The translations under genes were made by a program, and so were the position numbers. Below are positions 1 through 53,685 of a stretch of DNA of 53,685 nt, piece by piece; the stretch's first letter is position 1; each line of letters begins with the position of its first letter. Source of the stretch: Clostridia bacterium (GTDB lineage Bacteria; Bacillota; Clostridia; UMGS1883); assembly GCA_017451505.1 (NCBI GenBank), contig JAFTOF010000025.1, forward strand, positions 1-53,685. Direction: 5' to 3'. The notes under the pieces are model-generated. The model searched no databases and had not been told where the DNA came from. It worked only from the letters and a program-made list of their open reading frames with translations.

Positions 1-14
1 TAAGCCTTTTTGCT

Positions 15-94
15 ACGAACAAACTTCGCCTCTCGCTGTATACACATACAGCTTCGGGTAACCCAAAGCTTACGCTTTGGCTCAGTTTGTCCGT
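15..94. other. Structured three-way-junction element, possible dispersed repeat
   Basis: Two perfect 7-bp hairpins with 4-nt loops (35-41/46-52 and 63-69/74-80) sit inside a long closing stem (15-17/92-94, 19-25/84-90, one mismatch). The nested fold implies selection on structure. There is no ORF here and no match I can name. It could be a structured RNA, the 3' region of an upstream gene outside the window, or a dispersed palindromic repeat; either strand is possible. Confidence 0.4.
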
Positions 95-123
95 TCTGAA
101 GCATTTTTTCCTATCCCCATATA

Positions 124-164
124 AAAAAGGCGGTGTAAAAACTCGTTTTTTTACACCGCCTTTT
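124..164. terminator. Intrinsic terminator upstream of the GH28 gene
   Basis: A near-perfect A-rich/GC/T-rich inverted repeat with core GGCGGTGTAAAAA and TTTTTACACCGCC, a CTCG loop, and T-runs on the exit side. It ends transcription entering from the left, so the GH28 gene probably needs its own promoter; none is convincing between 165 and 190. Confidence 0.75.
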
Positions 165-207
165 ATACTAAAACTTATACGATAATAAATCTGAAAGGAA
201 GATTGAT

Positions 208-1542
208 TTGTTTAATATACTTGATTACGGTGCAATAAACGATATAAATGTAAACTCAACAAAAGCAGTGCAAAAAGCTATTGACGCCTGCCGTGAAAAC
301 GGAGGGGGAACAGTTTTTGTTCCTGCGGGAAAGTATACAATAGCATCGCTTGTTCTTTGCAGTAATCTGCATTTTGTGTTTGAAGCAGGTGCCTTTTTCT
401 ACGGAAGCAAAAATATAGACGACTTCAATCCCCGTGAAGAGATTGATTATCCTCTTTATCAGGATCCCACTCATTCATATTTTGAGCACAGTATGTTCTT
501 TGCCAACGAGTGTTCAAATGTATCTTTTTCTGGATTTGGCACAATTGACATGCAGGCAGTATGGGAAAATGTTCCCACTCCCGGAGCCACCGACTGGAGC
601 AATTTAAGGGGTGCAAAGATTTTTGCGTTTAAAAAATGCACTGACGTGGTTGTATCCGACCTTACGCTTTTGCATTGTACCGACGTAGCCGTATATTTTG
701 CAGGTTGTGAAAGGGTGAAAGCTACTCGCCTTACTATCGATACAAATATTGATGCCATCAGCCCCGACTGTTGTAAGAACGTGACTATTTCAGACTGCTT
801 TATCCGCAGCGGTGATGATGCAATCGTTCTTAAAAGCTCCTATGTTCTTAATGAAAAGCGTGTTTGCGAAAACGTTACGGTTACAAACTGCAGTGTAACA
901 TCACGTTGTAACGGAATCAAGCTTGGAACGGAATCCAATGGAGGATATAAGAATATCGCAATTACCAACTGTTGTGTTTACAATACATATATGGCAGGAA
1001 TTGCCCTTGAAATTACCGACGGCGGCGACCTTGACGGTGTGGTGGTAAACAATATTACAATGAAAAACGTAGGCACTCCGATTTTTGTGATTTTGTCCGA
1101 CCGCAGGAGAGGACCTGAGGGAACAGAGCTTGGTACACTGAAAAATGTGGTAATCAGTAATGTTACCGCAATCGGCCCTTATGATGAGCCTTGGATTGCT
1201 CCGCACCTTACCACTTTGTGGGACGGGGAGCAGATGTGCGTAACAGAAGTGATTACTTCAACCGTTACAGGTCATGTAGAAAGACCGATTGAAAACATCA
1301 CCCTTTCAAATATCACCCTTTCTGTTCCAGGTGGCGGCACAGAGGAAGACAGAAACATCGTTGTTCCCGAAAAGGAGAAGAACTATCCCGAAAATAACTG
1401 CTACGGAAATATTCTTCCTGCCAGCGGCATTTATTTCAGGCACGTTAAAAATCTTAAAGTATCAAATGTTATCGTGACAACAGAAAAAGCGGACAAGCGT
1501 GACGGCCTTGTGTTTGAAGACGTGGAAAATTTAATTAAATAA
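208..1542 (+). CDS. Glycoside hydrolase family 28 (polygalacturonase-like) protein
   Basis: A 444-residue right-handed parallel beta-helix protein of the pectin-degrading GH28 family. It opens with the typical Pec_lyase-type segment (DYGA, then AIDACRENGGGTVFVPAG). The family's acidic residues are present in order: a NID motif followed by GDDAIVLKS around residues 190-210. The region that normally carries the GHG histidine reads CNGIKLGTES, and the usual RIK motif is not evident, so substrate preference may differ from classical polygalacturonase. No signal peptide is visible, which suggests a cytoplasmic enzyme acting on imported oligosaccharides. The start is TTG, chosen because GAAAGGAAG lies about 7 nt upstream and no ATG is suitably placed. 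trmO follows after 11 nt. Confidence 0.85.
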   Translation: MFNILDYGAINDINVNSTKAVQKAIDACRENGGGTVFVPAGKYTIASLVLCSNLHFVFEAGAFFYGSKNIDDFNPREEIDYPLYQDPTHSYFEHSMFFANECSNVSFSGFGTIDMQAVWENVPTPGATDWSNLRGAKIFAFKKCTDVVVSDLTLLHCTDVAVYFAGCERVKATRLTIDTNIDAISPDCCKNVTISDCFIRSGDDAIVLKSSYVLNEKRVCENVTVTNCSVTSRCNGIKLGTESNGGYKNIAITNCCVYNTYMAGIALEITDGGDLDGVVVNNITMKNVGTPIFVILSDRRRGPEGTELGTLKNVVISNVTAIGPYDEPWIAPHLTTLWDGEQMCVTEVITSTVTGHVERPIENITLSNITLSVPGGGTEEDRNIVVPEKEKNYPENNCYGNILPASGIYFRHVKNLKVSNVIVTTEKADKRDGLVFEDVENLIK

Positions 1543-1553
1543 AAGGAAGAATA

Positions 1554-2216
1554 ATGAAAATTATAGCACATATCAAAACTGACTTTAAAGAAAAGTTCGG
1601 AATACCAAGACAAAGCGGATTAGTGGAGGAAACACAGGGAAAAATTATTTTTGAAAAAGAGTATTGTATTCCCGAAGCCTTCCGCGGACTTGAGGAATTT
1701 TCCCATATATGGATTTTATGGAATTTTTCAAAAACGGAGAGGGAGGATTGGTCACCTACTGTCCGCCCTCCGCTTTTGGGTGGGAATAAACGTATGGGCG
1801 TTTTTGCGACGCGTTCCCCTTTTCGTCCTAATCCCATTGGGCTTTCCTGTGTGAAGCTTGAAAAAATAGAGCAGACAAAGGAGTGCGGCACGGTGCTTTA
1901 CGTGCGTGGAGCAGACCTTATGGACGGTACACCCATATATGATATAAAGCCCTATCTTCCATATGCCGATTCTCACCCCGAAGCGGTGGGAGGATTTACG
2001 GAAAATCTTTCGGAAAGAAAGGTTTCGGTTGTAGTCGAGGATGAAAATTTTTATAAAATTCCAGCACAAAAGCAAATGGAAATTATAAAAATACTTGAGC
2101 ACGACCCCACGCCTTCATACAAGAAGGACAAAGAAACTTATGGAATGAGCTACGGTGGCTATGAAGTGAAGTTCTATATAAAGGACAAAACGCTGCATAT
2201 AACAGCTTTACAATAA
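1554..2216 (+). CDS. trmO: tRNA (N6-threonylcarbamoyladenosine(37)-N6)-methyltransferase TrmO (TsaA/YaeB family)
   Basis: This 220-residue protein carries the TsaA/UPF0066 signature RSPFRPNPIGLS at about residues 85-96, preceded by the conserved IWILW segment and followed by the DGTPIYDIKPYLPYAD block. The family uses S-adenosylmethionine to add the N6-methyl group to t6A37 in threonine tRNAs. Length and domain order match the bacterial proteins, including the C-terminal extension. AAAGGAAG precedes the ATG. It lies 11 nt after the GH28 gene and probably shares its transcript, although the two functions are unrelated. Confidence 0.9.
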   Translation: MKIIAHIKTDFKEKFGIPRQSGLVEETQGKIIFEKEYCIPEAFRGLEEFSHIWILWNFSKTEREDWSPTVRPPLLGGNKRMGVFATRSPFRPNPIGLSCVKLEKIEQTKECGTVLYVRGADLMDGTPIYDIKPYLPYADSHPEAVGGFTENLSERKVSVVVEDENFYKIPAQKQMEIIKILEHDPTPSYKKDKETYGMSYGGYEVKFYIKDKTLHITALQ

Positions 2217-2235
2217 TGCTTGCTTGTGGTATAAT
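2207..2235 (+). promoter_or_regulatory. Promoter for the PQ-loop/hydrolase gene pair
   Basis: TTTACA at 2207-2212, 17 bp, TATAAT at 2230-2235. The -35 element overlaps the last codons of trmO. Confidence 0.6.
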
Positions 2236-2264
2236 GTAGAAAAACAAATTTTGGAGGTAATATT

Positions 2265-2564
2265 ATGGCAGAAATTTTAGAGGTAATTATGATTGTGAGC
2301 TTTGGATTTTCATGGCCACTTAACGTAATAAAATCATATAAAGCCCGTACGACAAAAGGGAAGAGCCTTGCATTTTTGCTTCTCATATTCTTTGGATACA
2401 TAGCAGGAATAGCATCAAAGTTTGTGAATGAAAGCTATATGGCAAGCATTTCTGAAAAATGGTACGTTCTTTTCTTCTATGTACTTAATTTTATTATGGT
2501 TGGTGCAGACCTTATCATGTACATAAGAAACAGAAAGCTTGATAAGGAGAACGGTGTATCATGA
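2265..2564 (+). CDS. Small three-helix membrane protein, PQ-loop/SemiSWEET-like
   Basis: A 99-residue protein with three predicted membrane segments (about residues 5-22, 34-52 and 66-85) and a short charged tail. The first helix reads FSWPLNVIKSYKART, resembling the proline-plus-lysine signature of PQ-loop and SemiSWEET transporters, which work as dimers of three-helix units. GGAGGT precedes the ATG. The next gene's ATG overlaps its stop by 4 bp, so the two are translationally coupled. No substrate can be read from the sequence. Confidence 0.6.
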   Translation: MAEILEVIMIVSFGFSWPLNVIKSYKARTTKGKSLAFLLLIFFGYIAGIASKFVNESYMASISEKWYVLFFYVLNFIMVGADLIMYIRNRKLDKENGVS

Positions 2565-3298
2565 GAGTAATTAGCGATATTTGTTACGGAAAAGCAGGTC
2601 ATGTTGAGCAGTACCTTGACTTATATCTTCCGGACTCTGATTCCTTCAAGGTATTTGTGTATATGCACGGTGGCGGAATTGAAGCTGGGGATAAGGCAGG
2701 AAAGGTATCTGTGGTGGGTGAATATGTAGCAAATCACGGCATAGCCTTTGTTTCAATAAACTACAGAATGTATCCGCAGGCAGTGTATCCCGAATTTCTT
2801 CGGGACGGAGCAGAAGCAATAGGCTGGGTATATAAGCATATCGGAGAGTACGGAAATTGTGAGGGCATCTATGTGGGCGGAAGCAGTGCAGGCGGATATA
2901 TGTCCATGATGCTCTGCTTTGACAAAAAATACTTGGCACCCTATAAGCTTCCCGAAGGAATAATCAAGGGATATATACATGATGCAGGTCAGCCTACAAC
3001 GCATTTTAATGTTCTGCGTGAAAGAGGTCTTGACTCACGTCTTGTTATAGTGGACGAAGCGGCACCGCTTTATTATATAGGCAGGGAAAAGGAATATCCG
3101 CCCATGCTCTTTATTGTGTCGGATAACGATATGAAGAATCGTTATGAGCAGACTCAGCTTGTTCTTTCGACAATGAAGCATTTCGGCTATGATGAAAGCA
3201 AGATAGATTATCGCCTGATGCATGGCACTCATTGCCATTATTCAGGAACTCAGGCTTTCGGAGAAATTATTTGTGATTTCATACGCAAATTTTCATAA
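2561..3298 (+). CDS. Alpha/beta hydrolase (HSL/esterase-like)
   Basis: A 245-residue alpha/beta-hydrolase-fold protein. It shows the oxyanion motif HGGG near residue 31, the nucleophile motif GGSSAGGYM near residue 107, a late Asp (SDNDM) and a C-terminal His (THCHYSG), in the order expected for carboxylesterase or BD-FAE/HSL-type hydrolases. There is no signal peptide, so it is likely cytoplasmic, deacylating small esters. Its ATG overlaps the preceding small membrane protein by 4 bp, with AAGGAG 9 nt upstream. Pairing with a putative small-solute transporter suggests uptake and de-esterification of one compound; that link is inference. Confidence 0.8.
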   Translation: MRVISDICYGKAGHVEQYLDLYLPDSDSFKVFVYMHGGGIEAGDKAGKVSVVGEYVANHGIAFVSINYRMYPQAVYPEFLRDGAEAIGWVYKHIGEYGNCEGIYVGGSSAGGYMSMMLCFDKKYLAPYKLPEGIIKGYIHDAGQPTTHFNVLRERGLDSRLVIVDEAAPLYYIGREKEYPPMLFIVSDNDMKNRYEQTQLVLSTMKHFGYDESKIDYRLMHGTHCHYSGTQAFGEIICDFIRKFS

Positions 3299-3307
3299 AT
3301 TTTTATC

Positions 3308-3336
3308 TTGACAAACAAATATAGTTGTGCTATCAT
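3308..3336 (+). promoter_or_regulatory. Promoter of mgtC-like gene
   Basis: Perfect TTGACA at 3308-3313, 17 bp, TATCAT at 3331-3336. Transcription would start near 3343, leaving a leader of about 93 nt. Confidence 0.65.
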
Positions 3337-3357
3337 ATAATGAATACAGAGAATGTG

Positions 3358-3401
3358 AGACGTATTAAAACTTGAGGTGTACTCTATGCTTTAGTGCGTC
3401 T
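3358..3401 (+). promoter_or_regulatory. Structured leader of the mgtC-like gene with a two-codon ORF
   Basis: AGACGTA (3358-3364) pairs with TGCGTCT (3395-3401). Inside the loop, GAGGTG at 3374-3379 precedes ATG CTT TAG at 3386-3394, a Met-Leu-stop mini-ORF with good Shine-Dalgarno spacing. It may be a translation-linked control element, but it could also be chance. It does not resemble the much longer M-box. Confidence 0.35.
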
Positions 3402-3435
3402 TTCATTATTATATAGAATGAAAAGGAGAAGGGAA

Positions 3436-4131
3436 ATGGAAAATTTATTAACAGCGGGAACACAGATAGAGCTTATTTTCAGGTTGCTTTTGGCAGGATT
3501 CTGCGGCGTAATCATCGGTCTTGAGAGAAGAAACCGTTCCAAGGAGGCAGGTATACGTACACATTTTGTCGTTGCCTGTGGTGCGGCTCTTATGATGATT
3601 GTGTCAAAGTACGCATTTTTTGACGTAATTAAAACAGGACTTATACAGGGTGCAGATATTCGTCTTGACCCCTCGAGAATAGCTTCCACCATTGCAAGCG
3701 GTATCGGTTTCCTTGGTGCAGGTATGATTTTCGTACATAGGAATACTATCACGGGTCTTACCACCGCGGCAGGTATATGGGCAACTTCCGGCGTAGGAAT
3801 GGCAATCGGTGCAGGTCTTTACTACATTGGCATATGTGCGGCGATTCTTATCGTTCTGGCACAGATTCTTCTGCATATGAATCTTCAGTGGAAGAAGATG
3901 CCTAAAACAAAAATCCTTGTAATACGTGATGTAAAAGAAGAAAATTATCAGGAAACAATCACAAGCTATTTAAGGGAAAGAAGTATATTTGTCCGCGATG
4001 TGGCAATCGACTACGACAGGGAAAATCAGCTTCGTAAATATACTCTTACGGTAGAGCTTCCCATAGACGCAGTAGAAGAAGATGTAATAACAGACATCGG
4101 ATATAATGTATCTATAAAAACAAGCGTATAA
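3436..4131 (+). CDS. MgtC/SapB family membrane protein
   Basis: A 231-residue protein with the MgtC/SapB hallmarks: FRLLLAGFCGVIIGLERR in the first helix, then AGIRTHFVVACGAALMM, IASGIGFLGAGMIF and the TAAGIWATSGVGMAIGAGLYY helix. Four to five membrane segments fill the first 150 residues, followed by a soluble C-terminal ACT-like domain. Family members are linked to magnesium limitation and, in pathogens, to ATP-synthase modulation; the role here is not known. The ATG at 3436 is preferred over the upstream in-frame ATG at 3394 because AAAAGGAGAAGGG lies just before it. Single-gene unit with its own promoter and terminator. Confidence 0.85.
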   Translation: MENLLTAGTQIELIFRLLLAGFCGVIIGLERRNRSKEAGIRTHFVVACGAALMMIVSKYAFFDVIKTGLIQGADIRLDPSRIASTIASGIGFLGAGMIFVHRNTITGLTTAAGIWATSGVGMAIGAGLYYIGICAAILIVLAQILLHMNLQWKKMPKTKILVIRDVKEENYQETITSYLRERSIFVRDVAIDYDRENQLRKYTLTVELPIDAVEEDVITDIGYNVSIKTSV

Positions 4132-4140
4132 TAAAAAAGG

Positions 4141-4187
4141 GTGAAGGCGGAAAAATCAGACATTTTTCCGCCTTCACTTTTTTATTA
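4141..4187 (+). terminator. Intrinsic terminator after mgtC
   Basis: Perfect 15-bp stem (4141-4155 with 4163-4177, GTGAAGGCGGAAAAA and its complement), 7-nt loop, followed by a T-run. Confidence 0.9.
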
Positions 4188-4197
4188 TACGGAATAC

Positions 4198-4227
4198 TTG
4201 ACAATTATGGAGAATATAATGTAAAAT
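4198..4227 (+). promoter_or_regulatory. Promoter of the PMI-ROK fusion gene
   Basis: Perfect TTGACA at 4198-4203, 18 bp, TAAAAT at 4222-4227. Confidence 0.55.
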
Positions 4228-4258
4228 TACAATATATGACATATGAGGAGTGCAAACT

Positions 4259-6154
4259 ATGAAACCTATAAAATTTAAAGGTGTTTACAAGGATTACATA
4301 TGGGGCGGCAATAAAATGCGTAGTAAATACAGCGTCAAGACAGATATGGATGTTGTAGCTGAAAGCTGGGTGCTGAGCTGCCACAAGGACGGAATGAGTG
4401 TTATTTCAGACGGTGAATACGCAGGTATGGCACTGGATAAATTTATAGAGGAGAACCCCTCTTCTTTAGGTGCGGACTGCAAATGGAATGAGCTTCCCAT
4501 TCTTATTAAATTTATAGATGCTGCCGACAATCTCAGTGTTCAGGTACATCCTGATAATGAGCAGGCTAAGGCATGGGAAAACCAGAACGGAAAAACGGAA
4601 ATGTGGTACGTAATTGAGGCAGATAAAAATGCTAAGATCACATACGGCGTCAAAGAAAATATTACAAGTGAAAAGCTTGGTGAAGCAATAAAGAATAATA
4701 CTGTGGAAAACCTGCTCAATGCAGTTCCCTCCAAAAAGGGCGACGTATTTTTTGTAGAGGCAGGCACAATTCATGCAATCGGTGCAGGAAATCTTATTGC
4801 GGAAATTCAGCAAAATTCCAACGTTACATATAGATTGTACGATTATGACAGGCGTGGTAAGGACGGAAAGCCCCGTGAACTTCATATTGAAAAGGGAGTA
4901 AAATGTTCAAAAACGGAAGTAATTTCCTCCCGAAAGATACCCACATGCAGTGACGGCACACGTATGATAGGAAGCTGTGAGTATTTTCAGGTAAAGGAGC
5001 TTAAATTATCGGGCAGGGAGCATAAGCTTTATTGCAGCGAAAAAAGCTATCAGGCTTTAATTTTCCCTGACTTTGGAGGAACGATTTTCTTTGGAAATGA
5101 AGAAATGAGCGTTTCGGCAGGGGAAGCAGTATTTATCCCTGCAGGGCTTGGCGAATACAGTGTAAAGGCACAGGGAACTCTCCTTATCGCAAGCAATCCG
5201 CCAAGGTATTTCATAGGAATAGACTTGGGCGGTACAAATATTGCAGCGGCAGTTGTAGACGAATACGGTGTGATTTACGGAAGGTCGAAAAGGAAAACTA
5301 ATGCACCCCGTCCCTATAATGAAGTTTTAGACGATATGGCACTGTGTGCAAGGGAAGCCGCAGAGGAAAGCGGAATCAGCTTTGACGACATTGAAAATGT
5401 GGGCATAGGATGTCCCGGTGCTATTGATAAGGAAACCCAAACTATTGAATTTTCTAACAATCTCGGATTTTATAATGTTCCGGCAGTAGAATATATGGAG
5501 AAGGCACTTGGTAAAAAGGTATATATTGAAAACGATGCCAATGCCGCCGCATGGGGTGAGTTCCTTGCAGGAAGCGGCAAAAAGTGTGACAGTATGATTA
5601 TGGTTACATTGGGTACGGGTGTAGGAAGCGGAATCATAATTGACGGGAAGCTCTTTGGCGGTGCTTACGGCAAGGGAGCTGAGCTTGGACATATGTCATT
5701 TATAAAGAACGGAGAGAAGTGCACCTGCGGAAAAAGAGGATGCTTTGAAGCGTATGCTTCGGCAACGGCACTTGTGCGAATGACTAAGAAAGCTATGAAA
5801 GAAAACCCCGACAGTGACATGTGGAGGGTGTGCCGCGGCAAGCTTTCAAACGCTAACGGCAGAACGGCATTTGAAGCAAAGGATACAGTCGCAAAGGGTG
5901 TTGTGAAAGAATATTTAGACAATCTTACGGACGGTATAATCAGCATAGTAAATATATTCCAACCCAATATTGTATGTATTGGCGGCGGTGTCAGCAATGC
6001 AGGGAAGAGAATTCTTGCTCCCATAGCAAAAGGTATAGAAAAATACTCTTTTGCCCGCTTCGGGGCGAAACAGACTGTGGCGGAGCTTGCATCTCTCGGA
6101 AACGACGCAGGAATCATCGGTGCGGCACTGCTTTGGAAAAACGAAACTAACTAA
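4259..6154 (+). CDS. Fused mannose-6-phosphate isomerase (type I) - ROK family sugar kinase
   Basis: A 631-residue two-enzyme fusion. Residues 1 to about 315 are a complete short type I phosphomannose isomerase: zinc-site QVHPD and GTIHAIGAG, a catalytic-region KTEMWYVIEAD, and the YRLYDYDRRG block. Residues from about 316 on are a full ROK kinase: ATP-binding DLGGTN near 322, the IENDANAAAWGE catalytic segment, GHM, and the zinc motif CTCGKRGC near 487-494. There is no linker and no internal ATG at the junction (about 5205), so this is a real fusion, not two overlapping genes. A hexokinase-type ROK activity on mannose or glucose would feed hexose 6-phosphate directly into the isomerase reaction. 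The ATG at 4259 has GAGGAG 8 nt upstream; an in-frame GTG at 4250 is disfavoured. Confidence 0.9.
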   Translation: MKPIKFKGVYKDYIWGGNKMRSKYSVKTDMDVVAESWVLSCHKDGMSVISDGEYAGMALDKFIEENPSSLGADCKWNELPILIKFIDAADNLSVQVHPDNEQAKAWENQNGKTEMWYVIEADKNAKITYGVKENITSEKLGEAIKNNTVENLLNAVPSKKGDVFFVEAGTIHAIGAGNLIAEIQQNSNVTYRLYDYDRRGKDGKPRELHIEKGVKCSKTEVISSRKIPTCSDGTRMIGSCEYFQVKELKLSGREHKLYCSEKSYQALIFPDFGGTIFFGNEEMSVSAGEAVFIPAGLGEYSVKAQGTLLIASNPPRYFIGIDLGGTNIAAAVVDEYGVIYGRSKRKTNAPRPYNEVLDDMALCAREAAEESGISFDDIENVGIGCPGAIDKETQTIEFSNNLGFYNVPAVEYMEKALGKKVYIENDANAAAWGEFLAGSGKKCDSMIMVTLGTGVGSGIIIDGKLFGGAYGKGAELGHMSFIKNGEKCTCGKRGCFEAYASATALVRMTKKAMKENPDSDMWRVCRGKLSNANGRTAFEAKDTVAKGVVKEYLDNLTDGIISIVNIFQPNIVCIGGGVSNAGKRILAPIAKGIEKYSFARFGAKQTVAELASLGNDAGIIGAALLWKNETN

Positions 6155-6164
6155 ATAAAAAAGT

Positions 6165-6205
6165 GAATCCCTTGACAATTAGGTCAAGGGATTCGTTTTT
6201 TTTTT
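6165..6205. terminator. Terminator between convergent PMI-ROK and DUF4364 genes
   Basis: GAATCCCTTGAC pairs perfectly with GTCAAGGGATTC (6165-6176/6183-6194), followed by a long T-run on the + strand. It mainly serves the + strand gene. Confidence 0.9.
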
Positions 6206-6242
6206 CTTTAGTTGGAGTTAAAAAATTATAATTTCATCAGTC

Positions 6243-6773
6243 TTAAATGTTCTTTGTAAGTATTGCGAGAAATTCGCTGTAAAGTGTCTGCGGATCATTT
6301 TTAAATGCGGCACATATTTTCTTTGCCATAAGCTCATCACCTACGGCAAGGGTAACGCTCAGCATATCGTAATGCCCCTCGGAAATTCCTAAGCTGACAC
6401 TGTACTCAATATCATTTACTTTTTTATACTCCGCTTTTACGCTGAGAGCATTTTTTAAATCCTTAATTTTAATTTTTATTGTTCTTAAAAGCCTTTCGCG
6501 GACGGTTTTAGGAATCCTGTCCGAAAAGAAACTAAGTGCCTGCGAGCCTTTTTCCGTCAAAGTGTAAAACTTATCTGTGTCCTCCGTGTAATATGTCACA
6601 AATTCCTCGCTTTCAAGCTCCGATATTTGCTCTTGAAGGTCAAAATAGTTTACAAATGGCTCCAGTGCCAAAGTATCCACAATAAAGGAATTGGGAACAG
6701 GCATCTTAAAGTTATTAATTATAAAAAGTGCAATAAGCTTTACATCTATTTTATCGTCAAAACAGTAGTCCAA
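6243..6773 (-). CDS. DUF4364 family protein, winged-helix-like
   Basis: A 176-residue protein recognised as DUF4364, a family common in Clostridia. The N-terminal half (about 1-85) reads like a winged-helix DNA-binding domain: LIALFIINNFKMPVPNSFIVDTL, then FDLQEQISELESEEFVTYY and a wing with YTLTEKG. The C-terminal half is an alpha/beta domain of unknown role. The start is TTG, supported by GGAGG 7 nt upstream. It lies 13 nt after the ECF S-component gene on the same strand, so it may be co-transcribed and could regulate that transporter; that is inference. Confidence 0.8.
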   Translation of the reverse strand: MDYCFDDKIDVKLIALFIINNFKMPVPNSFIVDTLALEPFVNYFDLQEQISELESEEFVTYYTEDTDKFYTLTEKGSQALSFFSDRIPKTVRERLLRTIKIKIKDLKNALSVKAEYKKVNDIEYSVSLGISEGHYDMLSVTLAVGDELMAKKICAAFKNDPQTLYSEFLAILTKNI

Positions 6774-6786
6774 GAGAAATCCTCCA

Positions 6787-7689
6787 TTACATAATGTCTT
6801 CCGAAGGCATATTCTGTATCATTTCTTCTTCAAGATTTATGAGGTTGCCCTCCTCGTCAATTATAAGTGCACCCTGCTGTTCGTTAGCGGGGAATGCCTT
6901 TGCAACAATAAAGTTGATTACAGCCAGAGCAATGAAGACAATTATGGTTTCAAATATTAAGCTTACGGTGAATACGCTTAAAACTTCAGCTATGGAGTTA
7001 AGCTTTTCCCCCGATTTTGAATAGTGCATTATAAAGTCAATGATGGGGTAGCCAATAAAAATCTTATGTATAACCGCCATCAGGAAAATATTTACGAATA
7101 CTGAAATTACGAAACGTGTCATAAACACTTTTACAAGCAAGTCCGAGAAAAATCCGCGGAAGCGTGTGCCAAACCATACAGCCTTGTGTCTGTAAAGAAT
7201 CCACCCGTGAAGAAATCCTGCAACGACGGAAGCTATAATATATCCCACATACACAGACATGTTTTCAACAATCATTCTGATTATTGTACATAGAGAGAAA
7301 CCAATACAACAAACAACAGGGCCATAGAAGAATCCCAGCAGTGCGTTTACAATAACGTCAAGGTTCGTGGTTATATACTGAATAACCTTTTTCGCACCGC
7401 GGAAAGAAAACGCAATCATGCCTGCCTGTCCTGCTGTAAGCAGTATGTATACTCCGATAAGACCGATAAGCACAATAATAGTAGAAGGTGCTCGAAGATG
7501 GTTTAAGGAGCTAACAAGCATCATTTTGCTTCTCGCAAAATAATCCTGAAGCGATGCGTGGCATCTGTCCAAAAAGCCCATACTTTCTGACGGGCCGGAG
7601 ACATACTCCGAGCCATCCTCTGCTATAAAAAACCTTGAGTTAGCCATTTCCTCATTAAAATACATATTTTGTTCTTGTTTTTTACTCAT
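6787..7689 (-). CDS. ECF transporter S component, FolT-like, with N-terminal cytoplasmic extension
   Basis: About 300 residues. A hydrophilic N-terminal region of roughly 70 residues precedes an integral membrane domain of about six helices. The core carries S-component features: NALLGFFYGPVVCCIG, the VGYIIASVVAGFLHGWILYRHK segment, and the RFVISVFVNIFLMAVIH helix, all arranged as in folate-type (FolT) S components. These bind a vitamin and pair with a shared EcfT-EcfA module, none of which is in this window. The N-terminal extension is longer than usual, and substrate assignment is tentative. The ATG at 7689 is preferred: GGAGGG sits directly before it, while the in-frame ATG at 7701 lacks a site. 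Confidence 0.7.
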   Translation of the reverse strand: MSKKQEQNMYFNEEMANSRFFIAEDGSEYVSGPSESMGFLDRCHASLQDYFARSKMMLVSSLNHLRAPSTIIVLIGLIGVYILLTAGQAGMIAFSFRGAKKVIQYITTNLDVIVNALLGFFYGPVVCCIGFSLCTIIRMIVENMSVYVGYIIASVVAGFLHGWILYRHKAVWFGTRFRGFFSDLLVKVFMTRFVISVFVNIFLMAVIHKIFIGYPIIDFIMHYSKSGEKLNSIAEVLSVFTVSLIFETIIVFIALAVINFIVAKAFPANEQQGALIIDEEGNLINLEEEMIQNMPSEDIM

Positions 7690-7703
7690 GGTACCCTCCA
7701 TCT

Positions 7704-7720
7704 GCCGTAGATGCTACGGC
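7704..7720 (-). other. Hairpin just upstream of the S-component ribosome site
   Basis: GCCGTAG and CTACGGC form a perfect 7-bp stem with a 3-nt loop, about 5 nt from the GGAGGG site in the transcript. It may tune translation. It does not resemble a tetrahydrofolate riboswitch, being far too short. Confidence 0.4.
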
Positions 7721-7749
7721 ATAAATTTTAGTGCACAACAGATAATTAT

Positions 7750-7778
7750 ATTATAAAACATTTACACTTTTATTTCAA
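7750..7778 (-). promoter_or_regulatory. Promoter of the ECF S-component/DUF4364 unit
   Basis: Minus strand TTGAAA (7773-7778), 17 bp, perfect TATAAT (7750-7755). Confidence 0.7.
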
Positions 7779-7794
7779 TAGAATATTTGAAAAA

Positions 7795-8427
7795 TTATCT
7801 CAAAGACATATTTTTACAAATATCTTTCGCAGGGCAGATTTCGCATTTTGCCACTCTTGCACTGCAATATTCTCTTCCGAAAAGCACCAGACGGTGGCAA
7901 AAGTCGCTGTGTTTACTGCGTGGGAGCAGATTTTCCGTGTCTTTTTCAACTTTTACAGGCTCAGTTTCCTTAGTCAGCCCCACTCTTTTAAGGATTCTTT
8001 TTGCGTGAGTATCAATTACCATACCGCCAAGACCGAAAAGGTCACCCAAAACAAGGTTGGCCGTTTTCCTCCCCACCCCTGCAAGGGAAAGCATATCCTC
8101 CATATTGTCAGGGATTTCTCCGCCGAAATCGGAAAGAATTTTCCTGCAGCATCCTATGATGTTTTTAGCCTTGTTATGATAAAACCCCGTAGGTTTAATG
8201 TCCTGTTCAAGCTCCTTTAAGTCGGCATTCGCAAATGCGTGGGCATCGGGATATTTTTTAAATAAATCCTTTGTTACTATATTAACCCTGGCATCTGTGC
8301 ACTGTGCAGAAAGCTGTGTAGCAATAAGAAGCTCGAGCGGAGTTTTATATTCAAGGGAGCAGACTGCATCGGGATACTCCTTTTCCAATATTTCGTAAAA
8401 CCTTTCGGCTCTTTCTTTCCTACGCAT
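7795..8427 (-). CDS. nth: Endonuclease III (DNA glycosylase/AP lyase)
   Basis: A 210-residue base-excision repair enzyme that removes oxidised pyrimidines and nicks abasic sites. Visible features are the LSAQCTDARVN segment, the helix-hairpin-helix LAGVGRKTANLVL with catalytic Lys, the catalytic Asp in VIDTHAKRI, and a C-terminal 4Fe-4S loop with cysteine spacing C-x6-C-x2-C-x5-C. Length is normal. The ATG is preceded by GAGGTGAT. Divergent from rarA, another genome-maintenance gene, with overlapping promoters between them. Confidence 0.95.
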   Translation of the reverse strand: MRRKERAERFYEILEKEYPDAVCSLEYKTPLELLIATQLSAQCTDARVNIVTKDLFKKYPDAHAFANADLKELEQDIKPTGFYHNKAKNIIGCCRKILSDFGGEIPDNMEDMLSLAGVGRKTANLVLGDLFGLGGMVIDTHAKRILKRVGLTKETEPVKVEKDTENLLPRSKHSDFCHRLVLFGREYCSARVAKCEICPAKDICKNMSLR

Positions 8428-8448
8428 AAAATCACCTCTTTTAATATC

Positions 8449-8477
8449 ATTTTATCACAAAACCCTTGTTTTTGAAA
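8449..8477 (-). promoter_or_regulatory. Promoter of nth
   Basis: Minus strand TTTCAA (8472-8477), 17 bp, TAAAAT (8449-8454). It overlaps the rarA promoter on the other strand, so the two polymerases may interfere. Confidence 0.5.
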
Positions 8478-8494
8478 GAAAAACTTTGTATAAT
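8466..8494 (+). promoter_or_regulatory. Promoter of rarA
   Basis: TTGTTT (8466-8471), 17 bp, perfect TATAAT (8489-8494). Confidence 0.65.
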
Positions 8495-8540
8495 AGTAAA
8501 AGAGTTTTTTTAATCTTCTTTTTAAAAAGGAGGAAATTTG

Positions 8541-9794
8541 ATGAAAAGTCCGCTTGCCGACAGAATCCGTCCCGACACCCTTTCAGACGTTGTGGGACAG
8601 AAGCACATTTTAGGCGAAGGAAAAATCCTTTACAATATAATACAAAGCGGAGAAATCCCCAACATGATTTTCTACGGCCCGTCGGGAATAGGAAAGACCA
8701 CCGTGGCAAATATCGCTGCAAAAAATGCGAAAAAGCCTCTGTATAAGCTTAATGCCACAAACGCCTCCGTTTCCGATATTAAGGCAATACTTGCCGAAGC
8801 GGAAACAATGCTCGGAGCAGACGGAGTAATTCTCTATCTTGACGAGATTCAGAATTTCAATAAAAAGCAACAGCAGTCACTTCTTGAATGTATAGAAAAC
8901 GGTAAAATCACACTTATTGCATCCACCACGGAAAATCCGTACTTCTACATATACAATGCAATTTTATCCCGATGCACAGTCTTTGAATTTAAACCTGTTG
9001 ATGCAGAGGATATAAAGGAAGCTCTTTTAAGAGCTAAGGAAACCTTGGAATTCTCCGTAATTCTTGAAGAAGATGCGGCAGAGCATATTGCAGGCAGTGC
9101 CTGCGGAGATGTGAGGAAAGCATTAAATTCTCTTGAGGTTGCCGTTATGGCGGCAAAACCCGACGAAAATCAGAATATCGTAATTACATTGGAAATTGCC
9201 GAAGCCGTAACAATGAAAAAAGCTTTTCGTCACGACCGTGACGGTGACAGCCACTATGATGTTTTAAGTGCGTTTCAGAAATCCGTCCGCGGAAGCGACG
9301 CAGATGCGGCACTTCATTATCTTGCACGTCTTGTGGCGGCAGGCGATTTGCAAAGTATTTGCAGAAGAATACTTGTTATGGCGGCGGAGGACATAGGACT
9401 TGCATATCCCAATGCGATCGTAATAACAAAGGCATGTGTGGATGCGGCACTTCAACTGGGCCTGCCCGAAGCACGGATTCCTCTTGCCGAAGCGGTGATA
9501 ATGCTTGCTACCGCACCTAAGTCAAACAGTGCAATATGTGGCATAGATGCGGCACTTTCCGATATTGAAAGCGGGAAAATGGGGGATATACCCTCACACC
9601 TTAAGGATTCCCACTACAGCGGAGCAAAAAAGCTCGGTCACGGGAACGATTACAAATATCCTCACGCATACCCCAATCACTATGTAAAACAACAGTATTT
9701 GCCCGATACAATTAAGGATAGAAAATACTATGAATATGGGGAAAATAAGCTTGAACAGCAAACAAAAGCATATTGGGATAATATTAAAAAATAA
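8541..9794 (+). CDS. rarA: Replication-associated recombination protein RarA (MgsA), AAA ATPase
   Basis: A 417-residue clamp-loader-like AAA+ ATPase acting at stalled replication forks. It opens with PLADRIRPDTLSDVVGQKHI, has Walker A GPSGIGKTT, Walker B LYLDEIQNFNK, sensor 1 ASTTENPYF, the arginine-finger region LSRC, and the tetramerisation domain ending in the conserved YKYPHAYPNHYVKQQYLP block. The ATG at 8541 follows AAGGAGG; an in-frame TTG immediately upstream is disfavoured. It stands alone between its promoter and a perfect hairpin that overlaps its stop codon. Confidence 0.95.
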   Translation: MKSPLADRIRPDTLSDVVGQKHILGEGKILYNIIQSGEIPNMIFYGPSGIGKTTVANIAAKNAKKPLYKLNATNASVSDIKAILAEAETMLGADGVILYLDEIQNFNKKQQQSLLECIENGKITLIASTTENPYFYIYNAILSRCTVFEFKPVDAEDIKEALLRAKETLEFSVILEEDAAEHIAGSACGDVRKALNSLEVAVMAAKPDENQNIVITLEIAEAVTMKKAFRHDRDGDSHYDVLSAFQKSVRGSDADAALHYLARLVAAGDLQSICRRILVMAAEDIGLAYPNAIVITKACVDAALQLGLPEARIPLAEAVIMLATAPKSNSAICGIDAALSDIESGKMGDIPSHLKDSHYSGAKKLGHGNDYKYPHAYPNHYVKQQYLPDTIKDRKYYEYGENKLEQQTKAYWDNIKK

Positions 9795-9836
9795 ATTATA
9801 CGGGAGCAGATTTTTAACTGCTCCCGTATAATTTAT
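9791..9836. terminator. Bidirectional terminator shared by rarA and the patatin gene
   Basis: A perfect 19-bp stem (9791-9809 with 9818-9836) around an 8-nt AT loop. The stop codons of both convergent genes lie inside the stem arms, a very compact arrangement. Confidence 0.85.
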
Positions 9837-10675
9837 TTCAATATCTTTTCCTTGTATTTCATAACCATTGCATAACCCTTGTCATACAACTTTTTAATTT
9901 CCTCGGGTCTTCTTTCTGTACGCTTCCATGATGATGTATCCTCCTCAGGAGCTATCAGTATAATTCTGCCCTCTTTTTCAAGCTCTAAAAGTCTATGATG
10001 GGCTTCATTATACATATCGGTGCGATTTTCAAGTGCTTTTTTAAAATTGGGGTACTTTCTGTAAAGAAATCCGCTTATATCAAGAGCCTTTTCGGGGCTT
10101 TTCACATAACTGCGTTCTCTTGTGAGGATTACTACCACCTTATCACAATTCTCATCAATCGCCCTCTGAAAAGGAATTGAATTGGAAATACCCCCATCCA
10201 TGTAAAGACTTCCATCAATTTTCACGGGCTGAAAAAGTATTGGCAGTGCACAGCTTGCCACAACCTTTTTCCACTTCCGATCCTCGCTTGTAACGGTGTG
10301 GTACTCACATTTTCCTGTTTCAATGTTTGTAAGTGCTGCTTCCACCTTGCACCCTGATTTGTCATATGCCTCGCTATCAAAGGGAATAAGCTTATTGGGA
10401 AGCTCATCAAAAACAAATTCTACATTATAATAACTGCGTTTTTTGGGATTGAGCAAATGCCTCATCCCCATATATCTTTTATCGTTAAGATATTCAAGCC
10501 CTATTTTAAGACCTCTTCCTCTTTGGTTTGATACAAAAGAAATTCCGTTTGCAACGCCTGCAGAAGTTCCCACAAGAAGGTCTGCCTTAAATCCTATATC
10601 AATCAGTGCGTCCAGTGCACCTACGGTAAAGTAGCCGCGGCTGGCTCCACCCTCTAAAACAAGCCCTGTTTTCAT
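9833..10675 (-). CDS. Patatin-like phospholipase
   Basis: A 280-residue patatin-family acyl hydrolase. It shows the glycine-rich oxyanion loop LEGGASRG at residues 6-13, the serine nucleophile motif GTSAG near residue 37, and the catalytic Asp in MDGGIS near residue 159, forming the Ser-Asp dyad. There is no signal peptide, so it is probably a cytoplasmic lipase or esterase like the YqhO/RssA-type proteins. Its ATG overlaps the ribF stop (ATGA) with GGAGGTG before it, so it is translationally coupled to the rimP-ribF operon, an unusual last gene for that operon. Confidence 0.85.
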   Translation of the reverse strand: MKTGLVLEGGASRGYFTVGALDALIDIGFKADLLVGTSAGVANGISFVSNQRGRGLKIGLEYLNDKRYMGMRHLLNPKKRSYYNVEFVFDELPNKLIPFDSEAYDKSGCKVEAALTNIETGKCEYHTVTSEDRKWKKVVASCALPILFQPVKIDGSLYMDGGISNSIPFQRAIDENCDKVVVILTRERSYVKSPEKALDISGFLYRKYPNFKKALENRTDMYNEAHHRLLELEKEGRIILIAPEEDTSSWKRTERRPEEIKKLYDKGYAMVMKYKEKILK

Positions 10676-11547
10676 TTAAACACCTCCGTTATATCTTCGG
10701 CTATCTGCCTTTGAAGTTCTTCTATACTTTCAAACTTTTTTTCCTCGCGGATAAAGTCGATAAATTCTATTTTCATTTTCTGATTGTAAATATTTCCGTC
10801 AAAGTGGGGGATATACGTTTCCGTGCGTAATTTTTCACCGCCCACGGTAGGATTAATGCCTGTGTTGGTAATAGCCTTATATACTCGATTGTTGACTGTT
10901 ACCAATGTTTTATATACACCTTTTTTGGGAATTACCACGGCATCTTCAAAAAACATGTTTGCCGTAGGAAAGCCTATTGTTCTGCCAAGGTGCTTTCCCT
11001 CGCATATTGTTCCCTCTACAAAAAAGTTTCTTCCCAAAAGCTTGTTTGCAAGGAATATGTTTCCTTTTGTAATAAGCTCCCTTATACGGCTTGAGGATAC
11101 GCTTTCCCCATTATAAAACTCACATTCAAGCACTTTTGTATAAAAGCCCAGTTTGTTGCCGTAATCAGTCAGCATGAAAGTGTTTCCTTTGCCGCCTTTT
11201 CCGAAACGGTAATTATATCCGCATGCGGCGTATTTTACGTTGTATTTCTTTACCAGTATTTCCGTTATAAAAGCCTCTGCAGACATATCTAAAAACTCTT
11301 TGGAAACGGGAATGAACTCTGCCTCTGCACCCAAAGCGTTTATCAGTCGTTCTTTCTCATGTGCGGTAGTAATATAACTTACCCTTTCAGGTGAAAGAAT
11401 TTCCATGGGCGAGAGGTCAAAGCTCAGAACTATCGGCCTGAGCTTATTTGCTTTTGCATAATTTACAACGTCTTTTATAATTTTTTGATGAGCAATATGT
11501 ACTCCATCAAAAAAACCGAGAGCGATTGCACAAGGTTTGCTACTCAT
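10672..11547 (-). CDS. ribF: Bifunctional riboflavin kinase/FAD synthetase
   Basis: A 291-residue two-domain enzyme converting riboflavin to FMN and then FAD. The N-terminal nucleotidyltransferase has GFFDGVHIAHQKII at about residues 11-24 and the CGYNYRFGKGGKG segment near 110. The C-terminal riboflavin kinase has GRTIGFPTANM and TNTGINPTVGG. Length is typical. It overlaps truB upstream and the patatin gene downstream by ATGA junctions, so all three are coupled. Confidence 0.95.
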   Translation of the reverse strand: MSSKPCAIALGFFDGVHIAHQKIIKDVVNYAKANKLRPIVLSFDLSPMEILSPERVSYITTAHEKERLINALGAEAEFIPVSKEFLDMSAEAFITEILVKKYNVKYAACGYNYRFGKGGKGNTFMLTDYGNKLGFYTKVLECEFYNGESVSSSRIRELITKGNIFLANKLLGRNFFVEGTICEGKHLGRTIGFPTANMFFEDAVVIPKKGVYKTLVTVNNRVYKAITNTGINPTVGGEKLRTETYIPHFDGNIYNQKMKIEFIDFIREEKKFESIEELQRQIAEDITEVFK

Positions 11548-12437
11548 CTGTAAAACCCCTTTATAAGCTTAAGACATTCTCTGCCGTCCTCTGTATCTGC
11601 CTTGGAAAGAGCAATAAAGCTCCCGTTCTCATCATACACACGATACATTTCCCCTTGTGTTTTTCCCCTATAATATATGGGGACACCATTTTTTACACGG
11701 TCTGCTCTTTTTTTATCCAAATAAATTGCTTCGTAGTTTTTAAAGAAAGAATCAAGGGGGAGAAGTGCTTTTTCTGCTTCACCATTTTCAGCGAAAGTGG
11801 CAAGCTCTTCGGGAGTAATGGCATTTTCAAGGGTGAAAGGCCCTGATGCCGTACGTTCAAGCTCGCTTATACAGCCGCCGCATCCTAATTTGTCACCAAT
11901 GTCTGACGCCAGTGTGCGGATATACGTGCCTTTACTGCAATGAACGGCAATTTTTACATAAGGAAGATTAATTTTTTCAATGTCGATTGAAAAAATAGTA
12001 ATATCGCGTGCCTTGCGTTCTACTTCAATTCCCTGTCTTGCCAGGTTATAAAGCCTTTGTCCGTTTACCTGAATGGCACTGTACATAGGCGGAACTTGCT
12101 GTATGTTTCCCACAAATTCTGCTATGGTTGTGCGGATTTCCTCCTCGGTAACATTGACGGGCTTTTTCTCGATTACTTCGCCTGCCATGTCAAGCGTATC
12201 GGTTTTCGTGCCCAGAAGAATTGTGGCACGGTAACGCTTATCCTCCATAGTAAGGAAATCCGATGCACGCGTGGCAGGTCCTGCAAGAATAGGCAGAACC
12301 CCGCTTGCATCGGGGTCAAGAGTTCCCGTATGACCTACTTTTTTCATATTAAGGGCTTTTCTCACCATGCCTACACATCTGTGGGAAGAAACCCCTACAG
12401 GTTTATTTAAAATGATAATTCCGCAGTATTCATTCAT
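11544..12437 (-). CDS. truB: tRNA pseudouridine(55) synthase TruB
   Basis: A 297-residue enzyme making pseudouridine at position 55 in the T-loop of tRNAs. It has the LNKPVGVSSH start, the catalytic Asp in HTGTLDPDASGVLPI near residue 42, the RYRATILLGTKTDTLD strand, the VPPMYSAIQVNGQRLYNLAR thumb segment and CSKGTYIRTLASDIG. The C-terminal tail has a short PUA-like domain. Its stop overlaps the ribF start, and it lies 12 nt after nrnA. Confidence 0.95.
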   Translation of the reverse strand: MNEYCGIIILNKPVGVSSHRCVGMVRKALNMKKVGHTGTLDPDASGVLPILAGPATRASDFLTMEDKRYRATILLGTKTDTLDMAGEVIEKKPVNVTEEEIRTTIAEFVGNIQQVPPMYSAIQVNGQRLYNLARQGIEVERKARDITIFSIDIEKINLPYVKIAVHCSKGTYIRTLASDIGDKLGCGGCISELERTASGPFTLENAITPEELATFAENGEAEKALLPLDSFFKNYEAIYLDKKRADRVKNGVPIYYRGKTQGEMYRVYDENGSFIALSKADTEDGRECLKLIKGFYR

Positions 12438-12449
12438 AGTTTTGTCCTT

Positions 12450-13403
12450 TTAAATAAGCTTTTCAAGTTCTTTAATAAGCTGCTTTTCTGCTTCCTCAAT
12501 GCTGACTTCCTTAAATGTGCAGCCTGCCGCTTTTTTGTGACCACCGCCACCAAATATTCTTGCAACAGGTTCAATGTTGTAATCACCTAAGCTCCGCAGA
12601 CTTACTCTGATATTACCGTCGGGCTGCTGTTTTAAAAACGCACTTATCATAACGCCGTCAATGCTTCTGGGAAGCTGAGCGAGTGCATCGGTATCGGATT
12701 TTTCCGCACCATATTTCTGCATTATCTCATTGGTGATTTTTGCAGTGGCAATTTTTCCGCCTGAGTAAAGTCTGATAGATTCTATTGCTTCCGCTTTGAG
12801 CTTTAGCTGTGTCAGCGCATTTCTTTCATAAAGCATACTGCAAAGGTATGTGGTATTAATACCCGTATCAGTCAGTGCAATTATTATTTCATATGTGCGG
12901 CGGTTCACCGATGCGTACTGAAAGGAGCCTGTATCGGAGGAAATTGCACAATAAAGGTAAGCGGCAATTTCTTTTGTTATTTCAAATCCGCCCAGAGTGA
13001 GAAGCTCATATATAAGCTCGCCTGTAGCACTTCTTGATGGTTCCACATAACTTATCTTTGCAAAAGAACCAGTCTGATGGTGATGGTCTATACAAACTGT
13101 GTTTTCCTTATCTTCAAAGAATTTGCCCCATTTGCCGATTCTGTCGCAGCTTCCTACATCTACTGCACAATAGCACTCATAATCGGGAGCAGTTTCACCC
13201 TCTGCAAATACGATAACGTCTGTTTCAAATATGCTAAGATGCCTTGACAAAGGTACTTCAGTAAATACATCTGCTTTTATCCCTGATGAGCGGAGTGCAA
13301 AGCGTAGTGCCATAGCACTTCCTATACAATCCCAGTCGGGGTTAGTATGAACGAAAATTGCAACAGAGGAGCTATTTTTAAGATGCTCTATTACTTTCTT
13401 CAT
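12450..13403 (-). CDS. nrnA: DHH-family oligoribonuclease/pAp phosphatase NrnA
   Basis: A 317-residue DHH/DHHA1 phosphoesterase degrading very short RNAs and pAp. The metal-binding motifs are NPDWDCIGS (residues 21-29), VDVGS and DHHHQTG, and the substrate-binding C-terminal domain ends in GGGGHKKAAGCTF. Size and order match NrnA. It sits between rbfA and truB, its normal place in Firmicutes, with short gaps on each side. Confidence 0.92.
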   Translation of the reverse strand: MKKVIEHLKNSSSVAIFVHTNPDWDCIGSAMALRFALRSSGIKADVFTEVPLSRHLSIFETDVIVFAEGETAPDYECYCAVDVGSCDRIGKWGKFFEDKENTVCIDHHHQTGSFAKISYVEPSRSATGELIYELLTLGGFEITKEIAAYLYCAISSDTGSFQYASVNRRTYEIIIALTDTGINTTYLCSMLYERNALTQLKLKAEAIESIRLYSGGKIATAKITNEIMQKYGAEKSDTDALAQLPRSIDGVMISAFLKQQPDGNIRVSLRSLGDYNIEPVARIFGGGGHKKAAGCTFKEVSIEEAEKQLIKELEKLI

Positions 13404-13417
13404 TTCCCTTGCTCCTT

Positions 13418-13765
13418 TCAGTTGTCTTTGCTGATATCGTTTAAAAGCTTGTTAATATGAGCACCGTATTCGATGGTGGTGTCAAGCTCAAAGGAAAATT
13501 CGGGTACGCATCTTAGATTAATTCTGTTTCCGACCTCGCGACGGATAAAGCCTGCCGCCGCTTTAAGGGCTTTGATACAGTCTTTCTTTTCCTCGTCTGT
13601 TCCCATAACGCTGATAAATGCCTTTGCATAGCGAAGATCATTTGTTACATTTACGTTTACCACGCTTGTCATCATGGGGATTCTGGGGTCTTTAAGGTCA
13701 CGTATAATACTGCTCAATTCTTTTTTTACTTCTTCGTTTATCCTGTCAGTTCTTTTAAAAGACAT
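13418..13765 (-). CDS. rbfA: 30S ribosome-binding factor RbfA
   Basis: A 115-residue KH-like fold protein that assists late 16S rRNA maturation. The family signature is present: RINEEVKKELSSIIRDLKDPRI at the N-terminus, VNVTNDLRYAKAFISVMG in the middle, and LRCVPEFSFELDTTIEYG near the end. It follows infB after an 84-nt gap that holds a strong hairpin, so its expression may be partly uncoupled from infB. Confidence 0.95.
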   Translation of the reverse strand: MSFKRTDRINEEVKKELSSIIRDLKDPRIPMMTSVVNVNVTNDLRYAKAFISVMGTDEEKKDCIKALKAAAGFIRREVGNRINLRCVPEFSFELDTTIEYGAHINKLLNDISKDN

Positions 13766-13783
13766 AGTAATTCCCTTCTTTCA

Positions 13784-13822
13784 AAAATAAGTAAATGAGA
13801 TTTTCCCTCATTTACTTATTTT
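13784..13822 (-). terminator. Terminator-like hairpin between infB and rbfA
   Basis: A perfect 16-bp stem (13784-13799/13807-13822, core ATAAGTAAATGAG) with a 7-nt loop. On the minus strand it is followed by a T-rich exit, fitting an intrinsic terminator or attenuator inside the operon. A role as an RNA-processing site is also possible. Confidence 0.6.
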
Positions 13823-13849
13823 GTCTTTGTTTTTAAATAAAATGTAATG

Positions 13850-16126
13850 TTATCTTTTTACCTCTTCCATTACATAACATTCAACAACATCGCCCTCTTT
13901 AATATCATTAAAGCGAACAAAGCCCATACCGCATTCGTAACCGCTGTTTACTTCCTTTACATCATCCTTGAAACGCTTAAGTGAATCAAGTTCACCCTCG
14001 TGGATTACGATACCGTCACGCACGATTCTCACGCTGCAGTTACGCTGGATTTTACCGTCTGTTACATAACAGCCGCCGATTGTGCCTACACCGCTGACTT
14101 TAAAGGTCTGACGGATTTCAGCATGACCGATAACAGCCTCGCGGAAGGTAGGTGCAAGCATACCCTTCATAGCCGCTTCAATTTCTTCGATAGCTTCGTA
14201 AATTACGCGGTACATACGCATATCTACCTTATTAAGCTCTGCCGCATTTCTGCCGCCCACGTCGGGACGAACATTAAAGCCTACGATAATTGCGTTTGAT
14301 GCAGATGCCAGTGTTACGTCGCTTTCAGTAATAGCACCCACGCCGCCGTGAATAACTCTTACTCTTACTTCTTCATTGGAAAGCTTTTCAAGGCTCTGTC
14401 TTACAGCCTCAACACTACCCTGAACGTCAGCCTTAACGATAATGTTAAGGTCCTTGACATCACCCTGCTGAATCTGACTGAACAAATCATCAAGGTTAAC
14501 ACGCTGTCTTGCCTTGTTAGCTTCGTCTTTAATTTTCTGCTTTCTTGTTTCAACGACGTTACGAGCCGCACGCTCATCATCTACTACATAGAAAGGATCG
14601 CCGCCGTCGGGAGTCTCGCTAAGACCTACAATCTCAACAGGGGTAGAGGGAATAGCTTCCTTTATCTTTTTGCCCTTGTCATCAACCATTGCTCTTACTC
14701 TGCCCACTGCAGTGCCTGTTACAATGATATCCCCCTGACGGAGAGTACCATTCTGTACCAGAACTGTAGCAACAGGGCCTCTGCCCTTATCAAGCTTGGA
14801 TTCAATAACTGTACCTCTTGCCTTACGGTTGGGGTTCGCTTTAAGCTCCTTAACTTCAGCGGTAAGAAGCACCATTTCAAGAAGCGAATCAATATTTTTA
14901 CGCTGCTTTGCACTTACTTCAACGCAGATAACATCGCCGCCCCATTCTTCGGGAACAAGGCCATGCTCTGTAAGCTCCTGCTTAACTCTGTCGGGGTTTG
15001 CACCCTCCTTGTCAATCTTGTTGATTGCAACGATTATGCTTACCTCTGCCGCCTTGGCGTGGTTAATAGCCTCGATTGTCTGGGGCATGATACCATCATC
15101 AGCCGCAACAACAAGTATAGCAATATCCGTTACAAGTGCACCGCGGGCACGCATAGCCGTAAATGCTTCGTGACCGGGAGTATCAAGGAAAGCAATCTGA
15201 TTGCCGTTAATATTTACCATATAAGCACCGATGTGCTGTGTGATACCGCCTGCCTCGCTTGCGGTAACGTTTGTGCTTCTGATTGCATCGAGAAGACTTG
15301 TCTTACCATGGTCAACGTGACCCATAACGCAGACAACGGGGGGACGGGGAAGAAGGTCCTTTTCTTCATCGGGAGCTTCAGCATCACTGAGAAGCTTTTC
15401 TTCCTCAGTAATAATGATTTCCCTTTCAACCTCTGCACCCATATCCTCGGCAATAAGTGCTGCCACATCGTATTCGATGTCCTGAGTAATAGCTGCCATA
15501 ATTCCAAGCTGCATTAATCTCTTAATGATTTCTGTAGCACCTACCTTGAGCTTTTGAGCAAGGTCGCCCACAGTAATTGTGTCGGGAATAATTACGTGGA
15601 GAGGCTGTTTCTTTTCCTCTTTTTTGGGCTTTTGAATTTCAGGCTGCTTGGGCTGATTCTTCTTTTGAGGCTGCTGTTTATTCTTGTTTTTCTTTAATCT
15701 CTGCTTATTCGTTTCCGTATCCTTCATTTCAGGAGCGAGCTGTTCAGCCTTTTCCTTTGCAAGCTGCATATCAAGGTCAACGGCGTTAGTTCTGGTGTCA
15801 ACATATCTTACGCTCTTTTTGGTAGAGATAACGGTATCTTCCTCAGTAAGCTCCTCCACTACAGGCTGCTCTTTCGCCTTTTTTGCCTTTTCTTCTTTTT
15901 TCTGCTCCTCTACCTTTGCCTGATAAGCGGTAACATATTCCTCCATAGTTGTTCCGTCATCAAACTTCTGTGTGTAGTATTCCATAATGATACTCATCTC
16001 ATAAGCATCAACGGAAGCTGCGGAGCTTTTAGTAATTCCTGCAACTTCTGTAAGCATTTTGGCAATTTCCTTACCGGGAACATTTATATCTTTTGCTATT
16101 GCACTAATTTTTTGTTTTGAGATCAT
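13850..16126 (-). CDS. infB: Translation initiation factor IF-2
   Basis: A 758-residue GTPase that places fMet-tRNA on the 30S subunit. The order is an N-terminal IF2_N region (about 1-60), a low-complexity Lys/Glu/Gln-rich linker (about 70-180), a second IF2_N domain ([20 protein letters not shown]), then the G domain with [20 protein letters not shown] and NKID, followed by beta-barrel and C-terminal fMet-tRNA binding domains. GGAGGTG precedes the ATG. It lies 35 nt after the ylxQ-like gene in the standard order. Confidence 0.97.
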
Positions 16127-16161
16127 ATCTGAGCACCTCCGTAATTTTTAAACTTTGGGAA

Positions 16162-16473
16162 TTACTTCCCGATTTCGGTATATTTCTTAACGATAGCTTT
16201 GGCAAAGCCTTCATCGCAAATGGCCAGAACGGGCATATCCTTTTTTCCTGCCGCTTGGCTCAGGTTTTTTTTATCGGAATAGAACATAAGCTCAACATTG
16301 CAGTCTTTGCATCTGCTTTCTATCCTGCGGCGGTTACTTGCCCCGATGTCCTCCGATGCAACTACCAAACTCGCACATCCGTCATCAATGGCTTTTTCCG
16401 TCATAAAAACTCCGAAACGCACCTTTCCGGCACGCACTGCTAAGCCTATCATACCAAGTACTCTATCGTTCAT
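16162..16473 (-). CDS. L7Ae-family RNA-binding protein (YlxQ-like)
   Basis: A 103-residue small RNA-binding protein of the L7Ae/L30e fold, with LGMIGLAVRAGKVRFGVF at the start and LVVASEDIGASNRRRIESRCKDCNVELMFY in the middle. It occupies the ylxQ position between ylxR and infB. Family members bind kink-turn RNA. The ATG at 16473 shares one base with the ylxR stop (TGATG) and has AAGGA upstream, so it is translationally coupled; an in-frame TTG one codon earlier is disfavoured. Confidence 0.88.
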   Translation of the reverse strand: MNDRVLGMIGLAVRAGKVRFGVFMTEKAIDDGCASLVVASEDIGASNRRRIESRCKDCNVELMFYSDKKNLSQAAGKKDMPVLAICDEGFAKAIVKKYTEIGK

Positions 16474-16721
16474 CAAATCAGTTCCTTTTTAATATTTTCT
16501 TTAAGCTCCGAGGGGAGTGCACCCTTAAAGGCACGTTCAAAGGATCTCTGCTTTTCGAATTTCATGCAGCAATCTCCATTTTTGCATATGTATGCACCTC
16601 GTCCGGGAAGCTTACCCGAAACATCCACTAAAAACTCACCGCCATTTTTCGCAACTCTCAAAAGCTCGGATTTCGTTTTCATTTTCCTGCATACAACGCA
16701 CATTCTAAGCGGAGTGCCCAT
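16473..16721 (-). CDS. ylxR: YlxR (RnpM) family nucleic-acid-binding protein
   Basis: An 82-residue DUF448/YlxR protein with RMCVVCRKMKTKSELLRV at the N-terminus and the signature GRGAYICKNGDC in the centre. The Bacillus homologue binds RNase P RNA and modulates its activity; that is family knowledge. Start and stop are coupled by TAATG to nusA and TGATG to the next gene. Confidence 0.92.
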   Translation of the reverse strand: MGTPLRMCVVCRKMKTKSELLRVAKNGGEFLVDVSGKLPGRGAYICKNGDCCMKFEKQRSFERAFKGALPSELKENIKKELI

Positions 16722-17767
16722 TATTCTTCAATCCCCTCTGCACCCTTGTCACTCTTTATGTCAATTTTCCAGCCGGTAAGTCTTGCCGCAAGGCGTGCAT
16801 TCTGACCTTCTTTACCGATAGCCAGTGAAAGCTGGAATTCGGGAACTACTACAAGTGCCGATTTGTTCTTTTCATCAATTTCCACACTTAACACCTTTGC
16901 GGGGTTAAGTGCCGCACTGATGTACTCTGCAGGGTCTTCACTATATTGGATAACGTCGATTTTTTCATCGTTAAGCTCCTGCACGATGCCTGCCACTCGT
17001 ATGCCTTTCTGACCTACGCATGCTCCAACGGCATCAACGTTGGGATCCTCCGAATAAACTGCAAGCTTGCTGCGGCTTCCGGCTTCTCTTGCAATACTCT
17101 TAATCTGAACTGTTCCGTCTGCGATTTCGGGAACCTCCTGTTCAAAAAGCTTCTTAACAAGTCCGGGATGCGTTCTTGAAACCATAAGATTAACGCTCTT
17201 TGTAGTTTTCTTAACCTCAAATACGTAAACCTTCATTCTGCGGCCGGGAGTATAATCCTCGCCGGGAATTTGCTCTGAGGGGGCGAGAAGTGCCTCTGCA
17301 CTGCCAAGGTCAATCATGATTCCTCTGCGGTCAAGCTTTTCAACCTTACCGGTCATGATGTCGTTTTCCTTGTCACTGTACTCATCGTACATGTTTCCAC
17401 GCTCTGCCTCGCGAATCTTCTGTACTACCATCTGCTTTGCAGTCTGTGCAGCAATTCTGCCAAACTTTGCAGGGTCGGCAACGAAATCAACGCTGTCACC
17501 AATCTGGTAACGCTTATTAACCGACTGTGCTTCCTCAAGTGTAATCTCTGTAAAGGGGTCTAAAACTTCCTCTACAACCGTCTTTGTGCAGTAAACACGC
17601 ATATCACCGTTTTCACGGTTAACCTCTGCGAAGCAGTTGTAACCGCTTCCAAAGTTTTTCTTGTATGCTGTCACAAGTGCGGCTTCAAGAGCTTCAAACA
17701 TAACTTCCTTTTTGATGCGTTTTTCACTTTCAAGTGCGTCAAGTGCCAAAATAAGTTCCTTGTTCAT
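16721..17767 (-). CDS. nusA: Transcription termination/antitermination factor NusA
   Basis: A 348-residue RNA-polymerase-binding factor. The N-terminal domain (ILALDALESEKRIKKEVMFEALEAAL) is followed by an S1 domain (GKVEKLDRRGIMIDLGSAEALL) and two KH domains, with PNVDAVGACVGQKGIRV and SLAIGKEGQNARLAARLTGWKIDI. It lacks the C-terminal acidic repeats found in proteobacteria, as is normal for Firmicutes. It lies 19 nt after rimP. Confidence 0.96.
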   Translation of the reverse strand: MNKELILALDALESEKRIKKEVMFEALEAALVTAYKKNFGSGYNCFAEVNRENGDMRVYCTKTVVEEVLDPFTEITLEEAQSVNKRYQIGDSVDFVADPAKFGRIAAQTAKQMVVQKIREAERGNMYDEYSDKENDIMTGKVEKLDRRGIMIDLGSAEALLAPSEQIPGEDYTPGRRMKVYVFEVKKTTKSVNLMVSRTHPGLVKKLFEQEVPEIADGTVQIKSIAREAGSRSKLAVYSEDPNVDAVGACVGQKGIRVAGIVQELNDEKIDVIQYSEDPAEYISAALNPAKVLSVEIDEKNKSALVVVPEFQLSLAIGKEGQNARLAARLTGWKIDIKSDKGAEGIEE

Positions 17768-17786
17768 TTTTTCTTAAACACTCCTA

Positions 17787-18242
17787 TCAAAATTTGAATG
17801 CAAGCCGAACAGAAGCCGCCTTGCTTTTTTCAATTGTAATCTCTTTACCAAAAGCCTCCACGGTAATTATGCCATCAGTATAATTTTTTAAAATACCGCT
17901 AAGCTCCTTTTTTCCGTCAATGGGGGCAAAAAGCTTTATATCAATTTCTTCACCCATCACTTTTTCAAAGTGCCAGTCCCGTGTAAGTGCACGGTCAATG
18001 CCTGGGGAGGAAACTTCAAAAATATATGCCTCCTTGATAAATGTCAGCTCATCGAGAAGCGGACTTATTTCACGGCTGACGTTTTCGCAGTCCTCAATGG
18101 TTACACCGCCGTCCTTATCAATGAAAAGACGCAGATAATATTCACTGCCCTCTTTCTTGTACTCGGTGCTGTAAATATATACACCATGCCTTTCGCAAAC
18201 ATCAAGAGCAATTTTTTCAAGTGCCTCATCAATCTTAGCCAA
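17787..18242 (-). CDS. rimP: Ribosome maturation factor RimP
   Basis: A 151-residue 30S assembly factor and first gene of the operon. Signature segments are LRLFIDKDGGVTIEDCENVSREI and YIFEVSSPGIDRALTRDWHFEKVMGEEIDI. The start is a TTG, chosen because AGGAG lies 7 nt upstream and no ATG fits. The protein begins at the expected point relative to family members. Confidence 0.95.
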   Translation of the reverse strand: MAKIDEALEKIALDVCERHGVYIYSTEYKKEGSEYYLRLFIDKDGGVTIEDCENVSREISPLLDELTFIKEAYIFEVSSPGIDRALTRDWHFEKVMGEEIDIKLFAPIDGKKELSGILKNYTDGIITVEAFGKEITIEKSKAASVRLAFKF

Positions 18243-18263
18243 AGTACCACTCCTTTTTGAAAT

Positions 18264-18308
18264 TGACTTAAAATAACACGAAAGAGTGGGTCTGTCAACC
18301 CACTCTCT
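18264..18308 (-). promoter_or_regulatory. Leader hairpin of the rimP operon with an embedded second -35
   Basis: GAGTGGGT and ACCCACTC form an 8-bp GC-rich hairpin about 40 nt before rimP. Read on the minus strand, the loop and arm contain TTGACA followed 17 bp later by TATTTT, which could be a second promoter. Both readings cannot act on the same transcript, so the site may switch between a leader hairpin and an internal start. Confidence 0.4.
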
Positions 18309-18325
18309 CGATTTCTGTCAAAATG

Positions 18326-18354
18326 ATTATATCACCTAAATTATTATAATGCAA
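18326..18354 (-). promoter_or_regulatory. Promoter of the rimP-ribF operon
   Basis: Minus strand TTGCAT (18349-18354), 17 bp, perfect TATAAT (18326-18331). Confidence 0.7.
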
Positions 18355-18394
18355 GCTTTTTTTGAAAATATTAGAAAATTTGTCACCGTGCTCA

Positions 18395-18880
18395 TTATTT
18401 AATAAATGGTTTTTCAAGAATCCGCTTAAGTGCAATAAAAAATCCCTCTCCGCCCTTATGTAGGGGTTTAGTCAGAATGGCAAAGCAGCCGGCTCTCTTT
18501 GCACCCCATACATCGGTAAACACCTGATCGCCGATTGCGGCAATATTCTTTTTGTCAAGCCCCATTTGCTTTGCGGCGGCATCATAGCCTCTTGCCTTGG
18601 GCTTTAATGCCTCATGTACAAAGAATCTAACGCCGATTTTCTCGGAAAAATTTTTAACTCTGTCATATTTATTATTGGAAACTACGCACAGCTTAAGTCC
18701 GCTTTCCTCGAAAAGCCTTAAATGACGGAGAACCTTTTCATCGGGGATAGGCACGTTATGCCCGATAAGGGTATTGTCAATGTCGAGAATAATACCCCCG
18801 ATACCTTTTTCTTTAAGATACTCAGGTGAAACCTTTGTAATATCGTCAAAATATGCGTCTGCATGAAAATTTTTAAACAT
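18395..18880 (-). CDS. yqeG: YqeG family HAD-IIIA phosphatase
   Basis: A 161-residue HAD-superfamily hydrolase. It has the nucleophile motif DIDNTL near residue 31, VVSNN as motif II, KPKARGYD with the motif III lysine, and IGDQVFTDVWGAKRAG as motif IV, the typical YqeG pattern. Relatives include phosphatidylglycerophosphate phosphatases. The ATG at 18880 fits the family start and has GGAGG 10 nt upstream; the longer in-frame ORF beginning inside ogg is disfavoured. It overlaps ogg by 8 bp. I see no clear terminator after it, so transcription may continue into the rimP operon. Confidence 0.9.
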   Translation of the reverse strand: MFKNFHADAYFDDITKVSPEYLKEKGIGGIILDIDNTLIGHNVPIPDEKVLRHLRLFEESGLKLCVVSNNKYDRVKNFSEKIGVRFFVHEALKPKARGYDAAAKQMGLDKKNIAAIGDQVFTDVWGAKRAGCFAILTKPLHKGGEGFFIALKRILEKPFIK

Positions 18881-19706
18881 TATTGTACTTCCTCCAGTAG
18901 AATAAATATTGCTGAGCAAAACCACTGTAATTTCCGAACTTGGTTTCACCTGCGGCTTTTGCATCGGTGCACTCAAATTCCTCCGCCATAACTCTTTTTA
19001 TCCACACATCTGCAGGGAACAGGTCAAATTTCCCCAAGGAGAATAAAAGAACACAGTCGCACACCTTGTCACCTACACCATAGAGGGAAAGAAGCTTTTC
19101 ACGTGCAGATTGTGTATCCATGGCTTCAAGCTCGTCTGCGTTAATCTCTCCATTTGCCACTGCCTGTGCCGCTTTCAGAATATAGGGTGCACGGTATCCG
19201 ACTCCAAGGGAGCGTATTTCCTCTTCGGAAAGAGATGCAATTTTTTCCGCGGTGGGAAATGCGTGGAAAACCTTTCCTTTAAAATATATTTCCTTGCCAT
19301 AAAGCGTGCAAAGCTTGTCTACACAACTCTTAATTTTTGGTATACTGCTGCGTTGTGATATTATAAAGGAAATAAGTGTTTCAAAAAAGTCCTGCCTTAA
19401 AATCCTTATGCCTTTTCCGAATTCTATCGATTTAATCATTGTGTCGTTAATGCTGACGGCTTCTTTGATTTTAGAGTAATCTCTGTCTGCGTCAAGATAC
19501 CTTTTCCAGAAGCTTTCATAGTCGGACTGGGTTATGCCTTCGATTTCCACCGTTTCTCCAACCATGCTTATTCTGACGGCTTGCCCGTTTGCAACGCCTA
19601 CGAAGCTACCGTCCTCCTGCCTTTCCCAACGGAAGCATTGACCGCAGTCAAAGGTATGCAGAGGGAGGAAATCCTTTATTTGTACCTTAAATGTATCACT
19701 TTTCAT
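18873..19706 (-). CDS. ogg: 8-oxoguanine DNA glycosylase/AP lyase, Ogg1 type
   Basis: A 277-residue HhH-GPD glycosylase. The N-terminal OGG domain has FDCGQCFRWERQEDGSFVGVANGQAV. The catalytic core has LISFIISQRSSIPKIKSCVDKLC, the hairpin LYGVGDKVCDCVLLFSL with the catalytic Lys, and the catalytic Asp in FPADVWIKRVM. This eukaryote-like Ogg1 form is common in Clostridia. It removes oxidised guanine opposite cytosine. It lies 2 nt after the preceding unrecognised gene and overlaps yqeG. Confidence 0.9.
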   Translation of the reverse strand: MKSDTFKVQIKDFLPLHTFDCGQCFRWERQEDGSFVGVANGQAVRISMVGETVEIEGITQSDYESFWKRYLDADRDYSKIKEAVSINDTMIKSIEFGKGIRILRQDFFETLISFIISQRSSIPKIKSCVDKLCTLYGKEIYFKGKVFHAFPTAEKIASLSEEEIRSLGVGYRAPYILKAAQAVANGEINADELEAMDTQSAREKLLSLYGVGDKVCDCVLLFSLGKFDLFPADVWIKRVMAEEFECTDAKAAGETKFGNYSGFAQQYLFYWRKYNNV

Positions 19707-19708
19707 AA

Positions 19709-20620
19709 TTATCTCTCTCTTTTTCTCATCGGTTCATTGATAGCAAGTATTGCCTTTTCGGCAAGCTCTTCTTTTGTTTTGCAATATACGGGTGAAATGC
19801 TTTGCCTGAGCCAGAACGCCGCATTTTTCATTTTAAGCTCATTTTCAATAAGTGCCGCAAATGCTAAAAGTGTCAGCTTCATGCTAAGGCAATTTTCAAA
19901 GGAAAACGGAGTGTAGATATTTGTGTAAATCTTACCACATTCACAGTGATGAAGAGTATAACCACTGGGCACACTCTGCGGTGCAATAGTATGCATCAAA
20001 ACGATATCTGCAATGCTTTTATCTGCAAAAACAACACACGGCTGCGAAATATATTTGGCACTGTGCCATACAATTTCGCTTCGGGACATATGTCTTGTGT
20101 CAAGGTAGCGGTGTTTTGATGAAACACGCTGAAATTCTTCAAACATCATTTCATCTGCCCTGCTTTCGTCCGTGCAGACAAAAACTGTTTTCTTCTTTGC
20201 CAAGGCATAATCTGTACAAAGACTTACGCACTTTTTTATATGGTCCGTTTTACACAAAATGGTTTCGCTGACAAAATCTTCTTCAACGTGGCACTCTTTT
20301 CTTTCAAAAGGGAAGAAAACGCTTATTCCCATACTTTGATACATTGTAGAGTAAAGCTCCGTGGCATCATGGAGAAAATCACGCTCTTTCTCTGAAAGCT
20401 CTCTGTCCGTGCAAAGGAGGCAGGCATCATTTTGCGAAATTTTTTCGCAAAGCAGTGCCTTCATTTTTTGTCGGCAGGTGGGGGAGGTATCAAGCCCTAA
20501 ATAGTCAAATGATACAGATGTCCGAAACTTTCGGAAAAGAGCTTTGAAAACACCCACGCAACACATAAGCTCTGCTTTCTGCTCCGAGGTGAAATAGAGC
20601 AAAAGAATACGTTTACTCAC
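19709..20620 (-). CDS. Unrecognised protein, possible catalytically dead isopropylmalate/isocitrate dehydrogenase fold
   Basis: A 303-residue protein I cannot name by motif. Read by eye, it runs in order with 3-isopropylmalate dehydrogenase. VFKALFRKF sits in the first helix, CEKISQNDACLLC matches the strand before the NAD loop, ATELYSTM matches the RKxxDLFANxRP region, and a block of about 90 residues from HIKKCVSLCTDYALAKKKTV to CVVFADKSIADIVLM matches the DKANVL-to-GDILSD stretch. A tail helix reads CLSMKLTLLAFAALIEN. The catalytic Lys of DKANVL and the metal Asp of GDILSD are not conserved, and the NAD loop GSAPDIAGK is lost, so it is probably not an active dehydrogenase. The GTG start is embedded in the end of the Clp gene, with GGAGAG 7 nt upstream. 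The homology is a judgement without alignment software. Confidence 0.6.
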   Translation of the reverse strand: MSKRILLLYFTSEQKAELMCCVGVFKALFRKFRTSVSFDYLGLDTSPTCRQKMKALLCEKISQNDACLLCTDRELSEKERDFLHDATELYSTMYQSMGISVFFPFERKECHVEEDFVSETILCKTDHIKKCVSLCTDYALAKKKTVFVCTDESRADEMMFEEFQRVSSKHRYLDTRHMSRSEIVWHSAKYISQPCVVFADKSIADIVLMHTIAPQSVPSGYTLHHCECGKIYTNIYTPFSFENCLSMKLTLLAFAALIENELKMKNAAFWLRQSISPVYCKTKEELAEKAILAINEPMRKRER

Positions 20621-22883
20621 AAATTATCTCTCCGTCTTTCATGGTTATGGAAATGTGTTCTTTGTAGGAACCTCTTATGATTATATCGGAAAGCTTATCT
20701 TCGATTTTCCGTCCGATAAGCCGTCTTAAGGGTCTTGCTCCAAGGCGTTCCTTTATAGCTTCCTCCACAAGAAAGACTTTTACATTTTCATCAACCGAAA
20801 GCTTTATGCCTTTGTTTTCAAGCATTTCAGAAAGCTCAGAAAGCATGATTTCCAAAATCTTCGTAAGCTCGTCTTTATTAAGCTCATCAAACACCACTAT
20901 TTCATCAATTCTGTTCAAAAATTCGGGACGGAAAATTGCCTTTAATGCACGGTGCATTTTATCCTTGTTTTGCTTTGACGTACTTTCTGCAAAGCCGATA
21001 CCGCTTCCTTTCCAGTCGCTTCCGGCATTGCTTGTCATTACGATAACCGTGTTTTCAAAGCTTACTACCTTGCCGTGGCTGTCGGTGATTCTGCCATCGT
21101 CAAGAATCTGGAGCATTATATTCAGCACATCGGGATGTGCCTTTTCAATTTCATCAAAAAGAACTACGCAGTAGGGCTTTCTTCTTACTTTTTCGGTAAG
21201 CTGTCCCGCATCGTCATAGCCCACATATCCGGGAGGTGAGCCGATAAGCTTGGAAACGGAGTGCTTCTCCATAAACTCTGTCATATCCACTCGGATAAGG
21301 GCATCTTCACTGTCGAAAAGCTCTATTGCAAGCTGTTTTACAAGCTCAGTTTTTCCCACGCCCGTAGGGCCAACGAAAATAAAGCTTGCAGGCCTTAATT
21401 TTTTGGAAAGTGCCGCACGGCTTCGGCGGATTGCACGGCTGACCGCACTTACAGCCTCCGCTTGACCGATGATTCTCTTGTGAAGCCTTTCCTCCAATGA
21501 AAGAAGCTTCTCGGTTTCAGCCTCCGTAATTTTTTGAACGGGGATTTTTGTCCATGCCTCAACCACATAGGCAATATCCTCCGATGTTAAATAAACATCG
21601 TTCATTTGTGACTTAAGATTTTCTATTTCTTCCAAAAGGGTGCATTGCTGTGATTTTAGCTCTGCCAGCTTTTCAAATTTTGAATTATTTCCATCTTCAT
21701 CAGACTGAGCGTTAAGCTCTTCCATCTGAGCCTCTGTAGCCTCTAAAATTTTCTGCGATGCCGCAATTCTCACAAGGAGAGTGTTTTTTAAATTTGCACG
21801 GCTTCCTGCCTCGTCTATAAGGTCGATTGCCTTGTCGGGGAGGAAACGGTCGGTAATGTATCTTCTTGAAAGAGTTACAGCGGTATTTATTACCTCATCG
21901 GGGATCTTTACCTTATGGTAGTTTTCGTAATATCCCTTGATTCCGCGAAGCACCTCCACTGTTTCCTCGGGGGAGGGTTCTTCTACGATAACGCTCTGAA
22001 AACGTCTTTCCAAGGCGGAATCCTTTTCAATGAATTTTCTGTACTCGGTAAGTGTTGTCGCACCGATAACCTGAATTTCACCTCTTGCCAATGCGGGCTT
22101 TAATATATTTGCGGCACTCATGGCACCTTCAGCATCGCCTGCCCCGACAATATTATGAAGCTCATCAATAACAAGAATAATATTACCTAATTTTTTTGTT
22201 TCCTCAATAATACCTTTAAGCCTTGCCTCAAATTGTCCGCGGTACTGTGTTCCTGCCACAATTGCGGTGAAATCTAAAAGATATACCTCTTTATCGAGAA
22301 GCTTTTCGGGTACATTTCCGCTTACAATTCTTTCCGCAAAACCCTCGGCAATAGCCGTTTTACCTACACCGGGTTCGCCCAGCAGTGCAGGGTTGTTCTT
22401 TGTACGGCGGTTTAATATCTGTACAAGCCTTTCAATCTCTCTTTCCCTGCCAACGACCATATCAACTTCGCCGCGTCTTGCTTTAGCAGTAAGGTTTGTA
22501 CCATAGGCATCGAGAAGCTTTTTCTTCTTTTCAACCTTGTCTTTATCCTTTTTCTTTGTGTCCTTATTTTTATCGTCGGACACAGCTCCATCTTGTTCCT
22601 TGTGAGGGAAACCTCCGAAAAAATTTGACAAAAAACCTGCAAAGGGACCCATGTCCGAACCCTCCGCCGAAAGCTCTCCGTCCTCGCCGCTCATCATTTC
22701 CATCATTTGCGATTCAAGATTTTCCATATCTCCGAAATCAAGTCCGCCTGCCATCTGCTGCATAGTATTGATTCCAAGCTCTCTTGCACAGGGCATACAA
22801 AGTCCCTCGTTGACGGTTTTTCCGCCTTCCATTCGTGTTACAAATATTACAGCAACATTTTTGTTGCAACGTGTACATAACAT
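20613..22883 (-). CDS. ATP-dependent Clp protease ATP-binding subunit, ClpE-like
   Basis: A 756-residue Hsp100 unfoldase with two AAA+ modules. Residues 1-40 form a zinc finger (CTRC then CMPC, about 23 residues apart), as in ClpE, and no Clp-N repeats are present. Module 1 has GEPGVGKTAIAEG and LVIDELHNIVGAG. A coiled-coil M-domain follows (about 410-450). Module 2 has GPTGVGKTELVK and VLFDEIEKAHPDV. An IGF loop after WKGSG matches the ClpP-binding tripeptide, so it should dock on ClpP, which is not in this window. It ends 8 bp inside the next gene. No CtsR or HrcA operator is evident upstream. Confidence 0.93.
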   Translation of the reverse strand: MLCTRCNKNVAVIFVTRMEGGKTVNEGLCMPCARELGINTMQQMAGGLDFGDMENLESQMMEMMSGEDGELSAEGSDMGPFAGFLSNFFGGFPHKEQDGAVSDDKNKDTKKKDKDKVEKKKKLLDAYGTNLTAKARRGEVDMVVGREREIERLVQILNRRTKNNPALLGEPGVGKTAIAEGFAERIVSGNVPEKLLDKEVYLLDFTAIVAGTQYRGQFEARLKGIIEETKKLGNIILVIDELHNIVGAGDAEGAMSAANILKPALARGEIQVIGATTLTEYRKFIEKDSALERRFQSVIVEEPSPEETVEVLRGIKGYYENYHKVKIPDEVINTAVTLSRRYITDRFLPDKAIDLIDEAGSRANLKNTLLVRIAASQKILEATEAQMEELNAQSDEDGNNSKFEKLAELKSQQCTLLEEIENLKSQMNDVYLTSEDIAYVVEAWTKIPVQKITEAETEKLLSLEERLHKRIIGQAEAVSAVSRAIRRSRAALSKKLRPASFIFVGPTGVGKTELVKQLAIELFDSEDALIRVDMTEFMEKHSVSKLIGSPPGYVGYDDAGQLTEKVRRKPYCVVLFDEIEKAHPDVLNIMLQILDDGRITDSHGKVVSFENTVIVMTSNAGSDWKGSGIGFAESTSKQNKDKMHRALKAIFRPEFLNRIDEIVVFDELNKDELTKILEIMLSELSEMLENKGIKLSVDENVKVFLVEEAIKERLGARPLRRLIGRKIEDKLSDIIIRGSYKEHISITMKDGEIICE

Positions 22884-22916
22884 AAAACTTCCAATCCTTT
22901 CATAGGGTTACACTTC

Positions 22917-22945
22917 ATTATATCATATATCAATGTGTATTTCAA
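22917..22945 (-). promoter_or_regulatory. Promoter of the Clp-ogg-yqeG operon
   Basis: Minus strand TTGAAA (22940-22945), 17 bp, perfect TATAAT (22917-22922). Confidence 0.7.
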
Positions 22946-23004
22946 ACAGTTTGTTGAAAATTCACAAAAAAGCAGTAAATACAAAATGTAGTGCATTTTA
23001 TATA

Positions 23005-23034
23005 AAAAAATGTATGAATTTACACATTTTTTTG
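23005..23034. other. AT-rich hairpin between divergent promoters
   Basis: AAAAAAATGT and ACATTTTTTT form a perfect 10-bp stem with a 10-nt loop, lying between the divergent Clp and SLH promoters. It may insulate the two units or be a protein site. The AT bias makes chance plausible. Confidence 0.3.
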
Positions 23035-23044
23035 TATTTTTGTA

Positions 23045-23073
23045 TTGCACTTTAAAATTAATTATGATATTAT
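23045..23073 (+). promoter_or_regulatory. Promoter of the SLH-domain protein gene
   Basis: TTGCAC (23045-23050), 17 bp, TATTAT (23068-23073), then GGAAGGAGG at 23088-23095. Confidence 0.6.
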
Positions 23074-23104
23074 AAATGTAAGTATAGGAAGGAGGACGAT
23101 GGAA

Positions 23105-24967
23105 ATGAAAAATAAATTTCTGTCCGTTATAATTGCACTTAGTTTAATATGTTCATGTATGGCAGTATCCGCGTTTGCCGCGACTGCTTTTCCCGATGTG
23201 CTTTCACCCGACCATGACTGGGCGGCAGAGCAGATCGCAGAAATGACTGATTTAGGTATTATTAAAGGATATACTGATGGCACATTCAAGCCTGACAGAG
23301 CAATCTCAAAGATTGAGGCTCTTATCCTTTTCTCCCGTGTGGCAGGCTATTCTGATAGGTCATATGCACAAATTGCAGATTTTGCATATGAAAAGTATCA
23401 GTATCTTCTCGAAGAGGCAGACCTCGATAATTACAATTCTTTTAAGAAAGAAATTTCTTTCCTTCTTTATAAGGGTGTAATATCCGAAGATGATATTATC
23501 GAATACCTTGAGGACGAGCAGTATCTTGAAGAATTCCCCCGTAAGGATGCGGCAAAGTTCCTTGCAAATCTTATGGACGGCGAAATCGTAAAAACCGATG
23601 CCGACGAGCTTGAGTTTTCCGATAACAACAAGATTGATGATAGCGATGCTGGCTATATAGCATACGTTGTTGAAAACGGATTTATGAACGGCGTTCAGAA
23701 AGATGACGGAACGATTGTATTTGATGCAGACGGCGGTATGAGTCGTGCTCAGGTTTGTGTCCTTCTTTACAGAATTATGGATAAGCTCCAGATGAGCTTT
23801 GAAGCAGGCAAGGTGTTCAAGGTAGATACCGAGGGCGGCACAATCCAGTTTGAGAATGAAGACGGCGATGATAAGAGCTATATTATTCCCGAAGATGCTA
23901 AGATAATTATCGATGGCACAATCGGAAAACTTGAAGAAATCCTTGAAAAGAGCGAAATCCTTGTTACAAGACATGACAAGAGTATTTACAGCGTAGAAGT
24001 TCTTAATCCCGAATCCAACAAGACTGTTAAAGGCACAGTTGAAGGCGTTGTTGCAAGAGATAACTATGCAAGAATTACTGTATTGGTAGAAGAAACAGGG
24101 GAGAAGGTTTCATACTATGGAACAGAGGGCTTCAAGGTTACAACAGATGGCGTTGCAGATGATATGAAGAGCCTTAAAGTTAATGATTACGTTGTTATAA
24201 AGCTTTTGGGAACGAAGATTGTTTCCATTGACCGTCTTACAGCAGAAGCAACCGTTCAGGGTACACTTAAAACGATTAATCTTAACTCTCCCATGACACT
24301 TTCCGTTTCTACTGTTGAAGAAGTTTCAGAGGAAGAAAATGTTTCAGAATACGAGATTTCTGAAGAAGTAACCGTTCGCCGTAACGGCGAAAGAGCATCA
24401 CTTCGTGATATGCTTCCCGGAGATAAGGTTGTTCTTACAGTTAAGCTTGGCAAAATAACAAAGATTGTTGCCACAAGCACAAAAGGCAGTGTAACAGGTA
24501 CAGTTAAGTCCATCACAATCGCTTCTCAGTCCTACGTTACACTTTCTACAAACGGCGTAGAGTCACAGTATGCAATAGCTATGGAGGCTGAATACATTGT
24601 AGCAGGAAGCAAGGCTACAATTTATGATCTCCGTTTGGGTAACATGGTTACGCTCACCCTTTCCGGTTCCACCGCAACAAAGATTGAGCAGACAGCAGCG
24701 TCCTCTACAACGACAAAGAGCGGTACTGTTGACAGCATCAGCACCTCATACGGATACATTAATATCATAACAAATGGTGCCGTAAACGAGCAGGTATTTG
24801 CAAGCAAGCTGGGAAATACAATCGGTGCAAAGATTATTGACGGCGAAACAGGTAAAGAAATCCAGTTCAAGAATATTAAGAAGGGCGACTACGTTATAGC
24901 AACAGGTGCATATACAAACGGTGCATTCGTTGCCAAGACAATCGTAGTAACACCCGTAGCAGAATAA
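23105..24967 (+). CDS. Secreted S-layer homology (SLH) domain protein with beta-rich repeats
   Basis: A 620-residue exported protein. Residues 1-24 are a signal peptide (charged start, hydrophobic core, AFAA cleavage region). SLH-type segments follow: the first has FPDVLSPDHDWAAEQIAEM and GIIKGYTDGTFKPDRAISKIEAL, the second is degenerate, and the third has YIAYVVENGFMNG and GGMSRAQVCVLLYRI. From about residue 240 the rest is a series of roughly 75-90-residue beta-strand units with recurring GTV-x2-I, tyrosine-rich and GD-V-x-L patterns. SLH domains bind cell-wall secondary polymers, so it is likely an envelope-anchored structural protein. The ATG at 23105 is preferred (9 nt after GGAGG); ATG 23099 is too close. 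Confidence 0.88.
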   Translation: MKNKFLSVIIALSLICSCMAVSAFAATAFPDVLSPDHDWAAEQIAEMTDLGIIKGYTDGTFKPDRAISKIEALILFSRVAGYSDRSYAQIADFAYEKYQYLLEEADLDNYNSFKKEISFLLYKGVISEDDIIEYLEDEQYLEEFPRKDAAKFLANLMDGEIVKTDADELEFSDNNKIDDSDAGYIAYVVENGFMNGVQKDDGTIVFDADGGMSRAQVCVLLYRIMDKLQMSFEAGKVFKVDTEGGTIQFENEDGDDKSYIIPEDAKIIIDGTIGKLEEILEKSEILVTRHDKSIYSVEVLNPESNKTVKGTVEGVVARDNYARITVLVEETGEKVSYYGTEGFKVTTDGVADDMKSLKVNDYVVIKLLGTKIVSIDRLTAEATVQGTLKTINLNSPMTLSVSTVEEVSEEENVSEYEISEEVTVRRNGERASLRDMLPGDKVVLTVKLGKITKIVATSTKGSVTGTVKSITIASQSYVTLSTNGVESQYAIAMEAEYIVAGSKATIYDLRLGNMVTLTLSGSTATKIEQTAASSTTTKSGTVDSISTSYGYINIITNGAVNEQVFASKLGNTIGAKIIDGETGKEIQFKNIKKGDYVIATGAYTNGAFVAKTIVVTPVAE

Positions 24968-24981
24968 TTAAAAAGAGTACT

Positions 24982-25030
24982 CCTCAACAAAAAAAGAACC
25001 TCATCGAGGTTCTTTTTTGTTGAGGGTTTT
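24982..25030 (+). terminator. Terminator after the SLH gene
   Basis: A long stem (24982-25002 with 25006-25025) including AAGAACCTC and GAGGTTCTT, with an outer CCTCAAC/GTTGAGG clamp, then TTTT. Confidence 0.85.
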
Positions 25031-25064
25031 TCGGCTAGCGAAGACGCATAGGAACTATAGGACA

Positions 25065-25107
25065 TAAAAAGAAAAACACCAACCTATAAAGTTGATGTTT
25101 TTCTTTT
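25065..25107 (-). terminator. Terminator of the tRNA-Leu transcript
   Basis: AAAAGAAAAACATCAAC pairs with the GTTGGTGTTTTTCTTTTT arm, directly 3' of the tRNA on the minus strand, ending in a T-rich exit. Confidence 0.75.
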
Positions 25108-25108
25108 A

Positions 25109-25191
25109 TGGTGCGAGAGACGGGACTTGAACCCGTATGGTCTCCCACACGCACCTTAAACGTGCGCGTCTGCCGATTCCGCCACTCTCGC
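25109..25191 (-). tRNA. tRNA-Leu, anticodon AAG
   Basis: A class II tRNA of 83 nt with encoded CCA. The acceptor arms are GCGAGAG and CTCTCGC with discriminator A73. The D-arm is GCG...CGC, and the T-arm is ACGGG TTCAAGT CCCGT. The anticodon stem is CACGT/GCGTG, with loop TTAAGGT giving anticodon AAG (25155-25157) and G37, as usual for NAG-type leucine tRNAs. Most bacteria use GAG here. A34 would need deamination to inosine, and tadA is present at 52.9 kb. An alternative register gives anticodon TTA with a perfect stem, but that would read a stop codon and is rejected. Confidence 0.85.
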
Positions 25192-25225
25192 ATATTGTGT
25201 GTGCCACTCCGTGACAACGTAGATT

Positions 25226-25254
25226 ATTATAACAGAGGTGCTGCTAAATGTCAA
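25226..25254 (-). promoter_or_regulatory. Consensus promoter of tRNA-Leu
   Basis: Minus strand TTGACA (25249-25254), 17 bp, TATAAT (25226-25231): a full consensus match, as expected for a stable RNA gene. Confidence 0.9.
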
Positions 25255-25331
25255 CATATTTTTTTAAAAAAATTAAAAAATTTTGATTTTGTTTTTTTAT
25301 GCCTTTTTTAAGGGGATTCTACTGGTTTTTT

Positions 25332-25361
25332 AAAAGCCCCAAAAACTTATTTGAGGCTTTT
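25332..25361 (-). terminator. Terminator of the LTA-synthase-like operon
   Basis: AAAAGCC-CAAA pairs with TTTG-GGCTTTT (one mismatch), just past the stop of the minus-strand gene. Together with the tRNA-Leu and its signals it fills the 400-nt gap 24968-25368. Confidence 0.7.
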
Positions 25362-25368
25362 ACTTTCT

Positions 25369-27252
25369 TTATTCCATTCTCCTGAAATAATCATATTTCA
25401 GCGTCAGGTCGTTTTGCTGAATCTTTCTATTTATTAAATCATTCGTTTCCTTTATATAATCCTTTTCGTAGTTTGTTCCTTCCTTGACTTCACCGTTTTC
25501 AACATACACGTTTCCGTCATACCAAGAATAGTCACTGAAAAAGGCATATCCGGTAAAACTATCATCAAAAATATCATTTCCTATGTAATGGTTTTCATCA
25601 TACTCTATGCCCAGCATATTAAGCACAGTAGGAAGAATATCAAGCTGAGAATTCACTTTATCAACATTCATCTTTGCAGTATCACTGCTCCATATGAAAA
25701 ACGGAGTATGATTAATCAGATTATTGTCAGTTCGCTTATACTTATCAAGGATGCTCTTATCATTGATGGTATAGAGATAATGGTCTGCATAGGCAACTAT
25801 AACCGTGTTATCATAAAGCCCGTTATCCTTCAAGCCTTGCATAAGAAGTCCTATCATATCATCCGTTTCCGTTGCAAAAAGGCGTGCCACTTTTTCCTCT
25901 GATAATGAAGGAACTGTCCCTTTGCCGTAGATTTTTTCGGCCAAAGCCTTTCCCATAGGGGAGGAAAGGGTAAAAGGCGTGTGGGGAGTATAGGTTATGA
26001 TGTAGTTCATAAAGGGCTGTTTTTGTAAAAACATTTTTTCATAGAATGATTCGTTTAAAATCAGCTCCGTGTCAAGCTGTGCATTTGCATCGCTTCGCCC
26101 CTCATCATCCATAAGGCTGTGGTAGCCGTCATATCCCCAGTTCAGATAGTTAAGCTCCCTTGAATAATACTCCCCCGTGTTCATGTGGAAAGCATTTGAG
26201 CTATATCCCTCCGTCTTTAACACATTCGGAAGTGAATACTCAAAGAGGTTTGTGCTGAAGGTATAGGGGTTTTTACTGTATGATATTGGGGTAAGAAATC
26301 CCGTTGTCACCGCAAGCTCGGAATTAAAGGTAGAGCCTCCGCCGTTATAGTAGGAATAGTGGTTTGTAAAATTTATGGAGTTTTCCAAAAGGGAGTAGGC
26401 ATTGGGCATATCCTTTTCGTTGAACATCCAACTGTCAATGCCTTCAAGCTGGAGAAAAATCACATTCTTTCCTTTGAATACCCCCGTAAAATCGTTTTTG
26501 CCGTGTTTTTTCTCATCCTTATAGATTTCTTTTAGAAAGGCAAGCTCTTTTGGATTGTCAGGCTTTTCAGGCATTAAAAAGGTTATGTAAAAATCACGGA
26601 GGGAATATTCATAAAGACCGCAGATTTTCATACATTTATTACTGTCGTTAAAATTTTGATATACATTCCGCGGATTTCGCCATGTGTCCCATTCAAGTGC
26701 GGAGTTTGCCCTGCCTAAAAGCAGTGGATTAACCAAAAGAACAAGTACGAATATTACTAAAGACCTGATGAGCTTTCTGAAATCGCTCTTTTTCTCCCTT
26801 TTCGGGAATTTAATCAGGACATACGCTGCAGTACCCACCAAAAGAATACAAAAAACAAAAATCAGCGGATTGGTATTTTTTATGGTGTCCCATATGTATG
26901 CACTTCCTTCGTCTGCCGACTCGGTCAATCTGAAACCAAAGAAAAAGCCTGTATATAGGAAGTAAACACAGTGAGTGAAGAAAAGTGAGAAAAACAGAGT
27001 AAAACAAGTGCCATAGAAGATTCTTCCCAAAATCGGTCTAAGGCATCTTGAAACCGAAACTATGGTAACAATCCATACTGCGGAAAATATAATCGTGGGA
27101 ATTATCATCGTAGGCCTTATATAGTTTGTACTGCCTGCCTGTATGCGGATGAAAATATCCATTATAATAAAGGGCATGGCAAGAAACCAGTTTTTCTTCA
27201 TGTCATCGGACATATGCCTTGGAAAAAATATTTTTTTCAAAGAACTAAGCAT
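25369..27252 (-). CDS. LTA synthase family membrane sulfatase-fold protein
   Basis: A 627-residue protein with about five membrane helices in the first 200 residues and a large extracytoplasmic alkaline-phosphatase/sulfatase domain. The predicted catalytic Thr lies in NGGGSTFNSE. FLQLEGIDSW carries the early metal ligand, and VAYADHY holds the late Asp-His pair. LtaS-type enzymes transfer glycerol phosphate from phosphatidylglycerol to a growing polymer; other members make glycan glycerophosphate modifications. It follows a processive glycosyltransferase by 28 nt, so the pair may build a surface glycopolymer and decorate it. Polymer identity is not determined. Confidence 0.85.
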   Translation of the reverse strand: MLSSLKKIFFPRHMSDDMKKNWFLAMPFIIMDIFIRIQAGSTNYIRPTMIIPTIIFSAVWIVTIVSVSRCLRPILGRIFYGTCFTLFFSLFFTHCVYFLYTGFFFGFRLTESADEGSAYIWDTIKNTNPLIFVFCILLVGTAAYVLIKFPKREKKSDFRKLIRSLVIFVLVLLVNPLLLGRANSALEWDTWRNPRNVYQNFNDSNKCMKICGLYEYSLRDFYITFLMPEKPDNPKELAFLKEIYKDEKKHGKNDFTGVFKGKNVIFLQLEGIDSWMFNEKDMPNAYSLLENSINFTNHYSYYNGGGSTFNSELAVTTGFLTPISYSKNPYTFSTNLFEYSLPNVLKTEGYSSNAFHMNTGEYYSRELNYLNWGYDGYHSLMDDEGRSDANAQLDTELILNESFYEKMFLQKQPFMNYIITYTPHTPFTLSSPMGKALAEKIYGKGTVPSLSEEKVARLFATETDDMIGLLMQGLKDNGLYDNTVIVAYADHYLYTINDKSILDKYKRTDNNLINHTPFFIWSSDTAKMNVDKVNSQLDILPTVLNMLGIEYDENHYIGNDIFDDSFTGYAFFSDYSWYDGNVYVENGEVKEGTNYEKDYIKETNDLINRKIQQNDLTLKYDYFRRME

Positions 27253-27280
27253 AGCTTGTCACCCCGTTATCCTCTTTCGG

Positions 27281-28786
27281 CTATTTATGTTCCACAATAC
27301 TGTTGGAAATATTGTGCTTTATATCGCGGTCAATGTCCTGAATGGTAAGCTTGCTTGTGTGGGGGATGGGCTTCCATTCCACCTTCATAAACAGTGCCGC
27401 ATACAGTGTCCATCTGCCGATTGCATCAAATATAAACCATGTCAGCGTATAAAGTACTTTCTTAGAGAGAGGCATTTTGATGATTTTTTTATGCTCTGCA
27501 ATAAATACATAAACCGCATATGCCATATTGGCAATGTGGAAATAAATTCTGCTTATAATGCTTACCGCAAAAGAAATTAGGAGCATATAAAGCATGGCAC
27601 TATAGCCCGGAGCAACATTAATCCCCTTAAAAACAGAGTGAATGGGGAGAGGAATTGTGGCAGTGCTTGCCTCCAAAAGCTCGTTTGAAATACCGTGGGA
27701 ATAGCAGTAGCATGACTGAAGAATTACCACAACACCGAGCCACAGAAACAGTCTTATTAAATCACGGGGAATAAGCTGTGACAGAGTGTCAAATGAAGCC
27801 CAGCGGCAGCGAATTCCCTCTATAATACGCGATGCAGTTATTTTTTCTTTTTTTGATTTATCTTTGTAACAATTTCCTACAAAAATGTTTTTAAAAAGTG
27901 CCCACCCTGTTTCTTTAAACGCCAGTAGGTGTCCCTTTGACCATCTGATACGCTGCCTTAGTGCTACTCTGAGGCTTGTAGGTTGTTCGTCATAGAACAT
28001 TGCCGCATCGTTGTATGAAATCTGATATCCATGTGCTACGGCGTCCGCGGTAAAAGCTCTGTCCTCAGTGAGGGATGTGTATCTCCAACCGTCTCTTACA
28101 AGCTCATTTGCAAAAAGGAAGCCTGTTCCCTGAATGTTGGTTGCAAGACGGAGTACACTTCTAGCCCTGTGATTAAGTCGAATGGAACGAAGCCAATGGA
28201 TAGCATATGTAGAAGCAATCCAGTTTTCGTCAAAGTTTTTGGTGTTTCTGTATGAAGTAACGATTTTAAGTCCGCTGTCAAAGGAATCATTCATTCTTGA
28301 AATGTAATCTTTGTTTAAAAGGTTGTCAGCATCAAAAATAAAATACCCCTCAAAGGAAGCAATACCGTAGTCTTTTTCAATCTGCTCAAATAAATATCTG
28401 AGTGCAAAACCCTTGGTACGTTCTTTATCGTTGTGTCGTTCATAACAGATTGCACCCTTTTGCCTTGCAATTTCGGCAGTGTTATCGGTGCAGTTATCAG
28501 CAATAACGAAAACGGTCAGCATATCCTGAGGATAATCCTGATAATGTATACTGTCGATGAGATTTCCGATAACGGTGCTTTCATTACGTGCAGGAATCAG
28601 AATCGCATACTTATGGAAATTCTTTGCCGCCTTAAATTTACGCGTAAAAAATATACCTATAATTGTATACAATACATGATGTGCCACAAATACCGATATG
28701 AGGGAAAGTACAAACTTATAAAAAAGATTTCCGTTTGTATACAGGCTTCCCAAAGCTCTGAAAAAAGCGTCAAAAAAATTTAACAT
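27281..28786 (-). CDS. Family 2 membrane glycosyltransferase, processive type
   Basis: A 501-residue membrane GT2 enzyme. An N-terminal helix (about 20-45) is followed by the cytoplasmic GT-A domain: ILIPARNES, IADNCTDNT, the FDADNLL metal motif, the TEDRAF catalytic acid region and QRIRWSKG, the QxxRW motif of processive synthases such as hyaluronan and cellulose synthases. About three to four membrane helices follow (about 340-470). GGAGG precedes the ATG. It heads an operon with the LTA-synthase-like gene. The sugar donor and product cannot be read from the sequence. Confidence 0.85.
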   Translation of the reverse strand: MLNFFDAFFRALGSLYTNGNLFYKFVLSLISVFVAHHVLYTIIGIFFTRKFKAAKNFHKYAILIPARNESTVIGNLIDSIHYQDYPQDMLTVFVIADNCTDNTAEIARQKGAICYERHNDKERTKGFALRYLFEQIEKDYGIASFEGYFIFDADNLLNKDYISRMNDSFDSGLKIVTSYRNTKNFDENWIASTYAIHWLRSIRLNHRARSVLRLATNIQGTGFLFANELVRDGWRYTSLTEDRAFTADAVAHGYQISYNDAAMFYDEQPTSLRVALRQRIRWSKGHLLAFKETGWALFKNIFVGNCYKDKSKKEKITASRIIEGIRCRWASFDTLSQLIPRDLIRLFLWLGVVVILQSCYCYSHGISNELLEASTATIPLPIHSVFKGINVAPGYSAMLYMLLISFAVSIISRIYFHIANMAYAVYVFIAEHKKIIKMPLSKKVLYTLTWFIFDAIGRWTLYAALFMKVEWKPIPHTSKLTIQDIDRDIKHNISNSIVEHK

Positions 28787-28822
28787 GTGATGCCTCCGTA
28801 CTGCTATATTTCACCACCGAAA

Positions 28823-28851
28823 ATTATAGCATACGCGTAATTCTTTGTCAA
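28823..28851 (-). promoter_or_regulatory. Consensus promoter of the GT2/LTA-synthase-like operon
   Basis: Minus strand TTGACA (28846-28851), 17 bp, TATAAT (28823-28828). Confidence 0.85.
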
Positions 28852-28944
28852 CAAGCGAAGAGGGAGAGAAGGCCTTTCTTTCCTATAAATAGCAAATAAA
28901 AACAGACTCGGATTCAATTTTCAACAAAAATTTTCAAAAAACAC

Positions 28945-28973
28945 TTGACTTTATCACTCTAAAGCGTTAAAAT
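28945..28973 (+). promoter_or_regulatory. Promoter of the T-box leader
   Basis: TTGACT (28945-28950), 17 bp, TAAAAT (28968-28973). Confidence 0.65.
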
Positions 28974-28979
28974 ATAGTC

Positions 28980-29268
28980 AAATTAAATAACAAATGCGTT
29001 TGAGCAGGAACAAGTAGGAATGCAGCAAACCTAAAGAGAGTTGCCGGTTGGTGCGAGGCAATGGGGAGGGCATATCTGAATACATCCTGTGAGCAGTGCA
29101 CCGAAAGAAGAATCTACTTCTGCGTAGGCTGCAACGGGCGTTCCCGTCACAGAACAAGAGTGTTGTTTGACACTTGATAAGGCTGTCGTTGTGAAGCGGC
29201 AGTAAACTGAGGTGGTACCGCGGATTATATTCCGTCCTCTGAATTATTAGATTCGAGGACGGATTTTT
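28980..29268 (+). promoter_or_regulatory. T-box riboswitch, predicted tyrosine (UAC) specifier
   Basis: A complete T-box leader. The Stem I base pairs GCAGGA (29004-29009) with TCCTGT (29085-29090). The distal stem is TTGCC/GGCAA around GGTTGGTGCGA with an upstream AGAGAG element. The specifier loop reads GAA TAC ATCC, giving UAC (Tyr) at 29081-29083. The antiterminator T-box is AGGTGGTACCGCGG at about 29210-29223, whose TGGT would pair the ACCA end of a tRNA with A73, as tRNA-Tyr has. The terminator is CCGTCCTC/GAGGACGG (29232-29262) with a T-run. Uncharged tRNA would favour readthrough into the symporter gene. The 520-nt gap 28787-29306 is explained by this and the two promoters. Confidence 0.9.
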
Positions 29269-29306
29269 TATTTGCAAAAATCCTCTTCAAGGAAAGGATG
29301 TTTTTT

Positions 29307-30842
29307 ATGGTATTGAAAATCGGATTGTTGGTAGTCTTCTTTGCAGTTATGCTTGCAGTTGGCATCTATTGCAGAAAACATTCCACGGATGTAAGCGGCT
29401 TTGTCCTCGGAGGAAGAAGTGTAGGCCCATGGCTTACGGCTTTTGCTTACGGTACGTCTTATTTTTCCGCGGTAATATTTGTCGGTTATGCAGGTCAGTT
29501 CGGATGGAAGTTCGGTATCGCCTCCACTTGGATTGGTATAGGCAATGCCGTTTTCGGCTCACTTCTTGCATGGGTAGTTCTGGGAAGAAGAACCCGCCTT
29601 ATGTCACAGCATCTTGAAAGTGCAACCATGCCCGAATTTTTCGGAAAAAGATATTTAAGCTCAGCACTAAAAATAGTAGCATCCATTATTGTATTTATAT
29701 TCCTCATTCCCTATACAGCATCTCTTTACAACGGTCTTTCAAGACTGTTCTCAATGGCATTTCCGGGAATTGACTATTCATGGTGTGTAATCATTATGGC
29801 AGTTCTTACAGGTGTGTACGTAATTGCCGGTGGATATATGGCTACTGCGATTAACGACTTTATTCAGGGACTTATAATGCTTGGAGGAATTGTTGCGGTT
29901 ATTGCGGCTGTTCTTAGCCAGAACGGCGGATTTATTGAATCGCTCAATGGTCTTGCTAAAGTAGAAGCAGCAACACCCGGTGTTTACAACTCATTTTTCG
30001 GACCCGACCCACTGGGACTTTTATTTGTAGTAATTCTTACTTCTTTGGGTACTTGGGGACTTCCTCAGATGGTTCAGAAATTCTATGCCATCAAGAGCGA
30101 AAAGGACATTAATAAGGGCACTATCATTTCCACAGCTTTTGCCCTTGTTGTTGCAGGCGGCTGCTACTTCCTTGGTGGCTTCGGCAGACTTTTCGGGGAT
30201 AAGCTTGACGTTGTAAACGGTGCTCCGTCAGGTGGATTTGATGCAATTATCCCTGCTATGCTCAGCAATCTTCCCGATATACTTATTGCGGTTGTTATAG
30301 TGCTTGTGCTGTCAGCATCTATGTCCACTCTTTCTTCCCTTGTTCTGGCATCAAGCTCCACACTTACATTGGATATGATAAAAGGACATATTGTGAAGAA
30401 TATGTCGGAAAAGAAGCAGGTTCTTATCATGCGTGCTCTTATTGTGGTATTTGTTTCAATTTCTGCATTTATTGCCCTTAATAAGGATAAGCTTGGCTAC
30501 ATAGCTGATATGATGGGTATTTCATGGGGTGCTTTAGCAGGTGCGTTTTTGGCTCCCTTCCTCTATGGCTTGTACTGGAAAGGTGCCACAAAGCTTTCTG
30601 TATGGGTAAGCTTCATTTTCGGTGCAGGAATCATGATGCTCAATATGCTTGCACGTGAAATGTTCCCCGTAATTTTGCAATCACCCATAAACTGCGGTGT
30701 TATTGCAATGCTTGGCGGCCTTGTAATCGTTCCTGTTGTAAGCTGGGTTACTCCAAAGCTTAAAAAAGAAGCTACAGAAGAAATGTTCTCCTGCTACGAA
30801 CATGAAGTGGTAGTACAGTCAAAAGAATCTTTAGGTAAATAA
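29307..30842 (+). CDS. Sodium:solute symporter (SSS family), T-box controlled, likely amino acid importer
   Basis: A 511-residue transporter with about 13 membrane helices of the SSS/LeuT fold. Signature regions include VSGFVLGGRSVGPWLTAFAYGTSYFSA (helix 1 sodium site), VYVIAGGYMATAINDFIQGLIM, GTWGLPQMVQKFYA and the ASMSTLSSLVLASSS sodium-site helix. It resembles PutP-type amino acid symporters. Control by a leader with a UAC specifier suggests tyrosine or an aromatic amino acid as substrate; that is inference from regulation. The ATG at 29307 lies 9 nt after AGGAAAGG and is preferred to the ATG at 29298, which abuts the ribosome site. Confidence 0.88.
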   Translation: MVLKIGLLVVFFAVMLAVGIYCRKHSTDVSGFVLGGRSVGPWLTAFAYGTSYFSAVIFVGYAGQFGWKFGIASTWIGIGNAVFGSLLAWVVLGRRTRLMSQHLESATMPEFFGKRYLSSALKIVASIIVFIFLIPYTASLYNGLSRLFSMAFPGIDYSWCVIIMAVLTGVYVIAGGYMATAINDFIQGLIMLGGIVAVIAAVLSQNGGFIESLNGLAKVEAATPGVYNSFFGPDPLGLLFVVILTSLGTWGLPQMVQKFYAIKSEKDINKGTIISTAFALVVAGGCYFLGGFGRLFGDKLDVVNGAPSGGFDAIIPAMLSNLPDILIAVVIVLVLSASMSTLSSLVLASSSTLTLDMIKGHIVKNMSEKKQVLIMRALIVVFVSISAFIALNKDKLGYIADMMGISWGALAGAFLAPFLYGLYWKGATKLSVWVSFIFGAGIMMLNMLAREMFPVILQSPINCGVIAMLGGLVIVPVVSWVTPKLKKEATEEMFSCYEHEVVVQSKESLGK

Positions 30843-30847
30843 AAATG

Positions 30848-30893
30848 AAAAATAGCACGATTTGTGGATGGTCCACAAATTGTGCTATTTTTA
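30848..30893. terminator. Bidirectional terminator between symporter and PTS genes
   Basis: A 21-bp stem (AAAAATAGCAC then ATTTGTGGA, with complements) and a TGG loop; T-runs on both exits serve both convergent genes. Confidence 0.9.
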
Positions 30894-30895
30894 CG

Positions 30896-33046
<2,151 letters not shown>

Positions 33047-33133
33047 TTAAGGAAAAATATTCTCAAATAATTAAATTTTTAGAATGAAGCCTTTTTTGAT
33101 ACATATAATGTAGCGAAAAAGGAGGTTATTTAT

Positions 33134-33601
33134 ATGTGGCAAAAAATAAAACCATACATTATTTCTGTGGCTATAGCTCTGGGCGTAGGTGCACTTGCGG
33201 CATTTCTTACAAGGGACAGTATGAATATTTATCAAAGAATCAATACTCCGCCCCTTTCACCGCCGTCAATACTTTTCCCCATTGTGTGGACTATTCTTTA
33301 CACTCTTATGGGAATAAGCAGCGGCAGAATCTATCTTGAAGAAAAGAGTGAAAAAAGAGATGCGGCTCTAAAGGTATATGCCCTTCAGCTTGCTGTCAAT
33401 TTCTTTTGGAGCCTGATATTCTTTAATTTAGAAGCATTTTTATTTGCCTTTGCGGTTATTGTTTTGCTGTGGATACTTATTATAGCAATGATAAAGCGGT
33501 TTTATGACCTTGTCCCGTGGACGGGGTATTTGCAAATTCCCTATCTCTTGTGGGTGACCTTTGCGGCATACCTTAATTTAATGATTTACATATTGAATTG
33601 A
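33134..33601 (+). CDS. tspO: TspO/MBR family protein
   Basis: A 155-residue five-helix membrane protein of the translocator/benzodiazepine-receptor family. The signature PPLSPPSILFPIVWTILYTLMG lies at about residues 37-58, with ALQLAVNFFWSLIFF and the terminal LWVTFAAYLNLMIY helix. Family members bind porphyrins and other tetrapyrroles. GGAGG precedes the ATG. It is a single gene with a downstream terminator and is divergent from the PTS gene. Confidence 0.92.
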   Translation: MWQKIKPYIISVAIALGVGALAAFLTRDSMNIYQRINTPPLSPPSILFPIVWTILYTLMGISSGRIYLEEKSEKRDAALKVYALQLAVNFFWSLIFFNLEAFLFAFAVIVLLWILIIAMIKRFYDLVPWTGYLQIPYLLWVTFAAYLNLMIYILN

Positions 33602-33606
33602 ACTTC

Positions 33607-33646
33607 AAAGAAGTGGTGATTTTTTAATTCACCATTTCTTTTTTTA
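33607..33646 (+). terminator. Terminator after tspO
   Basis: A 13-bp stem (33607-33619 with 33629-33641, core AGTGGTGA and TCACCATT) followed by a long T-run. Confidence 0.85.
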
Positions 33647-33652
33647 TTTTAG

Positions 33653-33681
33653 TTGAAATCATAAAATTTCAGTGGTATAAT
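33653..33681 (+). promoter_or_regulatory. Promoter of the two-component/GerMN/DRTGG operon
   Basis: TTGAAA (33653-33658), 17 bp, perfect TATAAT (33676-33681). Confidence 0.75.
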
Positions 33682-33725
33682 ATCGTTAGTAGAGTATGTC
33701 TAAATATATAAAGGGGTAGTGTCCT

Positions 33726-34409
33726 ATGAAAATTTTAATTGTTGATGATGAAAAATTGCTTGTCAAGGGTATTAAATTCAACCTTGAGCAAGACGGCTAT
33801 GAAACGGAAACAGCCTATGACGGAGAGGAAGCACTTAAGCTTGCCAGAGATAAGAGTATATCTTTGATTATTCTTGATTTGATGCTCCCCAATATTGACG
33901 GTCTTACGGTATGCCAGAAGATCAGAGAGTTTTCTTCTGTTCCCATAATTATGCTTACTGCAAAAACCGAGGATATGGACAAAATTCTCGGTCTTGAATA
34001 TGGTGCGGATGATTATCTTACAAAGCCCTTTAATATTCTTGAGCTTAAGGCAAGAATCAAAGCCATAATGAGAAGGGTTACAAGTCAAAGTAGCGGTGTT
34101 GCAAAATCCTCTGTAAGTGCAGGCGGCATAGAGCTTGACTATAATCTTCGCCGTGTTAAAACAGGCAATAAAACAATCGAGCTTACGGCAAAAGAGTTTG
34201 ATTTGTGTGACCTTTTTGTTTCCAACCCCGGAAAGGTGTATTCCCGTGAAAATCTTCTTGACATTGTATGGGGATACGATTATCCCGGCGATATAAGAAC
34301 CGTTGACGTCCATGTAAGACGACTTAGGGAAAAAATAGAGCCTGATGCTGCGGTTCCCACATATATTCTTACTAAGTGGGGGGTAGGTTACTATTTTAAG
34401 GAGAATTAA
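33726..34409 (+). CDS. OmpR/PhoB-family response regulator
   Basis: A 227-residue regulator. The receiver domain has the acidic pair DDE near residue 7, the phospho-Asp in LDLMLPNIDG near residue 52, and the conserved Lys in LTKPFN. The winged-helix output domain covers about 130-227, with ELTAKEFDL, TVDVHVRRLREKIE and YILTKWGVGYYF. It is the first gene of a probable eight-gene run. The sensor kinase follows after 7 nt and is presumably its partner. Confidence 0.93.
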   Translation: MKILIVDDEKLLVKGIKFNLEQDGYETETAYDGEEALKLARDKSISLIILDLMLPNIDGLTVCQKIREFSSVPIIMLTAKTEDMDKILGLEYGADDYLTKPFNILELKARIKAIMRRVTSQSSGVAKSSVSAGGIELDYNLRRVKTGNKTIELTAKEFDLCDLFVSNPGKVYSRENLLDIVWGYDYPGDIRTVDVHVRRLREKIEPDAAVPTYILTKWGVGYYFKEN

Positions 34410-34416
34410 AGAAGGA

Positions 34417-35817
34417 ATGCAGAGCATCCGCTGGAAGCTGGTGCTGACATATTTTATTATAATTGTGCTTACCCTTGCTACTGTGGGTATATATATAATA
34501 AATTCTATTCAGCAGCATATACTCAGTCAGAAAGAAATGGGTACTCTTACTCAGGCAAATGTTCTTTCGGGCTACATATCCCGTTATCAGGAGTTAAGCG
34601 ACGACAGCATCAGACTTATAATGGAGCAGCAGCAGCTTACCAATAATAGCCGTATGCTGATGCTCAATACCGAAGCTTGTGTTACTTTTGACTCCAATAA
34701 CGGAGTTATGCAGGATAAATATATGCCTACTGATGTTATCCTTGATGCAATCGGGGGCAAGAACTCGGTGCGTCAGATAACGGGGCAGGACGGCGGACTT
34801 ATCATCTGTGCGGCAGTGCCCATTTTAAAGGATAAGGCAGTAGCAGGCGTGGTGTATTATCAGGTTGCGGCAGATGATGTAACCGATTTCATGAATAATA
34901 TCTATGCTACGCTTATAATGATTATAGTGATAATAAGTATCCTTATAGGCATAGTAAGCTTTATTATGTCGGGAATCATTACAGAGCCTATCCGTTCTCT
35001 TACCCGTAAGCTCTCCGATGCGGCGGAGAATAACGGCGATTATATTATTGAGAAAACCACAGGCGGTGAAGTAGGACAGCTCATAGATTCGTTTAATAAA
35101 ATGACTATGCAGATAAAAGAGCAGGAGGGAAAGAGGCAGGAGTTTGTATCAAATGCTTCTCACGAGCTTAAAACTCCGTTAAGCTCCATTAAGCTGATTT
35201 CCGACTCGCTTCTCAATGCACCCGATGCCCCACGTGAAATGGTAGATGAATTTCTGACCGATATGAATGTACAGGTGGACAGACTTACAAGGATTATTGA
35301 TAAGCTCCTTACCCTTACAAAAATGGATAATGCCGCAAATGTTTCAGGTATGGAATTTTCGGTGCAGGATATAACTGAGCTTTGTTCAAATATTGCCAAG
35401 GCACTTCGCCCCCTTGCGGAGCAGAAGCATATAGAGCTTTGTTATGAAGCACCTGCCCCCATTTATTCTAAAATTGAACGTGACAGAATCTGGGAGGCTA
35501 TTTATAACATTCTTGACAACAGTATTAAATATACCAAAGAAGACGGAAAAGTTACATTAGATATTTCCAAAGATGAAAATAATGTAATCATAGAAATTAG
35601 CGATACGGGAATCGGAATCGCTCCTGATGAAAAATATAAGATTTTTGACCGCTTCTACCGTGTTGATAAGGCACGTGCGAGGGAAACCGGCGGAACAGGT
35701 CTGGGACTTTCCATTGCACTTACCGCCGTAGAGCTCCACGGGGGTAACATACAGGTTGAAAGCGAAGAAGGAGTGGGAAGTACCTTCCGTATTATCATCC
35801 CCATTACATTTAAATAA
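34417..35817 (+). CDS. HAMP-domain sensor histidine kinase
   Basis: A 466-residue membrane kinase. TM1 lies at about 8-28, followed by an extracytoplasmic sensor domain of about 135 residues, TM2 at about 165-187, and HAMP (EPIRSLTRKLSDAAENNG). The HisKA box is SNASHELKTPL with phospho-His near 249. The HATPase has NILDNSIKYT (N box), SDTGIGIAPDE (G1), FYRVDKAR (F) and GGTGLGLSIA (G2). The architecture is close to PhoR/WalK/MtrB types but without a visible PAS domain. AAGGAG lies about 12 nt upstream, partly inside the regulator gene. Confidence 0.93.
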   Translation: MQSIRWKLVLTYFIIIVLTLATVGIYIINSIQQHILSQKEMGTLTQANVLSGYISRYQELSDDSIRLIMEQQQLTNNSRMLMLNTEACVTFDSNNGVMQDKYMPTDVILDAIGGKNSVRQITGQDGGLIICAAVPILKDKAVAGVVYYQVAADDVTDFMNNIYATLIMIIVIISILIGIVSFIMSGIITEPIRSLTRKLSDAAENNGDYIIEKTTGGEVGQLIDSFNKMTMQIKEQEGKRQEFVSNASHELKTPLSSIKLISDSLLNAPDAPREMVDEFLTDMNVQVDRLTRIIDKLLTLTKMDNAANVSGMEFSVQDITELCSNIAKALRPLAEQKHIELCYEAPAPIYSKIERDRIWEAIYNILDNSIKYTKEDGKVTLDISKDENNVIIEISDTGIGIAPDEKYKIFDRFYRVDKARARETGGTGLGLSIALTAVELHGGNIQVESEEGVGSTFRIIIPITFK

Positions 35818-35836
35818 AGGAAAGGATGGGTGTATT

Positions 35837-36733
35837 ATGAAAAAGTTTATGTCCTTATTGCTCGTGATTATTTTATCGCTTGCAGTGTTTTCGGCATGTA
35901 ACACCGATGGAGTAAAAATAAAAGTTTTCTTTAAAAATTCCGCGAAAAATGAACTCAGAGAAGAAACAAGAACCATTGATGCGGAAAAGGGTGCAAGTGT
36001 ACGCACTATCGCAAAGCTTGCCGTAAATGAGCTTATAGAAGGCCCAAAAGCGGAAGGAAGCAAAAGCGTTATCAGTAAATCCGCTAAGCTTATTTCCCTT
36101 GCAGTAAACGGAAATGTCGCAACAGTTAATATGTCTAAGCACTATCTTGAAAAAAAGGGCGTAGATGAGCTTATTTTAAGATTTGCCATAGTGAACACCT
36201 TGTGCGACATCAAAGGAATTGACGGAGTTGTAATTCAGGTCGAGGGTAATAATCTTGTTTCGGAAACAACAGGTAAGGAAATCGGTGTACTTAGAATGGA
36301 CGACAATATAGTTTTTGCACCGGAAGATAAATTAGCTGTCACATTGTATTTCCCCGATAAGAGCTTTGAACATCTTTCGGGTGAAGTGAGAAGAATTGAT
36401 GTGCAAAATGCACTTTCACTTGAAAAAATAGTAGTGGATGAGCTTTTTAAAGGCCCGCAGAATAAGGAACTTTCAGCGTCCGTTCCCCAGGGAACAAAGC
36501 TTCTTTCCATAGAAGTAAAGGATAAGGTATGCTTTGTGAATGTTACAAAAGAATTTGTGGCAGTTTCAGGCTCATCAGCCACAACGATGGCACTTTATTC
36601 TGTAGTAAATTCCCTGTGTGCATTAAAAAATATTGAGAGTGTACAAATTCTAATTAACGGGGAAGCAGGCGTGGAATTTGGAAATTTTGTATTGGATATT
36701 CCCTATGAGGCGAATTATTCTTTGGTAAAATAG
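35837..36733 (+). CDS. Lipoprotein with two GerMN domains
   Basis: A 298-residue surface lipoprotein. Residues 1-20 are a lipoprotein signal with lipobox FSAC. Two GerMN domains follow (about 25-160 and 175-290), each with a VNELIEGP- or VDELFKGP-type helix, a KLISLAV/KLLSIEV strand, and a VNMSKHYL/VNVTKEFV strand. GerMN occurs in spore-germination GerM and in the actinobacterial LpqB. The ATG at 35837 fits a lipoprotein start; an in-frame ATG inside the kinase gene is disfavoured. It lies 19 nt after the kinase, the same order as MtrA-MtrB-LpqB. Confidence 0.85.
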   Translation: MKKFMSLLLVIILSLAVFSACNTDGVKIKVFFKNSAKNELREETRTIDAEKGASVRTIAKLAVNELIEGPKAEGSKSVISKSAKLISLAVNGNVATVNMSKHYLEKKGVDELILRFAIVNTLCDIKGIDGVVIQVEGNNLVSETTGKEIGVLRMDDNIVFAPEDKLAVTLYFPDKSFEHLSGEVRRIDVQNALSLEKIVVDELFKGPQNKELSASVPQGTKLLSIEVKDKVCFVNVTKEFVAVSGSSATTMALYSVVNSLCALKNIESVQILINGEAGVEFGNFVLDIPYEANYSLVK

Positions 36734-36745
36734 GAGGAAACGAAG

Positions 36746-37102
36746 ATGAAGCTTTCAGAAGTAAAAGAGATATTAAACGCAGAGGTTGTGGCGGGTGAAG
36801 AATTTCTTGACCGTGAGGTTAAGTCCGCTTTCGGCAGTGACCTTATGAGCGACGTGCTTGCATTCGTAAAAGATCAGGCACTTCTTCTTACGGGACTTGT
36901 AAACGGTCAGGTAATAAGAACTGCGGAAATGATGGATATAAAAGCCATAGTGTTTGTACGCGGGAAAAAACCTACAGAGGACATAGCTGAACTTGCAAAG
37001 GAATACCAGATGGTAGTTATGACAACCGACTACACTCTCTATCCCTCATGCGGTAAGCTTTATTGTGCAGGTCTTGTACCCAATGAAGAAAGGGTGGACT
37101 AA
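36746..37102 (+). CDS. Stand-alone DRTGG domain protein (copy 1)
   Basis: A 118-residue single-domain DRTGG protein: LSEVKEILNAEVVAGEEFL, SAFGSDLMSDVLAFVKDQALLLTGL, AEMMDIKAIVFVRGKKP, MVVMTTDYTLYPSCGKLYCAG. DRTGG domains occur in phosphotransacetylase and CBS-domain pyrophosphatases and are thought to bind small ligands. As single genes they recur beside clostridial hydrogenase operons. GGAGG precedes the ATG. The next gene begins immediately after its stop. Confidence 0.85.
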   Translation: MKLSEVKEILNAEVVAGEEFLDREVKSAFGSDLMSDVLAFVKDQALLLTGLVNGQVIRTAEMMDIKAIVFVRGKKPTEDIAELAKEYQMVVMTTDYTLYPSCGKLYCAGLVPNEERVD

Positions 37103-37528
37103 ATGGCAGACACAATGAAACTTCATTACACTGTGGATGCCGATGATTTTACAGTTGCAGGAGAAGCAAGCGGTGCCGTAAAAAAGGTACTAAAGCAGCT
37201 TGGATTTTCGTCTGATATTATAAGAAAAGTTGCAGTTGCCATGTACGAGTGTGAAATTAACATGGTGATTCATGCAGACGGGGGAGTGATTGATGTTGAG
37301 ATTACCCCCGAAAAAATCCGTATGATTCACTCTGATAAAGGCCCAGGTATAAAGGATATAGAAAAAGCTATGCAGGAAGGCTTTTCAACCGCCGATGAAA
37401 AGGTGAGAGAGCTTGGCTTCGGTGCAGGTATGGGACTTCCCAATATGAAACGCTATACTGACGAAATGAATATTACTACCAAAATTGGCGAAGGAACGGT
37501 TGTGGATATGACCGTGTATGTTAAATAG
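37103..37528 (+). CDS. Anti-sigma-factor-like HATPase (RsbW/SpoIIAB fold)
   Basis: A 141-residue GHKL ATPase with the N box VAMYECEINMVIHADG, G1 HSDKGPGIKDIEKAM and G2 LGFGAGMGLPNMKRYTDE. It lacks a HisKA domain, so it resembles serine kinases of partner-switching systems such as RsbW and SpoIIAB. No anti-sigma-antagonist or sigma factor gene is next to it; the neighbouring DRTGG and iron-sulfur proteins are the likely partners. It abuts the preceding gene with no gap. Confidence 0.82.
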   Translation: MADTMKLHYTVDADDFTVAGEASGAVKKVLKQLGFSSDIIRKVAVAMYECEINMVIHADGGVIDVEITPEKIRMIHSDKGPGIKDIEKAMQEGFSTADEKVRELGFGAGMGLPNMKRYTDEMNITTKIGEGTVVDMTVYVK

Positions 37529-37555
37529 TAAATTGGGGGCAGGAGGTGTGTGTTA

Positions 37556-38851
37556 ATGTCCTCGGAAAATAAAAAAGAAATATTGTATCACAGTGTGCGT
37601 CTTAACGAGGATTCGTGCAAAGGATGCACAACCTGTATGCGTTACTGTCCCACTCAGGCAATCCGCGTTCAGAACGGAAAAGCAAAAATCATCAAGGAAA
37701 AATGTATTGATTGCGGCGAATGTCTCCGAAGATGTCCTTACAGAGCAAAGAAAGTCGCAATTGACGCCTTTGATTCGCTTAGCTTATTTAAGCATAATGT
37801 TGCACTTGTTGCACCTGCATTTTGCGGACAGTTTTCAAAAACCACGGATATAGATGTTATTTTAACAGGCCTTAAAAAAATAGGCTTTGACGATGTGTTT
37901 GAAGTGGCACTGGGGGCAGAAGTAATTACTCAAAAAACCAAGGAACTTTTAAAAGGCGGTAATTTGCCCAAGCCTGTGATTTCATCGGCTTGTCCTGCGG
38001 TGGTAAGGCTTATTGCTGTGCGTTTTCCCTCCCTTAAAGACAGTATTATTCCGCTGACATCGCCTATGGAGGCATCGGCACAAATGGCACGGAAAAAGGC
38101 TATGGAGAAAACAGGACTTAAGTCAGAAGATATAGGCATATTTTTCATATCACCCTGTACGGCTAAGGTTACAGCGGTAAAGCAGCCCCTTGCACTTGCA
38201 AAGTCAGAGGTTGACGGAGTTTTAGCCGTTAAGGATGTGTATATGCGTCTGGCACAGGCAATTACCTCTGTTAAGGATGTGGAAAAGCTTTCATATGCAG
38301 GCAGAGAGGGAATTAACTGGGCAAGAAGCGGAGGAGAGGCAAAAGCTCTTGGAATTAAAAATTATATTGCCGTTGACGGGATACATAATGTAATAAGGCT
38401 TCTTGAAGAAGTTGAGGACGAAAAAATCAAGAATATTGATTTTATTGAAGCTCTTGCCTGTAACAGCGGTTGTACAGGCGGTCCGCTTAATGTGGAAAAT
38501 GAGTTTGTGGCAAATTCACGTCTCAGAAATATGGCGGAGGGAATAGACAGCCCTGCGGCAGAATGTGGGGACCTTAGTCTTTTGTGGGATAAAAAGGTTG
38601 AATACGAGCCTTTTTCGCCACTTGATAAGGACATGGGCGAGGCTCTTAAGAAAATGCAGCAGATGGAGGAAATTTATCAAAGACTTCCTCAGCTTGACTG
38701 CGGAAGCTGCGGAAGTCCCAGTTGCCGTGATTTTGCAGAGGATATCGTCAGAGGTAAAGCACAGGAGAGAGATTGCATTTTCCGTCTCAGGGAAAAAATC
38801 GAAATGCTTGCCAAGGAAATAACGGAGCTTGGAAAGATGATTGAAGAATAA
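37556..38851 (+). CDS. [FeFe]-hydrogenase-like iron-sulfur protein, probable redox/H2 sensor
   Basis: About 431 residues. Two 4Fe-4S ferredoxin motifs lie at the N-terminus (CKGCTTCMRYCP and CIDCGECLRRCP). The hydrogenase large-subunit domain retains the four cubane-ligand cysteines: SSACPA near 142, SPCTAK near 198, and ACNSGCTGG near 300. It lacks the CCP-type proton-relay Cys and shows ALACNSGCTGGPL where catalytic enzymes have MGCPGGCVNGGG. A C-terminal 4Fe-4S segment (CGSCGSPSC, then a distal Cys) covers about 380-410. The divergent H-cluster pocket and the regulatory neighbours suggest a sensor or electron relay, not the main enzyme. The ATG at 37556 follows AGGAGG by 9 nt. Confidence 0.85.
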   Translation: MSSENKKEILYHSVRLNEDSCKGCTTCMRYCPTQAIRVQNGKAKIIKEKCIDCGECLRRCPYRAKKVAIDAFDSLSLFKHNVALVAPAFCGQFSKTTDIDVILTGLKKIGFDDVFEVALGAEVITQKTKELLKGGNLPKPVISSACPAVVRLIAVRFPSLKDSIIPLTSPMEASAQMARKKAMEKTGLKSEDIGIFFISPCTAKVTAVKQPLALAKSEVDGVLAVKDVYMRLAQAITSVKDVEKLSYAGREGINWARSGGEAKALGIKNYIAVDGIHNVIRLLEEVEDEKIKNIDFIEALACNSGCTGGPLNVENEFVANSRLRNMAEGIDSPAAECGDLSLLWDKKVEYEPFSPLDKDMGEALKKMQQMEEIYQRLPQLDCGSCGSPSCRDFAEDIVRGKAQERDCIFRLREKIEMLAKEITELGKMIEE

Positions 38852-38868
38852 TGCGGAGGGGAATTTCA

Positions 38869-39198
38869 ATGACTGTTAAAGAAATAGCAGACAGGCTCAA
38901 ACTAAAGGCGGTTTGTGCCGAAGAAAATACCGAAAGGACAGTTACGGGCTGTTATATAGGCGACCTTCTCAGCCTTGTTATGAGTAAAGCTCAAAGCGGT
39001 GATGCATGGATTACAATTCAGGGGAACATCAATGTGCCTGCCGTTGCGTCGCTTACAGACTGTGCAATGGTAATAATTGCGGAAAATATGCAGCTTGACT
39101 CTGCCGCACTTTCGCGTGCGAAACAGGAGGGAATTCCCGTATATACATCAGAGAAAAGTGCGTTTGATTTAGCGTGCGGAATTAAGGAATGCCTATGA
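38869..39198 (+). CDS. Stand-alone DRTGG domain protein (copy 2)
   Basis: A 110-residue DRTGG protein: VKEIADRLKLKAVCAEENTERTVTGCYIGDLLSLVMSKA, then AWITIQGNINVPAVASLTDCAMVIIAENM and GIPVYTSEKSAFDLAC. It is only distantly similar to copy 1 at 36746. The ATG at 38869 has CGGAGGGG upstream and is preferred to an in-frame ATG overlapping the preceding stop. Its own stop overlaps the PHP start (ATGA). Confidence 0.8.
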   Translation: MTVKEIADRLKLKAVCAEENTERTVTGCYIGDLLSLVMSKAQSGDAWITIQGNINVPAVASLTDCAMVIIAENMQLDSAALSRAKQEGIPVYTSEKSAFDLACGIKECL

Positions 39199-39884
39199 AG
39201 TGTTATTATGATTTCCACATTCATTCCTGCCTTTCTCCCTGTGCTGATATGGATATGACTCCCCACAGTATAGCAGGAATGAGTTACATAAACGGTCTTA
39301 ACGCCATTGCAGTTGCAGACCATAACACTGCTCGCAATATCCGAAGCGTAAGTAAGGCTGCCGAGCAGTACGGCGTATGCGTTGTTCCCGCGATTGAAGC
39401 GGAAAGTGCTGAAAACGTGCATCTGTTGTGCCTTTTTCCGAGTATTGAGACGGCAGAGGATATGGGGCTTCTCTTGGAAGAACATCTTCCTCCCATTAAA
39501 AACCGTCCCGATATTTTTGGGGAGCAGTGGATAATGAACGAATGTGACGAAAAGGTGGGGGAGATAGAAAAGCTCCTTATAAATGCTACCGATATTCCCA
39601 TAGAACAAATAAAGGAAGAAGCCGAAAAACGCGGCGGTGTTTGCATTGCGGCACATATTGACAGGGAGAAGAACGGCATTGTAGCAACCTTGGGTTGGGT
39701 GCCTGAATATCTGAATTTCAAAACCCTCGAAATATCCTCAAAGGCACAAGGCTTTTCTAAAGAGGAAAAATACAAATATATTACTGACAGCGATGCTCAT
39801 ATTCTTACGAATATTTCTGAAAAAATCAATTTTTTGGAGCTTGAAGAAATAACTCCTGAAAAAATAATCGATTTTTTGAAATAA
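39195..39884 (+). CDS. PHP-domain phosphoesterase
   Basis: A 229-residue protein of the polymerase-and-histidinol-phosphatase family. Metal ligands are visible as DFHIHSCLSPCADM at the N-terminus, VADHNTARN near residue 40, AIEAE near 65, IAAHIDRE near 155, and DSDAH near 205. It resembles the TRPH/YciV type rather than the histidinol phosphatase HisK. The ATG at 39195 overlaps the DRTGG stop and so is coupled; the in-frame ATG two codons earlier is disfavoured. Last gene of the regulatory run. Substrate unknown. Confidence 0.85.
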   Translation: MKCYYDFHIHSCLSPCADMDMTPHSIAGMSYINGLNAIAVADHNTARNIRSVSKAAEQYGVCVVPAIEAESAENVHLLCLFPSIETAEDMGLLLEEHLPPIKNRPDIFGEQWIMNECDEKVGEIEKLLINATDIPIEQIKEEAEKRGGVCIAAHIDREKNGIVATLGWVPEYLNFKTLEISSKAQGFSKEEKYKYITDSDAHILTNISEKINFLELEEITPEKIIDFLK

Positions 39885-39909
39885 AAACGGTTTTTTTCGT
39901 ATTTTTAGG

Positions 39910-39938
39910 TAGACAAAGAGCTTTTAATTTGTTATAAT
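39910..39938 (+). promoter_or_regulatory. Promoter of the NAD-linked hydrogenase operon
   Basis: TAGACA (39910-39915), 17 bp, perfect TATAAT (39933-39938). Transcription would start near 39945, just before a large palindrome. Confidence 0.7.
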
Positions 39939-39956
39939 TATTTAGGTGATATTGTA

Positions 39957-39976
39957 ATCGATATTGCAATATCGAT
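39957..39976 (+). promoter_or_regulatory. 20-bp perfect palindrome, likely operator
   Basis: A perfect inverted repeat, ATCGATATTG and its complement, centred at 39966/39967, beginning about 12 nt downstream of the predicted start. A partial copy of ATATTG-AAT-CG lies immediately upstream at about 39950-39960. Position and symmetry suit a repressor that blocks the promoter. It does not match the Rex consensus (TTGTTAA with TTAACAA). Confidence 0.55.
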
Positions 39977-40022
39977 ATATTTTTGATTTTAATTAATTTT
40001 TATAATTTTAGGAGGTTAAGTC

Positions 40023-40517
40023 ATGGCAAAAGAAGCAGTTATTCCCTTCAAGGGAACAGCACAGCAGGAAGCAGAGCTTATGAGCGTAATCGCACAGCAC
40101 AAAGATCAGGACGGTGCTCTTATCCCTGTTCTCCATCAGGCACAGGAAATCTACGGGTACCTTCCGATTGAGGTTCAGACAATGATCGCTGACGGTCTCG
40201 GTGTTCCCCTTGCTGAGGTTTACGGTGTTGTAACATTCTACACACAGTTCTCGCTCAATCCCAAGGGTGAGTATAAGATTGCTGTATGTCTTGGTACCGC
40301 GTGCTACGTTAAGGGCAGCGGCGATATTTTGGAAAAGTTCAAGGAGCTTACAGGTATTGATGTAGACGGTTGCACACCTGACGGAAAGTTCTCTCTCGAG
40401 GCTACACGTTGTATCGGTGCTTGCGGTCTTGCACCTGTATTTACAATTAATGAGGACGTTTACGGTCGAGTTACCGCAGACGATATTCCCGCTATCTTTG
40501 CAAAATATCAAGACTAA
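40023..40517 (+). CDS. NuoE-like [2Fe-2S] subunit of NAD-linked hydrogenase (HydC/HndA type)
   Basis: A 164-residue thioredoxin-like ferredoxin subunit. An N-terminal helical region (residues 15-70) includes LIPVLHQAQEIYGYLP and is followed by the four cysteine ligands: CLGTACYVKG, then RCIGACGLAP. In HydABC/Hnd enzymes it passes electrons between the flavin subunit and the hydrogenase subunit. GGAGG precedes the ATG. The stop overlaps the next start (TAATG). Confidence 0.92.
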   Translation: MAKEAVIPFKGTAQQEAELMSVIAQHKDQDGALIPVLHQAQEIYGYLPIEVQTMIADGLGVPLAEVYGVVTFYTQFSLNPKGEYKIAVCLGTACYVKGSGDILEKFKELTGIDVDGCTPDGKFSLEATRCIGACGLAPVFTINEDVYGRVTADDIPAIFAKYQD

Positions 40518-41071
40518 TGCAGGAAATCAGTTTAAATATTCTTGACATTGCAGAGAATTCAATCCGTGCAAATGCCACTTTGATTGAAGTAATGATTGAG
40601 GAGGCTCCTTCAACCGATGTCTTTGCCTTCACGGTAAAGGATAACGGATGCGGTATGGATGCGGAAATGGTGAAAAGAGTCAGTGACCCTTTTGTTACCA
40701 CCAGAACAACCCGTAAGGTTGGGCTTGGTATTTCGCTTCTTAAATCTTTGGCACAGCAGGCAGGCGGAGATATAAAGCTTCAAAGCGAGGTAGGGGTAGG
40801 CACCATAATTCGTGCTGATTTTTCCTACAGCCATATTGACAGACAGCCCCTTGGGGATATTTCAGCAGTTATGGTTTCGCTTATCAGCATGAATCCTACG
40901 CTTGACTTTGTGTATACACATTCGTTTGAAAAGGAAGAGTTTCAGCTCGATACCCGTGAGCTTAGGAAAATCTTAGGCGAAGAGGTAAGCTTTAGCGAAC
41001 TGAGCGTTGCACAGTGGATTGGTGAGTATATTAATGAAAATTTAACCGAAATTTACGGAGGTGCGAAATAA
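40517..41071 (+). CDS. Hydrogenase-operon HATPase (histidine-kinase-like ATPase)
   Basis: A 184-residue GHKL ATPase with the N box LNILDIAENSIRAN, G1 KDNGCGMDAEMV, and G2 VGLGISLLKSLAQQ, followed by a small alpha/beta C-terminal domain of about 75 residues with no motif I can name. There is no HisKA phospho-acceptor domain. It is inserted between nuoE-like and ferredoxin genes, an arrangement seen in many clostridial hydrogenase operons. It is coupled to the nuoE-like gene by a one-base overlap. Substrate and partner unknown. Confidence 0.82.
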   Translation: MQEISLNILDIAENSIRANATLIEVMIEEAPSTDVFAFTVKDNGCGMDAEMVKRVSDPFVTTRTTRKVGLGISLLKSLAQQAGGDIKLQSEVGVGTIIRADFSYSHIDRQPLGDISAVMVSLISMNPTLDFVYTHSFEKEEFQLDTRELRKILGEEVSFSELSVAQWIGEYINENLTEIYGGAK

Positions 41072-41072
41072 T

Positions 41073-41441
41073 ATGAAAAGCATAGCAGAACTTGAAGCTA
41101 TTAAGAAAAAGGTTCTTGATAATGTAAATCTCAGACAGGAGAGAGAAGAGGGCGTAAGAGTTGTTGTAGGTATGGCTACATGCGGTATCGCGGCAGGTGC
41201 ACGTCCCGTTATGACAGCTTTCCTTGAGGAAGCAAGCAAGCGTAATCTTAATAACGTTGTCATTGAGCAGACAGGCTGCATCGGTATGTGTGCACTTGAG
41301 CCTATCGTTGAAGTTTATGTTCCCGGTAAGGAAAAGGTAACATACGTTAAGATGACAGCAGAAAAGGTTGCAAAGATTGTATCTGACCATATCGTTAACG
41401 GTGCTCCCGTTATCGAATATACGGTTGGTGCACAGAAGTAA
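41073..41441 (+). CDS. Thioredoxin-like [2Fe-2S] ferredoxin (HndB type)
   Basis: A 122-residue small ferredoxin-fold protein. ATCGIAAGARPVMTAF carries the first conserved Cys, and QTGCIGMCALEPIVEV carries two more; the CGIAAGA form has one Cys fewer than NuoE, as in HndB proteins. It is a separate electron-carrier subunit of the NADP- or NAD-reducing complex. The ATG at 41073 follows GGAGG by 10 nt; the in-frame start at 41061 overlaps the previous gene and is disfavoured. Confidence 0.88.
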   Translation: MKSIAELEAIKKKVLDNVNLRQEREEGVRVVVGMATCGIAAGARPVMTAFLEEASKRNLNNVVIEQTGCIGMCALEPIVEVYVPGKEKVTYVKMTAEKVAKIVSDHIVNGAPVIEYTVGAQK

Positions 41442-41458
41442 GAGGGGAGTGTAATTAA

Positions 41459-43258
41459 ATGAGTTTGTACAGATCACACGTGCTTATCTGTGGCGGTACA
41501 GGTTGTACCTCCTCAGGTGGTGCTAAGCTTATAGACGAGTTTGAAGCACAGCTCAAGGCAAACGGCCTTGAAAACGAGGTTAAGGTTGTAAAAACCGGTT
41601 GCTTCGGTCTTTGTGCACTCGGTCCTGTTGTAGTTGTTTACCCTGAGGGTGCTTTCTACAGCAGAGTTCAGAAAGAGGATGTAGCTGAAATTGTTACAGA
41701 GCATCTTCTCAAGGGTAGAATCGTAAAGAGACTTGTTTACGATGAAACCATCAATGAAAACGACGATACCATCAAATCTCTTAACGAGGTTGACTTCTAT
41801 AAGAAGCAGATGCGTATTGCACTTCGTAACTGTGGTGTTATCAACCCCGAAAATGTTGAAGAATATATCGCATTTGACGGATATAAGGCACTTGCAACAG
41901 TACTTACAGAGATGACTCCTCAGGAGGTTATCCAGGTAATTAAGGATTCAGGACTTCGCGGACGCGGTGGCGGCGGTTTCCCCACAGGTCTTAAGTGGGA
42001 CTTTGCTTCCAAGAGCGTAAACGAGCAGAAATATGTCTGCTGTAACGCCGACGAAGGTGACCCCGGTGCGTTCATGGACAGAAGTATTCTTGAGGGTGAC
42101 CCCCACAGCGTACTTGAGGCTATGGCTATTGCAGGTTACGCAATCGGTGCTAATCAGGGTTATATCTACATCCGTGCAGAGTATCCCATCGCTGTACAGC
42201 GTCTTCAGATTGCTATCGACCAGGCTAAGGAATACGGTCTTCTGGGCAAAAACATTTTCGGAACAGACTTCAGCTTCGATATCGGTCTTCGTCTTGGTGC
42301 CGGTGCATTCGTTTGCGGTGAGGAAACAGCTCTTATGACCTCTATCGAAGGTCACCGTGGTGAGCCTCGTCCCCGTCCTCCGTTCCCTGCTGTTAAGGGA
42401 CTTTGGGGCAAGCCCACTATCCTTAACAACGTTGAAACATATGCTAACATCCCCGTTATCATTAACAAGGGTGCAGAGTGGTTCAACACAATCGGTACTG
42501 AAAAGAGCAAGGGTACTAAGGTATTCGCTCTTGGCGGTAAGATTAACAACACAGGTCTTGTTGAAATCCCCATGGGTACAACCCTCCGCGAAATCGTTGA
42601 AGAAATCGGTGGCGGCGTTCCCAATGGTAAGAAATTCAAGGCTGCACAGACAGGCGGTCCTTCCGGCGGATGTATTCCAGCATCTCTTATTGATACACCC
42701 ATTGACTACGATTCACTTATTTCAATCGGTTCAATGATGGGTTCCGGTGGTCTTATCGTAATGGACGAAGATAACTGTATGGTTGACATTGCTAAGTTCT
42801 TCCTTGAATTTACAGTTGATGAATCCTGCGGTAAGTGTACACCCTGCCGTATCGGTACAAAGAGACTTCTTGAAATCCTTGAAAAGATTACAAAGGGTAA
42901 CGGTACTCTTGAAGACCTTGACCGTCTTGAACTTCTTTGCCACAGCATTAAGAATGCTTCACTTTGCGGTCTCGGACAGACAGCTCCCAACCCTGTTCTT
43001 TCAACTCTCAGATATTTCCGTGATGAGTATGTAGCACACGTTGTAGACAAAAAGTGTCCTGCAGGCGTATGTAAGGCTCTCACAAACTATGTTATTGAAG
43101 AAGATAAGTGTAAGGGCTGCTCCGCTTGTGCAAGAAAGTGTCCTGTTGGTGCAATCACAGGCGAAATCAAGAAGCCTTTCACAATCGACCAGAGTAAATG
43201 TATTAAGTGCGGTGCTTGTATGGAAACATGTAAGTTCAACGCTATCGTTAAGAAGTAA
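41459..43258 (+). CDS. NuoF-like NAD/FMN subunit of [FeFe] hydrogenase (HydB/HndC type)
   Basis: A 599-residue flavin-iron-sulfur subunit. An N-terminal thioredoxin-like [2Fe-2S] domain (CGGTGCTSSGG, then GCFGLCALGP) precedes the NuoF core, with FMN-loop GLRGRGGGGFPTG near 164 and the NAD site around CNADEGDPGAFMDR and RLGAGAFVCGEETAL. The C-terminal 4Fe-4S site is CGKCTPCRIG near 456. Two ferredoxin-type clusters complete it at about 550-599. In bifurcating enzymes this subunit holds the flavin where electrons from NADH and ferredoxin meet. Confidence 0.95.
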   Translation: MSLYRSHVLICGGTGCTSSGGAKLIDEFEAQLKANGLENEVKVVKTGCFGLCALGPVVVVYPEGAFYSRVQKEDVAEIVTEHLLKGRIVKRLVYDETINENDDTIKSLNEVDFYKKQMRIALRNCGVINPENVEEYIAFDGYKALATVLTEMTPQEVIQVIKDSGLRGRGGGGFPTGLKWDFASKSVNEQKYVCCNADEGDPGAFMDRSILEGDPHSVLEAMAIAGYAIGANQGYIYIRAEYPIAVQRLQIAIDQAKEYGLLGKNIFGTDFSFDIGLRLGAGAFVCGEETALMTSIEGHRGEPRPRPPFPAVKGLWGKPTILNNVETYANIPVIINKGAEWFNTIGTEKSKGTKVFALGGKINNTGLVEIPMGTTLREIVEEIGGGVPNGKKFKAAQTGGPSGGCIPASLIDTPIDYDSLISIGSMMGSGGLIVMDEDNCMVDIAKFFLEFTVDESCGKCTPCRIGTKRLLEILEKITKGNGTLEDLDRLELLCHSIKNASLCGLGQTAPNPVLSTLRYFRDEYVAHVVDKKCPAGVCKALTNYVIEEDKCKGCSACARKCPVGAITGEIKKPFTIDQSKCIKCGACMETCKFNAIVKK

Positions 43259-43275
43259 GAAAGGGGTGCAGAGAA

Positions 43276-45018
43276 ATGGATATGGTTAATTTAAAAATCA
43301 ACGGTCAGGACGTAACTGTTCCTGCCGGAACTACAGTACTTGAAGCTGCACGTACAGCAGGTATTGATATTCCCACACTTTGTTACCTTAAGGACGTAAG
43401 CCAGACAGGTTCTTGCAGAATGTGTCTTGTTGAAATTAAGGGTGGCAGAGCACTTCAGGCAGCATGTGTATATCCCGTTGCAGAAGGTCTTGAAGTTTAT
43501 ACAAATACTCCCGCAGTAAGAAATGCTCGTAAGGTTGTATTGGAGCTTATCCTTTCCAACCACGACAGAAAGTGTCTCACTTGTGAAAGAAACCGTAACT
43601 GTGAGCTTCAGACTCTTGCTGACGAACTTGGTGTAACAGAAATTCACTATGAGGGCGTAAGAAATGAGTACGATGTTGACCAGCTTTCTCCCTCAATCGT
43701 AAGAGATAACAACAAGTGTATCCTTTGCCGCAGATGCGTAAATATGTGTAAGAACATTCAGACTGTTGGTGCAATCGATGCAATTGACCGTGGATTTAAG
43801 ACATCTATCGGATGTGCTTTTGAAAAGAGCCTCGGTGAAGTTTCCTGCGTAAACTGCGGTCAGTGTATTGCAGTTTGTCCCGTAGGTGCACTTCGTGAAA
43901 AGGATGCTACAGACGATGTTTGGGCAGCCCTTGCAAATCCCGATAAGCACGTTGTTGTTCAGGCTGCTCCCGCAGTTCGTGCAGCACTTGGTGAAGAATT
44001 CGGTTATGAAATGGGTACTCCCGTAACAGGTAAGATGGCTGCTGCACTTCGCAGACTTGGCTTTGACAAGGTGTTCGATACAGACTTTGCCGCTGACCTT
44101 ACAATTATGGAAGAGGGCACAGAGCTTCTTCACAGAATTCAGAATGGCGGAGTTCTTCCCATGATCACATCTTGCTCACCCGGCTGGATTAAGTTCTGTG
44201 AACACAACTTCCCCGAAATGCTTGAAAATCTTTCATCCTGCAAATCTCCTCACGAGATGTACGGTGCAGTAATTAAGTCTTACTACGCTGAAAAAGCAGG
44301 CATCGATCCCAAGAATATCTTCGTTGTATCTGTAATGCCCTGTACTGCTAAGAAGTACGAAGCACAGAGAGAAGAACTCGGCGTAAACGGCCTTCAGGAC
44401 GTTGACAGCGTTCTTACAACACGTGAACTTGCTAAGATGATTAAAGAGGCAGGTATCCGATTCACAGAGCTTCCCGATGAAGTATTTGACGATCCCTTCG
44501 GTGAAGCAGCAACAGGTGCAGGCGTAATCTTCGGTGCAACAGGCGGTGTTATGGAAGCTGCAATCAGAACAGTTGCAGATATTCTTGACAACACAAGCCA
44601 CAGCGAAGTTGAATACGAAGCAGTTCGCGGACTTGAAGGAATTAAACTTGCTTCTGTTGAGGCAGGTGGCAAGACTATCCGTGCAGCAGTTGCACACGGT
44701 CTTGGTAATGCTCGTGAACTTCTTAACAAGGTTAAGAGCGGTGAAGTGGAAGTTGATTTCATCGAAATCATGGGATGCCCCGGCGGTTGTGTAAACGGCG
44801 GCGGTCAGCCTATCGTATCTTCTAAGGACAGAATGGATAAGGATATCCGTGCAGAGAGAGCTAAGGCACTCTACAGTGAGGATAAGAACCTTCCCCTTCG
44901 TAAGAGCCACGACAATCCCTTCATTAAGAAGCTTTATGAGGAGTATTTTGAAGAACCCGGCAGCCACAAGGCTCACAATCTTCTTCATACTCATTACGTT
45001 GCTCGCGATAAGCACTAA
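43276..45018 (+). CDS. [FeFe] hydrogenase catalytic subunit (HydA/HndD type)
   Basis: A 580-residue catalytic subunit. Residues 1-80 form a plant-type [2Fe-2S] domain (CYLKDVSQTGSCRMC). A His-Cys3 4Fe-4S site follows (HDRKCLTCERNRNC), then two 4Fe-4S clusters (CILCRRCVNMC and CVNCGQCIAVCP). The H-cluster motifs are TSCSPGW near 297, MPCTAKKYEA near 353 and IMGCPGGCVNGGGQP near 497. The second Cys of the TSCCP motif is Ser here, as in a subset of NAD-linked enzymes. It reduces protons using electrons from the NuoE/F-like subunits. The maturases HydE, F and G are not in this window. Confidence 0.95.
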   Translation: MDMVNLKINGQDVTVPAGTTVLEAARTAGIDIPTLCYLKDVSQTGSCRMCLVEIKGGRALQAACVYPVAEGLEVYTNTPAVRNARKVVLELILSNHDRKCLTCERNRNCELQTLADELGVTEIHYEGVRNEYDVDQLSPSIVRDNNKCILCRRCVNMCKNIQTVGAIDAIDRGFKTSIGCAFEKSLGEVSCVNCGQCIAVCPVGALREKDATDDVWAALANPDKHVVVQAAPAVRAALGEEFGYEMGTPVTGKMAAALRRLGFDKVFDTDFAADLTIMEEGTELLHRIQNGGVLPMITSCSPGWIKFCEHNFPEMLENLSSCKSPHEMYGAVIKSYYAEKAGIDPKNIFVVSVMPCTAKKYEAQREELGVNGLQDVDSVLTTRELAKMIKEAGIRFTELPDEVFDDPFGEAATGAGVIFGATGGVMEAAIRTVADILDNTSHSEVEYEAVRGLEGIKLASVEAGGKTIRAAVAHGLGNARELLNKVKSGEVEVDFIEIMGCPGGCVNGGGQPIVSSKDRMDKDIRAERAKALYSEDKNLPLRKSHDNPFIKKLYEEYFEEPGSHKAHNLLHTHYVARDKH

Positions 45019-45035
45019 TTTGAAAAACATGACAA

Positions 45036-45072
45036 AAGATGCATCAAGGTAAATCCTTGGTGCATTTTTTTG
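45036..45072 (+). terminator. Terminator of the hydrogenase operon
   Basis: ATGCATCAAGG pairs with CCTTGGTGCAT around a TAAAT loop, followed by a T-run. Confidence 0.88.
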
Positions 45073-45109
45073 TTGTGTTTGAGAATACTACCCTTATGAG
45101 GTGGTATTT

Positions 45110-46411
45110 ATGCAATCTATATGGAACGAAGATATAAAACGTCCCCGGTTTGGTAAATTGCAGGGGGATATAAAAACTGATGTACTGATTATCGGCGGAG
45201 GAATAACGGGACTCCTTTGTGCCTATATGATGAAAAAGGAAGGTGTCGACTGCGTTTTGGTCGAGGCAGATAAATTATGTGCTGGCATTACGCAGAATAC
45301 AACGGCAAAAATCACGTGTCAGCACGGTCTTATTTATGACAAGATGATACAAAGGTTCGGCGAGGAAAAAACGCAGCTTTATTTTGAAGCACAGATGGAA
45401 GCTCTCCGTCAATATCAGGAATTGTGTAAAAATACGGAATGTGATTTTGAAGAACAAGATTCTTTTGTGTATTCCTTAAATGACCGCAAAAAAATTGAAA
45501 AAGAAGCAAAAGCTCTCGAAAAAATCGGGTGCAGTGCAATGTTTTTCGAAAAGGTACCGTTACCTCTAAAAGTATCGGCAGCAGTAGGAATTAAAAATCA
45601 GGCACAATTTAATCCCTTGAAATTTGCCTTTTCCATTGCAGAAAATCTGCCTGTATACGAGAATACAAAGGTGCTTGAAATTAAGCCCCATGGAGCGAAA
45701 ACCCACGCAGGAAATATCAAGTCGGAAAAAATTGTGGTGGCAACTCATTTTCCTTTTATTAATAAGCACGGAAGTTATTTTCTGAAAATGTATCAGCACC
45801 GTTCTTATGTGATTGCGTATGAAAATGCCCAAAAAATTAACGGAATGTATGTTGATGAAGATAAAAAAGGAATGTCCTTCCGCACTTATAATGATATGCT
45901 TTTATTAGGGGGAGGAGGACATCGCACAGGTAAAAAGGGCGGTAACTGGGCAGAAATTTCTGCCTTTGCAAAAAAGAATTATAAAAATGCCTCGGAAATA
46001 ACAAGGTGGGCAACTCAAGACTGTATGACAGTCGATGATATCCCATATATAGGACAATATTCAAAGAATACCCCGTCCCTTTATGTTGCCACAGGTTTTA
46101 ACAAATGGGGAATGACCTCCGCTATGACATCGGCAATGATTCTGAGTGACCTTGTAAGAGATAAAGAAAACAAATATGCAGAGGTTTTTTCTCCGTCAAG
46201 GAGCATTCTTCGTCCTCAATTAGCCATTAACGCCGCAGAGTCATTGATGGGGCTTATTACACCAAGAGCACCCAGATGCCCTCATATGGGATGTGCACTT
46301 CGGTACAACCCTCAGGAACATTCATGGGACTGCTCCTGCCACGGCTCAAGATTTAACGAAAAAGGAGAAATAATTAATAATCCATCAAGTGATGATATGA
46401 AGCTTAAATAA
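45110..46411 (+). CDS. FAD-dependent oxidoreductase with C-terminal Rieske [2Fe-2S] domain
   Basis: A 433-residue DadA-like flavoprotein. The dinucleotide-binding motif is VLIIGGGITGLLCAYMM near residue 25, followed by LVEADKLCAGITQNTTAK. A second FAD segment reads YVATGFNKWGMTSAMTSAMILSDLV near 340. Residues from about 385 form a short Rieske domain with ligands CPHMGC and CSCHGSRF. The substrate is unknown; relatives are amine or glycine oxidase-like. GAGGTGG lies just upstream of the ATG at 45110; an in-frame GTG at 45101 is disfavoured. It is a separate unit after the hydrogenase terminator. Confidence 0.85.
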   Translation: MQSIWNEDIKRPRFGKLQGDIKTDVLIIGGGITGLLCAYMMKKEGVDCVLVEADKLCAGITQNTTAKITCQHGLIYDKMIQRFGEEKTQLYFEAQMEALRQYQELCKNTECDFEEQDSFVYSLNDRKKIEKEAKALEKIGCSAMFFEKVPLPLKVSAAVGIKNQAQFNPLKFAFSIAENLPVYENTKVLEIKPHGAKTHAGNIKSEKIVVATHFPFINKHGSYFLKMYQHRSYVIAYENAQKINGMYVDEDKKGMSFRTYNDMLLLGGGGHRTGKKGGNWAEISAFAKKNYKNASEITRWATQDCMTVDDIPYIGQYSKNTPSLYVATGFNKWGMTSAMTSAMILSDLVRDKENKYAEVFSPSRSILRPQLAINAAESLMGLITPRAPRCPHMGCALRYNPQEHSWDCSCHGSRFNEKGEIINNPSSDDMKLK

Positions 46412-46436
46412 TTTATTATGTTTTTATTCTTTATGA

Positions 46437-46465
46437 TTGCCTCTTGGTGTTTTTTGTGATATAAT
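46437..46465 (+). promoter_or_regulatory. Promoter of the CapA/M20 pair
   Basis: TTGCCT (46437-46442), 17 bp, perfect TATAAT (46460-46465). Confidence 0.6.
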
Positions 46466-46530
46466 AGTTTGAAAATAGGCTCGATAAATTATTTCAAATT
46501 GTGAAATGATTTCACAAGGGGGATTTTGCC

Positions 46531-47652
46531 ATGAAGAAAATAGCTTTTACCGGTGATATGGGGTTTTCGTCAAAGTATTTCAGAGGGACTTATGACAGGG
46601 AGGATCTTATTGACAAAAAAATAATTGAATATCTTTCTGATACTGATTATACCATTGTAAATGTTGAAGGTTGTGTCAGTGATGCAAAGGGGTCAGCCTC
46701 TAAGCCTATTATTCATGCAAATCCGCCCGAATGTGTTGATTTTTTGAAAAAAATTAACGGTAACATATGGACTTTAGCTAATAATCATATTGGTGACTGT
46801 GGTAGAGAGGGTATGGAAAGTACCCTGCGTATTGCCGGTGAAAACGGTGTTCAGACCGTTGGTGCAGGTCTGGATATGGCACAGGCAGAAAAACCAATTA
46901 TTATTGAAAACGACGGTGCAGATATCGGAATTATTTCCGTTACCGAGGAGGAAACAAAGCAGGCAACAAAGGACAGTGAGGGCTGTGTATTGTGGGATAA
47001 CAACGAAAAAATCTCACAAATGATTTCACAGATTAAGGAAAAATGTCGTTGGTGTGTGGTTATCGTCCACTCGGGACCGGAATTTTCCCAGCTCATGCCT
47101 CCTTCTGTAAGAAAACAGTATAAAAAGTATCTTGATTTCGGTGCAGATGTGGTTGTAGGGCATCATCCCCATGTGGTGCAAAATTATGAACAGTTTGGCG
47201 ATAAAATAATTTTTTATTCATTGGGGAATTTTATCTTTGATACAGACTATCAAAGGTTGCAAAATTATACCGAGTATGGAGTTTTGGTGAAGCTTTGCTT
47301 TGACAAAGACAGCTTTACATGGGATTATAGGGCAATTAAGATTGACAGAACAACCCAAACCATTCATTCCTGTGAAGCTCCCGATATATTTGCTAATGTA
47401 AGTTCAAGGCAGTATTCTCTTTTATGGCCGCTTGCAATGCGTAATCTTTATAAAAATGAGCATATCAAATTCCCGTACCTTAACTCAAAGTACAAAAGCT
47501 ATACTAAATGGCAGTGGTTCAGATTTTATTTAAAGCGAACCAAGATTTCTGCCAGACATCAGGGAATAATCAGCGGAAATATTATGTATTGCTTTAACCT
47601 TTGGCGGTTTGGAAATAAAAAACTTATAAAATATATCAAAGAGGGCAGATAA
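46531..47652 (+). CDS. CapA family protein (metallophosphatase-like, capsule-associated)
   Basis: A 373-residue protein with the CapA domain: IAFTGDMGFSS at the N-terminus, TIVNVEGCVSD, WTLANNHIGDCG near residue 85, VIVHSGPEFS, and GHHPHVVQNYE near 210 followed by IFYSLGNFIFD. These are the metal-ligand motifs of the calcineurin-like fold. CapA/PgsA proteins take part in poly-gamma-glutamate capsule synthesis, but many relatives have other roles. No signal peptide or membrane segment is seen, so it may be cytoplasmic. The next gene starts 2 nt after the stop. Confidence 0.85.
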   Translation: MKKIAFTGDMGFSSKYFRGTYDREDLIDKKIIEYLSDTDYTIVNVEGCVSDAKGSASKPIIHANPPECVDFLKKINGNIWTLANNHIGDCGREGMESTLRIAGENGVQTVGAGLDMAQAEKPIIIENDGADIGIISVTEEETKQATKDSEGCVLWDNNEKISQMISQIKEKCRWCVVIVHSGPEFSQLMPPSVRKQYKKYLDFGADVVVGHHPHVVQNYEQFGDKIIFYSLGNFIFDTDYQRLQNYTEYGVLVKLCFDKDSFTWDYRAIKIDRTTQTIHSCEAPDIFANVSSRQYSLLWPLAMRNLYKNEHIKFPYLNSKYKSYTKWQWFRFYLKRTKISARHQGIISGNIMYCFNLWRFGNKKLIKYIKEGR

Positions 47653-47654
47653 TT

Positions 47655-48806
47655 ATGAATTGTGAAAGGCTTTTTGAAATTATAGAATCATTAAATGATG
47701 AATACATAGAATTTTTAACGGATATATGTACTATTGAAAGCCCTACGGACTATAAAGAAGGGGTAGACAGTGTAGGCAGATATTTTGCTGATAAGGCGGC
47801 GGAAAAGGGATGGCTTGTTGAGGTTCAAAAACAACCTGTATCAGGTGACGTTCTTTGCATTACAATGAATCCTGAAGCAAAAGGAGCTGCTGTTTGCTTT
47901 TCGGGGCATATGGACACAGTTCATCCCGTAGGTTCCTTTGGCGAAGTACCGGTGCATTGTGATGAAGAAAAAATATACGGCCCCGGTGTTAATGATTGCA
48001 AGGGGGGGCTTGCGGCATCTTTTATGGCTATGGATGCTCTTGAAAAGTGCGGCTTTAAAGATCGCCCGATAAAATTAATTCTTCAGAGTGATGAAGAAAA
48101 CGGCAGCCGTAACAGTAAAAAAACCACAGTTGGGTATATGTATGAAAAAGCAAAGGACTGTGTAGCCTTTCTTAATACGGAGCCGGGACGCAGAAACGGT
48201 CATATTGTATCTATGAAAGGGATTTGTAAATTTCGCTTTGAGATTACCGGAAAAGCCGCCCATTCATGTGCGTGCTATAACGGGGCAAGTGCCATATGCG
48301 AGGCAGCACAGAAAATCATACGGCTTGAGCAGTATAAAGACCCTGAATATATTACCTGCAACTGCGGATTGATTGAGGGCGGAAGTGCAGAAAATACAGT
48401 TGCTGAAAACTGTACATTTACTGCGGATTTTCGCTTTCATTCAGAGGAAGAAAAGGCTGAAGTTATGAAAATCGCTGAAGAAATTGCGGCAACAACATTT
48501 GTTGATGGAACAGCATGCACACTGACCCTTGCGAGCAGCCGCTGTGCAATGACAAAAACCCGACAGAATATGGAGCTTTTTGAAAAAGTCAGGAAGATTT
48601 ACGTTGATAACGGTCTTGGTGATATAGAAAAGATAGATTCTATGGGTGCAGCCGATTCTTCGGATTTGACTCAAATGGGACTTCCATGTCTTGAGGGTTT
48701 TGGCACTATAGGCGGCGACATTCATAAACTTAGCGAATTTGCATATCTTGATTCGTTGGTTCTTTCGGCTAAGCGGCTTGCCTCGGTCGCATATTGTATA
48801 GACTAA
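47655..48806 (+). CDS. M20 family metallopeptidase (carboxypeptidase G2/ArgE-like)
   Basis: A 383-residue zinc amidohydrolase. Metal motifs are SGHMDTVHP near residue 95, GPGVNDCKGG near 125 (bridging Asp), and SDEENGS near 155 with the catalytic Glu. The dimerisation (lid) domain holds GKAAHSCACYNGASAI. It cleaves an N-acyl or peptide bond next to a C-terminal amino acid. Coupled 2 nt after the CapA-like gene, it might trim or recycle gamma-glutamyl material, but that is only suggested by the neighbour. Confidence 0.85.
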   Translation: MNCERLFEIIESLNDEYIEFLTDICTIESPTDYKEGVDSVGRYFADKAAEKGWLVEVQKQPVSGDVLCITMNPEAKGAAVCFSGHMDTVHPVGSFGEVPVHCDEEKIYGPGVNDCKGGLAASFMAMDALEKCGFKDRPIKLILQSDEENGSRNSKKTTVGYMYEKAKDCVAFLNTEPGRRNGHIVSMKGICKFRFEITGKAAHSCACYNGASAICEAAQKIIRLEQYKDPEYITCNCGLIEGGSAENTVAENCTFTADFRFHSEEEKAEVMKIAEEIAATTFVDGTACTLTLASSRCAMTKTRQNMELFEKVRKIYVDNGLGDIEKIDSMGAADSSDLTQMGLPCLEGFGTIGGDIHKLSEFAYLDSLVLSAKRLASVAYCID

Positions 48807-48874
48807 CTAAATTAATACGCAAGCTTAATCTCAGCATATTAAAAAATATATTATGGAAGAAAGAGGAAAGGAAA

Positions 48875-50224
48875 ATGGGAAGACTTTTTGGAACAGATGG
48901 GGTACGCGGCGTTGCCAACCGTGACCTTACATATGAAATGGCGGCAAAAATAGGACACGCAGGTGCGTATGTTCTCGGGAAAGAGAATAAACATGCACCC
49001 AAGATTCTTATCGGCATGGATACACGCCGCAGCGGACATATGCTGGAAGCGGCACTTGCTGCAGGCGTAATGTCAATGGGAGGAAATGTAGTGTGTGCAG
49101 GCGTTGTGCCTACACCTGCGGTAGCATATCTTACAAGAACCATGGGGTTTGATGCAGGTATTGTTGTGTCCGCATCACATAACAGTGCCGAATTTAACGG
49201 AATCAAATTCTTTAACAGCGAGGGATATAAACTCCGTGACGAAATAGAAGCAGAAATAGAGGATATCGTCCTTGACGGTGAGCCTATGGGCGAACGTCCC
49301 ATCGGTGAGGGTGTGGGAACACTTGAAAGAGATGAAACCCTCTATCAGAAATACATCGACTATGTTTGTTCAACCGTAAACGTAGATTTTAAGGGACTTA
49401 AAATAGCCCTTGATTGTGCAAACGGTGCGTCCAGCGTTACATCCCCCGAAGCTTTTAAAAGACTTGGAGCAGAGGTGCTGGTTTTAAGTAACACTCCCGA
49501 CGGTATAAACATCAACGCAGGATGCGGCTCAACACATATGGAAGACCTTTGTGCTTTCGTTAAGGAAAACGGCTGTGATATGGGCTTTGCATTTGACGGC
49601 GATGCAGACCGTGTTCTTGCAGTGGATAGAAACGGTGATATGGTAGACGGTGACGTTATCATGGCAATCTGCGGCACTCATATGAAAAAACAGGGAAAGC
49701 TTAAAAATAACACAATCGTTGCCACTATTATGAGTAATCTGGGTCTTTTCAAAATGGGCGAGGACGAGGCTATCCACGTTGCCAAGACAAAGGTAGGCGA
49801 CCGCTATGTTCTTCAGGAAATGGTAGATAAAGGCTACTGTCTGGGCGGAGAACAGTCGGGTCATGTAATATTCCTTGACTTTAATACAACGGGTGACGGA
49901 CTTGTAACCGCATTGCAGGTAACACAGATTGTAAAGGAATCGGGAAAAGACCTTGACGAGCTTGCAAAGGTTATCACAATCTATCCTCAGGTGCTTAAAA
50001 ATGCACGTGTTGCCCGCAGCGGAAACAGCGAATATATTGAGGACGAGGTTATCATGGATGAGATTAACCGCCTTAATGCAAAATACACCGTTCGCGGCAG
50101 AGTTCTTATCCGTCCCAGTGGCACAGAACCCCTTATCCGTGTAATGATTGAGGGCAAGGATGTTGCCGAAATTACCAAAGATGCAGAGGCTCTGGCGGCA
50201 CTTTTGGAAGAAAGACTGAATTAA
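48875..50224 (+). CDS. glmM: Phosphoglucosamine mutase
   Basis: A 449-residue alpha-D-phosphohexomutase converting glucosamine 6-phosphate to glucosamine 1-phosphate for cell-wall UDP-GlcNAc. It begins MGRLFGTDGVRGVANRD. The phospho-Ser loop is VVSASHNSAEFNGIKFF near residue 100, the metal loop is DGDADR near 242, the sugar loop is GGEQSGHVIF, and the phosphate loop is RPSGTEPLIRVM near the end. The ATG at 48875 matches the family start with AGGAAAGG upstream; the longer in-frame ORF has no support. Confidence 0.96.
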   Translation: MGRLFGTDGVRGVANRDLTYEMAAKIGHAGAYVLGKENKHAPKILIGMDTRRSGHMLEAALAAGVMSMGGNVVCAGVVPTPAVAYLTRTMGFDAGIVVSASHNSAEFNGIKFFNSEGYKLRDEIEAEIEDIVLDGEPMGERPIGEGVGTLERDETLYQKYIDYVCSTVNVDFKGLKIALDCANGASSVTSPEAFKRLGAEVLVLSNTPDGININAGCGSTHMEDLCAFVKENGCDMGFAFDGDADRVLAVDRNGDMVDGDVIMAICGTHMKKQGKLKNNTIVATIMSNLGLFKMGEDEAIHVAKTKVGDRYVLQEMVDKGYCLGGEQSGHVIFLDFNTTGDGLVTALQVTQIVKESGKDLDELAKVITIYPQVLKNARVARSGNSEYIEDEVIMDEINRLNAKYTVRGRVLIRPSGTEPLIRVMIEGKDVAEITKDAEALAALLEERLN

Positions 50225-50236
50225 TTAAAAAAACAC

Positions 50237-50265
50237 TTGATATTTATAGGAAAATGATGTAAAAT
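50237..50265 (+). promoter_or_regulatory. Promoter of efp and the acidic zinc-ribbon gene
   Basis: TTGATA (50237-50242), 17 bp, TAAAAT (50260-50265). No terminator is seen after glmM, so some readthrough is likely. Confidence 0.65.
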
Positions 50266-50305
50266 ATATCGTAGGTAAATTTATTTACGAAAGGAAAGTT
50301 TTAAA

Positions 50306-50863
50306 ATGATTTCAGCAGGCGATTTTAGAAATGGCGTAACCTTTGAATATGATGGAAGCGTCTATCAGATTATTGAATTCCAGCATGTTAAGCCCGGTAA
50401 GGGTGCAGCGTTCGTAAGAACAAAGATTAAGAACGTAATTTCAGGCGGTGTTGTTGAAAAAACATTCAACCCCACAGATAAGATGCCCAAGGCACACATT
50501 GACCGTAAGGATATGGAATATCTTTACAATGATGGTGATCTTTTCTACTTTATGGATCCCGAAAGCTACGAGCAGATTCCCGTAAGTCAGGATCAGCTTG
50601 GCGATGCTCTTAAGTTCGTTAAGGAGAATATGCAGGTTAAGATTCTTTCCTATAAGGGAAATATCTTCGCTATCGAGCCTCCGAACATTGTAGAGCTTGC
50701 AATCACAGAAACAGAGCCCGGCTTTGCAGGTAACACTGCTACAGGTGCTACAAAGCCCGCTACACTTGAAACAGGTGCAGTTGTACAGGTTCCTCTTTTC
50801 ATTGACAATGGCGAAACAATCAAGGTTGATACCCGTACAGGCGAATACCTTGGTCGTGCATAA
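50306..50863 (+). CDS. efp: Elongation factor P
   Basis: A 185-residue translation factor that relieves ribosome stalling at polyproline. The KOW-like N-terminal domain ends with the loop [13 protein letters not shown], whose Lys at about residue 32 is the site modified in many bacteria. The two OB domains include [13 protein letters not shown] and the signature [24 protein letters not shown] at the C-terminus. No modification enzyme gene is nearby. AAAGGAAAG precedes the ATG. The next gene follows after about 20 nt. Confidence 0.97.
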
Positions 50864-50884
50864 TTAAAATTTTTGGAGGTTAAT

Positions 50885-51301
50885 ATGAGCTATTTAACAG
50901 AAAAAATGGCGTATATCGGCGGTCTTGCAGAAGGTCTCGATATTGACGAAACCACTAAAGAAGGAAAGCTTCTCATGGCAATTGTAGAAGCTATTGCAGA
51001 TATTGCAGACGAGATTGACGAAATCGAGGAAGCACAGGACGAAATTCAGGCACAGCTTGACGAGGTTGATGAAGACCTTGCAGAAACCGAAGATATCTTC
51101 TATGATGACGAGGATGAGGACGATTTCTACGATGATGACGAAGAATTCAGCGTTGAATGTCCCAACTGTGGCGACCTTATTTATCTCGACCTTGAATCTT
51201 TGGAAGACTGCGACAAGATTACTTGCCCCGGTTGTAACGAAGAAATTGAACTTGAATTTGACTGCGATTGCGAAAATTGCAGCGAGTGCTGCGAAGACTA
51301 A
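50885..51301 (+). CDS. Acidic protein with C-terminal zinc ribbon (CD1247-like N-terminal domain)
   Basis: A 138-residue protein. The N-terminal helix pair (YLTEKMAYIGGLAEGLDID) is followed by a strongly acidic coiled region of about 60 residues rich in Asp and Glu. The C-terminal zinc ribbon has CPNC and CPGC pairs and a cysteine-rich tail (CDCENCSECC). The N-terminal domain recurs in clostridial proteins next to efp. Function unknown; RNA-polymerase or ribosome binding is conceivable. The ATG at 50885 follows GGAGG; a start four codons earlier is disfavoured. Confidence 0.8.
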   Translation: MSYLTEKMAYIGGLAEGLDIDETTKEGKLLMAIVEAIADIADEIDEIEEAQDEIQAQLDEVDEDLAETEDIFYDDEDEDDFYDDDEEFSVECPNCGDLIYLDLESLEDCDKITCPGCNEEIELEFDCDCENCSECCED

Positions 51302-51320
51302 TTTGTGCTTCGTATAAATT

Positions 51321-51360
51321 GTCACGCCCTCAAAGCTTTTTGAGGGTGTGGCACTTTTTT
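51321..51360 (+). terminator. Terminator of the efp transcript
   Basis: GTCACGCCCTCAAA pairs with TTTGAGGGTGTGGC (GU pairs), followed by a T-run of six. Confidence 0.85.
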
Positions 51361-51380
51361 AGTAATTGAGGTGTAAAATT

Positions 51381-52775
51381 ATGAAACGTACTACTATTAA
51401 ACAGCTTTTCAGAAGCACCGACCTTAAAAATGGGGAAAAGGTGCGTGTTGCAGGTTGGATTCGCTCCATCCGTGCAAATAATAATGTCGGTTTCGTTTCA
51501 ATCAACGACGGTAGCTTTTTTGACTGCCTTCAGGTTGTAATCGAAAAAGACAAGCTCGACTGCTATGATAAAATTGCCTCGCTTAACGTAGGCAGTGCAG
51601 TTTATTTTGAGGGAAGCATAGTCCTTACTCCCGATGCAAAGCAGACTTTCGAGCTTAATGCGGATATTGCAGAAATTGAGGGCGAATCCACCCCCGATTA
51701 CCCCTTGCAGAAGAAGCGTCATTCAAACGAATATCTTCGTACGATTGCACATCTTCGTCCCAGAACAAATACCTTCTCCGCAGTTTTCCGTGTGAGGAGT
51801 ATTCTCGCTTATGCAATTCACTCTTTCTTTAACGAGAGGGGATTTGTATATGTGCATACCCCCATTATCACTACAAGTGACTGTGAGGGTGCGGGGGAGA
51901 TGTTCCGTGTAACGTCCCTTGATATTGAAAATCCTCCCAGAAACGAGGATGGTAGTGTTGACTTTTCTCAGGATTTCTTCGGCAAGCCCACCAGCCTTAC
52001 CGTAAGCGGTCAGCTTAACGTAGAAACTCACGCAATGGCTCTTGGCAGTGTTTACACATTTGGGCCCACATTCCGTGCGGAAAAGAGTAATACTCCCCGT
52101 CACGGTGCGGAATTCTGGATGGTTGAGCCGGAAATTGCTTTTGCAGACCTTGAAGACGATGCCGCTCTTGCGGAGGATATGCTTAAGTACATAATCAAAT
52201 ATGTACTTGACCATGCCCCTGAAGAAATGCAGTTCTTCAATAAGTTTATTGATAATACTCTCCTTGAAAGGCTTGAAACAGTCCTTAATTCAGACTTCGG
52301 CAGAGTTTCCTATACAGAGGCTATCAAGCTTTTACAGGAAAGCGGAGAAAAGTTTGAATATCCCGTAGAGTGGGGTATAGACCTCCAGACTGAGCATGAA
52401 CGCTACCTTACGGAAAAAATATTCAAGCGTCCCGTGTTCGTCATGGATTATCCCAAGGATATTAAGGCTTTCTATATGCGTATGAATGACGATGGAAAGA
52501 CCGTTGCTGCTATGGACTGTCTTGTACCAGGCGTAGGTGAAATCATCGGCGGAAGCCAGCGTGAAGAGCGTCTTGACCTTCTCGAAAAGCGTATGGCAGA
52601 GCTTGGACTTGACCCCAAGGATTATTGGTGGTATCTTGACCTTCGCCGTTACGGAAGTGCAAAGCATGCAGGCTTTGGTCTTGGCTTTGAAAGAGCACTT
52701 ATGTACATCACAGGTATACAAAATATTCGTGATGCAATGAGCTTCCCCAGAACAACAGGCAGTGCAGAATTTTAA
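51381..52775 (+). CDS. asnS: Asparagine-tRNA ligase
   Basis: A 464-residue class IIb aminoacyl-tRNA synthetase. The N-terminal OB fold begins [23 protein letters not shown]. Motif 2 region is [21 protein letters not shown], and motif 3 is [15 protein letters not shown]. The length and the lack of the AspRS insert identify AsnRS. GAGGTG precedes the ATG at 51381; an upstream in-frame start lies in the terminator. No T-box leader is present in the 80-nt gap before it. Confidence 0.95.
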
Positions 52776-52793
52776 TTATTAGGAATAATAAAT

Positions 52794-52825
52794 GTCTCCC
52801 TCTCCACATATAGGGAGGGGGAGAC
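52794..52825 (+). other. Hairpin after asnS
   Basis: A 12-bp stem, GTCTCCC-CTCC with its complement (GU pairs), without a clear T-run. It may be a weak terminator or transcript-end stabiliser. Confidence 0.5.
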
Positions 52826-52853
52826 TGATGAAATGTGACTTTATAAAAACTGC

Positions 52854-52883
52854 TTGACTGCTGTGTAACTTTTGTGCTATTAT
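52854..52883 (+). promoter_or_regulatory. Promoter of tadA
   Basis: TTGACT (52854-52859), 18 bp, TATTAT (52878-52883). Confidence 0.55.
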
Positions 52884-52898
52884 ATATGAGGTGAAAAA

Positions 52899-53357
52899 AT
52901 GGAGAACAAATTTATGAAAATCGCACTTTCAGAAGCACAAAAGGCAATTTCCGAGAGCGAAATGCCAGTAGGAGCAGTTGTTGTAAAGGATGGAGAGGTT
53001 ATTGCCACAGGGCACAATATCCGTAACGAAAAGCACGACCCAACGCTTCATGCAGAAATAGTTGCAATTCGTAAAGCTTGTGAGAAGCTTTGTGACTGGC
53101 GGCTTTCAGATTGCGATTTGTATGTTACATTGGAGCCGTGTGTTATGTGCAGCGGTGCTATTATCAATTCCCGTATGCGTAGCGTGTATTTCGGTGCTTA
53201 TGATGCGGAATACGGCGGTGCAGGTGGCAGAATAGATTTGTTTTCAAAATCATATTTCGGCAGTAATACTCAGGTCTACGGTGGAATTATGGAAGATGAA
53301 TGTACATCTATGCTGAAAAACTTCTTTGCTTCACTTCGCGAAGGGAAGAAAAACTAA
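52899..53357 (+). CDS. tadA: tRNA adenosine(34) deaminase TadA
   Basis: A 152-residue zinc deaminase converting A34 to inosine in tRNA anticodons. The catalytic zinc motif is HAEIVAIRKAC near residue 53 and PCVMCSGAI near residue 83. SRMRSVYFGAYDAEYGGAGG follows, as in TadA. The usual bacterial substrate is tRNA-Arg(ACG). Here a tRNA-Leu with anticodon AAG at 25.1 kb offers a second predicted substrate. The tRNA-Ser region begins 8 nt after the stop. Confidence 0.93.
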   Translation: MENKFMKIALSEAQKAISESEMPVGAVVVKDGEVIATGHNIRNEKHDPTLHAEIVAIRKACEKLCDWRLSDCDLYVTLEPCVMCSGAIINSRMRSVYFGAYDAEYGGAGGRIDLFSKSYFGSNTQVYGGIMEDECTSMLKNFFASLREGKKN

Positions 53358-53365
53358 ATATATTT

Positions 53366-53405
53366 GGAGATGTACCCAAGTGGTTGAAGGGTCTGCACTC
53401 GAAAT
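53366..53405 (+). pseudogene. 5' half of a tRNA-Ser (anticodon CGA), broken after the anticodon loop
   Basis: GGAGATG acceptor, TA, a serine-type D-arm (CCCAAGTGGTTGAAGGG), anticodon stem CTGCA, and loop CTCGAAA with anticodon CGA. T39 is the last base that fits; the next bases (CCCC) cannot pair with the CTGCA stem, and no matching 3' acceptor (CATCTCC) follows within the window. The gene is cut at the anticodon stem, consistent with integration of an element at a core inside ACTCGAAATC. Confidence 0.75.
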
Positions 53406-53406
53406 C
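53397..53406 (+). repeat. 10-nt candidate attachment core shared with intact tRNA-Ser
   Basis: ACTCGAAATC occurs here and at 53622-53631 in the complete tRNA-Ser(CGA). It spans the anticodon and is the point where the broken tRNA loses its tRNA character. Confidence 0.5.
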
Positions 53407-53492
53407 CCCTCGGTTACACTGTAACTACACCCCCACAAATGGCTTAACCGTGCGGGTTTAGGCGAGGTTCAAACCTTGTTTTTACACCCTTA

Positions 53493-53531
53493 TCTAGCGG
53501 TTTTTCTAGCCATTTCTAACATTTTTCTAAC
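53493..53531 (+). repeat. Four phased direct repeats TCTA(A/G)C
   Basis: TCTAGC at 53493 and 53505, TCTAAC at 53515 and 53526, spaced 12, 10 and 11 bp, about one helical turn. Helically phased short repeats beside a tRNA break are typical of tyrosine-integrase arm sites. Confidence 0.5.
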
Positions 53532-53589
53532 AAAATTTTATAATTTGCTCAGTTTTTTCTCCGTCAAATCGGAGTTCAAACATACACAC

Positions 53590-53684
53590 GGACAGGTATC
53601 GAAGTGGTCATAACGGGGCTGACTCGAAATCAGTTTGTCGGTATTCAATCCGGCACGTGGGTTCGAATCCCACCCTGTCCGCCA
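53590..53684 (+). tRNA. tRNA-Ser, anticodon CGA
   Basis: A complete class II tRNA with encoded CCA: acceptor GGACAGG with CCTGTCC, discriminator G73, anticodon stem GCTGA/TCAGT, loop CTCGAAA (anticodon CGA), a long variable arm, and T-arm GTGGG/CCCAC with TTCGAAT. It differs from the broken tRNA-Ser upstream in its acceptor and D-arm, so it is not a simple duplicate. It reads UCG codons. It ends one base before the window does. Confidence 0.9.
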
Positions 53685-53685
53685 A

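Follow-up and report, generated by a model that had tools for sequence, protein, structure and literature searches.

The 53,685-nt stretch of DNA analyzed here (hereafter the window; contig JAFTOF010000025.1 of the Clostridia bacterium assembly GCA_017451505.1) very probably ends in the left edge of an integrated element that carries a replacement tRNA-Ser(CGA) and splits the host tRNA-Ser(CGA) gene at its anticodon loop. The element is probably mobilizable. An earlier reading of the sequence on its own (the sequence-only reading) had proposed that an element interrupts a tRNA gene at the anticodon and supplies a diverged copy in its place. The junctions, 3′ halves, and integrases of relatives support that proposal.

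At the right end of the window, a 40-nt tRNA-Ser 5′ half reading GGAGATGTACCCAAGTGGTTGAAGGGTCTGCA-CTCGAAA-T follows tadA, which precedes tRNA-Ser(CGA) in relatives as well (Table 1). The pair between T39 and A31 holds and pairing is lost from position 40, exactly where the sequence-only reading had placed the break. The intact tRNA-Ser(CGA) of a different scaffold that it had described beyond about 180 bp of non-tRNA DNA begins after 184 bp. ARAGORN and Rfam called this gene as the single complete tRNA-Ser(CGA) and called no tRNA at the 5′ half. Matches of 40–44 nt to the 5′ half in other genomes, at 91–95% identity and E about 1e-10, indicate that the half is not a chance resemblance.

Table 1. 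Features at the right end of the window (coordinates are positions in the window)
Feature	Coordinates	Strand	Remarks
tadA (tRNA adenosine deaminase), host gene	52899..53357	+	ORF; directly upstream of the target tRNA gene
Host tRNA-Ser(CGA) 5′ half, GGAGATG scaffold, 40 nt	53366..53405	+	Remnant of integration; 3′ partner type seen in sister genome G070
attL core CTCGAAAT	53398..53405	+	Anticodon loop and first stem base; common to left and right junctions of the element type
Element left end L1, 184 bp, non-tRNA	53406..53589	+	25 further loci
Direct repeats TTTCTA[AG]C ×3 (53503, 53513, 53524), 10–11 bp spacing	53503..53531	+	Probable arm-type integrase sites
Promoter-like CTAACA-17-TATAAT	53516..53544	+	Candidate promoter of the replacement tRNA; suggestive only
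Complete replacement tRNA-Ser(CGA), GGACAGG scaffold	53590..53684	+	ARAGORN and Rfam; element-borne; potential attB for a later element
Second CTCGAAAT core, anticodon loop of the replacement tRNA	53623..53630	+	Serves as target in nested relatives

When paired with the 3′ half of the complete gene, the window's 5′ half forms 5/7 acceptor and 2/5 anticodon-stem pairs, whereas the complete gene with itself reaches 7/7 and 5/5; the 5′ half is therefore not the partner of that 3′ half. This comparison bears on the alternative that integration into the anticodon loop was canonical and that a host 5′ half and an element 3′ half together make up a hybrid complete tRNA. Such a hybrid is the usual route by which tRNA-targeting integrases spare the gene, and it is seen in some relatives with related integrases (G007, G215, G122), but the poor pairing in the window, together with the presence, 184 bp into the element, of a 5′ half belonging to the complete gene, leaves it with almost no credibility here. 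The statement in the sequence-only reading that integrases usually target tRNA 3′ ends needs correction, as integration at the anticodon loop is a known habit of integrases.

The promoter-like site within the left end has 10/12 matches, a score equaled in 15/300 shuffles. Most of the other left ends have promoter-like sites that score no higher than shuffled sequence, and we therefore regard the TATAAT site of the window as no more than suggestive. Elsewhere in the window, which also contains tadA, ARAGORN called a tRNA-Leu with anticodon AAG (25109–25191, minus strand); this anticodon is unusual in bacteria, since A34 would require deamination to inosine. A T-box leader was found at 28990–29242 (Rfam RF00230, 113.7 bits).

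The contig (G000:C18) stops one base past the complete tRNA, so sequence to the right is unreadable in the source genome. A distal 3′ half, the right end described below, and another tRNA-Ser(CGA) were all looked for and not found in the window's own bin (1.3 Mb, 78% complete), in which the further serine tRNAs found are GCT and UGA. That the contig stops at a tRNA, where several related MAG contigs also break, is what an assembly chimera of two tRNA loci might look like. The same junction, however, is present at 25 loci of other assemblies, from different projects, and the layout also occurs in the single-contig genomes G256 and G376. We thus discount the assembly join that the sequence-only reading had allowed for as next to impossible.

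All 25 of these loci, which share the core–spacer junction GAAATCCCCTCGGTTACACTGTAAC, are in Clostridia MAGs, most of them from ruminant or deer gut, and L1 is 81–98% identical across them, one truncated copy excepted. What lies upstream of the junction varies and includes GGAGATG, GGACAGG, or GGAGAAG 5′ halves, decayed halves, and the ends of other elements, while the sequence about 185 bp past it is a tRNA of either scaffold. The position of the break is constant across many species: one base of the anticodon loop, then the same foreign sequence. Between the window and genomes G002, G006, and G010, the spacer is 93–98% identical and tadA 72–77%; in G002 the replacement tRNA is 100% identical to that of the window, with tadA at 75%. 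Identity of the spacer and tRNA is far above that of tadA, and the two have therefore been transferred between species.

These comparisons also address whether the locus arose when tRNA-Ser(CGA) was duplicated in tandem long ago and the first copy then decayed. A duplication would account for two adjacent serine tRNA sequences of which one is broken, but we judge it very improbable given that in many species the break always falls at the same anticodon-loop base, with the same foreign sequence behind it, that the scaffolds of the two tRNAs differ, and that spacer and tRNA are much more alike between species than tadA. A decay product fixed in all related genomes, which the sequence-only reading had also considered, is ruled out, since spacer and tRNA move from host to host and lie behind 5′ halves that differ. 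The uninterrupted GGAGATG-type tRNA-Ser(CGA) that it had suggested looking for exists as complete genes in G050 and G066.

Several L1 and tRNA-Ser loci have other arrangements. At L135 and L125 (G063, G066), L1 immediately follows sequence like the right end of another element (ATGTGCATCGC-TCGAAAT) and lacks a preceding tRNA half, which suggests that L1 inserted at an old attR core. At L009 (G001:C201) and L014 (G017:C231), the D-loop of the tRNA-Ser copy beside tadA contains a repeat-like insertion (AATCGAGCCCGACCGC...ACAAACGGACATAACGGAC), and similar sequence follows a duplicated T-arm and acceptor end at L014 and L015.

A search for 3′ halves uncovered, in relatives, a conserved right end of about 200 bp, R1, followed by CTCGAAAT and then by an orphan 3′ half. 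At a threshold of ≥90%, R1 was found in 8/16 genomes with L1 and in 0/16 without it (Fisher p 0.0024), the set of L1 genomes having been picked partly by L1 itself. L1 and R1 each contain three TTTCTA[AG]C direct repeats 10–11 bp apart, compared to a shuffled mean of about 0.02 per end. These triplets match the expectation for arm-type sites and are probably those of one recombinase.

Genome G070 has the window's combination of a GGAGATG half and a GGACAGG complete tRNA. Behind its R1, we found the distal core and the 3′ half ending in CATCTCC that the sequence-only reading had predicted. Rejoining the half before L1 with the 3′ half behind R1, which are on separate contigs in G070 as they are in G060, gives 7/7 and 5/5 pairs and an ARAGORN tRNA-Ser(CGA). 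The rejoined halves of G060 behave likewise, with the scaffolds reversed compared to G070. In neither genome did ARAGORN find a gene when the 5′ half was combined with the element's own 3′ half. No tRNA is rebuilt at either junction: the left one joins the 5′ half to foreign DNA and the right one, in the relatives, foreign DNA to the 3′ half. Some orphan halves are decayed or mismatched (G376, the G025 acceptor, and the G002 5′ half). At two further loci (L046 and L059, G066:C8), R1 is joined via the core straight to L1, as in an attP or in two head-to-tail elements; past the core, L059 is truncated within L1 and L046 at the next tRNA half.

Five related elements with other ends are each contained whole in one contig: 9.1 kb in G012, 17.3 kb in G025, 6.7 kb in G019, about 18.7 kb in G125, and about 16.5 kb, at a tRNA-Leu(CAA), in the single-contig genome G256. 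In each, the 5′ half and core are followed by about 140–170 bp, then by a complete tRNA with the same anticodon, an integrase on the opposite strand, the cargo, and finally a core with an orphan 3′ half. The integrase stop codon usually lies about 80–200 bp past the complete tRNA, and the six integrases searched have Phage_integrase and SAM_3 domains. The halves fit their own partners best, with a mean of 11.3/12 pairs compared to 8.3 with the halves of other elements (2/720 permutations). G118 and G053 come from different families. They have nearly identical left ends, tRNAs, and integrases (integrase branch lengths 0.011 and 0.014) and unrelated sequences outside the core; a likeness that stops at the core places the complete tRNA inside the element.

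Anti-phage defense genes are frequent in such elements. The cargo includes DRT3a and DRT3b reverse transcriptases (G019), a type III restriction-modification system (G025), and an OLD/GajA-like ATPase with PDC-S27 (G012). The G012 element also encodes a replication initiator, MobC/NikA, TnpV, and a helix-turn-helix protein, a gene content that resembles an integrative mobilizable element and not a phage. Among the proteins searched in elements alpha (G012) and gamma (G019), which comprised integrase, replication, MobC/NikA, TnpV, excisionase-like, and defense proteins, none was a phage structural protein.

The integrase that the sequence-only reading had expected nearby is present directly behind the complete tRNA in related elements, but none was identified for the element type of the window. 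Among the L1-bearing genomes, we found no integrase consistently tied to L1/R1 ends, and their SAM_3-type integrases include no single close family common to them. IMG/VR contained no match for the spacer and none for the integrase, and integrase matches among phage and plasmid records were all <46% identical. In each of the three L1 elements whose sequence extends far enough (L128 in G002:C15, L127 in G068, and L129 in G071), a YspA/SLOG gene follows the replacement tRNA within a few kb; in two of them it adjoins a 280-aa Xer-like recombinase. We dropped this recombinase (G002, G068) as a candidate L1 integrase, since it also occurs in genomes without L1.

We also considered that the core, spacer, and tRNA 5′ half form an independent, MITE-like cassette, moved in trans, and not the left end of a larger element. 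The unit recurs at near-constant length, at times in tandem with other units (L039, L050, L052, L056), and the failure to link an integrase to L1/R1 would be expected of such a cassette. Yet wherever the spacer leads into a complete tRNA, the 3′ half of that gene fits the gene's 5′ half rather than the one upstream of the spacer, implying that the whole tRNA travels. The displaced 3′ halves, moreover, lie behind R1 and not directly behind the unit, and related types with the same layout hold an integrase and both ends in one contig. On balance we consider the cassette unlikely. A version in which spacer and 5′ half complete the 3′ halves of hosts was excluded by the scaffold-matched 3′ halves.

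To return to the integrated element, we searched 391 genomes of the class Clostridia with one integrase as query and obtained matches in 34. At 18 of the loci examined, a 5′ half, in some cases partly decayed, precedes a complete tRNA with the same anticodon; the targets are Ser(CGA) (11), Ser(UGA) (2), Ser(GGA) (1), and Leu(CAA) (4). A few others appear canonical or no longer have the half (G007, G215, G122, G304, G198). The integrase tree sorts by target anticodon with 3 changes, the minimum possible. Near-identical integrases occur in G095 (L171), with a broken tRNA-Leu 5′ half and left end, and in G304 (L172), where a complete tRNA-Leu(CAA) has unrelated sequence upstream, which possibly reflects a switch between tRNA-carrying and canonical states.

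Tandem 5′ halves (L050, L052, L056) and orphan 3′ halves immediately before an integrase (G035, G329, G132) indicate that elements sit in a tRNA brought by an earlier element. In G035, right-hand genes of a G012-type element (the closest four at 69–88% identity) run up to a core, behind which the 3′ half and then the integrase belong to a G019-type element. Two contigs of G062 with a 141-bp overlap read half, L1, half, another left end, complete tRNA, and integrase.

We propose that a tyrosine recombinase would recombine an attP, made up of right end, CTCGAAAT, and left end, with the host's tRNA-Ser(CGA) gene behind tadA, at the anticodon loop. The host gene would be split into a 5′ half at the left junction and a 3′ half at the far junction, neither of which would rebuild a tRNA, and the element-borne tRNA-Ser(CGA) of the other scaffold, within the left end, would take over from the destroyed gene and present a fresh copy of the target to the next element. 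Of this scheme, comparison between genomes shows the junctions, the displaced 3′ half, spacer and tRNA as parts of the element, the integrases of related elements, and the nesting. The carried copy is presumably transcribed and would decode UCG; which recombinase acts on the L1 end type, and that the far end is present in the source strain, we infer.

The sequence-only reading had also supposed that the replacement rescues serine decoding of UCG. A replacement is indeed carried, but rescue may not be strictly needed where tRNA-Ser(UGA) is present. tRNA-Ser(UGA) usually reads UCG too, so for CGA the rescue may concern fitness; in the two Ser(UGA) cases, the carried tRNA should be vital. A broader reading, which we hold tentatively and somewhat short of an even chance, is that tRNA-Ser(CGA) and a few other Ser and Leu genes of gut Clostridia are repeatedly seized by defense-carrying elements, with each copy the next target and the host locked in as in addiction. 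As the displaced halves decayed, excision would restore no tRNA and the host would come to depend on the element.

The principle is already known as tRNA-dependent lysogeny, so far mainly from actinobacterial phages: it was demonstrated experimentally for temperate actinobacteriophages including Fionnbharth, LeBron, and Gaia, in which losing the phage tRNA abolishes lysogeny (Guerrero-Bustamante & Hatfull 2024, PMC10865867). The Clostridia elements share with it an attB in a tRNA gene with a short core (CTCGAAAT), the absence of a rebuilt tRNA, a carried tRNA of the same isotype and, in the related complete elements, an element-encoded tyrosine integrase. Unlike those phages, the Clostridia elements examined whole carry replication, mobilization, and defense genes; their targets are Ser(CGA/UGA/GGA) and Leu(CAA), and the tRNA is fixed about 140–185 bp inside attL. 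Integration of a second plasmid into the carried tRNA was speculation in that study, whereas the Clostridia arrays represent natural nesting into a replacement tRNA. Its authors asked how far the system spreads beyond actinobacteriophages and mentioned Lj965 of Lactobacillus johnsonii, a single Firmicutes prophage said to leave its tRNA unrebuilt and to encode a cognate tRNA, which our elements resemble in description.

Canonical tRNA islands (Islander, PMC4383910) similarly have a tyrosine integrase, a tRNA target, and a displaced fragment at the far end, but they carry the missing part of the target and restore the gene, whereas here nothing is restored. In Caldiarchaeum, a 5′ fragment 1.8 kb upstream of a complete Thr-tRNA(GGU) of the same anticodon was likewise ascribed to a mobile element (PMC3293823); that case differs in being archaeal and in involving an intron-containing tRNA, and its authors interpreted it as a way for introns and split tRNAs to arise. 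Compared to the open-licence literature, what is new here is mobilizable, defense-carrying Clostridia elements with natural nesting.

These results answer the 2024 question at the level of sequence: the strategy recurs across Clostridia, on mobilizable elements that are not recognizable phages, and at no fewer than four isoacceptors (≥4). Integration that carries a tRNA feeds itself, since the next element can land in the carried tRNA. An element has here a simple means of making its own loss difficult, and a host tRNA gene can be replaced through horizontal transfer. A complete tRNA closely preceded by a broken 5′ half of the same isoacceptor is also a landmark for finding such elements and their defense cargo in fragmented metagenomes.
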